The translations under genes and the position numbers were made by a program. The notes beneath the pieces are model-generated. The model saw nothing but the letters and a program-made list of their open reading frames with translations. It searched no databases and was not told where the DNA came from. This document shows positions 1 through 64,000 of a stretch of DNA of 64,000 nt, one piece after another (the stretch's first letter is position 1; each line of letters starts with the position of its first letter). The stretch spans positions 2,728,001 to 2,792,000 of the forward strand of contig NC_060021.1 in NCBI RefSeq assembly GCF_021134715.1, in the 5' to 3' direction. Source of the stretch: Daphnia pulex. Its lineage: Eukaryota; Arthropoda; Branchiopoda; Diplostraca; Daphniidae.

Positions 1-1093
1 AATTGAGATCGCCTACGCCTAACTCTTGGAGCTCTTGGCATCATGTCCATTATGGCTTCCAACGCTTCTCTCCGTCCGTCCCATCCGGCTACCAAAATTG
101 GGGGTTGCTAAATAAAGAATGTAATTAATAATATTAAAGGGAAATGATGCACGAGAAAATTTACCATGATGAAATAGATGAAATTGTGAGATATTTCATT
201 GTTTTCGCGGTACTCGTATCCAGAAATAAATTGTGGGCGTATGGCTTTTAACGAACGCTGAATCTCACGGTGCAGATTGCATTCATCCACCAACCGATTG
301 ATATATTGCCAGAACGATAGAAATGAGCGAATCCGTTCGGCGTGGTAACCGTCGCCGGTAACCGCAGTTGCTTCCTGAAGCTGCTTTTCCGGAATTACCA
401 TCTTTAAACTATAAAAACACACTGTGAAACATTGAAATATTTATAATAATGTAAATAATTTAGTACCTGTCAAAAATAGCTCTCGGATGTTGAGATAGCT
501 CTCGGATGTAATACGTATTTAGGCCTGTATGAGCGGCATTCATTAATCTCGTTTAAGAGTTCCAACAGTTGAGATTTCGACAAAGCCACCAGCCAGTGCT
601 ATTTGTTCCAAACGAGCCAGATGGGGCTTCCCCAGCCGCAGCGGCCTTGCGCCCACCTCGCGCGTAGTAGCAGAGTCGGAAGGCAGTCAGTCGAGAGAAA
701 AGATCGAGTCAAGTCAAGTCACGTTTTTGTTTGAGTTTTGAAGGGCAAACTAGGTCGCCTGCCAGCCGGCAGCCGTGACACTCATTCTAGTTTCCCCCTT
801 GTATTGTCAGTGATTCTTATTCGTGAAATACAAGTAACTGATTCCCAACCCCGCGCGTTATTGAACACTGTTGTTTTCCCTCTGCGTGACAGCACAACCC
901 CGCACAACCCTGCCAACAACATGCGCACAGGCCGAGTCTGAAATCTATACAAAAGAAGATAGTCTAGTTGTTAATGTAATGTATAATAAGCAGTATAAAC
1001 GAGACGACTGAATTATTAGCCAACCTTAAATTTTATTATTTTATTTGCATTTTGGCGGGTAATTCAAATCGATTGTAATTTTTTCAAACTCTG
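1..1093. repeat. First copy of a tandem duplicated unit
   Basis: Positions 1-490 recur almost unchanged at 1254-1745. Positions about 510-604 recur at about 2625-2726, 868-1016 at 2722-2868, and 1014-1093 at 3546-3624. In this copy the pieces are contiguous except for a 264-bp stretch (604-868) with no counterpart in the second copy. The unit starts before the window's left edge, so its full length is unknown. It contains the duplicated minus-strand reading frame at 108-422. Near identity of the long 5' piece indicates a recent event. Confidence 0.9.
108..422 (-). CDS. Unrecognised short reading frame, duplicated copy 1
   Basis: This is a 104-codon minus-strand frame. From its internal Met (MVIPEKQLQEA...) it reads like real protein for about 70 residues, including the stretch FLSFWQYINRLVDECN. 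It then turns into a hydrophobic, low-complexity tail ending LLITFFI, which looks like read-through into an intron or UTR. The twin at 1361-1675 differs at a single residue (K to Q). I do not recognise the family. It may be one exon of a larger gene or of a mobile element. Its preservation may reflect recent duplication rather than selection. Confidence 0.3.
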   Translation of the reverse strand: MCFYSLKMVIPEKQLQEATAVTGDGYHAERIRSFLSFWQYINRLVDECNLHREIQRSLKAIRPQFISGYEYRENNEISHNFIYFIMVNFLVHHFPLILLITFFI

Positions 1094-1360
1094 TCAAAAT
1101 GCAAGCAATTAAATGCAATTAAATGCAATTTTGAACTGACTTGAAAAACTTAAAACGAATTTTGTTTAGCCCGACTTTTGTTAACGGTTACGGTTACGGC
1201 GGAGATGACGGCGAGCGTTGTTGTGTCTGCGTTTTCTGACTTGCCTCTGGACAAATTGAGATCGCCTACGCCTAACTCTTGGAGCTCTTGGCATCATGTC
1301 CATTATGGCTTCCAACGCTTCTCTCCGTCCGTCCCATCCGGCTACCAAAATTGGGGGTTG

Positions 1361-1675
1361 CTAAATAAAGAATGTAATTAATAATATTAAAGGGAAATGA
1401 TGCACGAGAAAATTTACCATGATGAAATAGATGAAATTGTGAGATATTTCATTGTTTTCGCGGTACTCGTATCCAGAAATAAATTGTGGGCGTATGGCTT
1501 TTAACGAACGCTGAATCTCACGGTGCAGATTGCATTCATCCACCAACCGATTGATATATTGCCAGAACGATAGAAATGAGCGAATCCGTTCGGCGTGGTA
1601 ACCGTCGCCGGTAACCGCAGTTGCTTCCTGAAGCTGCTGTTCCGGAATTACCATCTTTAAACTATAAAAACACAC
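1361..1675 (-). CDS. Unrecognised short reading frame, duplicated copy 2
   Basis: This is the twin of the frame at 108-422, with 103 of 104 residues identical (MVIPEQQLQEA... here). An AATAAA lies on the opposite strand at about 1363 and overlaps its 3' end. Plus-strand coding that ends just before that signal (1178-1381) is an alternative reading of the same DNA. No domain is recognised. Confidence 0.3.
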   Translation of the reverse strand: MCFYSLKMVIPEQQLQEATAVTGDGYHAERIRSFLSFWQYINRLVDECNLHREIQRSLKAIRPQFISGYEYRENNEISHNFIYFIMVNFLVHHFPLILLITFFI

Positions 1676-1748
1676 TGTGAAACATTGAAATATTTATAAT
1701 AATGTAAATAATTTAGTACCTGTCAAAAATAGCTCTCGGATGTTGAAT

Positions 1749-2621
1749 ATGTAATCAGATTTAGATAATGACTTTGGAGATAATAACATTCAGCAAACCA
1801 CTACTAGAAAAGGGGTAAAAAGTTTATCCGAAATTTCCAAGACTTTTCCCGCCTTCGTTCTTTAAAGTTATACGCACGAGTTGCATTGGCGAAACGTTTC
1901 TGAGTTCTGCTGTTTTTTCTTATCTTGGGAGGCAGTCCAGTAGTCGGTTATTTTATCAGTCACGTAGTCACTTCAACCGTTGAAGTGAGTTTGAACTTTG
2001 TTAATCAGTTCAACGTTTTCTCCTTGTTTACGCATTTTAAAGGCTTTGTAAGGCTATCGCTAGATGGCGTTTGAAGATAAGACATAAAAAATAGACATTA
2101 AAATAGAGTAGCCAAGTCAATTTCAATCTAATTGGGCGAAAAAATGATGTTTGACGTGAACTTTGTTCATATTAATGAGGAAAATCACTTTCGAGAAATA
2201 GCAATATTTCAAAAGTATCAAATCTTTTAACTATTTTACGAATTGTTTGACAAAAATAAAAACGAGGAAGTTATGGATGCTCTCCGGTTCAATTTCTCGG
2301 TAAATATTGTCGAATCAAATCCAGCTATGACGGAATAGAAAATTCTCAATGAATCCTGACATTTTGACCTTAACCGCTAAAGATTCATCCTCCCTATTCT
2401 ACATCCGCGCGATCCTACCCTGCATGTCACCTGTCAACACACGGAAGCTCAATAACCACTGAAACTATACTCGTCCATTGTCTCTATAATGTCCTTTTTT
2501 TTAAATAACAACTGAAGGACTCATTTCGATTACCTTGTACAACCCGGTAGAACCTAAGCCGACCTAAGCTTAGCAATTGTGTCGCCGATCACCTGGAATG
2601 GTCTAGCAAAACTAAATCATC
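1749..2621. other. Insertion inside tandem copy 2, origin unknown
   Basis: The segment is absent from the equivalent place in copy 1, where the flanking sequences meet directly near position 505. It has no long reading frame. I found no clear terminal inverted repeat or target-site duplication at its edges. It is AT-rich and has a few G+C-richer patches around 2390-2450. Confidence 0.55.
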
Positions 2622-2868
2622 ATTATGTAGTAATACGTATTTAGGCCTGGTATGAGCGGCATTCATTAATCTCGTTTAAGAGTTCCAACAGTTGAGATTT
2701 CGACAAAGCCACCAGCCAGTGCTATTGTTTTCCCTCTGCGTGACAGCACAACCCCTCACAACCCTGCCAACAACATGCGCACAGGCCGAGTATGAAATCT
2801 ATACAAAAGAAGATAGTCTAGTTGTTAATGTAATGTATAATAAGCAGTATAAACGAGACGACTGAATT

Positions 2869-3545
2869 AAGATAGAAAAGCAAGCTTATCAGCTCGCCGC
2901 GAAGGGATAGTCGTAAGCCAGTTGAAAACTGTCTTAAATGACAAAATCAGGGCCTATTGTTAATTCGGACTGATTCACGATTCACACTTTTCTTCACAGA
3001 CTTTTTGGTCTTAAAACGGGATTTTCCTATCACAGTTGAATAACCTTGCAAGTTATTTACGTTTAGTTTGCTCAACTCTCTTGGTTAGGTTAGGTAAAGT
3101 AACCAACTGCAAATAAAGTTCAATAATTGAATTTAAAAATAACCATCTTTTAGTTTAATTACTGCAAAACATAAATGCAAATCTGATTGTTGCGTCATGG
3201 TTTGGACATCAAAGATTGCGTCATCACGGCGATGCTATGGTCATCTGGTGGTGATTTATTTTGATCTAAAATGAAAATGTTGTAGTCGCAAACGCCAGAT
3301 GTCACTAGTCGTAAAACAATTATTTTAACAGTTTTTCATTAATTACGGGAAAACTAATTAAGTAAATGAAATTATTTTTTTCCTGGTCGCACCGCATATT
3401 TTTTGTCTAATTTTTAATACCAAAAAGTCCGAAATCTGTCTTGAAACACCTGAGCTATGGTGCGGGACATACATACATACAGACAAAGTGACATGGCTTT
3501 TTTTTTCTGCGTATGCGATTATTAGCTTCGCCCTTCGGGCTCGCA
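2869..3545. mobile_element. Probable mobile-element insertion in tandem copy 2
   Basis: The 677-bp segment splits sequence that is continuous in copy 1 at about 1014. Its right end carries a short GC hairpin (GCCCTTCGGGC near 3531-3541) after a polypyrimidine run and a CATACATACATACAGACA stretch. That combination of features is common at ends of arthropod repeats. Its left end has a related GCTCGCCGCGAAGGG motif near 2892. No transposase or reverse transcriptase is visible, so it would be non-autonomous or truncated. The class is undetermined. Confidence 0.45.
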
Positions 3546-3624
3546 ATTAGCCAACCTTAAATTTTATTATTTTATTTGCATTTTGGCGGGTAATTCAAAT
3601 CGATTGTAATTTTTTCAAACTCTT

Positions 3625-5355
3625 TCGCTGATTAGAACAAAATGACAATGTCAAGTGGATCAACATAAAATGTGGCCGAATTCTTGTGGGAGTTATACAG
3701 GTCCCCGAATGTTGTTTTCGTTATTCTCTTCCGGGCACCGGTCCAAGACTATGCAGGTCCGTTTGACAAAAAAAAAAATTTGCTTTCCGAGTTTTTAAGG
3801 ATTTTTTTATTTTTAAACCGGGGCGAGTTATTTTTTCTTTCCCTTCTCAAAACGACCAGATAGCTGTAATATAGCGTCGCAAAAATTGAGAGCTGCTGCT
3901 GCTGGAAACTAGTCGGGACCCATTGAAATGAGTCAGTCACCAGAAATCCTATGACCTAGGAGCATCACATTTTTTGAATTGCGTGGGGCCTGTGCAATTG
4001 TGAAATCTCCACCACCAGGTCGAAGTGGAGACATCATCCAAGATGTCCAACAAATCAGACCAACATGGCCACGGCCACTACCTCGGCTATGTCGCCCCGC
4101 TTCGCTCGGTCTCATCTACGGTCATTATTAATATTACAATTGACTATTAGATAAATATCAAACTACTACCCCGCGTCATATACTAACGCTTTTCTCCACG
4201 TTTCCATCAAATAGACACATCAAGTCAGAAGAAAATGTGATGCGGCGAAAAGAAAAAAATAGCCGGCGCGATATCATTGAACCTTATGGGCTTGGGTCTT
4301 ATTTTTGTTTTCTGCCTCTTGCGCGTTTGCATCCCTGACAGAATTTGAGTATGTGCGTGCTGTGTCAGCACAGATTGGTCTATTAAAGTCAATCGCCGCT
4401 CTCTGCTGATGGTCTTGGCGATGGTAATCCCTAATGGAACTCATCATCACACCCTAGGGTATAGGCTAGATATCGGGAGCGGGGATTGCGAGAGGAGGGT
4501 AATTATCAGTTATCACTGGGTTTTCCCACCAATATACCTCATTGCTGGGCAAAATGTCTCAATTTCCTTGTTCTTCTCATGTTGTCGACGGCTTGACGCT
4601 ATTGTTGCACACATCTGATTTTGATTTTGCTTTTTCTGTGAGTGTTTTTGCTGGGGAGCTTTTATAGGGGCGAGAGTGGAAAAAGGCGCACAGCTATTGC
4701 GTTTAACATAGACGTGATGGTCGACCGATCATAGTGGATAAAGGTTGACTCGAAAATATATCAGAATATCAGGTTAGCGGAATTTAACAATTGGTGATGT
4801 TCAAAGAATTAATCACGTTACAGTTAATTTCAATGTTTATACTTAAAATCGACGACTTGAAATCATGGAATGCTAAGTTTCAGTACATCTTTTGATCGAT
4901 TGCAATTTGCACCCAATTGCACCTCAACTTCTGACGTGTGACATCCTCTGATTTGTCTACGACATCGGAGATTTTTTGCTGAAATTTCCATTTAAACTCT
5001 CGAAATAAATGGTCTCTGATTAAGCCATCTAGGTAACATATTTAATTGAAAATGGCAGAAAGAAAACAGAGGCAGAAACGCAAATTTTATCTCTGAAACA
5101 ACGCAATGGCGAAAGGTCATCGTCGTTGAAAAAACAAAAGTCTCCCAGGCTCATCTTGCATAGCATAGCCTCCTCCTTCCCCCCACTCACCCTCTATCCG
5201 CATTGTCTCCTCATTTGACCTCTTTCAAACAGGAGGTTAGGGAAGGAGAAAAGTTAACTGCGCAATTTCCTCAAGTGCAGTTTACAGTTCGTTACTGGGC
5301 AGTGAAGTCATGCAGAGCGAGTTTTGGTTTAGATTCAATTGAATTTCTGCCAAAG
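3625..5355. other. Gene-free stretch upstream of the DNMT3-like gene
   Basis: Only short unsupported frames are seen. It contains scattered A/T runs and a GC-rich patch at 4000-4110. The 5' end of the DNMT3-like transcript and its promoter presumably lie in its last few hundred bases. No TATA box or initiator could be assigned with confidence. Confidence 0.5.
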
Positions 5356-8300
5356 ATGGCTAATAACAAAATCGGTAGCAACAGCAGCAGCAAAAGTGAA
5401 GGAAAATCAGCTGGAAATGGTGAAGTCGCCGAACCAAAAAAGACGTTAGCCTCCCGTAAATCTATTCGACTGGGGACAATCGTCTGGGCTAAGCTAGATG
5501 GCTGGCCTTGGTGGCCCGGTAAGTCACGCTTTTATATTAAATTTTATTTTTTTACTTATTAGTTTTTATTTAAGACATTCTGATCATAATTGTTGCCAAA
5601 TCGTTATTCGTGTTATTTTATATATTTGCTTGTCGATAATCTCGATATACGACAAAGGAATCGTTGTAACTCACAATGACTGTGGGCTGCCACCTCCGAG
5701 AAAACCGACTAGTTACTGGATATTTTGGTTCGGCGGCCATCAAACCGTGTCAGAGGTTCACATATCCCAACACTTTTTCGACTTTGGTGCAAGTTTTTAA
5801 TTGTAATTATTGTGAGTTAAAAATAGATGCCGGCGGAAAAACTGGGCAGTTTTCTAGATGACCGGTTAGCCAGCCTGTTAAATCAAGCTTGCAACAGCCT
5901 CTATGAAAGAGGAGTCTTAGAAGCCCTGCGGGTTAAATACGACTATAAATTTTTAATATTGCCAATTCTTGACATCAAACGTATTATTTTTTTTAAATCC
6001 ACAGGCACTCGCCTTTAACAGAGATCACACGAAATTAGTTAAAAGCACGGCTGACAAATTAAAGGCGTGGGCCATCAAACTCTTGGCGTCGTCAAAGAGC
6101 ACCAAAAGTCGAGATGGTAATTATTTTTCTATTATTACGTCAACCTTTATTATCAACACCCATTTCTGAAAAAAATAATTCCAGTGGTCTTGGACGAGTT
6201 CCCGAAATGGCTGCAACGTTCCATGGACCGGATCAAAGACACCAACACCAAGTTGAAGAGGATCGCCAACGAGAAAAAGGAGTATCGCCTGTCACTGTTC
6301 CAGGGCAGCAACAACATGAAGTTAAAGAAGAAAAAAAATTCCGGAGCAGATGATTTCACTTACGGCCCGCGGGATTGCGACATTGGTAAATCTTCGTCTG
6401 CAATATTGCATCTTTTTAAAAATTGTTATGTCAAATCTCAACACGCCAAGATCTTGTTACAATAGCCGTGGTGGACAGGATCAAGGCCGGAACTTTGGAC
6501 ATGGATTACTTCTGTCTCGGTTGTCATGTGGAAATTATGGGCCCGTGTATGGAACATCCGCTCTTCTTTGGAAGTTTATGTAATCGCGAATGCAAGGTGA
6601 TATAGTCTATTCTCTTTTTCCTAATTAATTATGAGCGCTGAATAATTGTTTTTTTTTCTTATGTTATTTATGCAGAATGAACTTCTCGCAACGAGTTACA
6701 GCATTGGAGAGGACGATATTCACGTAAGTGCTTTATTTAATTTGAATTATAAAATTGAATTGCTTAGAATAATTTCTTGATTCATTTTAATCAGGTGAGT
6801 TGCGCCATCTGTGGTTCCACGGGAAATTGTCTGGTATGCGAAAATAGTTCATGTTCCAGGTAAAATTTTTTGATTTTTTAAAAACTTTTTCTTTCACGAA
6901 CTCAACGTGATTTTTTTTTAATGAATTAAAAGAGTATTTTGCTCGTATTGTGTTGAGCTGCTGGTTGGCGAGGGATCAATGTCCGTTATCATGCAGAAGA
7001 CGCCATGGTTTTGCTTCCTCTGCGCCAGTTTCACGGCAGAATCCCACGGCCTCCTTCACCCCCGCCCCGACTGGGCCTTGAAAGTACTTACCTTTTTCAC
7101 TAGGTATTTTCAAGAATATTCTTTAACAATTTCTCCGACAGCTGAGAAGTTTCCTTCACCAAGATTTACCCGTCCAACTGAACCGGCATCTGTCCAAGAA
7201 AGGGCAACCTGCTCTTCGTGTCGTCGTACTCCACGACAATCTCGGAGCCGTCAACTACGCCCTTAATTCACTGAGACTTGAATTGGATCAGTATTGGGCC
7301 TACGACCGATGGAACGAAGTGTACGAGCTTAACGGCGTTGAATTCGCAGTCCTGAAAAACGCCAATCGAATGAAGGACGAACAATGGGCCAAATTGTGTC
7401 CCGTTCATTTACTCGTTTCTTGCCTCCCGGCCAAGAAATTCGATCCCAAGTGTCACCAACCCGCCGGCCGAGAAGTGGGTAGAAGACAATTTTCTGAAGG
7501 AGGTACGTTGACGAGTATCTGTAATATTTGATTATTATTCACAATGAAACTGAGTTTCTTCTAATTTCTGTAGAGTATGGAGAGGCTTTTTTCGATTTCT
7601 ACCACGTCAAGAATTGCATCGAACGCAACAACGAGGAAACGCCACTCTTGTGGGCCGTGGAGAATGTTGCCTGTTACCACATAATCATTTCGAGGTTTGA
7701 AATGCTGTATTGGAAAATATCTGCTGAGAGAGCTAATACATTTTCTTTCTTTTTTTCAGATTTCTCCAGATGGAACCGATCACATTTGACATGAAGGATG
7801 CCCAAGGCTCCACCAAACATCGTCTGGTGTCCGTATTTAAAAAAATCGTAAAAATAATTTCAAACGTAAAGCTATAAAGCGGAATTTTGATTTTATTAGA
7901 TGGACTAATATTCCGGAACAGAATTTTAATCCGCAATTGGAGCAAGTCATCAACAACGACCATTCGTCCATTTCCTGTCTTCCGCTCAGCCGAGAGCCTT
8001 TTTTCATCAAATACCCTTGGATTCTTGAAGATATCGTGGTATAAACATATTTGAAGGCTCCTGAGTCTTTTTAAAATAAAAGGTCTTACTGTACATTGTA
8101 ATGCGATGCTCACAGGCCATAAACCAACCTCTGCCAGCCAACTGGCAGGAGAAACACGACCGGATGCTTTTCCAGCGCGATACCAGAAGCAAGATGAAAA
8201 CAATTAAAGCTCCAGCCTATTTGGAGCATTACTCGGTCGTCCAGCTGACCCAGAAAACGGCCAAGAAGAAAAGGAAATTGAGCAGCGATCTCCGCCCGTG

Positions 8301-8562
8301 TTGGAAACTTCGCCAAGCCGTCGGCAGTGCTGACGAGAACAGCGACGGAATAAGTGACGAAACGGGCCATTTCATCGCTGCTCTTACAGATCACGCCACT
8401 TACGCCCGATCGCTGGGTTTCCCCGAGCCGTTTCCGCAGTACGTGTCTCATTTGGAAGAAGCTGAAGTGCAAGAAAGATTGAATCGCAGTTTACCGGAGT
8501 CGTTGTGGATTCACATTTTTCAACCGCTGTTGAAGTTGGCCCGTGTCGTTGGCCCGAAATAA
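5356..8562 (+). CDS. DNMT3-like protein with PWWP, ADD and degenerate methyltransferase domain
   Basis: The model has 14 exons and about 748 codons. Exons lie at 5356-5518, 5658-5788, 5827-5931, 6005-6116, 6185-6385, 6466-6596, 6676-6723, 6795-6859, 6933-7083, 7142-7502, 7574-7694, 7760-7828, 7900-8039 and 8116-8562. The start Met opens MANNKIGSNSS. PWWP begins at GTIVWAKLDGWPWWPG and continues through YWIFWFGGHQTVSEV. Cys-rich ADD runs from FCLGCHVE through CAICGSTGNCLVC to CFLCASF. The methyltransferase fold aligns with DNMT3 throughout: LRVVVLHDNLGAVNYAL for motif I, WAVENVACY for the ENV motif, and GFPEPFPQYV near the end. The catalytic GGSPCN is replaced by VSCLPAKK, so Ala sits at the nucleophile. 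In animals DNMT3 does de novo cytosine methylation; this one is predicted inactive and regulatory. Two junctions are uneasy: a 38-bp GC-AG intron (5789-5826), and a one-base slip near 7980 needed to stay open. Confidence 0.85.
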
Positions 8563-8867
8563 GCCGTGGATTTTTATTTACACTTCGCTCCATTCAGTAC
8601 CGTTTCTCACCTTATTTTGTTTTGTAATCAAGAATTAAAACTTTAATCGTGACTGTTCCTGAACAAAGAATACAATTTGTTGGCGGAAAAATTTGAAATT
8701 TATTTTTACAATTATCTTCTCAGCAGATGGGAATGCCATAATATAGGATGGAATCGGGATCATCAGTTTGGGGGATCGACTCGGAACGCGAGCGATAAAC
8801 GGTTCCATGCATCCATCCGAAACGTGAAGAATAGAACTGGAACAGTCAAACAAATTTTTTTTTTGTT

Positions 8868-9098
8868 TTAAAGAAAACGAAAATGGTTTTTTTTTATGTG
8901 CTTGAATTTCAATCGTATTTTCTTTTTTAAATTTAATTTTAAAATAAAGCGAAACTGGCCGGAGGACATTTTGAATTGCTCCAATGGGTAATCATTCCAC
9001 GTCCACTCGACCAGATAACCCAAACGCATCGCTCGGCAAACGTCTGGAATGTCCCACGACAAATTCTGGAGCGACGGCCAAACATCAGAAAATTCGCA
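8868..9098 (-). pseudogene. Short coding-like remnant, family not recognised
   Basis: Read on the minus strand, this gives well-formed protein (VWPSLQNLSWDIP, then CRAMRLGYLVEWTW, ending KMSSGQFRFIL). It is followed by lysine-rich AT sequence and a stop. No start or splice acceptor is evident upstream, and the flanks are AT-rich intergenic DNA. It may be an orphan exon of a decayed gene lying tail-to-tail with the DNMT3-like gene. The family is not identified. The rest of 8563-9227 shows no gene. Confidence 0.25.
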
Positions 9099-9572
9099 TA
9101 GTTATTATTACTCGGTGGCATCATCAGAGACACGAGACCTCGAATTTGTTCTATTCTACAAAATTTGTTTCCCCCCTCCTCTGTTGTTTTCTCGAGTTTA
9201 TTTTGATTTCTATTTCGGGATTCGGGGCTCGACAATATTTATCGAGAAATTGAACCGAAGAATGTGCATTCGTTTTAATTTTTTTTATACAATTCGTAAA
9301 ATTTATAAGAGATTTGATACTTTTGAAAAATGGATATTTCCCGAAGTTGTTTGGACAGTAATATAATATGAAATTATGAACAAAGATCACATTCTTTTTT
9401 AAAACTAGTTTGCTATTTTTTATGTCGGTCAAACGCCACCTAGTGATAGCCTTAAAAAGCCTTTAACTTTAACCAAAAGCGTAAACAAGGGGAAAGCGTT
9501 GGTTAGCCTATAGGAAAACACAACTGTCTGTCAGAACTCAGAAACGTTTTGCAAAGAACTTATTCGATTAAA

Positions 9573-10013
9573 ATGGTACGAGAAAAGCAAACTGCTCGCA
9601 AATCGACCCGTGCTGCTGGCCAACTTACTGCCCTTGCCGCACAGAAGAAAATCAAAGGAAGGCACTCCCAACGTATCGCCAATCAAAGTGGCTTGAAAAC
9701 TGAACTTTTGAAGAAGAAGAAGCATCTACATCACTATCGTCCTGGTGCCCTGGCTCTCAAGGAGATTCGTCGCTACCAAAACTCGACCAATCTTCTCATC
9801 CCGAGAGTTCGTTTCCAACGACTTGTTCGCGAAATCTCGAAGGACTTCAAACTGAACTTGAGATTCCAGAGTGGAGCCATTGGCACCTTGCAGGAGGCCA
9901 GCGAGGCATTTTTGGTGGGCCTATTTGAAGACACCAATCTGTGTGCTCTTCATGCCAGTCGTGTCACCATCATGCCCAAGGATATTCAGCTAGCACGTCG
10001 GATACGAGGATAG
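9573..10013 (+). CDS. Divergent histone H3 variant, copy A
   Basis: This is an intronless, 146-residue protein. The histone fold is unmistakable ([62 protein letters not shown]). The N-tail begins [11 protein letters not shown] instead of [11 protein letters not shown]. It keeps Lys4, Lys9 and Ser10 but has Glu at position 3. The K27/K36 region is unrecognisable and the tail before the HYRPG core is about 14 residues longer than in canonical H3. The protein stops at RRIRG and lacks the usual ERA. Loop 1 has normal H3 length, so it does not look like CENP-A. No replication-type stem-loop follows. AATAAA lies at 10291, fitting a polyadenylated variant mRNA. Compared with copy B it has two extra residues (HLHHYRPG) and Arg for Gly at 12. 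It is probably expressed, though this is not proven. Confidence 0.8.
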
Positions 10014-11038
10014 AAATTCAAAAGCTTGTCCAACTTTAAATTCAAGAAAACTATTAAAGAAAAACAGAACATCCCCAGCACATTTTATTAACCAAGAAGT
10101 AAATTCATCCTATTTTGTATTATATAATTTTAAGTCCCATTTTTGTATATCAATGGCAGCACATTTCTATCATTAGAAAGCACTGTTTGGCTATTTAATA
10201 CCAGACAAAACTTGTATTTTGTTGAACTTGTTCCTCAAATTTGTATGCGACTAAAACAAATGAATTGAGCAATCCAATGTTTGGGCAGTCAATAAATAAG
10301 TTCAGTAAAATAATATGTAGTCACAATCTAATCTGAATTATAACTAACATTTATAATAATTCATTTTCTTCTTTTCTCAAACATTCTTGCCTTGCACTCA
10401 TCAGAGTGTATTATTAAATCACAAAAACATGTTGAAGCGTCCACAAAAACCTCATACCCAAACCCATATGATATTCAATCCCCCAACTCCTGTTTGTCAA
10501 TTAATAATTAAGTTTGATAATTTTTTCTCATATATAACGTATTTAACGATGGTTTCTCCACGTTGGCTGCGTCGTCTTTGACCGTTTATAGTATTGCCAC
10601 CTTCACATTACATATATCACCGTCAACATATTAGATTGAAAAAAGTGTAGTAGATGTCGTGACTGCTGACGACGTCAAAATTTTCTAATCAAATCACTTA
10701 TTTATAATAAGTAGTTCAGTCATTCCCTTTCTTTAGTGTTGCCGGAGCTCTTGAACCGCACATATTCACACCAAATTGTTTTTTTTCTTTCTTATCTCGT
10801 GAACTCGACTGATGCAGATATAACAGCCGGTCGACAAGAAATTTAATATTTCATGGTTCAATGGACAAATTGGACATTTATCGAGATAGTGGTTCTGATA
10901 TCGTTTGATTTTTCAAAAATTTATTGCGTCATTCTCTTCCCTCCTTCTGTTGGCCGAACTACACAATGAACTAGTTCTAGTCATCATAAGTTAAGTTTCT
11001 TTTTCAGCGCTCCTTAAACAGCTATCAAACGAAACTAA
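10014..11038. other. Spacer between the H3-like gene and the kinase-caspase pseudogene
   Basis: It holds the H3-like 3' UTR with AATAAA at 10291-10296, then AT-rich sequence that is also present in block B (53916-54925). No reading frame is supported. Conserved sequence just before 11039 probably contains the promoter and 5' UTR of the fusion gene. Confidence 0.6.
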
Positions 11039-13430
11039 ATGGCCGAGGAAACTGAGAATGAACGAAGGCAACCACCAGCAGGTATAACAATTACAAATGT
11101 TCTAATCTAATCTAAACTCGTGGCATATTCAAATGTGTCGAATTTGATTCCACACACACACACAAGTGCGCATTTCCCCAGTTGTTTCTTAATCTGATTT
11201 TCCGTTCTGTTTCAGGATGTACGGACAGTACGCTGAACAAAATCAAACCGAGTGATCGAGCAAACTTCAATATTGCTCAAAACACGAGAAAAGTAATAAA
11301 AACGGCGAAAATGATTCGACAAAATTTAGTAGCATTTCACATGGCACTTTTGAAAGTGAGACGCTGAAGGTCTTTATCCGAAAATTTGAAAGATCAAGGA
11401 TGAGGGATGGAGATCTTGAAGTCATTCGGGATCTCGCGGCTCTTCGACAGCGACCGAATTTGCACGGAAATTTCATCCGCTACTTCGCAATGGAAGAAGA
11501 CAGAGACTTTATGTAATATGTCGCGATACGTCACATTATTTAATATATTCAAAGAGTAATCTAAAATTCAAATTCTTTTTCAATGCTATACAGTTACGTC
11601 ATCACAGAGTGGTGCATTTGTTCCGTGGAAGATCTGTACGGTACCAGAAGTAATGAGGGAACCAATTGGATTGGAGAACAGATTTTTGTGGAAAAAATCA
11701 AGAAATCACTAGGACCAAAACAGATCTTATGGCAAGGCACAAAAGGACTGGAATATCTGCATAATTTGAAATATGTCCACCGAAACCTGAAGCCGAGTAA
11801 CTTTTTGATCGCTAAAATTAGCGACATGGATCAGCCCGACGAGTACAAGGTGAAGCTGTCAGATTTCTCTTATAGTAAACAACCAAAGGAGAGTCCAATA
11901 GTTTCTGGCCCGAGAGGATCGAACGGATGGATCGCTCCCATTTCGGAAACAGGAACGATAAAAGCGCCAGAGGATTATGTTGCAGATGACGTGTTTGTCC
12001 TCGGATGTTTTTTTCACTACGTTTTGACCAACGGACTTCATCCTTTCGGTATTTAACAACTCGCAAAGAATCAACAGTAATTCTGATCCGGTGTATTGTG
12101 CTGCGTGGAATCCGAGGTGGAATCCATCTCTGCCAAATCAAAACGAACAAGCAGACCTTCTTTTGAAATTTGAAGCAAATGATCAAGTTCGTTCTTAAGG
12201 AAAGGTGCAGCCTCATCCAAGTCTTGGATTCCCATTATTTTCTGCCGGATAATTATTACCATGATTATTAAAAACTTTACGACATAACCGACGGAGTCAA
12301 ACCGGGACTCTCCGTCATCTTTAACCAAGAAATTTTTGATGATGTAAATAATTTGAGTGTTTACACTTTAAGTAAAATTGATAATAATAAATTTTTTTTT
12401 ATTTCAGTCAAGAAGCAATCGAGACGGAACTGAACGTGATCAAACAAAATTGACAGGGGTATTCAAGGCTTGGGATTTGACGTGGAAATTTTCGAAAACT
12501 TGAAGAAGAAAGATCTTTTATATTATATTGAAGGTTTAAGATCACGGGATTTCTCCACATACGCCAGTCTCATTGTTTGCATTCTCTCCCATGGAGATGA
12601 GAATGTCGTGGAAGGAACCGATGGAAAAAGTTTGAATATCAACGAACTTAAATATAAGTTCAACAGTAACGATTGTCCTTCATTGAACGGAAATCCAAAA
12701 TTTGGATCATACAAGCTTGCCAGGGCACTGAAAATCAACCACCTTTTAGACAGTCTTCTGACAGAAGGTCCGAATCGCGATCGAATTTTAATACCGACGG
12801 TAATCACCCATCAGGACAGATTTTAAGATTTCAGATTAGCTACGAGCCAAAAAGTATTTGATTCATGACTACATTTTAAACTTGATTGCTCAAGATTTCA
12901 CTCGATAACTTCTAAAATCCTTATTACATAGTAACCTTTGAAAGAACATCCACAACAAAGACAGAGGGAAATGGATCAGCACAAGAGAATTTGAACAATC
13001 GAGCGCCTTTTATGGATTTCCTTGACATCAGAGCCTCTATTCCTGGTTTCCATGCTTACCGATCTGAAGATGGTTGGTCTGAATATCTTATTTTATTTTT
13101 TTTTATCGAAAATTATCAGTTATTTATGGATATGATGTAATAGGATCTATTCTGATTCAATGCCTTTGCGAGGAAATGGGGAAGGAATATTTAAGCGGGA
13201 AAACGTCGCCGAATAAAGAATCCAAGGACTTAGAAGCATCCTCAATAGCGTGCAAGATATAATATGTAATAAAACCATGGCTTTATCCGAGACTTTGTAA
13301 CGAATTTGTAAAACAAACTATTGTGAGAAATGTTTCTCTTAATGGCCGGATGAAATTTAAAAAGGGCCATTCACCGGGAAAAGTCACTTTACGACAAAAT
13401 GAAAGGTAATGCCGATTCGTCGACAACTTC
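11039..13430 (+). pseudogene. Pseudokinase-caspase fusion gene, decayed copy A
   Basis: It is collinear with the intact gene at 54926-57316 and keeps exon 1 unchanged, but several lesions break it. Exon 2 is shifted out of frame upstream of the shared KVRR/KSER region. In exon 3 a 4-bp insertion right after HPFG creates a TAA at about 12054, followed by a 12-bp in-frame duplication and further substitutions and stops near 12190. One T is lost in the start of the caspase exon (AAGGCTTGGG near 12467), and one base is lost just before the catalytic-Cys region near 12698. The kinase-like part still reads HRNLKPSN and DFS as in copy B, so those substitutions predate the duplication. A truncated product ending after HPFG is possible, but no caspase could be made. 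Confidence 0.85.
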
Positions 13431-13912
13431 AAATAATATAATTTTAAGCGCTATTGACATTTTTACAATATTTATTTCGTTTTTCCTTTTTTCTGTCTCC
13501 ATGTAGCTTTTTTTTTTGGTTATGCAGATTTATATTCTTCGTGACGGCTCCTCTACATCGTTGCTTTTACCAGAGTTGAGACGAAGTATACGACAGAGAA
13601 ATCCATCAATACCATACGCCAAACTTTTTGATTTACTTACTACTATTTGGTGGGATTACGTTGCCCGCATTGTCTCGCTTCTTTTACCAATAACTATATT
13701 TTATCTGTTTATAACCGTATGCCCTAATTCAATTTCTTTTATTTATTTTTTTCGTTTTATTTCACTTCAGTTTAATTGTAAATAATTTAAAAAATGTGTG
13801 CGCTTTACTCGATGATGGATGGCTCGAGAAAATAAATTCCTTAGCTATTACATTATGTTAAAGTAGCTAATGCTATTGCCCAAGGATAAATTGAGCTAGC
13901 ACGTCGCATTCG

Positions 13913-15691
13913 TATGGGGTATGGGGTGCCGTTGTACCTTTTTAACAACAAACCTATCATTTAACATCAATCTATAATTAAACAAACAACATTATATAAA
14001 ACACTTATCTAAACAAACATCAAAGGGTAACATAGCGTCAAACAAGGGATATTAGATTTATCAAATCTAACTTGCAATCAAACCTAACCTTAAAATCAAA
14101 TGTAAAATAATAGCTCCGTAAACCTGCATCAAACCTTTTATCTATTATTCAATCGGGCAAATTAAAAATAAAACAAAAATTCAGAAATAATGTAGCCTAT
14201 ACTAACCCCGGAGCATTAACAACTCATATGGGATATGGCGAATGGTTTTGCCTCCATTCTTTTCTCCCCGCCCCTTTTTTAAACTTTGTCATCTAGCGGT
14301 TAGAATCACGCAACACAAAACACCAATTATGATGCTGTTGCACTTCTAATTTTGTAATTTGATTTCTGTACTTGATTTTCATTATATTTCATGCCATTTC
14401 GTTATGTCTAGAATGGCGATCTACCATCATCCCCATTCGCCCCCATCATTTTTACGAAAAATTATTTCAGATCGTATACATGTACCAGAAATAAGGAATC
14501 GGGAAATTGACTGGCTTCACGCAGAGATCAGGGACAACTTTTAAAGTAGCAAACAAGGTGCGTCAGTCATCAATCAATTTTTTTTTATTTTTGAAAATGC
14601 ACTGGTGGAACGTGTCCCTGGATTCGCGCGTGTTGGTTCACATTCGTTTTAATATGAAAATTATTTTCTGATAACGAATACAAATTTTAAATCCACGTTC
14701 CCAAATATATTTTGTATCAGAAAATGAGCGTGATATAAAAACGAATAAATGCAACCAATATGCGCAACTGTGATGGGACAATTTCTCCAGATTTCCGGTG
14801 ATAGCTTTCGATATCGGCACGGCAAAAAATGCATGAATGCATTTTCCTACAATTTTGTGGAACTATCTAGAAATTCTGCCATGTTCGTTCGTTTTTTTTT
14901 GTTGTTGTTGGAGTCCTCTCGCTGAGTTTCCACGTTTATTTTAATTCGCCCTATATATGAGCGGGACAAATTTTGCTTGTTGCGGACGGTTGCGTATATA
15001 TAATATGAGTAGGCTACTACGTGCGTATGAGTACTTCTGCGGACTTCTGTTATTTTATGATGCCTCTAGTGGCCTGACAGAGAAGTATTCCACAAAGCTA
15101 ATGAGTCTATTACCCAACAAAAAAATGCTTTGCTGATTCCTTAATTGTTTTTCAAACTTCAATTACATTACAATTTTAATGATTCTTTATTTCTAATTTT
15201 TAGGTTAGCCTCTACACTTCATTTGTTAATTGATTGATTCAAGGAATAGAATTAAATATTCATTTTCAAAATTTTAACCATATCTATTTCCTTTAAATTG
15301 TTATTAAAATAAACTGTTTGATTACATGATTGATTAATTTATCGCAATCAATTTATCTGTTAGATTGCGAATGACGTTTGATTTAATGTTAGGTTTGCCA
15401 ATACATGGTTTATTAAATAATAGCTTACCCGAAAGATTGATTGTTTTCTCCAATGTTAATCGATAGATGGTTTGATTAATTTTACATTTCATTTTGTATG
15501 TTTTATTTGAATTAAAAGAGTGTTAACTCGGCGTTATTGGTATTTAATTAATGTTAAATGAATGTTAGAATTGTGTAATGAATGTTAGATTTCTGTTAGA
15601 ATACAAGATCACGATTGATTTAAGTTATTGTAATGTTTAATTTATTGCTTAATATTTCTTTGTTGGTAAAAAGGTACAACGGCACCCCATA
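13913..15691. mobile_element. 1.78-kb DNA transposon with terminal inverted repeats and 6-bp target duplication
   Basis: The ends are inverted copies: TATGGGGTATGGGGTGCCG with TTGTACCTTTTTAACAACAA at the left, and the complement ending GGTACAACGGCACCCCATA at the right. It is flanked by CATTCG at 13907-13912 and at 15692-15697. The empty site is known from the sibling H3-like genes (CGCATACGAGG), so the insertion limits are firm. The interior is AT-rich and has no recognisable transposase, so the element is non-autonomous. A short frame at 14359-14544 has no support. Confidence 0.85.
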
Positions 15692-15824
15692 CATTCGAGG
15701 ATAGAAATTCAAAAGCTTTTCCAACTTCAAATTCAAGAAAACTATTCAAGAAAAACAGAACATCCCCACATTTTATTAACCAAGAAGTATATTCATCCTA
15801 TTTTGTATTAGATATAATTTCAAG

Positions 15825-16286
15825 CACAGATAAAGACCACTGGTTGATTCTCTCAATAAGAGAATTAACATGGCCAACTGTCGCCAACATTCTTGCTACC
15901 CTTCCTCCGATTTCTCCAATCTTGGACTACTTGTCCTGCCCTCTAGTGTACGTTTTCATCTCTACACTCTGCTTAATTCTATTCAATTGCAATGATTCAA
16001 TTGATTTCTCTGCTTTTTCAATTGGCAAACGTCAAAATTAAATACAATATGAATTCTTAATAAAAATGTTTATGAAAAAATTACCTAGGACTTTTAAACG
16101 CCGGCAAAGAATTTTACCAAAACAGAGGGAAAATAATCTTCGTCTGCAAAACCCTTCGTAGCCTCAGTGCAGTACAGTACTTTATCCGCTAGAGGCACTA
16201 CAAGCAATCCAAGAACTCGGGGTCAGTAGGGATAGGGCTAAAAGGATAGCACATAATCAACCAGTCGTCTTTATATATGTTTCAAC
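15825..16286. mobile_element. 462-bp non-autonomous DNA transposon with 7-bp target duplication
   Basis: TTTCAAG flanks the segment at 15818-15824 and 16287-16293. The siblings at 10130 and 54040 have continuous sequence here. Subterminal inverted repeats are visible: ATAAAGACCACTGGTTGATT near the left end, and its near-complement AATCAACCAGTCGTCTTTAT near the right. No coding capacity is evident. The 7-8-bp duplication would suit a hAT-type MITE, but the superfamily is not established. Confidence 0.7.
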
Positions 16287-16500
16287 TTTCAAGTCCCATT
16301 TTTGTTTATCAATGGCAGCACATTTCTATCATTAGAAAGCACTGTTTAGCTGTTTAATACCAGACAAAACTTGTAGTTTGTTGAACTTGTTTCTCAATTT
16401 TGTATGCGACTAAAACAAATGAATTGAACAATTCAATGTTTTGGCAGGCAATAAATAATTTCAGTTAAACAACATTTAGTAACACATTCTAATCTATAGG

Positions 16501-17310
16501 TTCGAGGTTGCCATCTTGGATAGGTTTTATACCAGTTTGGTGCAACCTCAACCCAAAAGCATTGACATCGTCCATAAGAAAAGGGTACGAATGGAAGGAA
16601 AGTCAAGGAAGGGAGGAATAGAGTGGGGAAGAAAGGGGTCGGTCCCCTTTTTTTCACTCTGCCTTTGTCTTTCCATTCGGACACGAACTCTTGCATGGCG
16701 GCTTATGGAGTTTCGCCCGTGTCATTTTTAGTTAAATTAATGTTTCCAATTTCAGTCGTCTTCAGTTGCTATTCTTAATTAGATAACTACATTCCTTAGT
16801 TATCAGGTAATATTTTAAGATTTACTTCCCCTCCATAGTCATTGTAGTTTATTTATTATTATTATTTTTTAAACATCCCTACCGCGGTTAAAAAAAAATG
16901 TCGCCATTTCCAGCCCCAAGGGAAGAATGGAAAGAAGAGACGAAGGAAGAACCTAAGAGGAGACAAAGGGGTGCGCGGGGTTCTATTTCCTCTGGGCAGG
17001 ATATAGTCTTCGATAACAAAATGCATTTTACTTTAAAGGCGTTTTCTTCGTTGTCACGGAAGCTTGCGTCAGTACTGAGCCGTGCATTTAATGATTTAAA
17101 TACACGACGTCTCATTTTTGTTTTACCCACAACATCGCATCTTTCACAGTCATGAAAACTTGTGTGTGACCAACTGTTCCTCTAACAAAGGCTCTAGCAG
17201 GTTCATCACAAATGAATGCTAATGATTGCAGCAATACAGTTTCCCATTAATTTCAATTCCATTAATTTCAATGTGTTAAAGTTCCTCGATTAATGGCTCG
17301 AGATACAAAT
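16501..17310. other. No recognisable gene; one basic-acidic open frame
   Basis: A plus-strand frame at 16898-17155 starts MSPFPAPREEWKEE and is rich in Glu, Lys and Arg before turning ordinary. No family is recognised, no splice context is clear, and the opposite strand is also open. The stretch lies beside a transposase-like remnant and may be part of the same element. Confidence 0.3.
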
Positions 17311-17745
17311 TCAAATCAGGTGGTTTCTCGCCATTTCCAGAACCATAGACACTGGAAATGGGCTGCTATCATTTGCGTTCTTAACCCTACAAAGAATTGG
17401 CCAGAAAACCGTCGGACGACTTTTACACAGCGGGAGTCCGCCAATACTTATTTGTAATTCAGCACCAGCTGAACCAAGAAGGCCAGATTTCAATTTACGA
17501 CCAAGCCCTTTGATTAACCCAAAATGTTTAAAATATGAGGAACCAAGTTTTGTCCGAGGAGTCTTTAAAATAGTTCGTCGATCCTTATAATTCTTATGAC
17601 CTAAACTGATAAGTAAATTAGTAATTGATCTTACAGCAGCTCCTGATAGATGATGTTTGATAGCAATTGCAGCTACTCTGTTTTCCAAAATCTCTTCTTC
17701 TTCTGTGAACTCGCCATCTTCCTCTGCTTTCCATTTCCATTTCAC
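17311..17745 (-). pseudogene. Transposon-associated protein remnant (DGLPLFKS-type)
   Basis: A 144-codon minus-strand frame contains YFKHFGLIKGLGRKL and then LQISIGGLPLCKSRPTVFWP. This pattern resembles a class of transposase-domain proteins repeated in arthropod and cnidarian genomes, which carry an LQIxIDGLPLFKSS...WPIL motif. Here Asp of that motif is Gly and Phe is Cys, and the frame loses similarity after about residue 120, so it looks decayed. It lies downstream of the frame at 18495-18953 on the same strand, and the two may belong to one element. The superfamily assignment rests on motif memory alone. Confidence 0.5.
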
Positions 17746-18494
17746 TTAATACTTTGTCTTCATTCTCTCCCAAATCGTCTTCATTCTCTCCCTTCATTCA
17801 CCATAATCTTGCTCATTATCAACAAAAGGTTTCACGAAATGTCTATGCTTTACAAACACTCACTAAATAAACTGCTATTCCACAAACAATTTCCCCCCTA
17901 TTATATTACAGAGAAAGATAACCAATTTGTGCTATCTCTTACAGTTTACAATAGACTTACACGCTATTAAAATTTAAAAATCTGAACCCTTACCCTCAGG
18001 GACAATACGAAGAAAAATATTGAAAATCATTATACATTCTTTATTGGAGATGCAGAAAGAATGTAATTGAAAATGTAGTAAGTTAATTTAATAACACGGA
18101 ATACATAATTTGTTAATAAAATTATCAATTTCAGATTCCCCGTTTACAACTTAAATTTTTTTCCTCGTATCCTTACTTCCATTCAGCCAATTTGAAATAT
18201 GTTTTTTAAAACATTTCTCATCCAACTCGGATTTCAGAAAGTTTTCCCTAACAGATTTCTTCAATAATTAACAGCAAATATATGTAGTGCTAAACGCGAG
18301 TCTGTCACCCTCGCCGTCTTTAGTTTTTACTCAAAAATAAGTAAATTTCGTTGCTAATTCAAGAGAAACCACGGATTTTAATATATTAATCGTGAGTTTT
18401 TCTGCAGTCGAGCCTCCCTCAAGTTTGAGTGCATTTCTCTAGTTAAAAAAACAAACAAAACAAAAAACAATTCAAATAAGTCCATTAAATACCT

Positions 18495-18953
18495 TTAATT
18501 TTTACTTACTAAATACTCAATCGTAATGCTTTTATCAGCAATCGCATCATTGATTTCTCCTAGAAATTCAGTCATTTTATCTACTGAGTTTAAGGGTAGT
18601 TTTGACAGCAATCTGGCAACATGCTCCGATTCAGATGGTCCAGTGTTGTGTACGCCTACTAGTTTTCTTGTGATGCCTTCCATTTTTTGATCCAGTAATT
18701 TCAAATGTCTCATAGTATTTTCTTGGTGCCGTAATACCTCGTTTAATGTGGGGTGCATCATCGGCAACAGTTTGAATAATTTGAAAAGAGAGTCTTGGTT
18801 GACTTCTATTTGGATTTTTTCACCCTCAGCCTTACTTGACTCATGCTGGGGAGCAGCTTCACTCTGCTCTTCATGATGTCTGAACTCCAGTCGATATTTA
18901 TATGTTATAGATTTATATAGATACGTTATATGTGAACTGATTGTATTATTCAA
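18495..18953 (-). CDS. Transposon-associated protein fragment, DUF4806-like C-terminus
   Basis: This 152-codon minus-strand frame has an acidic, Gln/Glu-rich middle (EEQSEAAPQHESSK). A helical region follows (LRHQENTMRHLKLLDQKMEG), then a tail beginning LLSKLPLNSVDKMTEFLGEI. The tail resembles DUF4806, a domain often found at the end of transposon-derived proteins in insects and crustaceans. The frame is open from an upstream AT-rich region, and the first 25 residues are probably not genuine. With 17311-17745 it may mark a decayed DNA transposon. It may still be part of a host gene. Confidence 0.45.
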   Translation of the reverse strand: MNNTISSHITYLYKSITYKYRLEFRHHEEQSEAAPQHESSKAEGEKIQIEVNQDSLFKLFKLLPMMHPTLNEVLRHQENTMRHLKLLDQKMEGITRKLVGVHNTGPSESEHVARLLSKLPLNSVDKMTEFLGEINDAIADKSITIEYLVSKN

Positions 18954-19800
18954 TTTTCGAAGGAAAAAAAGGGCTACTGCTGCCTAAACCATTCGCTTCC
19001 CACCAGACCTGATTTAAATTTCTCCGTTTAAGTTGACTGCACTGATTCGTTGGAATCAGGGAAATCGCAATACTTCGCTCATCATTGAGACAAAGGGAGT
19101 CGTTGAAATGACATGTTTAGGTGCCATTGAGAATTCGTATCGCCCAGATGTGTGTTTATTCCCTCATACAGTCCAGTGCAGCAAGTAGAAGTAAAAACTG
19201 ACAATCACGAGGATCCAGCTTTCTCTCGACACTAGCCAACACTTTCTTGCTTGAAAACAACATGACAGGATGCATGGCTACAGCAGCAGCTTACTCAACG
19301 GGGAACCTGATTTCTGGATTTCGACAGAAGGTAGGTTCAGGCAGATAGCAACAAAAAAATAATGAAAAAAAGTTCATAAGCTTATTTCGGTGTTTTAGCT
19401 TTCTTCATCATCATCAAACATTTTACAGAAAATGAAAGGTTACTTGATTTGATTGATTGTGATTCAAGCAGGAATTCTGTCAGATCAAAGCGAAACACGA
19501 CACAGGTCGTAGAATTTTGAGAGGCTCTGATAATAGTTTGATTTTAACGGGGTCTTTAATTTGCTGGTACGTGCGGATTCCACCAAGTACGTCCCTCAGC
19601 CTTTTTCCACCGAATTTCTTTTTCTTCAGTTGCCAAACTTTATCATACACACTCCGCTGGGCAAGGAATTCATCCTGTCATCATTTCGTTTGATTTTTTC
19701 GTGCTTTTTCTTCATTTTTCCTTGACGTTCCACTGGTTCCAGGGTCGAGCGTGAGCAATATCATGGCGTTCTAGGTGTTCTAGGTGTCTGCGTCTTCGAC
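18954..19800. other. Gene-free stretch
   Basis: No coding sequence is supported. There are short direct word repeats (GGTGTTCTAGGTGTCT near 19778) and several T/C-rich tracts of the kind seen before exons, but no exon I could place. Confidence 0.4.
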
Positions 19801-20760
19801 TTATTAGCTATCATCCAGCTCATCACGCAGGTCCAGAAGTACCAACTCCGCCAACACTTCATCGAGATCATCGCCCTGGAGATCATTTCCAATGATTTCC
19901 GCAACCACTTGCTGGCCTTCCCGCCTAACTTCCGCTAAGAGTTCTACCAGCAGCTGCTGGCCACGGCTATGGGACTCTCGGACTCTGCCAGCCAGCCGAT
20001 GGCCGACCAGAAGCGGGCGGCAAACGTGGTTGGCGGTTTGATGGGCGAAACGTCGATAAAACGACCTGATGCAGTGCCCAGTGAGATCCTGGTGTCGGGC
20101 TTGGATAACCGGATCGTCTGTGATTTTTGCGTTCAACTTTAAGTATCCACTAGTCGATGGGGGCACGGGGCACAATGCGCCGCTGGCAGCCATCGATATC
20201 GACATTGACGACCTGACGGGCGACATTGCCACCTGCTCCAGCACTGGGCTCCATCAACGTCAACCCATTGCTGGCCAGCGTCAACACCCTGGTGGGTAGC
20301 TCGCAGCACGTAATTGAACGGGTGGGCCTCTCGACTAGGTCCAGGTATAACATTTTAGCAACTTCCACTGGAATTTCTTTTTTAAATTTGTTTTACATTT
20401 TTGCCCAGGTTCCCAACGAGGAATCGCCGGTGGCAAAAGTGAGGACGGAAGAAATGGCCGAGGCTCCTAAACTCGTCAAGGAATCGGAAGAAGATTCCCT
20501 CGACGTTGCCGAGTTGCCCGGCGGAATTCTGCAGAGGCGGCACCATCCGTCAGCAGTTTGCCCATCAGTTGCGATCACGAAGCAGCGGCCCGACAGCAGT
20601 AAACTATTCCAGTTTTCTTTTTTTTTCATTTAACCGTTTCTATTTTTAGCTTCTTTGCCCGTCCTAATCATACCGAAGGAGGGGGATGGGGAATCCATCG
20701 CTGGAACATCCAGATTGACAACAAATTTGTGGTAACAAATAAAAAATGTCGAGCGGATTG
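19801..20760 (+). pseudogene. Unrecognised, apparently broken coding region
   Basis: High-complexity, G+C-richer sequence reads as protein in pieces. One frame gives VQKYQLRQHFIEIIALEII with NHLLAFPPNF, then an in-frame TAA at about 19938, then EFYQQLLATAMGLSDSASQ and further sequence. The reading then has to change frame to give MPPAPALGSINVNPLLASV. A plausible intron follows (GTATAACATT at 20345 to TTTGCCCAG before 20410), and the next exon reads VPNEESPVAKVRTEEMAEA. A last piece gives LPVLIIPKEGDGESIAGTS. No family is recognised. The stop and frame changes suggest a pseudogene, although alternative splicing could rescue parts. Confidence 0.35.
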
Positions 20761-22012
20761 CTTTGCTGTGCCAGTTCGATGCCGTCCCTCCAAACTGTGC
20801 ACTTTGCTAGAGGCCAAGGAACTCAAGACTATCTTCAAGGTCGTAAATGGCTTAGCTAATATTTTTGCCGCTGCCGAGAAAATAGGCGAACTGTAGAAAG
20901 TTTCCCTTCATGTCAGAGAGTGTGGTAAGGCCTGGATGGCATCGAAGATTTGCAGAGGCACGACCTTTTTTGAGATTTATCATTAGTTGGTGGCTATCCC
21001 GGAGCAGTACTTCTTCACTGGACATAAATGTTCCATTTTTTATTGTCAGATGTATTTTATTTTTTGTTAACAGGTATTGTTATGGATTGTTTTTTCTACA
21101 GGAATGATCTTACAACGTCTTCTCCCTTATCGTCGAATCATTGTAAGTTAGATTGAAGTTTAAGGTCGTGATTTTCTGACGTTTTCTACCGAAGTTTTGG
21201 TAATATTTTGCTGAATTCATGGCTAAATTGCCATTTTCTGTTGACTAGCAAATAATTATCGATATTGCAGCGTATCCCGATTGCTGTCGAATGCAATCTC
21301 ACGTTTTCGTATACGCGTCACGACACAATCGGTGGGATAGTTCCCGTGCATGTCGTCGCGGTAAAACTCATATTTTTTTTCGTGGCGTGAATAAAGGATG
21401 AATATTGACGTTTCTTGCTACGCGTCAATATAGATCCTATTATATATACATCGACTGTCTAACAGAAACTGTTTGAATAACAATAGTTATTACATTGCTG
21501 TTTAAATGATTTTAATCTTTAAATTAATTCATCCTTTTTTCCTACAATTTTTAATTGTTTCTAGGTTCAAATCAAATCCACAGTAAATTTACATCAGTTG
21601 AAGATTCTCTACTAACACAGAGACGTTCCCGGGATCAGGTTTCGATTTTTTACTTGCTTGAAGTAACTTAATTTACTTTCAAACGGGTCAATAAAGCAAT
21701 TTTTTTTTTACTTTTTTTTTGCTTTTTTCTTCAAGTGGTATTCTCATCCAAATTTGTGGTAGTTGTAGTAGAACCAGTAAAAGGTAAGTAGCCTGCTTCA
21801 ATTTCAAAACTCCAAAGTTGAGCCCTAACTTTCAAGAAAGTAAGCTTTCAAAGGAAGCTATTTTGACTGCAAAATTGTATTCAATTTGACAACGGCAACA
21901 ATGTGTGTATACAATTTGCATTATATATGTGAAAATATACGATTATTTGAGAACGAAAACACTGTATTTTCACAAATAGCCGTCAACTACGCAGTTTTGA
22001 ATACACGTAAAC
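20761..22012. other. No gene seen
   Basis: The stretch is AT-rich with homopolymer runs (21690-21725). Several short frames exist without recognisable protein. A patch at 21270-21360 is richer in CG dinucleotides than its neighbours but has no assigned function. Confidence 0.4.
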
Positions 22013-22183
22013 ATGGCTCGTGGAAACGCCAAAGACAATTTTTTAGAAGAGTTTGGTTTTTTATGTGATGACGAGAACTCTGAATCATGTGATGAACTAG
22101 TCAAAAGAGCTAGACAAAATATTTGGATGAGTAAATTGCTACCATTTTATCAAACACGCAGAAACCCCCAACTACTTCTCTGA
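22013..22183 (+). pseudogene. Possible N-terminal fragment of a DNA-transposon transposase
   Basis: The frame begins MARGNAKDNFLEEFGFLCDD and reaches LLPFYQTRRNPQLLL before a stop. In the neighbouring frame the text continues as NYFSEDTIMKTFKFDRDNI up to about 22230. This recalls the NYF...F...MxRxxF opening of PIF/Harbinger-type transposases. The frame change and the absence of any downstream catalytic domain mark it as a fragment. The assignment is tentative. Confidence 0.3.
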
Positions 22184-22240
22184 AGACACAATTATGAAGA
22201 CATTCAAATTTGACAGGGATAATATCGAGTTTATGCTGGG

Positions 22241-24877
22241 TTTATATTTATTTATATCCTTTCGATTGGACTTTTTAGGACCCATTTTTAGAAAATACTT
22301 TTGAAATGCACTTTAACGGGGCTGTAAAAACAATACAACGGTATATAGTGTGTGGTCAATCGCTTTCGTCTGTATTGGTCCCATTGGCTTAATTCTTTGA
22401 GGTTCTATCCATTTAATTCCCCTCCCCTTATTCCAATTGAAACAACTAGTAATGGCGTTCTAATAATGGGCGGTGTATTGTCAATGGCTTCACCCTCAAC
22501 GTTGTCGTTTAGCGTTGGGCTGTCTATCGGTTGACTATCATGCTGGGAATGTTCTTCATCACCAAAACATGAAGATCCTAATTCCATGCTATCAGACTCT
22601 AAAAACATACTAATGCACATAAAGGCATAAAACACTTTACACTAAATTAAATATTCCTACCTGTTGATAAAGGGCACATCTAGCCTACTGTGACATAGAT
22701 GACTAAAAGGTACAGAATCACTAATATCCAGTGAATTTTGTGTTGATATATATAATCCTTCAAATAATACAAAATTATGTCACTTGAATCATGATTGGTG
22801 TCTTTAAAAAATGACAATGTCTTACAGGTGATCATTTGGGTCTTTTACCTCTCTCTTATTCAGAACCTTCTTCTTCACTTGACAAGTCAGTTTGATCAAA
22901 AGCCAAATCGAATTGATGTCTCGCAAAGTTAACTCAAATAGGTAAATTTCAATCAAATATCAATACAAATTTGAAACTTTAAAAGTGTTATCAAACATTT
23001 TTCTAACTTTTGCTCCATAAGTTGGGCAATCTGATCTAGGTAATTTTCTATATTTAAAGATGTCGAAATGGGCAAGTGGCAGATTAGTTCTCTGTTGAAT
23101 CATTCCAGAATCATTTTCAGAATGCTGTGTCATAAGATGAAAAAAGGTAATCCTAGATTAGAAGATCAGACAAACAAATGACCTCAATACTATTTTGTTG
23201 TAGAACAGAAATAACAGCCATAATTTGGTTACCTGTACTTATTAAATAATAAGTTCTTTGGTTGCATCAATCACGTTACCAGCATGTACTTGATTTAATT
23301 TTTGTTTCGACAGCATTTCTGAAAACAAAATCGGCTCCCTTTTTATTGTTAATGGTTTCAATTGGTTTGTCAACTGTTGTTGGTAACGATAACGGTCACC
23401 CTGATGAAAATAGAAAATTAATAATTTTTTTATTTCAAAGCAAATGAAAATGTATAATACCATAAAGAGGCTCATTTACTATGGCTTTATTTGGCATAGG
23501 TTCGTTACTCAATAGCACTTACTGATTACCAATTGCAAGAGGAAACAGAATTTTCTATAATATCGTTATTTTAGTTTTTTGGTGTTTCAATTGGTATGAA
23601 ACTATTTTTGGTAATGGTGACGGGCATCCTGATAAAAATTTAAATAACAAATTTTTATATTGTAAAGCAATTGAAAAGTTATAGTACAATAACAAGCACA
23701 TTTTCACAGGATTTTTTAAATTGCTTTCTTATCCAAAAGCACTTGCTAATTATTTACCACAAAAACAACAGCATTTTCAATACCATTGTTATATAACGAC
23801 TGGTGGTATGTTTTAAGATGGATATACAATAAAATATGTACGACACTTTGAACCGTTCAAACAAGTTCTTGTGAAACATCTGTCCTTTCAATGCACTACA
23901 CTAAGTAAATCGAAAATATTTGTCATTTTTTTGTAACAAACACACGGTCTCCTTTTTTACAAGTTAGATCCAAATTGCTCGAATGCTATGTTTACATTTT
24001 AAGTCTATCCACAATTGTATTCATTTTTGACAAAAAAAATCACATGAGATGGTGACCTCCTGATTATTACTGCGAAATTCTTTGTTTTGTTGTAAAATGT
24101 TTACAATTTTGATGTTTTTTTGGCTTGATATTTCTATAAAAAATATCAATCAAATTGAATCGCTGTTGAAGATATTCCTATAAGCATGACATAATGTCAT
24201 GTTATACTTAAGTTCCCAAAATCAGATGGTCCGCAATATACCGGCCAAGTTTTTTTTGTTCTTCTCCTAATTTGAAACTTGCAGCTGTGTTTGTTGTTTA
24301 ATGTATGGATATATGAAGTGAAGTCGATAGGCTCGTTGACCCCTTCTCAAACACAACGGCCAGTCAAACACGTCAACAACTATCCAGGGCAGCTTACAAG
24401 GTGTATGCATGCAGTAATACCTTACATCGGCATCTGTTTCAGATTACTGGTTATTATAATTCATAGGGTTATTAACTCGAATAACCAAGAATTGTTGATC
24501 AGTTTCTTTAGGTAATTAGAAACATTGCAAACAAATAGAAATTAGGAAAGGGTAATAAAGTAGGAGAAAACTAAAAACCCCGGGAAAAATGGTAAGAAAA
24601 TTCAAGCGTGACATAAAGACAAGTAGGAAAAAAATATCCATCTAAACTATTCTTAAAAACTAGTGGCGAATCTTAATGTAACAATTCCACTATTACCAGG
24701 ATTTTGTCAAAAAAAAACTTTGAAAGTGGTTTTTAGGCTGGCGTTTATCTGCTTGTACTGCTCCTGGCATTGCTTCTTCAATACGTAAATTGCCAATCTC
24801 TTGCTTCTTAGCCACGAAATGCCACACTACCTTCTGCGTTAGAAGCATAGTTTCATGTTCAATTTGGGTATAGATTG
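22241..24877. other. Gene-poor stretch with a diverged local duplication
   Basis: The only frames worth noting are on the minus strand. One is acidic at 22405-22635 (ESDSMELGSSCFGDEEHSQH). The other, at 23242-23475, contains DRYRYQQQLTNQLKPLTIK. Neither is recognised. Sequence at about 23340-23450 recurs in diverged form at about 23580-23690 (GGTTTCAATTGGT... and AAAGCAATTGAAAA-like ends), an old tandem duplication. The remainder is AT-rich. Confidence 0.4.
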
Positions 24878-26125
24878 TACCCAGCTAAAAAAGAACTTCA
24901 GTTTAACTGTAGTTTAACTATAGTTTCCATTACTAGAGTAATTTGGCCGCAAAACTATAGTTTTTTTGTAGTTTTTCTTCAATAAAAAATGCAGTTTTAT
25001 TACCATCATTGTTAAATAACTTCGAATAAAAAAGATTCGACGTGGGCCAGGATCGAACTTTTAATTCTGGAGTTGGCAATTCATCTCGCTAACCACTAGA
25101 CCAATTGACTTATAAAATTAGTAGACATCTATGAACTAGGTTATGATTTTTGTTTTCTATAACCTATGGACTTAAAAGTTTTCTAGTCTTTGTTAGTTTA
25201 GAAAACAGGAGTAAGAAGGTAGCGGGCGTGTTTGTCGAAAACACTCACAAATACAATTATAGTACTTAGACTTAACATTATAGGTTAGACTACTTACGTT
25301 TTAAGAAATTGGTAAAATTATAAGCAAGGGGAGATACATAAAAATATTTCAAGTTGGAAAATGTGATGTATGGCTAAGTGCAAATGAAAATTGATCTACT
25401 TGACTAAATAGGCCTAAAGTGGTTAATGGACTTATTATAAACTATTAAATAGACTTTAAATAATTCTGTAACGCGGCTGCATATAGAGAAAAACTAAACT
25501 TGTCAAGTCAAGAAACAGTAATCTCGCTAATTTTATGAAGATTATCGTCCCAGAATCATTTCGGGAACGGGTTATTTTTAAAGAATTAGTCATTTGTCCC
25601 AAATATTTGTAGATTTGAAATGGATTAAATGTGTTCCTGCTGTATAATATTTAATAATTTTTTTTCACTTCAGTCATTTTTATAACTGCCAAGTCATATG
25701 TGTGTGTGAACAATTCCTATTAAATGTATTGTTCACGTACAGTTTCATATTCGTTTAACTATTTTTATAAATCAACAACTGTTTAAACGTCAGTATTACA
25801 GATACATAGTACTAAAAACTGGAGTAAATTTTGCTGAACTGCAGTTTTTAAAATTTATACTACAGTAAACTAAACATAGTAATAAAAAACTAAAATACAT
25901 TTTGCTGAACTGCAGTTTTTAAAATTTATACTACAGTTTAATATAAAAAACTGCAGTTGTTTTAATTTTGGAAAAACTGACTTAATAAAACTACAGTTTT
26001 ACAAGGATAAACTACAGTAAAATAAATATAGTAATGGAAAACTAAAGTAAATGTAGAAAAACTACATTTTTTTGCAAAATACTGCAGTTTTCGGCAAAAT
26101 ACTGCAGTTCTTTTTCAGCTGGGTA
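24878..26125. mobile_element. 1.25-kb non-autonomous element with 25-bp inverted ends and ACTGCAGT-type repeats
   Basis: The left end TACCCAGCTAAAAAAGAACT is mirrored by the right end AGTTCTTTTTCAGCTGGGTA. Inside, words such as AACTGCAGTTTTTAAAATTT and AACTATAG/CTACAGT recur many times in both orientations, densest at 24900-24990 and 25820-26110. The subterminal parts can therefore fold back. No transposase is encoded. A tRNA-like block lies within it on the minus strand (25041-25112). No clear target-site duplication was found. Confidence 0.75.
25041..25112 (-). tRNA. tRNA-like sequence, probably a SINE head or tRNA pseudogene
   Basis: On the minus strand an A-box-like TGGTCTAGTGGTTAG is followed 30-odd bases later by a B-box-like GTTCGATCC. 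That is the spacing of an internal RNA polymerase III promoter. The acceptor and anticodon stems do not pair well and the 3' end is not CCA-compatible, so a working tRNA is unlikely. It sits inside an inverted-repeat element. Confidence 0.45.
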
Positions 26126-27021
26126 CCAACCCACAACTACACAAAAGCAAAAACCTCAAACAAATGTCTAAGAAAAAATAATTGTAATGGGCTTCAAAAA
26201 GGAATGGATGATACAAGTCTAACAACCAAGTATTGCGACCACTGTTGGGCCGCCAATTTCCACTTCTGCAATATTCATCAAATCAAAAGAAAGGTAGAGT
26301 ATGAAAGTACTAACTGTGCCATGTTAAGTTAAGAGGGCACCTTTTCCTTAAAATTTCAACCAGCCGTCGCCATATTACAAGCAAATAATTTATTTTTTAT
26401 GCAAAGGCAATTCAGTGGCCCAAACAAATCGTACGAAAATTATTTCAGAGACGTGCGTACAAACCAAAACCCACAGACTTTTTATGCTTCAAGTTATCAT
26501 AGTCGAAGAAAAAGAATATTTATTGAGGTATATGTCTTTTGAATACGTTAATATTGGACAGATACTTATTTTCATTTGGTTATTCAGTCAGATTATACAT
26601 TCACGACATAAACGAAGGTAGTCTTGTCAAAAGAAAAAAAAGCGTGCAATAGAGAAATTCAAGATACTGCATAGTACCGTGACCTTCGATTACTGCGTAG
26701 TAATTTTTCCTTTGCAATAGTCGGTCGAACTGCTACCCAGATCTCAAATTTATTACAATGCACTAATTCCATTCCTAATTATTCAGTATGATCCCACACC
26801 CATAATTACATACACGTGTGTAATAAGTTTGTGAATATCTAAAGAAGAACACCGCACTAACAACATAAACATACAAACTAAAAAAAAATAAAGTAGACTC
26901 CTCTGTTACGGTATAAATTCTGAACTAATAACACATGTCACCAAGCGATAAACGTTTTCCTCCCTATCAATATTAAGATTGTTCTGTCGAACTTGACCAT
27001 TGAGTCGGCCCTGTAGCCGAG
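26126..27021. other. No gene seen
   Basis: Short frames at 26072-26332 and 26415-26621 have no recognisable protein and the first overlaps the end of the inverted-repeat element. The sequence just before 27022 could be the 5' leader of the retrotransposon remnant, but no LTR or primer-binding site was identified. Confidence 0.4.
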
Positions 27022-29764
27022 ATGGCACAAAATACCCTAAGGGAAGTGAATCATATAGCCAAATTCAATGATAGTAACTTCCCTTTGTGGAAGTTGGGAT
27101 GTTGGCTTCTACTATTGCAACATAGCCTTGTTGATTTTGTGACTAGAGATGAAAGCCATCCTGGGGAATACGATTGGGAAGACAACGTGATCAACGCCGA
27201 ACATGATTGGATGAGAAGAGACGTCATGGTCACATATAATCTTGTTGCAACAAATGAAAGTCAGCAGAGCAGCAGATGACCTTAATTAACTGCCGTTCCA
27301 CGCTCGAAATTTTGACACGATTGTCCGCCCAACAGGAAACGTCGTTGAATACAGCATGTCTTACAATAGAAGTTTTTCAAATATCAATACAACCCAGATC
27401 ACGACCTTATGTCACATGTGACCAAAATGGAAACGATGGCGTTGTAGCTCATTGATTTCGATGCACCCATGAGCGATACACAAATTATGGATAAGATCAT
27501 TTTTACTCTGTAACCCAGCTATTGCAGTTTAATAACAGATTAAGACAGTGTACTGGCGGAAGAAAGAGCACCGACTTTACTCACGTCCAGAATACTGGAA
27601 GAAGAAAGCATGACCAAACGGTGGATACAAAGGCGAACAAGATTCCAACGATGCAGCCTTTTTTGCGTAGAGCTTTCAGAGAAACCCTCATTGGGGCACA
27701 ACGCGTATGACCAGAGGAAGAAGTTGAGGTGGCAAAGAGGTTGAGGCCAATCAAGGCAGTATCTTCAATACATTCCACCTCCTCGCCGCACATACTGCCA
27801 GATAATTATCACATAGCAGATAAATGTCATAAATGCAAACGGGACAAAGCCCAACAAAGAAATGATCCAGAAGTAGTGGTACTAGATCAATATCGTCAAC
27901 CTGAAGATAACAGTTTCCTGTCTGAAGATACTTGTATTTTCGTTAAAAACCTTGAAGATGGGTTTACTGGTTCAGGGGGCACACAGCGTATGACCGGCCA
28001 GCAAGGTTTTTTTTTTCAAGAACTTCACACTGGTCAACCCTTCTCCTGGTTCGTCAATGGCATTAGTGGCATCCGTTTAACAGAACTTGGCCACAGTGAA
28101 ATTTTATGACAGTGGTGAATGGTATTAAACGCGAAGCAACAATCAAGCCTGTTCTATACATCCCAGGACTTTGGTCAAATCTTTAATCGATTGTGGGTGT
28201 GACGGAAGTCGGTATAACGGTCCACTTTGTTGATCCAGTGTCATCTCTCTAAAACAAAACAATGCGATCGTAATGGTTGGAAAGAGAATCAGAAGGAGAC
28301 TCTATCGTCTGTACATCTCCATTAATCAACCATTTGAATCAGTAAAAACCCACACACCTACTTTGTGCACCTCCTCCATCCATTGAAGTATGCTCCTAAC
28401 GCCTAGCCCATGTTAGTTACGGCAAGATACTGACGATGACCTCCAGTAAATCAGTCTATGGATTTATCTTGTTAGTAAATAGCTTTACTCCTTCGGAGCC
28501 TTGCTATGGCAGCGCCGATGGGAAAACGAAACGTTTCCTATTCCAAAACGGAAGAATTCGTGCTCTGCAGGTGGGACAGCTTATCCACAATAATGATGTG
28601 TGCGGACCAATGCACTCGGCCACTTATTGAGTTCCAAGTACTTTGTTCTATTTACAGTCGATTACAGTGGTTTCCGCACGATATATTTCCTGAAACAAAA
28701 ATCCAAAGTTTCAGAAAATTAAGCAATTACTTGTGGACAGAAACCAAACGGACTATTCACACCTTAAGATCTGAAAATGGAGGATAATTCATCGGACACG
28801 ACTTCCAGAGCTATAGTTGTCAGAAAAGGGAATCTGGCTGGAGACTTCAGCACCCCACGCACCAGAGAAAAATGGAGTATTGGAGATTGCCAACAGAACC
28901 ATCGTATAAGGCGCCAGATGCCTCATTCATGCTAGGCATCGACCAAACAAATTATGGGGAGAAACCATTGCTAGCGGTTTTGCGGTCTGAAAATAAATCG
29001 TGTCACTACCAAAGCCACTCATAATATCCTATCTAAAAAATGGTATGGGTCTTAACCAGACCTATCCAATCTTTGCGTTTTCGGCTCTATTATTTCCCGA
29101 AGCTGAACTAAAAATGCTTGGCTCTAAAAGCACGTTGTGTTACTTTGTTGTATACTGCACTAATCAAAAGACCAACAGATTATGGGATCCTGGACAAAAA
29201 GGAGATCAAGATTAGCAATTTTGTCATCTCTCATGAGCAGATCTCCCACGACCCGAAAACGCTATCTTCACAAGAAACTTCACTAATCAGTGGATCGTAT
29301 CACACCTAGTGACTACAACATCTGACTATAAAGAGATTGATCAACAGTCCATAGATCATCATGTGTTGGAAGAGAATAATCAAATGGGATCAGAAAGGGA
29401 AGGAGATCCACCTATTAAAAATAACAACCAGTCAGCAACTCATCGGCCGTTTCCGCAGAAGACATTCCAATCACACAGAATGAAGATGTTGTATATCCAC
29501 CTCAACGCCATCGCCACTCTTCCTATCCTCTACGTATTTGTGAGCCTAAGCGACAGTGGGCCATGTCATCACAGTCAGTCTTCGAGCCTTTGAAACAAGA
29601 AAGCTTCACTGACGCCATGGCGTCCCCAGATGCCCACCTATAATAGCAATGCAAAAAGAGTATTTTTCCTTAATTCACAACCAAACGTGGACATTCCAGA
29701 AGCTGCAACTAGATCGATCTCCAATTAAATCCCGCTGGGAATTTGAAATCAAACCAATCAAATA
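27022..29764 (+). mobile_element. Decayed Ty1/copia retrotransposon (gag to start of reverse transcriptase)
   Basis: The domains occur in copia order. Gag comes first (KFNDSNFPLWKLGCWLLL, 27060-27120). Next is a zinc-knuckle/protease zone, with GFTGSGGTQRMTGQQGFF at about 27960-28010 where the protease Asp of DSGA is Gly. The integrase zone follows, with VGQLIHNNDVCGPMHSATY at about 28568-28625 and LRSENGG near 28760. Last is the start of reverse transcriptase, MQKEYFSLIHNQTWTF and RSPIKSRWEFEIK at 29649-29755. Stops and frame changes separate every domain. The reverse transcriptase is cut off by the insertion starting at 29765. No LTRs were found. The element is dead. Confidence 0.8.
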
Positions 29765-30217
29765 CAGTATCCTACAAAAAAATCTTAACGGCAATTTTTT
29801 TGTTTTGTGCCACCTATCTATATTTCGGGAAATTGTTTGACTTTAGACCTAAATTTGGGAGGCAAGGAACAAAGCGAATGGTGGGAACTGGGAAGAATTA
29901 AAAAGGGAGTTATAGGCTCATTGAGCCCATGACCATGTCTCCACCCCATCCCCCCAAAAAATATGAACAAAATCAGACAGGCTGTCTTGAATTGTCATGG
30001 CGCGAAAAAATGAACAACGAATTATTCCCTCAGCTTTTTGGTTTTCTCGTCACTTGTCCAAAAATTGACAACGAGCCTAAGGCTATTCCAGACATGTCCT
30101 TATTCCCATCTTTCGCTTTGTTCCTAGCCCCCTACATTTATAAACAAAGTTTCCCGATATATTGATAGGTGGCTTAAAACAAAAAAATTGCTGTTCGGAT
30201 TTTTTTGTAGGGTACTG
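29765..30217. mobile_element. 453-bp fold-back MITE with TA target duplication, mariner-like ends
   Basis: The left end CAGTATCCTACAAAAAAATC is mirrored by the right end ending GGTACTG, and both are bounded by TA (29763-29764 and 30218-30219). The inverted arms extend inward beyond 100 bp: CCACCTATCTATATTTCGGG against CCCGATATATTGATAGGTGG, and further the GGAACAAAGCGAATG/CTTTGTTCC pair. The whole element is therefore a long imperfect hairpin. A TA duplication and a CAGT start fit Tc1/mariner-derived MITEs. It interrupts the copia reverse-transcriptase sequence. Confidence 0.85.
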
Positions 30218-31042
30218 TACTCTAACTCGCCCTTAGAAGGCGGCATGCTTCTGATCCCCCGTTAATCCCCCTTTCGTCCTCTCCTACCCCATTCTATATT
30301 TTTAATAGCAGGTGTTCACCCACCACCCACTTGACTATCAGTAGGAGAAACATGGCTGCTACCCGTTGCATTCATTGCCCTTTTTTGTAATTAACGGCAA
30401 AGTCTTTATTCAAAAATTAGGGAATAATGAAATTTAATGCTGCATAGTCAACACATATTTTAATATAAATATATGGGCTATAAACCATTTGATGTATATG
30501 CTTCTTGCTTGTTATACAATTGGCTTAGTTATACATTCGTGTATCATTCATTTTCAGAAAAATTTCTAAGTTCCAATTGTCGTATTTTCGATTCGAATAT
30601 GATATTTGTTTTAAGCTGAATAATCAATAACTAAGTAGCTCAGTTGCCAGTTTTCGGAGCTATGAATCGAATACTTCTAGCTCATGGGTTTAATCCCAGT
30701 TAAAGCTGAAAAATACAATGAGTAGAAAACGACTATCATAATTATTTTAGATACTAAAACATTGGTTGGGTTGGGTGGGGTTGATTAAGGGTGATGTTGA
30801 TGGTGGGTGGGGTTGATGAATGGTTTTCACACCCCAGCATAATACTTTTTCCTATCCTTTTGAAGGGGATTAGTTGCTAACAATCGACGGAAAATGTAAA
30901 CGGAAAGTTACACGCGTTATTGCTTGATTACCGATGAAAAAAGTCGCTTTTTCACGACAAAAACACGACAATTGTCGTCTTTTACACGACTTTTTTTAGA
31001 GAGGATAAAAGGAATGCTGCTGTCCCAGCTGTAGCAGAGAAG
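30218..31042. other. Gene-free stretch with a G-rich tract
   Basis: No coding sequence is supported. A tract at 30765-30830 has several runs of three or four G (GGTTGGGTTGGGTGGGGTT) on the plus strand. A tRNA-like block lies at 30634-30704. Confidence 0.45.
30634..30704 (+). tRNA. tRNA-like sequence, degenerate
   Basis: An A-box-like AGTAGCTCAGTTG and a B-box-like GGGTTTAATCCC lie at roughly tRNA spacing. The anticodon arm carries an insertion and the acceptor stem does not pair. It is more likely a tRNA pseudogene or SINE head than a functional tRNA. Confidence 0.4.
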
Positions 31043-31490
31043 ATGGATGATCGACGAGACTATCGCAATGGTGATCATCGTCGTCCGGCACGTGATCCTG
31101 ACTACTTTAGAGATTCGCGACAAGCTCCTCGAGGCGATAATTTCCGCAAAGATAATGGATTGTCTTGTGGCGGTGGAGCTAGAAATTACCGCGCTCCCGG
31201 CTCTCGTGGAACTATACCCAGCAATGAAAGGTATAACAAATTAGTTGTGATTTTAATTATTCTTCATTGACTAACTGTTTTGTGCGTTTGGTCTTGCGTT
31301 TGTTGGTCTATATTCATTTAGATTGAAGGACGCACAGCCATGATTGCACAACGGAGACAGACGTTCAGCGGCTCCTGCGTCTTCTGCACTCATTGTTGAT
31401 TTATCGACACGAGTTCAAACTTCAACGAGAAGTGAGATTGAAGTTCTCGATCTTTCCCAAGATTGGAAGAGCCCAATACGCCCTTAAGTT
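31043..31490 (+). CDS. Unrecognised Arg/Asp-rich protein, possibly two exons
   Basis: The first piece starts MDDRRDYRNGDHRRPARD and is rich in Arg, Asp and Gly through SCGGGARNYRAPGSRG. It reaches a possible donor (AAAGGTATAA, about 31229). A plausible acceptor (CATTTAG before 31321) leads into a second piece with VDLSTRVQTSTRSEIEVLDL, stopping near 31488. The character is that of a disordered, nucleic-acid-binding-like protein. No domain is recognised, and the second piece needs one TGA near 31341 to be avoided. It may be a gene fragment. Confidence 0.3.
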
Positions 31491-32084
31491 TTCTCATCTC
31501 TTCTTTTAAAAATTTTCCAGTTTGTTAATCTGACAAATGATTTATTTTATGTATTTGATTATTGCAACAAGTCTGCCTATCTGCTGGCTGTAGATGTAGG
31601 TGCCGACGAATAAGATAACCGAGATGGTGTAACCGCGATCCATCTCGACCTTAACGTCAATTTGATATCTATTATTATTTAATTTGATTACCTCATATTT
31701 AATCAAGGTCGAGCGTGATCTATCTTCGTTACTCAGAAAAAAAAGTTCTCTAGAACTATTTGTTTGTATCGTACCAAATAATATGTAATCTTTTCAAAAT
31801 GTTGTCTCTGTGAATAATTCAGAAACTTTTCGAATTAAGACATGGTTCTAACTGAGGTCGGACTAGCTGTTGTCAGTCTCTCTGTTCTAACTTTAAATTT
31901 GAACAATATGAAAAATACAAAATCATAAACAAGAATGTCCTGTGTTTTTTGTAATGTGGGTTTATTTCTATTTCACAATTCTCAGCTAACATGATAACCA
32001 GTTACCATCAGCGGAGCAATGGCGGTCGGTCTTGGGGCCGTGTTCGGCACGGAAACAGGACATTAAACCAAGGTAACGATGTAA
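31491..32084. other. No gene seen
   Basis: AT-rich sequence with an imperfect inverted pair around 31625-31725 (GAGATGG...CTCGACC with GGTCGAGCGTGATC). It is the left flank of the large inverted-repeat element. Confidence 0.4.
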
Positions 32085-32699
32085 ATTGACTCAGTGATGT
32101 CTTGTGTCGGTAAGAAACCTGTTGTCCGTTTCATGAAATGCAAAGAAACAAGACATGATTGTCACGTTTCTTCCTAATATGTTAACCTTGATGGCTAGGA
32201 AAAAAAAAGAAATGAACCTCATTAAGTGTAATCCCCCAAAAACAGTCTAAAGAAATTTCATCCGACGGTGGTTTTTGAAAAAAACTGGCTGCTGTCAACC
32301 CTAACTTCCTTTTTTAAAATGCCGCGCACCTTTAATATCCTTTTAACGTACTGTCATCCCAGCCACTCTTCGCCCGTTTTGCAATCAGTGGGTGAAACAA
32401 AAATAGGGCTACCCCATATGCCTACACATCGGCACACTTGTGGTGACAATAAATGGCAAATGTATGCGTAGATAGAAGACACTTTGTAGGGAATAAATAA
32501 TTTAATTCTAGAGTTTTTTTTAACATACTAACAATGCTCAACAACAAATGCTAGCGGTAATTCCCTTCACAGCTTTATAAATACGAATCAAAACAAATGG
32601 CCGTCGGCTGCGTATACACTATACATTATATGAAAGTTTTCGCAAGAATATATAAGTCCCTTTTTCTAAAAATTCTAAGTTCAAGTGCATCTTAACCAA

Positions 32700-32770
32700 A
32701 TAGTTCAGCAGTTAGCGATGCACGCTACCAATCTAAGTGATAAAGGTATAGGGTTCAATCTCCGAATGAG
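32700..32770 (+). tRNA. tRNA-like sequence, degenerate
   Basis: An A-box-like TAGTTCAGCAGTTAGCG and a B-box-like GGGTTCAATCTCC are separated by about 35 bases. The stems are poor. It is probably a tRNA-derived repeat fragment. It adjoins the inner edge of the left inverted arm of the surrounding element. Confidence 0.35.
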
Positions 32771-32885
32771 GCTAACAACGGCTAACAAGGTAACATCCCG
32801 AAAGAAAATTTTTAATCAGCCCCACTAAAAAAAATAAAAACCCATCGCTTTGCCCCTTTGAACGGGGATTAGGGATGGTTTACTT

Positions 32886-33080
32886 GGTGGTAGGGCAGTT
32901 TTTTTTGTGTTTACAACATTAGAAGAAGTTAGCTACTGTAGCAAAGTTTTGTTGCATAATCAACATAGCTGAAGTGAATTTCTTTTATTCTGAAGAAGTG
33001 AGTTTATGCTCTCGAAATGCCTATTTGAATCTTTGTTTCCCTTCCCAGTTCCCACTGCTTTGCAAAACTGCCCTACCACC
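32886..33080. mobile_element. Small 195-bp fold-back element
   Basis: GGTGGTAGGGCAGTTTT at 32886-32902 is matched by its exact reverse complement AAAACTGCCCTACCACC at 33064-33080. The interior has no reading frame. No target-site duplication could be assigned. The size and the perfect 17-bp ends fit a MITE. Confidence 0.6.
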
Positions 33081-33781
33081 GCACAGCGCCGCCAAGCGGT
33101 TTAGTTCCAACCAGGCTTCAGCATGATATCAGATTTTGGTCTGTTAGCCTATTCCGTTGTTTCTCCTGTCATTCTTCTTCATGCCAGATGTATGAAAACT
33201 AAAACATAGCAAAAGCTTCTTTAATAAAAGAAAAATACATGGGACACGCAGATCCGAAATCCAATATTGGAAATCACTAGACCTTGAATGGAAAAAATGA
33301 AAAAAGGAGTAAACGTTTTGAAAAGATTACATCAGATAATTAGGGATGATCGCGCATATCCAATAATTTTTTCGGCCACAAAAAAAACAAACAAATGGAT
33401 TTCCCTTACAATGGCAACGTATATCGTCGTTACTATCAGTAAGATGATATTGGAACTCTACCTGCTCCGCTGATCGTTTGAGGAAATTGTTAACGTTTGG
33501 ATTATCACCACGTACTAATCCTATGTTACTGTTTTGGTTTTGTAGTAGATGCGGATTTCTTTGAAAATCTCTTCCAGTATCCACCACAAGCTTTTTTCTT
33601 CGATAAGTTGACGCATATAGACGTAGAGTTGTCTTTTCTCCGGGGGGCCCAAGCCAAAAAAATAATCGATTACCAAGGCTTTTTCATATATCTTGGTTGT
33701 ATTGATATTTATGTGTTGTATTGATATTTATTTGTTGTGAGCATCAGTGAGCTTTAAATTTACTGAGGTAAAATATACAAT

Positions 33782-36090
33782 TTAGTGACTAATAGCGAAA
33801 GTATTCATACGAATATCATTTTTGGAAATAAATTCGTCAAGTAAGACATCAAGATCTATACTTTCTACTAAATCAGAAGGGTAACCCAAAATTGCTAGAT
33901 GGTTTAGTATTTCTTGAGTCATCGTAGAGCGCAAGTAAGTTTTTAATCTACGAAGACAGGAGAAGCTTCTTTCAGTCGTACATGTTGACACAGGCATAGT
34001 TAAGACAATTTTCATTACCTTGACAAACTCTGGTATAATGCTTGTTACAGACTGAGAAATATCTTCATCAACACTTTTCAAAAATCCAATGCCGATTGAA
34101 AGTCGACGAGAGTAAAATTTTTGCTTTTGCTTGATCTAAAAATATGTCTCTATGAAGCGTTAGTCTGCCGTAGTCTTCAAAGTCATCACGGAAGAATTCT
34201 TTCACGTGAGATACGTCACTCTTCCCGATAATAAAATCTTCTACTTTGGTGAGATGTTTTGATTTCTCCGTTTTTTCGAATCGATAATTGAGACAAGCAG
34301 TGACAGCATCAACTATCTCATAGAAAATCTTGCGATAGTGATCCTTTGGAGTCTCTGAAAAATGTTGATCTCAGGTTCCATTCAGTCGAGCTGATGGTGT
34401 TTTCTTTTTCTAGGCAGCGTTGGTTCATCGATTCCGGCAGCTTTTGCCGCCAAGATTGCTGAGTCCCATAACAAATCAAATCTCTGAACAGTTAAATCGA
34501 CTGATTATGTCTTACAAAGTGTTTATAAAATGTTCGGCCTTTCGAAAATTTAGCTGAACTTCTTGTAGGGCAGTGTTCGAATCTTCGACCATTGTGAAAA
34601 TCATACGCAGCAACTCAAGCTTCCAAAAGGTGTCAAACTTGTAAAATGTTTCCAGGTAACCAGCCGCTTCAGCACGTTGTTTTCTGTTTTTCGGGTGGCT
34701 GTCGAAATCTTCTAACCACTTGATGATCGCAGAGTAGTTGCTTGTAATTGAAGTTATGCTTGGTTTTCTTAGAATCCATCTAGTTGGGCAGAAGGGACGC
34801 AGAGATACTCCACCGGGTGTTGTGAAACTTTTAAAACAAACAAGTCTTTTCGATGATCCATGGTCAAAAGCAAGAAAGGACAGAACTAGGTTCATTTCAT
34901 TTTTAAACTACACTTGGCTGTCGATTGAATCTTAAGCAGCCAAATTTAAGTTTTGAGCCCGACAATAGACAAAAACACATCGGGTTCGTCGGCTTTAACT
35001 AGAGTTTGAAGACCACTTACATGACCGGATGCATGACATGTTCGCAGCGCCGTCATAACACTGACTACGGCAGTCCTTGATGTTTAAATTAAAACGGCGA
35101 TGGCAATCAGTAACACAGGAATAAAGCGTTGAACTTTTCGTGCTCTCGGATTTATAGAACCCAAAAAACCATTCTCTACTTCGAATTTTTCAGTCATTTT
35201 CCGGAAACAAACCGATATTTGTTCTGAGCATGAAATGTCTGCTGTTTCGTCCAGCATCATGCTCCCAAAATGATGAGAAGATTTTAATTCACTGACTAGT
35301 TTTCTTAAAGTTGAGTGAGCCATAAGTTCCAAAATTTCGTTTGAAATTTCGGAACTTTTCTTCGCGATTTAACCATTTGTTTAATGTTGGACTGTCAGTT
35401 GCCCTTAATTTGATTAAGCGGCGGAAATTTGAATCTTGTTCTTTTTTTCCTCGAATTGAAATTCCTTGGGTAGCCAGATACTGAAGCGTAGTAAAAATAA
35501 TCTTGAGGGCATGGCGAGAGTCAGTAGTATCTTTTTTCTTAATTTTATCCATCTGATTGGACACTGATACAGTTGCTATCGTAGATCGAATCATCGATAC
35601 AGCAGCCTTGTGAAAATCCGAATTTTCGTGTGATTTGAATCTGTCCAGTGCTTTTTTCCAGTTGGAAAAGCCATTCAAGGGTTTGAGGGTGTTGTTTACA
35701 ATGGAGAATACGATTTACACATTCTTCCGATACAGGATGACCAGGAGATAGCGCAGTAGGTAAATGTAGTATAGTTGGCCGAGCAATTGGAATTGAGGGC
35801 AGATTCGGCGTCGAACGTTGGTATTCATATCCAGTGGATGGCGTGATAACAGAAATAGTTGGAACAACATAACTCTTTCTTGTAGGCGGCACGTATCCCG
35901 ATGTGTTGAGCTATATTGACGATGTTTTCCTGACTGCTGAGTAACGTTTGGCGTCGTTGGAACCGGTGGCATCGGCATGAAAGAACTTGTCGCTGGAGAT
36001 GGGGCTGAAGAAGGAGCAGCCGTTGGTGGCACAACTCCAGGATTGGTGCCGTAGCCCATAGACATGAAAGCATGGGGAGAATGCATGGCT
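33782..36090 (-). pseudogene. hAT/ZMYM-type transposase, broken
   Basis: Reading from 36090 down, there is a Pro/Ala/Thr-rich N-terminus (MHSPHAFMSMGYGTNPGVV). A TTF-type zinc-finger zone follows, with CVNRILHCKQHPQTL and, after a one-base frame change, FSNWKKALDRFKSHENSDFH. The DUF4371-like core comes next (FGSMMLDETADISCSEQISV), then a middle part at 34895-34512 (CFKSFTTPGGVSLRPFCPTRW). The hAT C-terminal dimerisation domain is last (TTERSFSCLRRLKTYLRSTM, near 33950). At least three frame changes or stops separate these parts, so no active transposase can be made. The family resembles ZMYM1-like domesticated or free hAT proteins. Confidence 0.75.
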
Positions 36091-37455
36091 GAAATGGATC
36101 CTCCTGCATTTCGCTTTGTATTAAATGTGTTGTGGGTGTTGTTTCAATTCTGCGAAGGTGCAAATTTAGGGTTTACTACGGAAAAGAAAAAAGCTTGAGC
36201 TTTTGAAATTTTATTTAAAAAAAATATTGATGATATATTGAAGATTCTGGATCCAATAACACTTCGAATTTCTCTATCCCATAAACGGTGCTTGACATCA
36301 AGCGGAAAGTTACTAGGATGTTTGGCGTAGCCAATTTTGTTGCTATTGAATGATATTTGCATATGGAATTTGCGAATTCCATTGCGTGTTTTTTCTTTAG
36401 ATGCTTGTTTAACCGTGGCCTATCGTTGTATGTTCAAGAAATATTTTTCGTTAACTTTCTCAGAATCTTCATACATTCTGTAATGGACCACCTGACCACT
36501 GGAATGAAAACCATCTGGATTTATTGTTGTTATTTCATGTGTAATACAAAATTTTTATTATTAATTGTATTTACAAAATTTAAATTGAACTTGTACCTAG
36601 TATGCTTTCTGCAATTTTGGTTTTTTCTTTCATTTCAAGAAATTCAGTTTTTTTCCTATAAAAAAGCATCTATCGCACTTTGTAATCAAGAACTTATCAC
36701 CAATATTCATTTTATATTCTTTTATATTCTTATCATATCATATCAATACTGCTATTGCAGGATGTCACCAGATGTAACCTTGTTAGCCTTCTTTGGAAAT
36801 CTAACTCAATCTCTTAGCGACTCAGAACTGTTGCATTCTTTGCTATTAGCCGAGCTATTTTGCAATTTTTAGTTATGAGATGTTAATTAAAATAAAGTGC
36901 AAATGAGCTGAGAATGTAAGTAAAAAGGGACTTAGAATTCTTGCGAAAACTTTCATATCAAAAACTTTCATATCAATCATAATGTGGCCATTTGTTTCGG
37001 GGTTTGTTTTGGGACCTTTTTAAAGACATATGAAGGGAATTACGGCTAGCTATAGAATTAAGTTTGTTTTTCCCCACAATGTTTCTTCTATCTGAAAATA
37101 CATTTGCCGTTTATTTTGACGGACAAGTGTGACGATGTGTAAGCATATGGGATAGCCCTCTGTTTCACCCACTGATTGCAAAACGGGCGGTGAGTGGCTG
37201 GGGTGGGAGTATGTTATTAGGGGAATAAAGGTACGCGGCATTTAAAAAGGGGAGTTAGGGTTGACAGCCAGTTTTTTTTTAAACCACCTTGGGATGAAAT
37301 ATTTAAAAAAACTGTTTTGGGGGATTACACTTAATTAGGGGCGTTCAATTCTTTTTTTCTAGCCATCAAGGTTAACAGATAAAGAACAAGAAAGACAATC
37401 ATGTTTTGCTCTGCGTATTTCATGAAATGGACAACAGGTTTCTTACCGAAATAAG

Positions 37456-38519
37456 ACATCAACTTCTTTTCAGACAATAAAGTCTTATATTTGATGGACT
37501 AATGTCTTAAAGGTGAAATAGACACAAATTGTCTTTCATTCGCAAGACAAAATTTTTTAGCGAGTAGGCATAGGTGGGTAATTAAAAAGCGGTGGGAAAG
37601 TAGGGACAGAGGAAAGGAAGGGAATGGACGAAAAGGGGAAAAAAGGAGAAGTATTTTGGGAAAGCAGGATGTATGTTTGCAATACTCGGTGACTTTAAAG
37701 TTGTTTTCATTTGTTTTTTCCTACATTGCGTTGCACGAATTAGTCTAGATCCTGTGTCTGAATTAATAAGTATTAAAAATTATTTTGTGTTCTTTAAAGA
37801 AAATTTATGGAAATTAAGTTACCTTTTGTCATTCCCGTAACATATCCCTCCACTGTGGGTTCAGTGGAATAGGGGAATCCCAAGAAATCAGTTGGCACAG
37901 AGGGTTGAGTTTTGTCTATAAGCTCTTCATCAGTGAACATTGTGAAGTTCGGTTCAACACCTTTGCCTTCAACAACGTGTACTCCGTTAGCCATGAAAAC
38001 TACCGATGACGGCTTGATCCCTCCCTTTTCTAAATTCCGCAGATTATGGTACTGTAACAATTAAACAATTAGTTTAATTAATGTTATACACAAAAAAAAT
38101 AATTGTTTTCACATGATTTGCCAGCTTTCCAGGAAGATCTCCGGGAGAATTACTCATATATCCCACCATTGACAGTGTTCAGCAGCACCAACAGTCAAAG
38201 TTCCATAGTAGAAAAAAGATCCGAAATGTGACTCGCAGAAATACGTTCTTGTTGAATCGTTTTGCGCGCATATGTTTCGCTTTCAGATAGCAGTGAAAAA
38301 ATGGAGCCACTCTGGCCAATTTCCGCTATTATGTGTATGTCGTACTCTAATCTTGTCTTCAATTTTAGAAAATCCAAAATTTTTCTAGAAAAAAAAAATC
38401 AGAAAACATTAAATATTTTGCAGGTTAAACATATGATTTTATTCTGTAAATTTCAATAATTTTTCCCTATATAATCTAAGGCTTGCCATCCTTTTATATT
38501 TTATAGTTTTATGGCGGTC
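37456..38519. other. Little coding support; one minus-strand exon-like frame
   Basis: At 37794-38060 the minus strand reads protein-like text (LEKGGIKPSSVVFMANGVHV, then DELIDK-type acidic sequence, ending EGYVTGMTKG). A good donor-like context follows at its end. A second piece (SMVGYMSNSPGDLPGKLANH, about 38110-38175, minus) could be the preceding exon. The family is not recognised and upstream frames contain stops. It is probably a fragment of a decayed gene. Confidence 0.3.
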
Positions 38520-39520
38520 GAGATATTAAGCATGGCCACTGATGGAAGAAGGAGCGGCTTACACTTTCAAAGTACCACCACACACCTTCGAGTTTACCTT
38601 GTTATCGCCCAGGATTGGTGTGGAATCACTGCCGCTGGTTGATTCCCTTTGATACCACACGTCCACAGCAGAGTCCAGGATTCACGCTAAACCAAGACAC
38701 GATCCCCTCGCTGGTGACGAACACCAAGACGCGGAAGAAACTGCAAACTGAACTGGTCAAATCGGCTCTCAAAACCGAAGAGATTGAATGGCAAATGCAG
38801 CGATCGGGGAAATTTCCGAATATTAACAGATCTCGTCACGATCAAAGAGTCTTACGAGCCGGCGCTTCATCATATCGTAGCAGATGATCATGACGATGGT
38901 AGTAGTCATAAGTCAACTGTTGTATGCACTGGCTTTGGCAACTACAGCACTAACTGTAAAACCACAACAACAACAACAACTAGGCGGCCACCATCTTGGC
39001 GCTGATGAAGGACATTTTTTACCAGGGGCCGGAATCGCTATTCAGTCGCCACTTTTTCCAGCTGATAGATTCGCATCTGCTGTGTTGGAGTCTGGCGCAA
39101 ATCATCGTCATAACCTTCGTCTCGGCCCTGGTCTTCATCGTCGTCACGGCCTTCGCTTTCCTCTGCCGCTGGCGTCACCGACGTCTCCACCAGAAACACG
39201 CCCCTTCGTCATCGTCTTCGTCGTCCACGTGAGGATCGTCGACGGTGGCGTCGCACCAACACCACCATCACCACATTCCGGCCGGCACCGTCCTGCATCC
39301 ACACCAAGTCAAATAACATTTGACCAACAGCATCCTCCAGCCGTGTCCCCACCACCATCACCAACTCGTCCATAATCACGTGGGACACCCCAATCACCTG
39401 GAACACCTGGAGCAACACCTCCACCACCAGAATTTCTACCAGGCGCCAGACAGGCAGCAGCTTTTGACGCCAGACGGCCACCAACTTTTGGTGATTTACA
39501 AATTTGTTGACAGATAACGT
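38520..39520 (+). pseudogene. Broken gene with a predicted membrane segment, family unknown
   Basis: Protein-like sequence appears in changing frames. It begins AAYTFKVPPHTFEFTLLSP, then gives SLVTNTKTRKKLQTELVKSA. A hydrophobic stretch follows (LLCWSLAQIIVITFVSALVF, about 39085-39150), then a basic stop-transfer sequence (CRWRHRRLHQK) and a Ser run. Last is a His/Gln-rich tail in another frame (HHHHQLVHNHVGHPNHLEHL, 39348-39410). The order suggests a single-pass membrane protein with a His-rich cytoplasmic tail. Frame changes and stops between the parts indicate a pseudogene. I do not recognise it. Confidence 0.4.
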
Positions 39521-41080
39521 GACGAGCAGTGTGAATTTAATGCGAACGACTTGACCCACGCAGATGTTCCTGGAAGCCAATATACCAGCTTATTTGAAAC
39601 CCTTTCAGATCAGTGCGGGTCACAAAGATCCGCGGACTGAAAAGGACATCCTCCATAAGTTGAGGGGTGGCCATGAAGACGCTCATTTCCAATGTCGAAG
39701 CGCTGAAAAAGTTGGATTCATTTACAAATTTGAATTAGTTGATATAATATTAATAATCAACATTATTTTCATCGAGGAATAATTCTGCACCGCAACGAAC
39801 GTTTGAGAAATCGCCCAGTTAAAAACCATTGTCTTTCCGTTCGACCCATAAAAGAAGGAGCATCATCATCATAAAGATCTTCTACTTTACAACTTTGTTT
39901 CATCAAAAAACTCTTTTCTGTTCTTCCTTTCGTGTTATAGGCATCCCTATACATACATATTAGCACCTAAGTTTTTTTTTAAATTTTTTCCATTATTAAA
40001 ATAAAGTAATTTTCTCTTCCTACCTTACGCAGTTTTCCCCATTTCTCCCTCCCTTTTCTCTGACACGTGTGTAATGGTATGTAGGTGGTGATGTTATTTC
40101 TACATGTACAGGAAGAAAATAATATATTTTAGCTTTGTTGTGTAACGATGATTTTTCACAGGTTGTCATAAATCTCCTGTTTAATTTCTTGACCACTTGT
40201 GGAACATGATACCAGAACCACCATGAATATCGGTCTGATTTAAATGATTGTGATTAGTTTTGGTAGATTCTATTGCCTGTCATAAATCTCCTGTTGAATT
40301 TCTTGACCACTTGAGGAACGTGATACCAGATCCACCATGAATATCGGTCTGATTGAAATTATTGTGATCAGTTTTGGTAGACTCTATTGCTTTTTCTGAT
40401 GTTTTGTAGGCGGTCAGGAGCAATGACAGTTGTCATAGTCCAGGACAGACGTCCTCGATTCATGCAATTCACGCCATGTTCTTCAGCATGGATTAGTACC
40501 TCTTTCATTACACCATCCTTTATCAACTTGAAACCACTTTGTTTTTTAGGTAAAGGGTACAAAACTGCTCCGTCCTTTTGCACTGTAAATTTAAAAATAA
40601 AGTTGTTAGTTAGAGCGTATATTTGGCCCAATATTGCCGACTGAAGATTTTGCCGAAAAAAAAATTGATCGTGGGAAAGAAAAAGAAAAAATAATGCTGC
40701 TGACCCCCCTTGGCCGAAGTTTGTTTCACGAAGGTCCAAAATACAATAACAATCTCCAACAATCAAAACCAATTTGTTGCAAGACCTGGACTTCGTGCAC
40801 GTTTAAACACACAACAGGGAAAACCAACTAACAAAAACATGTAATCAACTAATATTATGTGTTCAAGTGTTTTTTATCAAAGAATGATTTGATTTATTGT
40901 TTCAATACAATAATTTAAAACGAGTTCATCATCACACACTCTCCTTTTCTCAAAACAATTTGTGGCAAGTGAAGTGGAATTTTTGAAATAAGAGAATTGT
41001 GGACATTGTCTCAAGGTTTTCTAATGGTACCTATTTCTTCCGTTGATAAAATTATCCGAAATGTTTTTTTCTTGTATTAG
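39521..41080. other. No firm gene; contains a 114-bp tandem duplication
   Basis: A minus-strand frame at 40368-40772 includes LYPLPKKQSGFKLIKDGVMK and AEEHGVNCMNRGRLSWTM, which look protein-like but are not recognised. The rest of the stretch is AT-rich. Upstream exons that the ionotropic receptor at 41081 would require are not found here. Confidence 0.35.
40164..40391. repeat. Two tandem copies of a 114-bp unit
   Basis: TGTCATAAATCTCCTGTT at 40164 recurs at 40278. The two units differ at about ten positions (for example TTTAATTTC and TTGAATTTC, CTTGTGGAAC and CTTGAGGAAC) with no length change. The equal spacing could mean tandem exons or simply a local duplication. No function is assigned. 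Confidence 0.85.
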
Positions 41081-42030
41081 GGGATACACTGAGAAATCGA
41101 TCGACACCCATTCGACTAGTCTGTATCGTTTCCTTTTTCGGGATTTTCATCATCACGAATTATTTTACGGCCTCGTACACTTCGATTTTGTCCATCCCCA
41201 GCTTTAAAACGACTGTCTCTTCCATCGAGGATTTAGCAAACAACAGAGGAGTCATTCCACTTTTTGTTAAAGGCTCCAGTTCGGACGAGTTCATTATGGT
41301 AAATTTGTTATTCAAGTAATTTTCCCTTTTCACGTAAAAGTGAAACTTCAAGTAAAAAGTGAAATTAAGAACTTATTGCGCTAGGCTTCAACAAATCCGA
41401 CCCTGAAGAAAATTGGGGACAGGATGAGAAAACATCCGGAACGAAGAATCCTTAATGCCTTTACTGTTGACGATATTTCGACTATTGTAAAAGAACAAGC
41501 CGCCCTAATTTTGGTAAATCCATTGCAAATACTAAACGTACATTTTTATTGAAATAATCTATTTTTTAATTGCACAGGTAAAGTCTACAGCAGAATCCTT
41601 CATAGAAGATAGCTATAAAATCAACAAGGAGTGTAAAGTAACTCTGGCCGAAAAGACCTTCTTCAGTCGCCCACAAACTTTCTCCTATCCGAAAAACAGC
41701 CCCATAGTCAAATCCGTTGATTACAAGTAGTACAACGTGTTAAGACAAATAATTTCAACAAAATCCCAGTTTTAATGTTCTGTCTTGTGTTTCTACAATA
41801 GTCTCCTGTTGATGCAACAAGCGGGATTGATCCAATACGCCGAAAAAAGATCTGCCGTTCCCTACAACCGCTGCTCTATCTCAGAAGCGAAGAAGATTGC
41901 AGCTAATAAAGCAGTTCCACTTAAACTTAAAGACGTGGCCGGGGCGTTTGCTATTCTCGCCTTCGGATCCGCATTGAGCTTCATTGTTCTGTTTGTCGAA
42001 TGTATCTTTAAGAAGATGAACACAAAATGA
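41081..42030 (+). CDS. Ionotropic receptor / glutamate-receptor-like C-terminal exons
   Basis: Four exons join in frame: 41081-41298, 41385-41513, 41578-41726 and 41802-42030. The first holds the third membrane segment and its C-terminal lurcher-like region (LVCIVSFFGIFIITNYFTAS, then YTSILSIPSF) and a ligand-binding S2 start (STEDL-like SSIEDLANNRGVIPLF). The next two continue S2. The last has QQAGLIQYAEKR, then PLKLKDVAGAFAIL with the fourth membrane helix (ILAFGSALSFIVLFVECIF) and a short basic tail. Arthropod ionotropic receptors are dendritic chemosensory channels. The exons for the amino-terminal half, S1 and the pore are not found upstream, so this is either a truncated copy or a gene whose 5' exons were lost. 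The four exons themselves show no lesion. Confidence 0.75.
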
Positions 42031-42176
42031 TGTTATATATATTTTTTTTTGATTGATTCTTTATTAACCGTTACATCACAATGAGATCGAATGTATCTTT
42101 AAGAAGATGAACACAAAATGATGTTATATATATTTTTTTTTGATTGATTCTTTATTAACCGTTACATCACAATGAG
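41996..42176. repeat. Near-exact tandem duplication of 91 bp at the receptor's 3' end
   Basis: TCGAATGTATCTTTAAGAAG through the stop codon and ATATATTTTTTTTTGATTGA to ACATCACAATGAG is repeated immediately with almost no change. The second copy includes the last codons and stop out of context. Identity points to a very recent slip or an assembly duplication. Confidence 0.9.
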
Positions 42177-42748
42177 TTTCTTGGGAACTAGGGGTAACGT
42201 ATATAACACACACATGACCTTGGTTTGCAATGACATTTTTACTTAGATTAACTACGTTAAACAAAGCAAATGCAAATCCAAGAAGAAGTGACACATTTTC
42301 CCTCCTCTTTTTACTTGTCGTTCGAATTTCGTCGCTCATTTGTTTTTCAATAAATTTACCCGGGGGAAATGTTTCATCACTCAGTTTCACAGAATCCTTC
42401 AGCTTGTAAACATGTGTGCACGTCTCTGAATATCTTACGAATTGGCAGCTGTAATAACTTGTTTTATCTTGTATTTGATGTTATCACGAATTATTACTCA
42501 TTAGCTTATGTAGCAGACGTAGTGCTTGAAATTCTAAATTTGAGAGAATAAAAGAAAATACAGAACTGTAATCGCCTCGTGTCCAAAAAGTGAACGATAA
42601 TATTTTTTTCTGGTAAGTTTCCCAAGTAAATTATTTAAAACGAAATGCATTCAAGTAAAGTTGTTTTCTCATTAGGCCAAGTGGTTCACTTGTCAACTAG
42701 AGTTATTGTCTGGACATGTCTGACTAGCTATCGGAAGCATCTCAGAAA
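42177..42748. other. No gene seen
   Basis: A minus-strand frame (42124-42390) with LLLGFAFALFNVVNLSKNVI is hydrophobic in the middle and overlaps the tandem repeat. It is not supported as a gene. The remainder is AT-rich and leads to the strawberry notch remnant. Confidence 0.35.
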
Positions 42749-45700
42749 ATGGAAAGGCATGTAATTGTCAAAAAAGAAAAGGTGGACTCGTCAAATTCAG
42801 TCTCATCAACTACAACCAAATTTGCACCTAAACTCCATAAGTAGTTTGGATAAAACAGGAAATAGTCACATTATTCATTTATTCCTCTGATGAAAGTGAT
42901 GTCTATGATGGACACCAAAATGTTGGTGGCAGCAAAACTGTACAGTTAGAAAGACAAGTGATTGTGAAACAAGAAAAGGCAGAAATTCCAGCTGTAGAAA
43001 CTAAATCGAACGAAATGCCTTCGTTCAAAGTTCAACGCGTTCAGAAACATCCAGACCAGATAGTCGAAAACGCTTCACTGGCCAGTGTTTCACTTCCTGA
43101 TGCCTGGTATAAACTCGTCTTACCTGAAGAAATCATCGACAGTGGAGCTCTATAAGCCGTTCAACTGGAACCCATCATCCATGCCTGTCAAAGGCATAAA
43201 CATAGGCTACCGGATGGATCTCGAGCTGGATTTCTTGTCGGAGATGGAGCCGGAGTGGGCAAAGGCCGGATTGCAGCCGGAATTGTCGTGGAAAACTACA
43301 GTGAGGGACGTAAGAAATCTGTTTGGATCTCCGATTCAAACGATCTCAAATACGACGTGGAACGAGATTTTCACGACATTGGAGCCGAGTTCATCCCCGT
43401 CTGTTCCTTGAACCAATTAGACCCCAGTTCCAGGATGTTGGATTGCGAGCAAGGTGTTCTATTCACCCTTATTCGGCATTAGTCGAACAAGTCCGATCGT
43501 CAATCGGAATATACCAGACGGGTCTGAAACAATTGTTGAAGTGGTGCGGAGTACATTTCGATGGCGTCATCATCCTGGACGAATGCCACCAAGTCAAGGA
43601 CCTGTTTTACAGAGGTTCCAAGAGTGAATCTTTAATAGAATTGCCAATTTGCGATTTACAGAACGAGTTGCCAAACGCCAGGATCGTTTACATTTGCGCC
43701 ACTGGAGTTTCAGAGCCCCGGATTATGAGCTACATGAACCGCCTGGGACTTTGGGGTCGAGGGACTTCATTCAAAGGTAATTTTATTGTCCATTTGATGC
43801 AGTATATTAAAATTAATGTTTCGTCCTTGCAGTATCTAGACTTCTAGAGCTTTCATCGATACAGTTGAGTCTTCAGGTGTCATGGAAATCGTTGGAATGG
43901 AGATGACGCAAATCGGAATGTAATGGTCAGACAAATGTCTTTCAAAGACGTATCCTTCGAAGCTGTCGAGGCCTCTCTCACCTTGAAATTCATCAAAGTT
44001 TTCGACAATTCCGTCAAACTGTGGGATCAGTTACGTCAATCGCTTACCAAAGCGACAGAAATTGTGAATTCCGCTCAAAATATGCGAAGACCTTTGTGGT
44101 GTCAATACTGGTCGTCCCATAACAAATATTTCAAGGACCTGTCCATCTCTGCCAAAGTAATGCACACCGTCAGGATAGCTAAAGAGGCGGTGAAAAACGG
44201 AAAATGTGTCGTGATTGGAGTTCAATCGACGGGCGAAGCCTAAACCTTGGAGCAGATGGAAAAAGAAGGTGGTGGACTGTCGGATTTTGTTTCGCCCACC
44301 AAAAACATTCTGCTATCTCTTGTCAACAGGCACTTTTCTGTTTCCGGTTATTACGACGGAACCGTCGGAGGGAAACGGAAGCCTTACTACGAAGTTGATG
44401 GCAAATTCAAAAGGAAGAAATCCGAGTCAACTGAATATTACGACGCATCCGATTTGGAGTCGGAAGAATGGAATGAAGATGCGAAAAATGACCGTGAAAG
44501 TTTGCCATCGATAAGAAATCAACTCTTTATTGCGCTAATCGAGAAGCTCGGGGCTTTACTTCCACGTAATTGGATGGATTATTTAATTAACGAATTGGGA
44601 GGCCCTCAAAATGTGGCCGAAATTTCGAATCGGGAAGGCCGTGTCGTCCAGAAAGACAACGGGCAGGTGAGTTCTACCTTAAAATTTAGTCTTTGTAAAT
44701 TATCTAATGACTGATGACACTTTTTAAATTATGATAGATCTTATACGAATCTCGTTCAGAGTCGAATGTTCCTCTGGAGATGATCAATGTCCGTGAAAGG
44801 GAACGGTTTGTGGATGGAGATAAAAATATTGCCATCGTCTCTCGAGCTGCTACCAACGGAATTTCACTTCACGTATATAGCTCATGTTAATTATGTGTGA
44901 ATTAGGTTTAATTTTTAATTTTATAGGCTGATCGGCGTGTGATAAATCAACGTCGTCGTGTTTACATTTTACTGCAGTGTCCGTCAAGTGTTGATTTAGC
45001 CATTCATCAGTTTGGATGTGTCCATAGGAGCAATCAAGTATAAGCTATTTCAATCAAGTTATAAATTGATCGAATTTCATTTCTTCTGTCATAGGTTACG
45101 GCACCTGAATTCATCATCTTGTTCTCGGAATTAGCGGGTGAAAGGAGATTCGCTTCGATTGTTGCCAAACATCTTGAACATTTTGGGGCAACTAACTCTA
45201 GTGATCGCCATGTCATCGAACCAGTTGATCCCAGCGAATTCAGCATAGACGACCAGCACGGATGGCTGGCCCTCGAGTCTACGATGCGATCCATTTTAGG
45301 GTACAAAGAACCAGTTGTCCCACCACCAGCTGACTACCTAGGAGACTTTTGCAAAGGTTTGCACTACAATAGTTTATTGAGACTAACCTTAATATTCTAA
45401 CTGAATTTTGTTTAAATTATTAGACATAAGTGAAGCTCTATTTTCAGTTGGACTAATTAAGAATTGTGCATTTGGCTCGGATTGGGCTCCTAACGCGTTT
45501 CCACCGCCTTACAACACTCATCTTCCTAAATTTCTTAATCGGATCCTGGGCGTTCCGGTGGAGCTCCAAACAAGGCTGTACAAATACTTCACCGACACTC
45601 TGTCAATGACCATCCACTACGCCAAAACGAGGTCCGATTTCAGCGCTATGGGAATTGTTGACATTGGCGAAGGTATATATATCCACCGGACTAAACTGCA

Positions 45701-46564
45701 AACATTCACCACCGACATCGCAACGGGGTCAGCGGCCAAAATCGAACTGCATCGATTTGAATTCGACTGGGGAATGAGCTGGGAAACGGCTCAAGAGAAA
45801 TGGAATTCTATTACTGGAGCCAACGAAGGATTTTATCTTTCAAATGAAGTAAAAATGTTGAAAATTTTGGTTTAATTTTCTTATTTTTAATTATTCCATT
45901 TATTATTCTCCAGTTTCTTAATGGGAAATGCGGAGTCTCGCTCATTGAGAAAAGTGACATCCCCGTCAGTGCTGACAGATGCGACCAAAAGGAATTCTTG
46001 TACAAGGTCTTCCGACCCAACACGGGTCTGCAAATGATGTCACAGTCTTTAGCTGACAGGAAAAAGAAATTACGTAAAGTCACTCCTGTTGAAGCTCGAC
46101 AGTATTGGGATAATTTATATTTCGCTTCTCAAACCGATTGCATCATCATTCCTACTGGTTCGTTATTTTATTATTTAATTCCGTTTAAAAATGCTAACCA
46201 ATGTTATTTCCTGAAATGTTAGGTATGGACGATGTGCTAAAAAGGCAATGGTACTCGAATGTCGGAAAGGATTGCGGTTGCAGACACACAACATTTTGTG
46301 TGGGCCTTTCTATCTGGAAAGATGTCGAAACGATTGTACTCAATGCCAATGGGACTATGCAGGTAACTAGTTTCTGTCGATTGAGATCTCCTTTTAATGC
46401 AAGTCAAATATATTTATTAGGTTGCCTGTGTACACGTCGGGGGCAAAAGGACTGTTGGTTTAATTATCCCGACGATCTGTGAGTCCAGCATTTCTAACCT
46501 TCTTACCAAGCATTGCGGAAGAGGAAAATTCCAAACTGTGACTTCCGTTTCGCTGCTAAGGTAG
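42749..46564 (+). pseudogene. sno: Strawberry notch-like helicase-family pseudogene
   Basis: The order of conserved blocks follows strawberry notch (SBNO1/2). HPDQIVENASLASVSLPDAW comes first, then Walker-A-like [16 protein letters not shown] and the DECH box (ILDECHQVKDL). CATGVSEPRIMSYMNRLGLW and CVVIGVQSTGEA follow, then [14 protein letters not shown] with [47 protein letters not shown] and LYKVFRPNTGLQ. Lesions are an in-frame TAA at 43153, a one-base loss near 43470 that moves the reading frame after GVLF, another near 43920, and a TAA at 44241 inside the STGEAR motif. Introns are short and still have GT-AG ends. Strawberry notch is a nuclear Notch-pathway co-regulator normally present as a conserved gene, so an intact copy probably exists elsewhere. 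The N-terminal region is much shorter than usual. Confidence 0.85.
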
Positions 46565-47690
46565 ATTGTCTTATGGAAAACAAAGCGCATGACATAGACA
46601 TTTTCTAAAATGCTTAAGCTTTTTTGTTCCAAAATTTCTGTAATCCAATTCAATCCTGTCGTTTTCATACAAGAATTTGTTACATTGTATTTGTTTAGGA
46701 TAAGGTAGGACCACTTCATAAGTCGGTAAAAACTTTAATGTTGCTAACAAAATCACAAATTCTTGTGATATTTTTCTCGTTTGAATTTGAAAAGTAGCAC
46801 TGTGGCGGTTGAAAGTCGTCTATTTCATGAACTTGAATTGACAAAGACTTGTCAGGTTCGATGTGTACTAAAACTAGCGCTGTGTTTTAAGCATTGTTAA
46901 ATAGGTTCTTTTCAACAAAGCATGGTGTATAGCAATAATGAATTAAAGGGGGTGTTCATATTAAAGCAAAACAGAACTTTTCTGGTGTGTTAGAAGAAAA
47001 CAAAGCTCTTCAAGACAAACAGTGGCTGTATGGTACCTTAGGCGATGATTGGAGTCAGTCAAATGTTGTCAGCGATTTCCCAAAGCGGTCTCCTCATGGA
47101 CATGCCAGCCGATTCCTGTAAGTATCACATTCTCTTTGTTGTTTTCGTTTAATTTTCCAATTAATTTGACTTCTACAAATTTCAAATCAATCTCGTGTCT
47201 TCATTTCGTTAAAGTTGTAAAACTTAGTAGGTAATAATTAGAAAATGTTATTTTTTCCGGGTGTGGGTACGATTAATTGGAGTTTTCTTATGAGGGCAAC
47301 GTACACAAGATTTATATTAATCTCTGTCTTTGTCTCTTTAAATTATTAAAAAGTTTGCGATTTGATGTGGGTGGACTCTGGTTGGACGTGGCGATCCGGC
47401 TGTAAAAGAACCAACACACACATGCATGCACACACGCAAAGTTTCAGCCCGCAGACAAAAGGACAGAGCTATAGAAGAGCGGACGAGAACAAATGGTCCA
47501 GTTTTGTTCTGTTGCCAGTAGGGTTATTACTTATTATCGAGCTTCCGTGTGTTGACAGGCGACAGGGTAGAGTATCGCGGATGTATGTAGATGTAGACTA
47601 GGGCGGATGAGTCAAAAGCGGTAAAGGTTAGAATGTCATAATCCACTGAGAATTTTCTATTCTGTCTACATCACAGCTTGATTTTATTCG
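46565..47690. other. No firm gene; one orphan exon-like piece
   Basis: At about 47049-47116, MIGVSQMLSAISQSGLLMDM followed by PADS and a good donor (CTGTAAGTA) looks like a first coding exon. No second exon follows and it is not recognised. A CA/TG-rich tract lies at 47412-47436. Confidence 0.3.
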
Positions 47691-47910
47691 ACAATATTTA
47701 CCGAGAAATCGAACCGGAGAGCGAGCAAAACTTCTCGTTTTATTTTGGTAAATTAATTCGTAAAATATTAAGAGATTTTGATGCTTTTGAAATATTTATA
47801 TTTCCCGAAAAAGTTTTGTTCATTAATATGAACAAAGTTCACGGCTTCACGCATCATTTCTTCGTCCAATTAGACATTGTTTTCTTTTTTTTTTACAACT
47901 AGTCGAGGTT
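47691..47910. repeat. Detached left part of duplicated block B
   Basis: TTCGACAATATTTACCGAGA and the following about 200 bases match 9228-9420 upstream of H3-like copy A. In block A this piece runs directly into the H3-like gene. Here it is separated from it by 5.4 kb that contains the TBCD pseudogene. Confidence 0.8.
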
Positions 47911-47914
47911 AATT
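47876..47914. repeat. Left direct repeat bounding the TBCD segment
   Basis: ATTGTTTTC, a T run, then TACAACTAGTCGAGG and TAATT. The same about 38-bp sequence occurs at 53275-53312 in the same orientation. Block A has only one, diverged version (TTTTTTAAAACTAGTTTG at about 9395). Confidence 0.85.
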
Positions 47915-48327
47915 TCCCGAAGGGATTTAGGGTGAGGCATTTTGGGGTCGGTGGGGTTGGAGGAAAAAATTCATGAAATTCGCCTGCTAAGCTCAATAGA
48001 TGGCTTTGGAGATGAATGAAATTCGCCTGCCAAGCGCAATAGATGAATTTTGAGTTTTCTTAAGTTACAAAGAACTAATTCGGGAAAGAATTTTAAGGAT
48101 TAAAATTACGGATAAAAATGTTCTGTTAACGTTTTCATGCCATAGCATTCCATTTTTCGTAATTATTAAATTATTTAAAAAATGAAAAAGAAATAAACGG
48201 CAGCCACAATTCCAACTTGGTAAATAAAAACAAAGCAGACGACTTAATCTCGTACCTTCTTCTTCTTTGACAACTTTTTTGAGAAATCAAAAGGTTAAAT
48301 CTATTGCCACGAAATCCTTTTCGCAAA

Positions 48328-51300
48328 ATGACTCTTGACGTTGCAGATGAGTGCACCGAAAAAGAAATCGATGTCATTTGACTTGGGTGCTCAAAAGAAT
48401 CATTTACTGAGCACTCGGAGGTTGAAAAACTCATTGACGAACTGAGGACGTCAGCCGTCAGCCCAACATCAGACAAACCAAACGGATATTCGTTTAGTGG
48501 AGAGAAACTGGCAAAGGTTTTCGTTCATTCTAGATCAATACCAAGAGCAACTACATTTGATCGATTCACACCTCGATGGACTACTCACTAAAATCATCAA
48601 CATCATTCGAGAGGAAGTGCTGGATTATGAGGTGAAACATGTGGCCTTCCGATGCCTCTACTTTATATCGAAAGTCAGGGGCTACAAAGTTGTAGCAAGA
48701 CATCTTCCTCATGAGGTAATGTACTATATAGATTTTCCCTGTGATCTAATCGTCTAAATCAAAATTCTTTCTAGACTGCCGATCTGGAGCCTTTGCTACA
48801 TTACTTGGAAAACCAAGACCATGGTGTGCAACTAAAATGGGAGACTCATTACAGCTTGTTTCTCTGGCTCAGCATTGTAGTTAAAATCCCATTCCACCTT
48901 CAGCGATTTGACACCAGCACTTCAGAGCCAATCATGGAAAGGTAAGAACAAAATTAAACAATATTGATGTCTTTTGAATTAAGATGATTAAAATTTCTTT
49001 CAGAATTCTGAATGTCTGTAAGAAATACCTGGCTGGGACAACAAAAGCTCAGGACATGGCCTTTTATGTATCGGCAATCTATCTTACAAGGCCTGATGTC
49101 AAAGATTCCTATCTACCAGGATTCATCAATTGGGCTCATGAGGTTTGCCCTTTTTTTTTAACTTGAAAATAACTGTCAAGCTTACTGTTTTCATTTCCAA
49201 CAGGTTCTTACCAAAGATAGTGCTCAGTTCAAAAAAGGAGTTCTTTCAACGTTGGCCGGCGTATTCAAACATGGGCAAAGAGAACAAATGATGGAGCATG
49301 CACATGCTGTGCTGCGTACAATCCTGACGATTAAATTCCAACCGTCAGAATTGCTTATACAGTTAAGAAACCGTTGGTGAAGCTGACGCAGCGAATAGGT
49401 GAGCCCCTTTTTCGATTCATTTAGCTGGAAGTAATTAAAACGTTTCATGTATTTCTGAATGGCAGGTTTGATATTCTTGAAACCTCGAGTTGCCTCTTGG
49501 AGATACCAGCGGGGCAGCAGATCATTAGCTGCCAATCTGCAACAGAGCCAACCCGTTGAGACTAAAGCAGCTATTTCGGTGAATGATGAAGATGACCACG
49601 ATTACGACGTGCCGGAAGAAATCGAAGAAGTACTTAACGAGATCCTGCAAGCCCTCCGAGACAAGAACCGTGAAGTCCAGTACTGAATTTAAATCGATTT
49701 CATTTTTTAAAGCATTCCTTTGTCATGAAAATCTTATTTTTTACAGGTACTCTGCAGCAAAAGGCATTGGGCGGCTGACCAGTCGCTTATCAAAGAACTT
49801 TGCCGACCAGGTTAGCTTAATATTAATATGAAGACGTAATAATAATCAGCCTTATTCATTGTTGTTGTGTGGCTTACATTCAGTAATTCATGTATCTCTA
49901 TAGAAAACACTGAACAATACTATTATTATTACAACGAATTAATTATTAATCAGGTAATTGAATCGATCATGGAACTTTTTTCGTCCTTTTTAGTCGGATA
50001 TGGCCTGGCACGGAGGATGTTTGGCTTTGGCCGAATTAGGTTAAAATTGTCTTGAATGTTCAAGCTTATATCTGATTGTTAAAAAACAAATTGTCTCCCT
50101 CTTCTTCATTTTTAGCCCGTCATGGATTGCTGTTGCCCCAGCGATTGTCTTCTGTCTTGCCTTTTATGGAGCAGGCCATGCTGTACGATGAGTTACGCGG
50201 TAACTTTTCCGTTGGCTCGGCTGTACGTGATGCCGCCTGTTACCTCTGCTGGGCCCGATCCTACGACCCGTCTCTGCTCCAGCCATTCGTCCATCAGTTG
50301 GCTAAAGCCCTAGTCATCACCACCGTGTTCGATCGTGAGGTCAACTGCTGACGGGCTGCCGCTTCTGCCTTCCAGGAACACGTCGGTCGACAGGGCACTT
50401 TTCCTCACGGCATCGACATTCTGACCACCTGCGATTAGTTCGCTTACGTAAAAATGCCTATCTCCAACTCAGGTGAGTTTCATTCTGTTTCAAATTCATT
50501 TCATTCTGAAAACAATTCTCTTCTCTCTCCAGTCTTTTCGTGGCGCAATACGAAGAGTACCGGCCGCATCTCATCCAGCATTTAGTGGATCGTAAAGTCA
50601 TCCATTGGGACACGGTTATTCGACAGCTAACATCTCAGGTATGGCATGGTGGTGCAATTGAACTTTGCTCATTTAACTTCAGTTGTTAATCAGAATTTTT
50701 GTTCAGGCCTTGCATCAAATGACGTTCCTCGATCCGGAGAGTATGAAACTGATTCTTTCTACTCAGATCCTTCCTCGCTGCACAAATCCTGAACTTTATT
50801 TACGGCACGGAAGCATTTTGGCCAGTGGCAAAGTCATCAGCGCTCTTTGTCAAGTGGCAAAAGACCATCAACGTCGTCTGCCAGATGAACTTGGTCAGTT
50901 ACCGCTGGTCATTTCTTACTGAATTATTTCTACAATGTTTTCACGATCCTTTAGGTGATGCCGCGATGGAATCCATTACCCAAACTTGTATCGACATCCT
51001 GGAGGAGCGTTTCTGGCGGAGTTACGGCGGCGATCCAATGCGCATAGCCGTTTGCCATTTCATCCAAGATCTAATTTCGGGGGGTTTCCCGTTGCCAGAC
51101 GCTGTAGTCGACCGTTGGTTGAAGGCGTTACGAGAGTGTCTCGCTTCAGCCGATTCAAATGTCCAGCAATCGGCCATCAGCGCCGTCACCGCTTTGATTG
51201 GCGAATACTTCCGGCATCAGCCAGTGGAGAAACTCACTGCCTTGTTGAACCATTTCCTACCCGAGGTGACGAGCAACAACCAACAGGCGAGAGTAGGAAA

Positions 51301-52858
51301 CGCACTAGCCCTGGGCTCAATGCCTCGCTTCCTCCTCACCGTTTCCTTGCAGAAAGTCATCCAACTTTTGTGCACCTGCGCTCTCATCACCGACAAGACT
51401 CTCCAATGGGCCGAATCTCGAAAAAATGCTCTGACAGCTCTTTCGCTCGTCTGCACAACCGTTGGGATCGCCCCATCCAGCCCAGGTAAAATGACAGACG
51501 GCCTCATTTTCATTTATTTTGAGATAAGTCTCAATTTTATTTATTATTACACAGGTGGGGTTGATCAAGTGACACTGGCCGGAATATTCCGCACATTCAT
51601 CGATGGCTTTGAAGATTACACGGTGGATAGCCGTGGAGATATTGGAGCTATCGTCCTTGAATCGGCAATGTATTCTATTCAGGTTCGGTTTAGAATTCTT
51701 TTATTTCAAATAAAATAAATCGAAAGAAAACATTTGAATATTTCTACAGGTTGTTTAGGTATTGACCAACACCTCGCAACCAGACCTACTTGAAGCTGAC
51801 CTGATCCGCTCCGTATTGCATGCGGTGGCTAAACAATCGACGGAACAAATCCGTCGTAACCGGTTGTTGGCCCCCAACTTCTTTTCTTCTCTCGTCTACT
51901 GGTACTTACAGAAAACAACTTAATTCTTAACTATAATACCTTTAACGAATTGATGTTTGTTTTAGTGATCCCACCATTCCTCACATTGAGCAGTTGGAAG
52001 AATTGCGTTCCATCATTCCACCGCCTCCGCTGGACATTTCGACCGAGAAGGAATGTTTCGATTTGTGGATGAAGGTGATGCGACTCGACACTTACCGCAA
52101 AGCCGTCATCACCGGACTTGTTTCCAGCATCGGCAGTCTCACGGATAGTTTGGTATGCATTTGCATTTATTAAGCAACACCTCGAGTATTGCTTATAACC
52201 TAACTTGTTGTCTCGCAGGTTAAAAGTTACAGCGCTCCATTCATGAGTTACCTCCGCCAGTTGGTGGCCGAGAACAAATTGGATGAACTGAATTTGGTCA
52301 CCCGGGATATTCTAAACGTGTTTCAAGAGAATTTGAATAGTGTCCGACTGATGCCGTACATTTTCAACTTCCTGGACCATCTCTTGTCGTCCGGATGTTT
52401 GGATTCCGTTTTCAAATCCATGTCACGGTCGCTGTTGACCTTGATTCGTACTGAGATGACCAATGGCGGTAAACCGTTAAAAGTATTCATTTAAATTAAA
52501 TTACGAATTTAAATATTTAGAAATCTTATTTAGACTGTTGATTATCATCTTTTTTTACAGTTGTTGATATCGTCGGTGGATTTGTACTGTCACCTACTCA
52601 GAGGTGATCAAGTGACGTTCGATAAATCAATCATTCACCTGTTAAATCTGCTAGTGAATCGGTTCCCTCGCGTTCGTAAAATCACAGCCGTACGAGACGC
52701 TGCTGACTCTGACAGATATTAGCCCGTCGTTGGCCAATCACCAAGACGACATCTTGGCCATTCCCAGCGACACTGACTGGGACGAAGACGTCGAAGCTTT
52801 GAAGCCCGTCAAGACTCAGCTTCGCTCACTTTTCATTCCACCGACTTTGAATCCTTGA
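48328..52858 (+). pseudogene. Tbcd: Tubulin-folding cofactor D (TBCD) pseudogene
   Basis: Collinear similarity to TBCD, a HEAT-repeat chaperone in tubulin heterodimer assembly, runs over some 15 exons. Blocks include ILDQYQEQLHLIDSHLDGLL, KVRGYKVVARHLPHE, YLTRPDVKDSYLPGFINWAH, FLKPRVASWRYQRGSRSLAA, YSAAKGIGRLTSRL, AWHGGCLALAEL, VGRQGTFPHGIDILTT, LRHGSILASGKVISAL and DYTVDSRGDIGAIV. Lesions are a TGA at 48379 in the 17-codon-in N-terminus, a frame change near 48490, a shift near 49350 before KKPLVKLTQRI, and a shift near 49990. There are also in-frame stops at 50349 (TGA), 50436 (TAG) and 51756 (TAG), and a shift near 52690 before YETLLTLTDISP. Splice sites are largely intact, so this is a decayed genomic copy, not a retrocopy. 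It lies between direct repeats within duplicated block B. Confidence 0.9.
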
Positions 52859-53274
52859 AATTCTTAGCCTTTCATTCAAATTATTTGCTTATTTAAAATT
52901 AAATAACCACCCAAAATTGTGTCAATCATTTATGGGAAATACAATTTCGATTGTTTGGCTGCACTAAAGCTGCCTTTTTTGGTGAATCGCAAGTCTTGCC
53001 GAGCGGGGCTTTGGGCTTACTGATCAAGCGTGATAGCGGTTTCCTCCGAACACCCAGCAATTAAACATTTCAGGTTTTGAAACCAAGGACAGCAACTCCC
53101 GATGAAATTATGCGACCTCTATCGGGAAACTCGCGCGCACAGCAAGAGATCGGAATTACTAACACAACCATACAACAATATATACAAATGACATTTTACT
53201 TCAAATCCACAATGAATGAAAATATCTGCCCTTCGGGAACCTCTCCAAGGAGACTAGGCGCATTGGTAGCAGTT
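52859..53274. other. Downstream flank of the TBCD pseudogene
   Basis: No gene is seen. The segment probably came with the TBCD copy, because it lies inside the direct-repeat boundary. The equivalent leading flank (47915-48327) carries a small tandem repeat: TGAAATTCGCCTGCTAAGC at about 47974 recurs with two changes at about 48017. Confidence 0.5.
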
Positions 53275-53312
53275 ATTGTTTTCTTTTTTTTTACAACTAG
53301 TCGAGGGTAATT
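53275..53312. repeat. Right direct repeat bounding the TBCD segment
   Basis: Same sequence as 47876-47914, with one T fewer in the run and GGGTAATT instead of GGTTAATT. It is followed directly by the block-B sequence that precedes the H3-like gene (CAAACGCCATCTAGCGATAG, matching about 9430). Confidence 0.85.
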
Positions 53313-53480
53313 ATTGCCGCATCTTCAAACGCCATCTAGCGATAGCATTTTAAAGCCTTTAGCCAAAAATAAGTAAATAAATAAAGAGAAAACGTTGAGG
53401 TGACTGCTCGCCCTTTAAGAAAGGAAAACAACTGTCAGCAACTCGGAAACTTTTTGCAAATAAGAACTCATTCGATTAAA

Positions 53481-53915
53481 ATGGTACGAGAAAAGCAAAC
53501 TGCTCGTAAATCTACTGGTGGTGCTGGCCAACTTGCTGCCCTTGCCGCACAGAAGAAAATCAAAGGAAGGCACTCCCAACGTATCGCCAATCAAAGTGGC
53601 TTGAAAGCTGAACTTTTGAAGAAAAAGAAGCATCACTATCGTCCTGGTGCCCTGGCTCTCAAGGAGATTCGTCGCTACCAAAACTCGACCAATCTTCTCA
53701 TACCGAGAGTGCGTTTCCAACGACTTGTTCGCGAAATCTCGAAGGACTTCAAACTGAACTTGAGATTCCAGAGTGGAGCCATTGGCACCTTGCAGGAGGC
53801 CAGCGAGGCATTTTTGGTGGGCCTATTTGAAGACACCAATCTGTGTGCTCTTCATGCCAGTCGTGTCACCATCATGCCCAAGGATATTCAGCTAGCACGT
53901 CGCATACGAGGATAG
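53481..53915 (+). CDS. Divergent histone H3 variant, copy B
   Basis: This is a 144-residue, intronless reading frame, nearly identical to copy A at 9573. Its tail [20 protein letters not shown] keeps the Gly-Gly of canonical H3 after Thr11 and so looks closer to the ancestral form than copy A. Lys4, Lys9 and Ser10 are present, position 3 is Glu, and the K27/K36 neighbourhood is replaced by [18 protein letters not shown]. The fold helices and the [12 protein letters not shown] end are typical, but the ERA C-terminus is missing. AATAAA at 54199 follows, and no histone stem-loop is seen. Preservation of the frame in two copies, with most differences confined to the tail, suggests it is or was recently under selection. 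Confidence 0.82.
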
Positions 53916-54925
53916 AAATTCAAAAGCTTGTCCAATTACAAATTCAAGAAGATGATTCAAGAAAAGCAGACTATCCCCAACATTTTATTAACCAAGAAGT
54001 AAATTCATCTGATTCACCCTAGTTTGTATTATAATTTTAACTCCCATTTTTGTTTATCAATGGAAGCACATTTCTGACATTAGAAAGCACTGTTATGGCT
54101 GTTTGATAGCAGACAAACCTTTTATTGTGTTGAACTTGTTCCTCAATTTTGTATGCGACTGAAACAAATGAATTGAACAATCCAATGTTTTGGTAGGCAA
54201 TAAATAAGTTCAGTAAAATAATATGTAGTCAAAATCTAGTCTATTATAGTCTATTGTAACTAAAACTTCTAATAATTCATTTTCTTCTTTTCTCAAACAT
54301 TCTTGCTTTGCACTCATCAGAGCGTATTATTAAATCACAAAGATAAGCTGGAACATCCACAAAAATGGCATTCAATCCCCCATGAACTCCTTTTGTGAAA
54401 GAATCATTTAGATTTATAATTCTACTCATATTTAACGATAGTTTCTCATCGTTGTCTGCGTCGTCTTTTACCATTTAGTATTGTCAACTTCACGTTCCTT
54501 AAATCATCGTCAACATAATAGATTGAAAAAAAAGTGTAGTAGATTTCGTGACTGCTGACGACGACAAAATTGTCTAGGGGTATCAAATATCATTTAGTTA
54601 TTATGAGCCGTTCTGTCGTTCCCTTTCGTTAGTGTCGCCGGGACTCTGAAACCGCTTAGTTTTATTTCCTTATCTCGTGAACTCGACTAATGCAATGCAG
54701 CCATAGGTCGAGAAGAATCTGATGGTCAACGGATATTTATCGAGATAGCGGTTCTCATATCGTTGGATTTTTCAAAATTTTATTGCGTCGTTATCAGTCG
54801 TTATGTTCCCTCCTTCTTTTGGCCGAACATCCGTCTAGTAGGCGTCTACACATTGAACTAGTTCTAGTCATCATAAGTTTAGTTTCTGTTTCAGTGCTCC
54901 TTAAACAGCTATCAAACGAAACTAA
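53916..54925. other. Spacer between H3-like copy B and the fusion gene
   Basis: It contains the H3-like 3' UTR and AATAAA at 54199-54204, then AT-rich sequence shared with 10014-11038. The promoter of the fusion gene presumably lies in the last few hundred bases, and no motif is assigned. A minus-strand frame at 54277-54474 is unsupported. Confidence 0.6.
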
Positions 54926-57316
54926 ATGGCCGAGGAAACTGAGAATGAACGAAGGCAACCACCAGCAGGTATAACAATTACAAATGTTCTAATCTAATCT
55001 AAACTCGTGGCGTATTCAAATGTATACATTTGAATACGTGTCGTCAACCACATTCGACACGTGTGTGGAATGTGGTTGCCACTCACACACACACACATAA
55101 GTAAGCATTTCCCCAGTATAGTTTCTTAATCTGATTTTCTTTTTTGTTTAAGGGTGCACGCTGAAAGAAATCGAACCGAATCATCGAGTCAAACTTAAAT
55201 GTTGTCCATATCATATGCAAAGTAATAAAAACGGCGAAAATGATTCGACCAAATTTAGTAGCATTTCACATGGCACTTTTGAAAGTGAGACGCTGAAGGT
55301 CTTTATCCGAAAATCTGAAAGAGCAAGGATGAGGGATGGAGATCTTGAAGTCATTCGGGATCTCGCGGCTCTTCGACAGCGACCGAATTTGCAAGAAAAT
55401 TTCATCCGCTACTTCGCAATGGAAGAAGACAGAGACTTTATGTAATATGTCGCAATACGTCCCATTAATATATTCAAAGAGTAATCTAAAATTCAAATTA
55501 ATTTTCAATGCTATACAGTTACGTCATCACAGAATGGTGCATTTGTTCCGTGGAAGATCTGTACGGTACCAGAAGTAATGAGGGAACCAATTGGATTGGA
55601 GAACAGATTTTTGTGGAAAAAATCAAGAAATCACTAGGACCAAAACAGATCTTATGGCAAGCCACAAAAGGACTGGAATATCTGCACCATTTGAAATATG
55701 TCCACCGAAACCTGAAGCCGAGTAACTTTTTGATCGCTAAAATTAGCGACACGGATCAGCCCGACGAGTACAAGGTGAAGCTGTCAGATTTCTCTTATAG
55801 TAAACAACCAAAGGAGAGTCCAATAGTTTCTGGCCCGAGAGGATCGAACGGATGGATCGCTCCCATTTCGGAAACAGGAACGATAAAAGCGCCAGAGGAT
55901 TATGTTGCAGATGACGTGTTTGTCCTCGGATGTTTTTTTTACTACGTTTTGACCAACGGACTTCATCCTTTCGGTAACAACTCGCAAAGAATCAACAGTA
56001 ATTCTGATCCGGTGTATTGTGCTGCGTGGAATCCATCTCTGCAAAAGCAAAACGAACAAGCAAACTTTCTTTTGAAGCAAATGATCAAGTTCGATCCCAA
56101 TGAAAGGTGCAGCCTCATCCATGTCTTGGATTCCCATTATTTTCTGCCGGATAATTATTACAAACTTTACGACATACCCGGCGGAGTCAAACCGGGAATC
56201 TGCGTCATCTTTAACCAAGAAATTTTTGATGATGTAAATAATTTTAGTGGTTACACTATAAGTAAAATTTATAATAATTAATTTTTTTTAAATTTCAGCC
56301 AACAAGCAATCGAGACGGAACTGAACGTGATAAAACAAGATTGACAAGGGTATTCAAGGCTTTGGGATTTGACGTGGAAATTTTCGAAAACTTGAAGAAA
56401 CAAGATCTGTTATATTATATTGAAGGTTTAAGATCACGGGATTTCTCCGCATACGCCAGTCTCATTGTTTGCATGCTCTCCCATGGAGATGAGAATGTCG
56501 TGGAAGGAACCGATGGAAAAAGTTTGAATATCAACGAACTTAAATATAAGTTCAACAGTAACGATTGTCCTTCATTGAACGGAAAACCCAAAATTTGGAT
56601 CATACAAGCTTGCCAGGGAACTGAAAATCAACCACCTTTGAGGCAGTCTTCTCACAGAAGGTCCGCATCACGATCGAATTTTAGTACCGACGATAATCAC
56701 CCATCAGGACCGATTCTAGGATTTCAGATTAGCTACGAGCAAAAAAGTATTTGATTCATGACTACATTTTAAACTTAATTGCTCAAGATTTCACTCGATA
56801 ACTTCTAAAATCCTTATTACATAGTAACCTTTGAAAGAACATCCACAACAAAGACAGAGGGAAATGGATCAGCACAAGAGAATTTGAACAATCGAGCGCC
56901 TTTTATGGATTTCCTTGACATCAGAGCCTCTATTCCTGGTTTCCATGCTTACCGATCTGAAGATTGTTGGTCTGAATATCTTATTTTATTTTTATTATAA
57001 AAAATTAACAGATATTTATGGATATGATGTAAAAGGATCTATTCTGATTAAATACCTTTGCGATGAAATGAAGAAGGAATATTTATGCGAGAAAACGTCG
57101 CCGAATAAAGAATCCAAGGACTTAGAAGGCATCCTGAATAGTGTGCAAGATATTATAAGTAAGGAAACATTGACATCCAAGACAGAATTTGTAAAACAAA
57201 CTATTGTGAGAAATGTTTCTCTAAATCGCCGGATAAAATTTAAAAAGAGCCATTTACCAGGAAAAGTGACTTTACGTCAAAATGACAGGTATGAATGCCC
57301 ATTCGACAACTTCTAA
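54926..57316 (+). CDS. IRE1-like pseudokinase fused to a caspase
   Basis: Six exons keep frame throughout: 54926-54968, 55153-55441, 55519-56233, 56299-56746, 56825-56965 and 57012-57316. They give 646 residues. Residues about 15-330 are a kinase-like domain closest in motif to IRE1: NFIRYFAMEEDRDFIYVITE, GLEYLHHLKYVHRNLKPSNF, NGWIAP, CFFYYVLTNGLHPFG. The catalytic Asp is Asn175 (HRN) and DFG is DFS (201-203), so phosphotransfer is unlikely. Residues about 335-646 are a caspase. PGICVIFNQEIFDD and RLTRVFKALGFDVEIF open p20. His411 lies in SHGDEN and Cys454 in QACQG. p10 has FLDIRASIPGFHAYRSED and GSILIKYLCDEMKK. All core caspase residues are present. No RNase (KEN), CARD or DED is seen, and no signal peptide or membrane segment, so it is probably cytosolic. 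Inference: the pseudokinase replaces a prodomain and brings caspases together. Confidence 0.88.
55011..55078. repeat. Two adjacent palindromes in intron 1 of the fusion gene
   Basis: Positions 55011-55038 form a perfect 28-bp palindrome (arm CGTATTCAAATGTA). Positions 55045-55078 form an 11-bp inverted repeat (CAACCACATTC and GAATGTGGTTG) around CACGTG. Block A has only a short version without the palindromes. They could extrude as hairpins or mark slippage at a CA tract just downstream. Confidence 0.85.
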
Positions 57317-60285
57317 CAATAATAATAGGCTTTTAAGCGTCCTTGATATTTTCTAATTTTACTATTATTTTTTCCTTGGTCATGCATATTTATACTTACG
57401 GTACGGCTCCCGCACATCGTTGCCTAACCGCAGTCGGGACGAAGTACTCGACAGAGAAGTCCATCAATATCGTCATTGGCCAAACATTTTTGATTTACTT
57501 ACTATTTGGTGGGATTACGTTGCCCGCATTGTCTACCGATAACTATATTTTATCTGTTTATAACCGTATGCCAGTGATTCAGTTTATTTACTTTTTCTTG
57601 TTATTTCAGTTCAGTTTAATTTTACTAAAAACTTTTAAAAATTTGTGCGTTTTACTCGATGATGGATGGCTTGAGAAAAAAAATTCCTTAGCTATTACAT
57701 TATGTTGAAGTAGCTAATATTTACGTTTATAGCACATAATCCATGTAATTCCGTCGTAAACGCAAACGTGCGGGAAATCTAATCGATCTAATTAAACTCT
57801 ATGTATGTTCAAGTTTTACAGTGTGTACATCTCAATGGTAGAGCTTCCGACTGCAGATGTGGTTGTCCCTGGTTCAAACCTGTGTGCCCCCACTGCCCCC
57901 TATCTGTTGATTCGAACCTGTCACGACAATCTTAAACCATTCATTTTAATTGCACTATGCGCTGCGGTGCTCTGACACTATACGTTACAAGTAATAACTT
58001 GGTCGATGACCGGAGATGGGAAACTATCTCTCCTCACACACATTTCTCATCTAACCTCACAGAATCCCAAAGGCCTTTATTTCAAACAGCCGGTATTCAG
58101 GTTTAGGCGTACATAAGGAATAGGTTACACATTTACCCACATTTTTAATCCTTAACATAGCTATATTTTCCGTAGCCTGCAATACCGAAGACAAAACGAG
58201 ACCGTTTATTCCATGTTGCATCACGACAATCCTATAAGCTGCTTGTCTCGACAACCATTCTGGCTATTAAAAATATTGTCGCCAGGCTGAATAAAACACC
58301 CCCTCGATCTATAATCTATAATGTTCGTGATATTCGATCAGGTCGAATATAACAATATAAATTCTAAGGAAAGAGGAAGGTTTATCAACACGCAGGGACT
58401 ATCCAATTGAATAGGGGTAATAGTCTACAATGATTGTTTTAATTTGTTTTTGTTTTGTTTTTCTAAAAGAAATAAAATAGCGGACGTCTGTGAGTCTGCA
58501 ATGCTGTAGTCTCACAGACGCCTATGGAATAAATGAGCGAAGCTGTAGCCAATAATATAGTATAAAAAGTGTTCAAAATACACTTTGCTCTTCGACAAAT
58601 ATAATCGACAAGCTATGTAGGTGCCGGTAACCCGACCAACAGGCCCCATGCATGCAGTCGACTTATGCAAGAGGGACGACAGAACAACTACAGTGCAAAA
58701 ATTATTATACCATGCGAGCCTTTATTTGCTTTCATTCGTGAGATCTGAGATGTAATAGTGCTGGGAATCGTCCCTGACAGTCCACAAAAACACGACCACT
58801 TAGATTTTTACAAAAGATATATTTGACCAGTATTTGACACTAGAATTGGGAAATGTAAGCAGCCAATTAGGCATGCAGGTTGCAGAAACCAAATGTTTGC
58901 TTTCGGAATAAAAATATTGTGCCCTACTTCCATTTTCCACAGCCTGACTGAACTGCCCGTGCCCTTATACTCTTTTTTTTTTCCTTTTTCATCGCTTGCC
59001 CTTCTCCGCCCCTTTTATTTCCGTTTACACATTATATCTATTATGTAATAGTATGCCAGCCTATGTTAACCAATTAATTTTGGTAACCGAGAAGCTCCCA
59101 TTATTCTTTTTATTTTCTTCTTAACCGAAATCCAACACATAGAAGCTCTTGTTGAGCTTCAGATATAGACTCGGATCAGCGTCAAAAGCGTGTTGCAATT
59201 AACCTACCATGGGGTGTCGATCCTTCAAAAAACAATAAAAAAAAAAAAAAACAAAAAAAACACGAACATTTTAGGAGGATATAGTTTCGGATAGTTTCCA
59301 TCTGCGAGTGTCAATCTTGGTGTCAATGCCCGGAATAAATCGTCGATCAAGTTCCAGGAATCATCAAGGGGCAGCATATCATCAAGGGACTGAGATCTGG
59401 CCGGCCGGTTGCAAATCAAGCCTATATCTACCGGAAATAATTTCAATTGCCATATTCTCGAGATAAAATCTAAATTAATATTTATTTTTAAAATTATTAT
59501 TGTCGATTATTGTTGCCCAAATTATTACTTAAGAGTTCGGACTGTAGAGTGTAAGTGTAACCGGGTGTAAGAGAAAAGGCAACCCCATTTTCTGGCCGTA
59601 CATCCAGTTTTATCTGCTTATAAATTAAATTCGTACGTAAGTACCCAACTTAACAATTTTTTTAACTCGTTTTAACTCGAAAGTATTGAACAGTTTTAAT
59701 TTACAGTATGGCGTAAGTAAAAACCGCTCTTGAAACGCAATGAGTAGGCTAATTATAGTCATCAGCCTACAATTGGGATTACATTTCAAAAAATAAAAAC
59801 TGTTTAATGGTTTTTAATAACTTGACAGACGTTTCAAATCTCGGTGCAGCTCATCACCCCTTTATGGTGAAATAAAGCGAGATTATTATTTTCCCGTCTA
59901 AATTAGGTTAAAAAAATGCAGCTTAAGTATTCCCCCCCCTCCCAGATGTCATAAATATCAATAGGTGACGATTTCTTACCCCTCAAAACGTCATCAGCCA
60001 TGACTTGCACAGCACTAGACTTCTATCTTCCTATCCCTCGCGCTCTAGGCTTCCAATCAAAATATTGCCCAAAACAATCTCTGAAACGTTAGGGCTACGT
60101 AATGTCATGATCGTTTGGACTACGTTAAGATTTGCTTTCTTTCTTCATTATTCAACGGAAATCAGTCAGTCTTTTCCACTCGTTAATACAAACGTGACGT
60201 GTATCGACGTATCCTGTTTGTGTAATATTCTACTTTATTAGACTAGTTCTACTCAATAAGTAATCGTAATATACGATAACGTATC
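57317..60285. other. Long gene-free interval
   Basis: It begins with the 3' flank of the fusion gene, which is shared with block A. That flank contains a hydrophobic open frame (57343-57708) whose equivalent in block A is disrupted, so I treat it as UTR or intergenic. A tRNA-Cys-like relic lies at 57821-57892. A minus-strand piece at about 59270-59450 (SQSLDDMLPLDDSWNLIDD) looks protein-like but is isolated. A poly-A/poly-T rich patch lies at 59230-59265. The AACAGTTTTAAT...TGGCGTAAGTAAA words at about 59690 recur at about 62705, flanking the BTB pair. Confidence 0.45.
57821..57892 (+). tRNA. tRNA-Cys(GCA)-like pseudogene
   Basis: The A box CTCAATGGTAGAGC, the anticodon loop CTGCAGA with GCA, and the T arm CCCTGGTTCAAACCTG match eukaryotic tRNA-Cys closely. 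The anticodon stem (TTCCGA with TGTGGT) and acceptor stem do not pair properly, so the tRNA should not fold. It is a relic or the head of a tRNA-derived SINE. Confidence 0.65.
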
Positions 60286-61287
60286 ATGTCATTCACATGT
60301 TTTTCTCCGCACGTGGCACAAACTGGAAAGGCATCGTTTATAATATCCTGGATTGACGAAAACCCCGCAAATCAAGATTCCCATCGCGAGAAATACGGCA
60401 CTTCTACCTCAATCAAAACTTATTTTGGACAAGTAAACCTAAATTTTTTTTTTAAAAATTTCGTGAATGAGTGCTGCGTTCTTGTAATGGAAATGAAAAT
60501 GGATGTAAGAGATAAAACGTCTAACCTTAACAAGCTGTTAGTGAGCGTTATGGCCACAAATGACGGCGTTGAAAAGAAAATGAAATTCCAAGAAGGAAAG
60601 TGGACAGTGTCTTGGGACACTCCATTACCTGCTAAGTGCAGAAAGTGCGATGAGTGGCCAATGTATAGAAAGCTCGATGGGGTGCTTTTTGATATTTGTA
60701 TTGATTTCAACCCTTTACGTCATTTACAAACATCAACGAAAACAAGATCAACGCAGCATCTTTTGAATCTTTTAAAAAACCCGGAAGGCGCTGATGTCAC
60801 TTTCAATTTCGGAAATCAAACTCCTCATCAAACTTTGAAGGGACATTCACTAGTTCTCGCTGCCGGTAGCCCCGTACTGGCAGCTATGTTCCAGCATAAT
60901 TTTAAAGAGATGAATGCGGGAAAAGTCGTGGAAATTGCGGATATCAATTCGGAAGTATTTGCGGTTGTTCTCCAATTCTTATACACTGGAGAGGTTGACT
61001 TGAAGAATGCGGATGCAGCTGAAGTGATGGTGGCAGCGGACAAGTACGCCATCGATCCGTTGAAGGAAGAATGCGCTTCCTGTATGTCGGAGAATTTAAC
61101 GCTGGAAAATGTTACTTCCCATCTGGTGTTGGCCCATCTCCACAATGTACCGACGCTCCAAGAAGCCACCTCGGATTTAATTGCACGAAACGCGAAATCT
61201 ATTTGTTCAACAGAAGATTGGATGGGAGTAATCAAGGATTATCCTGAACTGGCCTTTGCTGTCGTTCAGCGCATAGCAAATTTCTAA
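60286..61287 (+). CDS. BTB/POZ protein of the SPOP/TDPOZ type
   Basis: A single-exon frame of 333 residues. Residues about 165-265 form a BTB domain (NPEGADVTFNF, LKGHSLVLAAGSPVLAAMF, VLQFLYTGEVDL, AADKYAIDPLKEECASCM). A BACK/3-box-like tail follows (VTSHLVLAHLHNVPTLQEAT, EDWMGVIKDYPELA). Such proteins act as substrate adaptors for Cullin-3 ubiquitin ligases. The N-terminal 160 residues sit where SPOP has MATH, but similarity there is weak (KMKFQEGKWTVSW). The frame is intact. A second, broken copy follows at 61821. Large lineage-specific families of such genes are usual in arthropods. Confidence 0.85.
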   Translation: MSFTCFSPHVAQTGKASFIISWIDENPANQDSHREKYGTSTSIKTYFGQVNLNFFFKNFVNECCVLVMEMKMDVRDKTSNLNKLLVSVMATNDGVEKKMKFQEGKWTVSWDTPLPAKCRKCDEWPMYRKLDGVLFDICIDFNPLRHLQTSTKTRSTQHLLNLLKNPEGADVTFNFGNQTPHQTLKGHSLVLAAGSPVLAAMFQHNFKEMNAGKVVEIADINSEVFAVVLQFLYTGEVDLKNADAAEVMVAADKYAIDPLKEECASCMSENLTLENVTSHLVLAHLHNVPTLQEATSDLIARNAKSICSTEDWMGVIKDYPELAFAVVQRIANF

Positions 61288-61820
61288 ACGAACATCGTTG
61301 AATCGATTTGACACGAATAATGTGAGATTTAAATTCTAAACATTTGATGTATCACTATCATTTATTATTGACCTAGATATTTTGTTTTCCTTTTTCCATT
61401 TTGATTATTTTTTGATTCAGTATCATTCATATCGTAAAATTTGTGTTATAATAAACCAAGCTGTTATATGCTGTATCTATATTCTCATTCACGTTTACTT
61501 TGTCTTCTGAACGCACATTTATTTCCTCTTCATTTCGATTCGAAATACGGTGAGACCAGCGACCTGTTTTTCGTTTTGGGTAAAAAAAAGGACCATTTAC
61601 TTACTTACGCTAGCACTATCTTGCTTTAGCCACACGCAGTAATTAATTCAATACCGGATTTCGTATACTCCTTAAAGACCTATCGTTCCTAATATTACCG
61701 TACGAGGACTCATGCGACTTGTGCACATTTGACGGTAAGGTGATTTTCCTCCAGTAAAGTAGCCCCACAAACTTTACGCTGTTATCATTCTGTTCAGTAT
61801 TGAAGATGGTGTAAACCAAA
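61288..61820. other. Spacer between the BTB gene and BTB pseudogene
   Basis: No gene is seen. ATAATAAACC at about 61449 is a possible polyadenylation context for the upstream BTB gene. A short frame at 61441-61629 has no support. Confidence 0.4.
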
Positions 61821-62346
61821 ATGAAGTTGGATAATTCAAAATGGAAAGTTTCCTTCAGTATAACGTAAAACACCAGTGTTACAAAACATCTCATTCTACG
61901 ATTGTGGTGAAAAGAGAATCGAAGCATGTCCTCGATAACCTTCGGAATATTTTTATTGAAAAGACACTGGCTGACGTTACATTTAAGTTTAAAGAACACG
62001 AAAGAACAAGTATACCCCGTATTAGACCTAATCAAAGCTCGCACATTGCTCGTCGCATTCGGAAGCCTCGTCCTTGCACCATGTTCTAAAAAAATGATTT
62101 TAGAGATAAGTTGGAAAAAATTTGGAAAAAATATGGAGATCAAAATATCCAGCCCAAACGTTTTCGAACATCTTATTCGCCACTTTTATAACATAGATGA
62201 TGGCTAAACTGCTAGCCGCTCCGAGAATGGATTCTTTGAAAGAGGAGTGCTCGTTGCGTCTCTCACGAACTCTCAACGTTGGAAATGTCGTACAAAATCT
62301 CGTCTTGGCTCACCTTCACAAAGCTCCTCGATGCTACACCATCTAG
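61821..62346 (+). pseudogene. BTB/POZ (SPOP-like) pseudogene
   Basis: It starts MKLDNSKWKVSFS, aligning with the KMKFQEGKWTVSW part of the neighbouring gene. An early in-frame TAA follows near 61867. Fragments of the BTB domain appear in changing frames (KTLADVTFKFKEHERTS, LIKARTLLVAFGSLVLAPC, SPNVFEHLIRHFYNIDDG). The tail (MDSLKEECSLRLSRTLNVGN, VVQNLVLAHLHKAP) is also shifted. At least three lesions are present, and the copy is shorter than its neighbour because sequence between the BTB core and tail is lost. Confidence 0.75.
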
Positions 62347-62854
62347 CTAGTACTTCGAATTTCACGTCGAAGACTGCAAAGCCTCGGATTTTTGGTTGGG
62401 CGATGGAGTGAGGTACTATCTTTCGCTCTATGAAATTGGTTCCTTTACGGTCCCTTCTTTACATCGTTCAATGTAATGCGAAAAAGTTAAACGGAAATCG
62501 GATGCCAGAAGAAATACAGAAATTTTATTCTTTTAGCTTAAAATTTTGAATTTTCGTCACAGAATTTAAATTTTATCGAAAGAAAAGTTTTCTTATATGT
62601 ACAATATACTCAGCTAAACTGTAAAAATTACACAGGCTGTTTCTTAAATTAAATATGCACGTAAATAGTAGGTACCCACCTAAGAGTATAATCGAGCGAA
62701 AATATTGAACAGTTTTAATGTCCTAAATGGCGTAAGTAAATGGCTAAGTAATTAGTCAAATGATAAATCCGAGTGAAATGTTTGTATTTTCCGTTTAAAA
62801 AAAAGTTAGCTAATAAGGAAAAAAGTAAACATTGCGAGAGAAAATTTCTTTTTT
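62347..62854. other. Spacer before the very-large-GTPase gene
   Basis: No gene is seen. AT-rich sequence contains words shared with about 59640-59740. The 3' UTR of the minus-strand gene ending at 62855 must lie here. No clean AATAAA on the minus strand was assigned. Confidence 0.4.
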
Positions 62855-64000
62855 TCAGTTTTGAATTTCCCTTTGCAGTTGTCTCTTGATGGTCGGTAAA
62901 TCACGAAAATAATTTGGGGGAATTTTAGGACAGGGTTTGAGGCCGTATTTTTGTGCGATATATTCGTTGTACTTGGCCAGAATGTACTCGCGCAAGGGCA
63001 ATTCTTCGTTGATCCGAGGATCTTTCCATCCGTAAAACACTTTGGCATAGTCTCTGAATTTATGAATGACGTTTTCGTCTTCGTTGGGAAGACGAAACGT
63101 CTCGTTTTGTTCATAAGATTGACTACACGTTGTTGTTGACAGTTCAAGGCTTTTCGAACAATGAACGCCAGCAATACCTGCTGGTTGATGGATCGCATCG
63201 TGGGGCGTAAGTTTGGTGTCGTGATTGGCCGCTTCGATGCACAAGCTATTACACATTGTGCAATAGGCATCACATCGTGGAAGGGCTGCCGGATCGTTCA
63301 AGTCTTTCATGTACTGGACGACTTTTGGGCCCAATCTCTTGGCGAATTCTCTCTGTTTTGGAGGAAACTTTTGCTTTTCGATAACTTGTATCAATTTGGA
63401 AGTGCATGCTTCCAGAAATTCCTTCTTTTCTTCTTTGTCACAGTCTTGATATTCATCTCTGCAATCAATCAAAAATGCCGAAGCTAATAGTTCACTCTGC
63501 AAGTAACCATGTAGAAACTCGGTTCGCAGTTGACCGACAAAATCCTGTGCCCTTCCGCTGTCGACTTCCAGAGTTGCTAGGGCCGCTTTCTCGATGGCTT
63601 GTGTCACGTGACTTGCGAAACTTCTCCATTCTTCATCGGATCTGGGGACCTTTTCAGCGATCAGTCTCTGGAGCACGGTTTGGTACAGCCGCTTAGGTTG
63701 ATCTATGTAATCAAGCACTTTATCAACTTCCTTCTTCTGGAGCAAGTCAATCAAATAGAGGTCCATGTGCTTTTGCATAAATCGGGCGTCGTACAACCAA
63801 CGCTCATTGCGGATTGCTCTGAACGTTTTCAGCACCATTTCCTCTCTGAATGCTAAAGATTGAAACAGATATGAATTGATAATTATAAAACTAATTTCTT
63901 TATTTTAAAAATCGAAATCAATAATATCACTAATATCGTCGCTATTAAAATATAAAAAGTGATTACCTGAAACAGCGACCTTCTCCAAGGTTCTTTCCAT
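62855..64000 (-). CDS. Very large inducible GTPase (GVIN1/VLIG-like), 3' end only
   Basis: Two exons are visible on the minus strand. One runs from the window edge to 63967 (ERTLEKVAVS, donor GTAATC). The last coding exon is 63852-62855, in frame across a phase-1 junction. The protein reads FREEMVLKTFRAIRNERWLY and a long helical region. It then shows the C-terminal signature of interferon-induced very large GTPases: CDAYCTMCNSLC, HDAIHQPAGIAGVHC, and a final YAKVFYGWKDPRI...LREYILAKYNEYIAQKYGL segment. The GTPase domain would lie beyond the right edge. In vertebrates the family is linked to interferon responses, and its role in invertebrates is not known to me. About 340 C-terminal residues are present and no lesion is seen. 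Confidence 0.8.

Follow-up and report, generated by a model that had tools for sequence, protein, structure and literature searches.

IRE1 (ERN1) is built from a luminal sensor, a membrane span and a kinase domain with a KEN RNase placed directly after the kinase C-lobe, and in the human protein a back-to-back dimer is formed in which Asp620 pairs with Arg594 and Arg627 (PMC4536996). RNase L likewise carries an effector on a soluble IRE1-type pseudokinase, together with ankyrin repeats, KEN and canonical nucleotide-binding residues, and its pseudokinase is regarded as a scaffold for dimerisation (PMC4718504). In caspase-8 and the other initiator caspases the p20 and p10 parts with their QACQG site are preceded by a DED/CARD prodomain. 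These enzymes are activated by dimerisation, and to our knowledge the prodomain of the described animal initiator caspases is almost always a death fold. Kinase and caspase-like domains are found in one protein in prokaryotes, in the bacterial kinase-caspase (orthocaspase) fusions. Such fusions are not shown in the accessible part of PMC3501461 and were not found by a word search of PMC1262709. The TNFR-caspase and LRR-caspase hybrids of amphioxus, which is not an arthropod, place a sensor directly on a QACxG caspase and thereby skip the adaptors (PMC2575513).

The gene described here lies on the forward strand of the Daphnia pulex genome at positions 54926-57316 of the window, the whole 64,000-nucleotide stretch of DNA that was analysed (C5:2728001-2792000), and predicts a 646-amino acid protein with an IRE1-type pseudokinase followed by a caspase. 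The protein resembles IRE1 in its kinase relation and in having the effector directly after the kinase C-lobe, and differs in being without the luminal sensor, membrane span and KEN RNase, in the loss of kinase motifs and in having a caspase instead. The soluble pseudokinase-effector plan is that of RNase L, whereas the ankyrin repeats, KEN and canonical nucleotide-binding residues of that enzyme are missing from the Daphnia family. The caspase half is alike to caspase-8 and the initiator caspases in its p20/p10 profile and its QACQG site, with the pseudokinase in the place of the DED/CARD prodomain, and the amphioxus hybrids join sensor and caspase in the same direct way but with other sensor domains. 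No paper describing the pseudokinase-caspase architecture was found in the literature searched, which covered few subscription papers and no bioRxiv preprints, and a caspase with a predicted IRE1-type pseudokinase prodomain is in that literature not described. The first-pass annotation, which knew of no described protein of this kind, is thus upheld for the papers searched but not for databases, where members are already present under automatic names that include "Caspase-8," "caspase 8" and "ire-1." The accessible text of McTaggart 2009 (PMC2685406) gives eight D. pulex caspases, with two of eight clades D. pulex-only and the prodomains omitted as too variable. Word searches found no "kinase" in PMC2685406, no match for kinase, IRE1 or caspase in the Daphnia gene-family paper PMC12102780, and no match for caspase in PMC3710099.

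The gene model rebuilt from the sequence has six exons whose in-frame join gives 646 amino acids and a stop codon, and the five introns are GT..AG throughout with compatible phases, so that the six-exon model of the first-pass annotation is exact. The exons are as follows.

54926..54968, forward strand: exon 1, start codon and residues 1-14, joined in frame with a GT donor at 54969
55153..55441, forward strand: exon 2, pseudokinase N-lobe
55519..56233, forward strand: exon 3, pseudokinase C-lobe (HRN, DFS) and first caspase strand GICVIFNQEIFDD in a single open frame
56299..56746, forward strand: exon 4, caspase p20 with His411 (SHGDEN) and Cys454 (QACQG), and the beginning of the intersubunit linker
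56825..56965, forward strand: exon 5, remainder of the linker and initial part of p10, including Arg542
57012..57316, forward strand: exon 6, remainder of p10 and stop codon

The start codon of exon 1 is also present in a duplicate of the gene at 11039, and exon 6 is matched by residues 553-639 of the relative P0001, which align to 57035-57271. Use of an acceptor at 57036 instead of 57012 was rejected as it creates a stop codon at the join. The kinase and the first caspase strand share the uninterrupted exon 3, in an open frame (55502-56281) that spans the kinase C-lobe to this strand, and the fusion therefore lies in contiguous DNA. Dependence of the fusion on the exon 3-4 splice (56233/56299), as originally supposed, was rejected because exon 3 already holds the start of both domains, which makes the fusion firmer than first stated. 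The bridge from the kinase end to the caspase start is ~10 residues (8-12 between conserved marks in the 10 members measured), and when an odonate IRE1 is aligned the segment leading into its KEN RNase falls at this bridge. Database searches found no identical protein, the nearest being P0026, a kinase-only piece with 96% identity over 35% of the predicted protein.

Pfam assigns residues 60-319 to Pkinase (PF00069, E 4.1e-24) and residues 337-598 to Peptidase_C14 (PF00656, E 4.9e-35), with scores far enough past the curated cut-offs that chance can be discounted; the related kinase model PF07714 also matches. The best solved match of the kinase half is IRE1 with a single sequence (E 5.1e-27) and with a profile (E 2.3e-47). 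For the caspase half the nearest solved structure by profile is caspase-8 (E 5.4e-44, profile positions 332-606, covering p20 and p10), whereas with a single sequence the nearest are effector caspases, the best being a reconstruction of the ancestral caspase-3/6/7 and not caspase-8. The Pfam search named beforehand as a check thus finds both domains, and the profile matches to IRE1 and caspase-8 bear out the proposed order of an IRE1-like kinase fold and then a caspase. The KEN RNase (PF06479) is absent from the 646-residue protein by Pfam, as are luminal sensor and transmembrane domains and the ankyrin repeats that accompany KEN in RNase L, only kinase and caspase domains being found. The highest 19-residue hydropathy is 1.33, compared with 2.78 for the odonate IRE1, and of the 13 relatives all but the partial model P0012 (2.35 at residue 9) stay at or below 2. 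A death-fold prodomain (DED/CARD), which the first-pass annotation had held to be missing, is found by Pfam neither in the 646-residue protein nor at E<=1 in seven relatives, whose other weak matches fall under their cut-offs. An extra N-terminal domain in the D. magna, D. carinata and D. sinensis members was considered and rejected, as Pfam matched nothing at their N-termini at E<=1.

The kinase half has HRN (residues 173-175) for HRD and DFS (residues 201-203) for DFG, both at the positions first reported. Across the gene and its 13 relatives HRN replaces HRD in 14/14, and DFG is replaced by DFR in 13/14 and by DFS in gene 54926-57316. The DFG glycine is taken here to be PKA Gly186. The residue at PKA Gly186 is also replaced in RNase L (PMC4718504). 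The HRD Asp is lost in all 14 proteins and the DFG Asp is kept in all 14, which places them among the pseudokinases, defined by the loss of at least one of the beta-3 Lys, HRD Asp and DFG Asp (PMC4718504). Among kinase-only pieces near to the family, DFS recurs in P0020 (86% identical to gene 54926-57316) and P0026 (96% identical), with DFC in P0031 and HQN in P0029. In the members with an N-lobe the beta-3 lysine has no lysine counterpart in the alignment (0/11), a lysine one position later in 3/11 leaving the alignment register open there, and none of the 11 retains the loop's second glycine, in a gappy region of the alignment; the alpha-C acidic residue is kept in 10/11, the remaining member having a gap. 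Exon 2 of the gene itself supplies an Arg at the beta-3 lysine site and a glycine loop without any aligned glycine. An intact Gly loop and VAIK are given as the best predictors of catalysis, and nucleotide binding has exceptions (PMC4718504). The suggestion that this half binds rather than transfers phosphate is not borne out, as the absence of the beta-3 lysine and loop glycine makes nucleotide binding doubtful. HRD and DFG are intact in 16/17 and 17/17, respectively, of 17 IRE1-like kinase ORFs from 16 other D. pulex loci, chosen by pattern and none of them near a caspase match, so that loss of these motifs accompanies fusion to a caspase.

In the caspase half the catalytic His and Cys and the Gln of QxC are all kept in 14/14, and His411, Cys454 and Arg542 of the gene are as originally claimed, Arg542 aligning to the conserved p10 arginine. 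The active-site motif is QACQG in gene 54926-57316, QSCQG in P0005 and P0010, and QACRS in the truncated P0012. The p20 arginine of the Asp pocket is kept in 12/14 (the exceptions being P0011 and P0012) and the p10 arginine in all 10 members that have a p10, which P0003, P0010, P0011 and P0012 do not. The residues forming the Asp-specific S1 pocket are presumably Arg, Gln and Arg. The dyad and the Asp-pocket residues appear intact and of caspase (C14A) type. The intersubunit linker of 54-72 residues contains at least one Asp in 10/10, which is a weak sign of processing.

Thirteen database proteins carry both kinase and caspase, and the nine assigned to species are all from Daphnia (D. pulex 1, D. 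magna 4, D. carinata 1, D. galeata 1 and D. sinensis 2). A first protein search listed 19 proteins, 12 with both domains, a profile search listed 95 with the same 12, and a search with residues 330-480 listed six, all with both domains and one of them new (P0096). Outside Daphnia no further protein of this kind is present among the 95 profile matches, a weak negative as candidates need exact words shared with the query. Two members, P0001 (LOC124198235, 672 amino acids) and P0007 (LOC116916657, D. magna), bear the isoform names X2 and X3. The search of related crustaceans for the same domain order, also proposed beforehand, finds it in five Daphnia species, and the predicted pseudokinase-caspase is confirmed as real and present in these five named species. 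One relative, P0005 (745 amino acids), comes from a 2,381-base contig (source "lgn") without introns, whereas the corresponding D. pulex locus, L018, as traced using P0004, another relative, lies in five pieces with changing frames, which points to a spliced message spanning both halves for P0005.

In a kinase tree of 36 rows the 13 fused rows (gene 54926-57316 and P0001-P0012) form one clade (100/99), with the 17 rows of IRE1-like kinases (96/96) and IRE1 itself outside it and a program warning of long branches meeting. Membership of the kinase half in the HRD/DFG IRE1-like kinase expansion was rejected on these separate groups. A caspase p20 tree of 24 rows sets 13 fused rows (gene 54926-57316, P0001-P0010, P0012 and P0096) apart on one side of a branch (93/92), and they fall within an unresolved group that also contains L001, P0036 and caspase-8-like rows, the program warning of gappy rows and long branches; three of the 15 D. 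pulex caspase loci supplied (L001, L003 and L039) gave p20 under the pattern used. The kinase clade and the caspase branch together fit a single ancestral fusion, after which the halves would have evolved and duplicated together. A viral source was rejected, one scan of viral contigs giving 15 pattern matches with none confirmed.

The D. pulex genome searched (133 Mb, 13 contigs) contains at least 46 caspase-family stretches and at least 142 kinase-half-like stretches. Seven loci carry kinase and caspase, and four of the seven are broken.

window 54926-57316, forward strand: open locus, the gene described here, frame intact
C1:1682557: apparently open locus of P0001, all 672 residues found as exact 12-residue words
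C12:6921100: apparently open locus (L018), visible as pieces only
window 11039..13430, forward strand: broken duplicate (pseudogene) with seven frame-shifting exon indels
C1:1678173: broken locus, an in-frame stop at the end of the kinase coinciding with the C-terminus of annotated P0028
C12:5063351: broken locus, a frameshift at the kinase-caspase junction coinciding with the C-terminus of annotated P0022
C12:5066540: broken locus with several breaks

Breaks at or just before the kinase-caspase junction in L016 and L017 give rise to the annotated kinase-only proteins P0022 and P0028. The gene and its broken duplicate are parts of a duplicated block of 4.4 kb, the copies of which are 85.5% identical, on the same strand and ~44 kb apart.

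9429..13871, forward strand: left copy of the block, H3-like histone ORF and broken kinase-caspase
53325..57718, forward strand: right copy of the block, H3-like histone ORF and open kinase-caspase gene

The H3-like histone ORFs (9507-10010 and 53385-53912 of the window) have an unusual N-terminal part and match Pfam Histone at 2e-38 and 1.3e-39. Elsewhere in the window, 1-493 and 1254-1746 form a direct repeat of 99.8% identity, and ORFs at 43314-43844 and 60280-61284 match AAA_34 (3.4e-34) and BTB/POZ (2.7e-21). The KEN RNase is represented in the genome by three stretches, two at C1:1957230-1957666 (one IRE1 gene) and one at C4:1982994-1983125 (L011). The latter lies beside a degenerate kinase-like segment with HGN for HRD and is perhaps a pseudokinase-RNase. 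The IRE1-like kinase set (L022-L037 on C3, C10, C11 and C12) is very large compared with the two places at which a KEN RNase is found.

The best reading of the family, to which a probability of roughly 0.6 is given, is an initiator-type caspase, cytosolic and probably activated by proximity, whose prodomain is an IRE1-derived pseudokinase. The protein would reside in the cytosol and would not act as an RNase, with the pseudokinase serving as prodomain in the role of the death-fold domains of initiator caspases; a signal or partner would gather the pseudokinases and so bring together and activate the caspase domains, and the active caspase would then cleave the Asp-containing linker and substrates. 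Activation of the caspase by pairing, part of the switch proposed in the first-pass annotation, is made plausible by caspase-8 being the solved caspase closest in profile, but pairing of the kinase halves in the manner of IRE1 is not backed by the interface sites, Arg594 being kept in 0/11 (D/E in 9/11 and K in 2/11, in an uncertain part of the alignment) though the Asp620 site is acidic in 8/11 and Arg627 is kept in 9/11. The missing Arg594 counts against the best reading, as do the dN/dS of 0.81 given below, the four broken loci and the single-sequence match to effector caspases. Pseudokinases can also work by docking and allostery. The pseudokinase might then be a docking or inhibitory module that binds a partner, such as true IRE1 or an IRE1-like kinase, or restrains the caspase until release, an alternative considered less likely, to which the loss of Arg594, the noncatalytic signalling roles of pseudokinases (PMC8141879) and the many same-fold candidate partners among the kinase-half-like stretches lend weight; the dimer-activated initiator caspase-8 as profile-nearest caspase and the supposed dimer scaffold of RNase L (PMC4718504) argue for the proximity-activated initiator caspase instead.

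For gene 54926-57316 compared with the broken duplicate, dS is 0.060 and dN 0.049 (ratio 0.81), and with L006, a distant locus, as outgroup the gene branch carries 14 non-synonymous and 8 synonymous changes and the duplicate branch 22 and 2, with 32 not placed, the comparison being limited to these two sequences. Mismatches to the duplicate are 96/1934 in exons compared with 70/769 outside exons, and by codon position the exon mismatches are 36, 26 and 34; constraint on the gene is possible. A reading of the gene as a relic, in decay within a family that otherwise works, with its frame open and selection ended, is suggested by this ratio, by the broken sister copy and the other broken loci, and by the lack of an identical protein in database searches. 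It is considered unlikely, since the frame is open, no splice site is damaged, the active-site residues are preserved, the exons diverge less than the remainder, the synonymous share is 8/22 on this branch compared with 2/24 on that of the duplicate, and DFS is common to P0020 and P0026 and hence not a private loss. A FLIP-like decoy without protease activity is very improbable: the activity is predicted from sequence and P0012 has departed from QACxG, but the dyad is kept throughout the 14 proteins and the pocket arginines of p20 and p10 in nearly all and in all that could carry them. The kinase-only annotation of D. pulex P0022 and P0028 would suit an artefact of assembly or annotation merging two genes, the chance of which is negligible given one exon with the start of both domains, the same order in five named species, and junctions in the P0022 and P0028 loci that are themselves interrupted by a frameshift or stop.

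If the family is a proximity-activated initiator caspase, a single protein may detect a signal and itself set off proteolysis. It is conceivable, though quite unlikely, that in Daphnia a caspase replaced the RNase of IRE1 and that the pseudokinase forms pairs with IRE1 proper or with IRE1-like kinases, turning an unfolded-protein or immune signal, which leads to RNA cleavage in other animals, directly into proteolysis without death-fold adaptors. The names Caspase-8 and ire-1 given automatically to some members could mislead expression studies. A genus-wide IRE1-type pseudokinase prodomain would show that another module can replace the death fold, and the family would be a natural counterpart of engineered inducible-dimer caspases. 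Whether IRE1-type folds can drive proteolysis and not RNA cleavage is testable in the established models D. magna and D. pulex.
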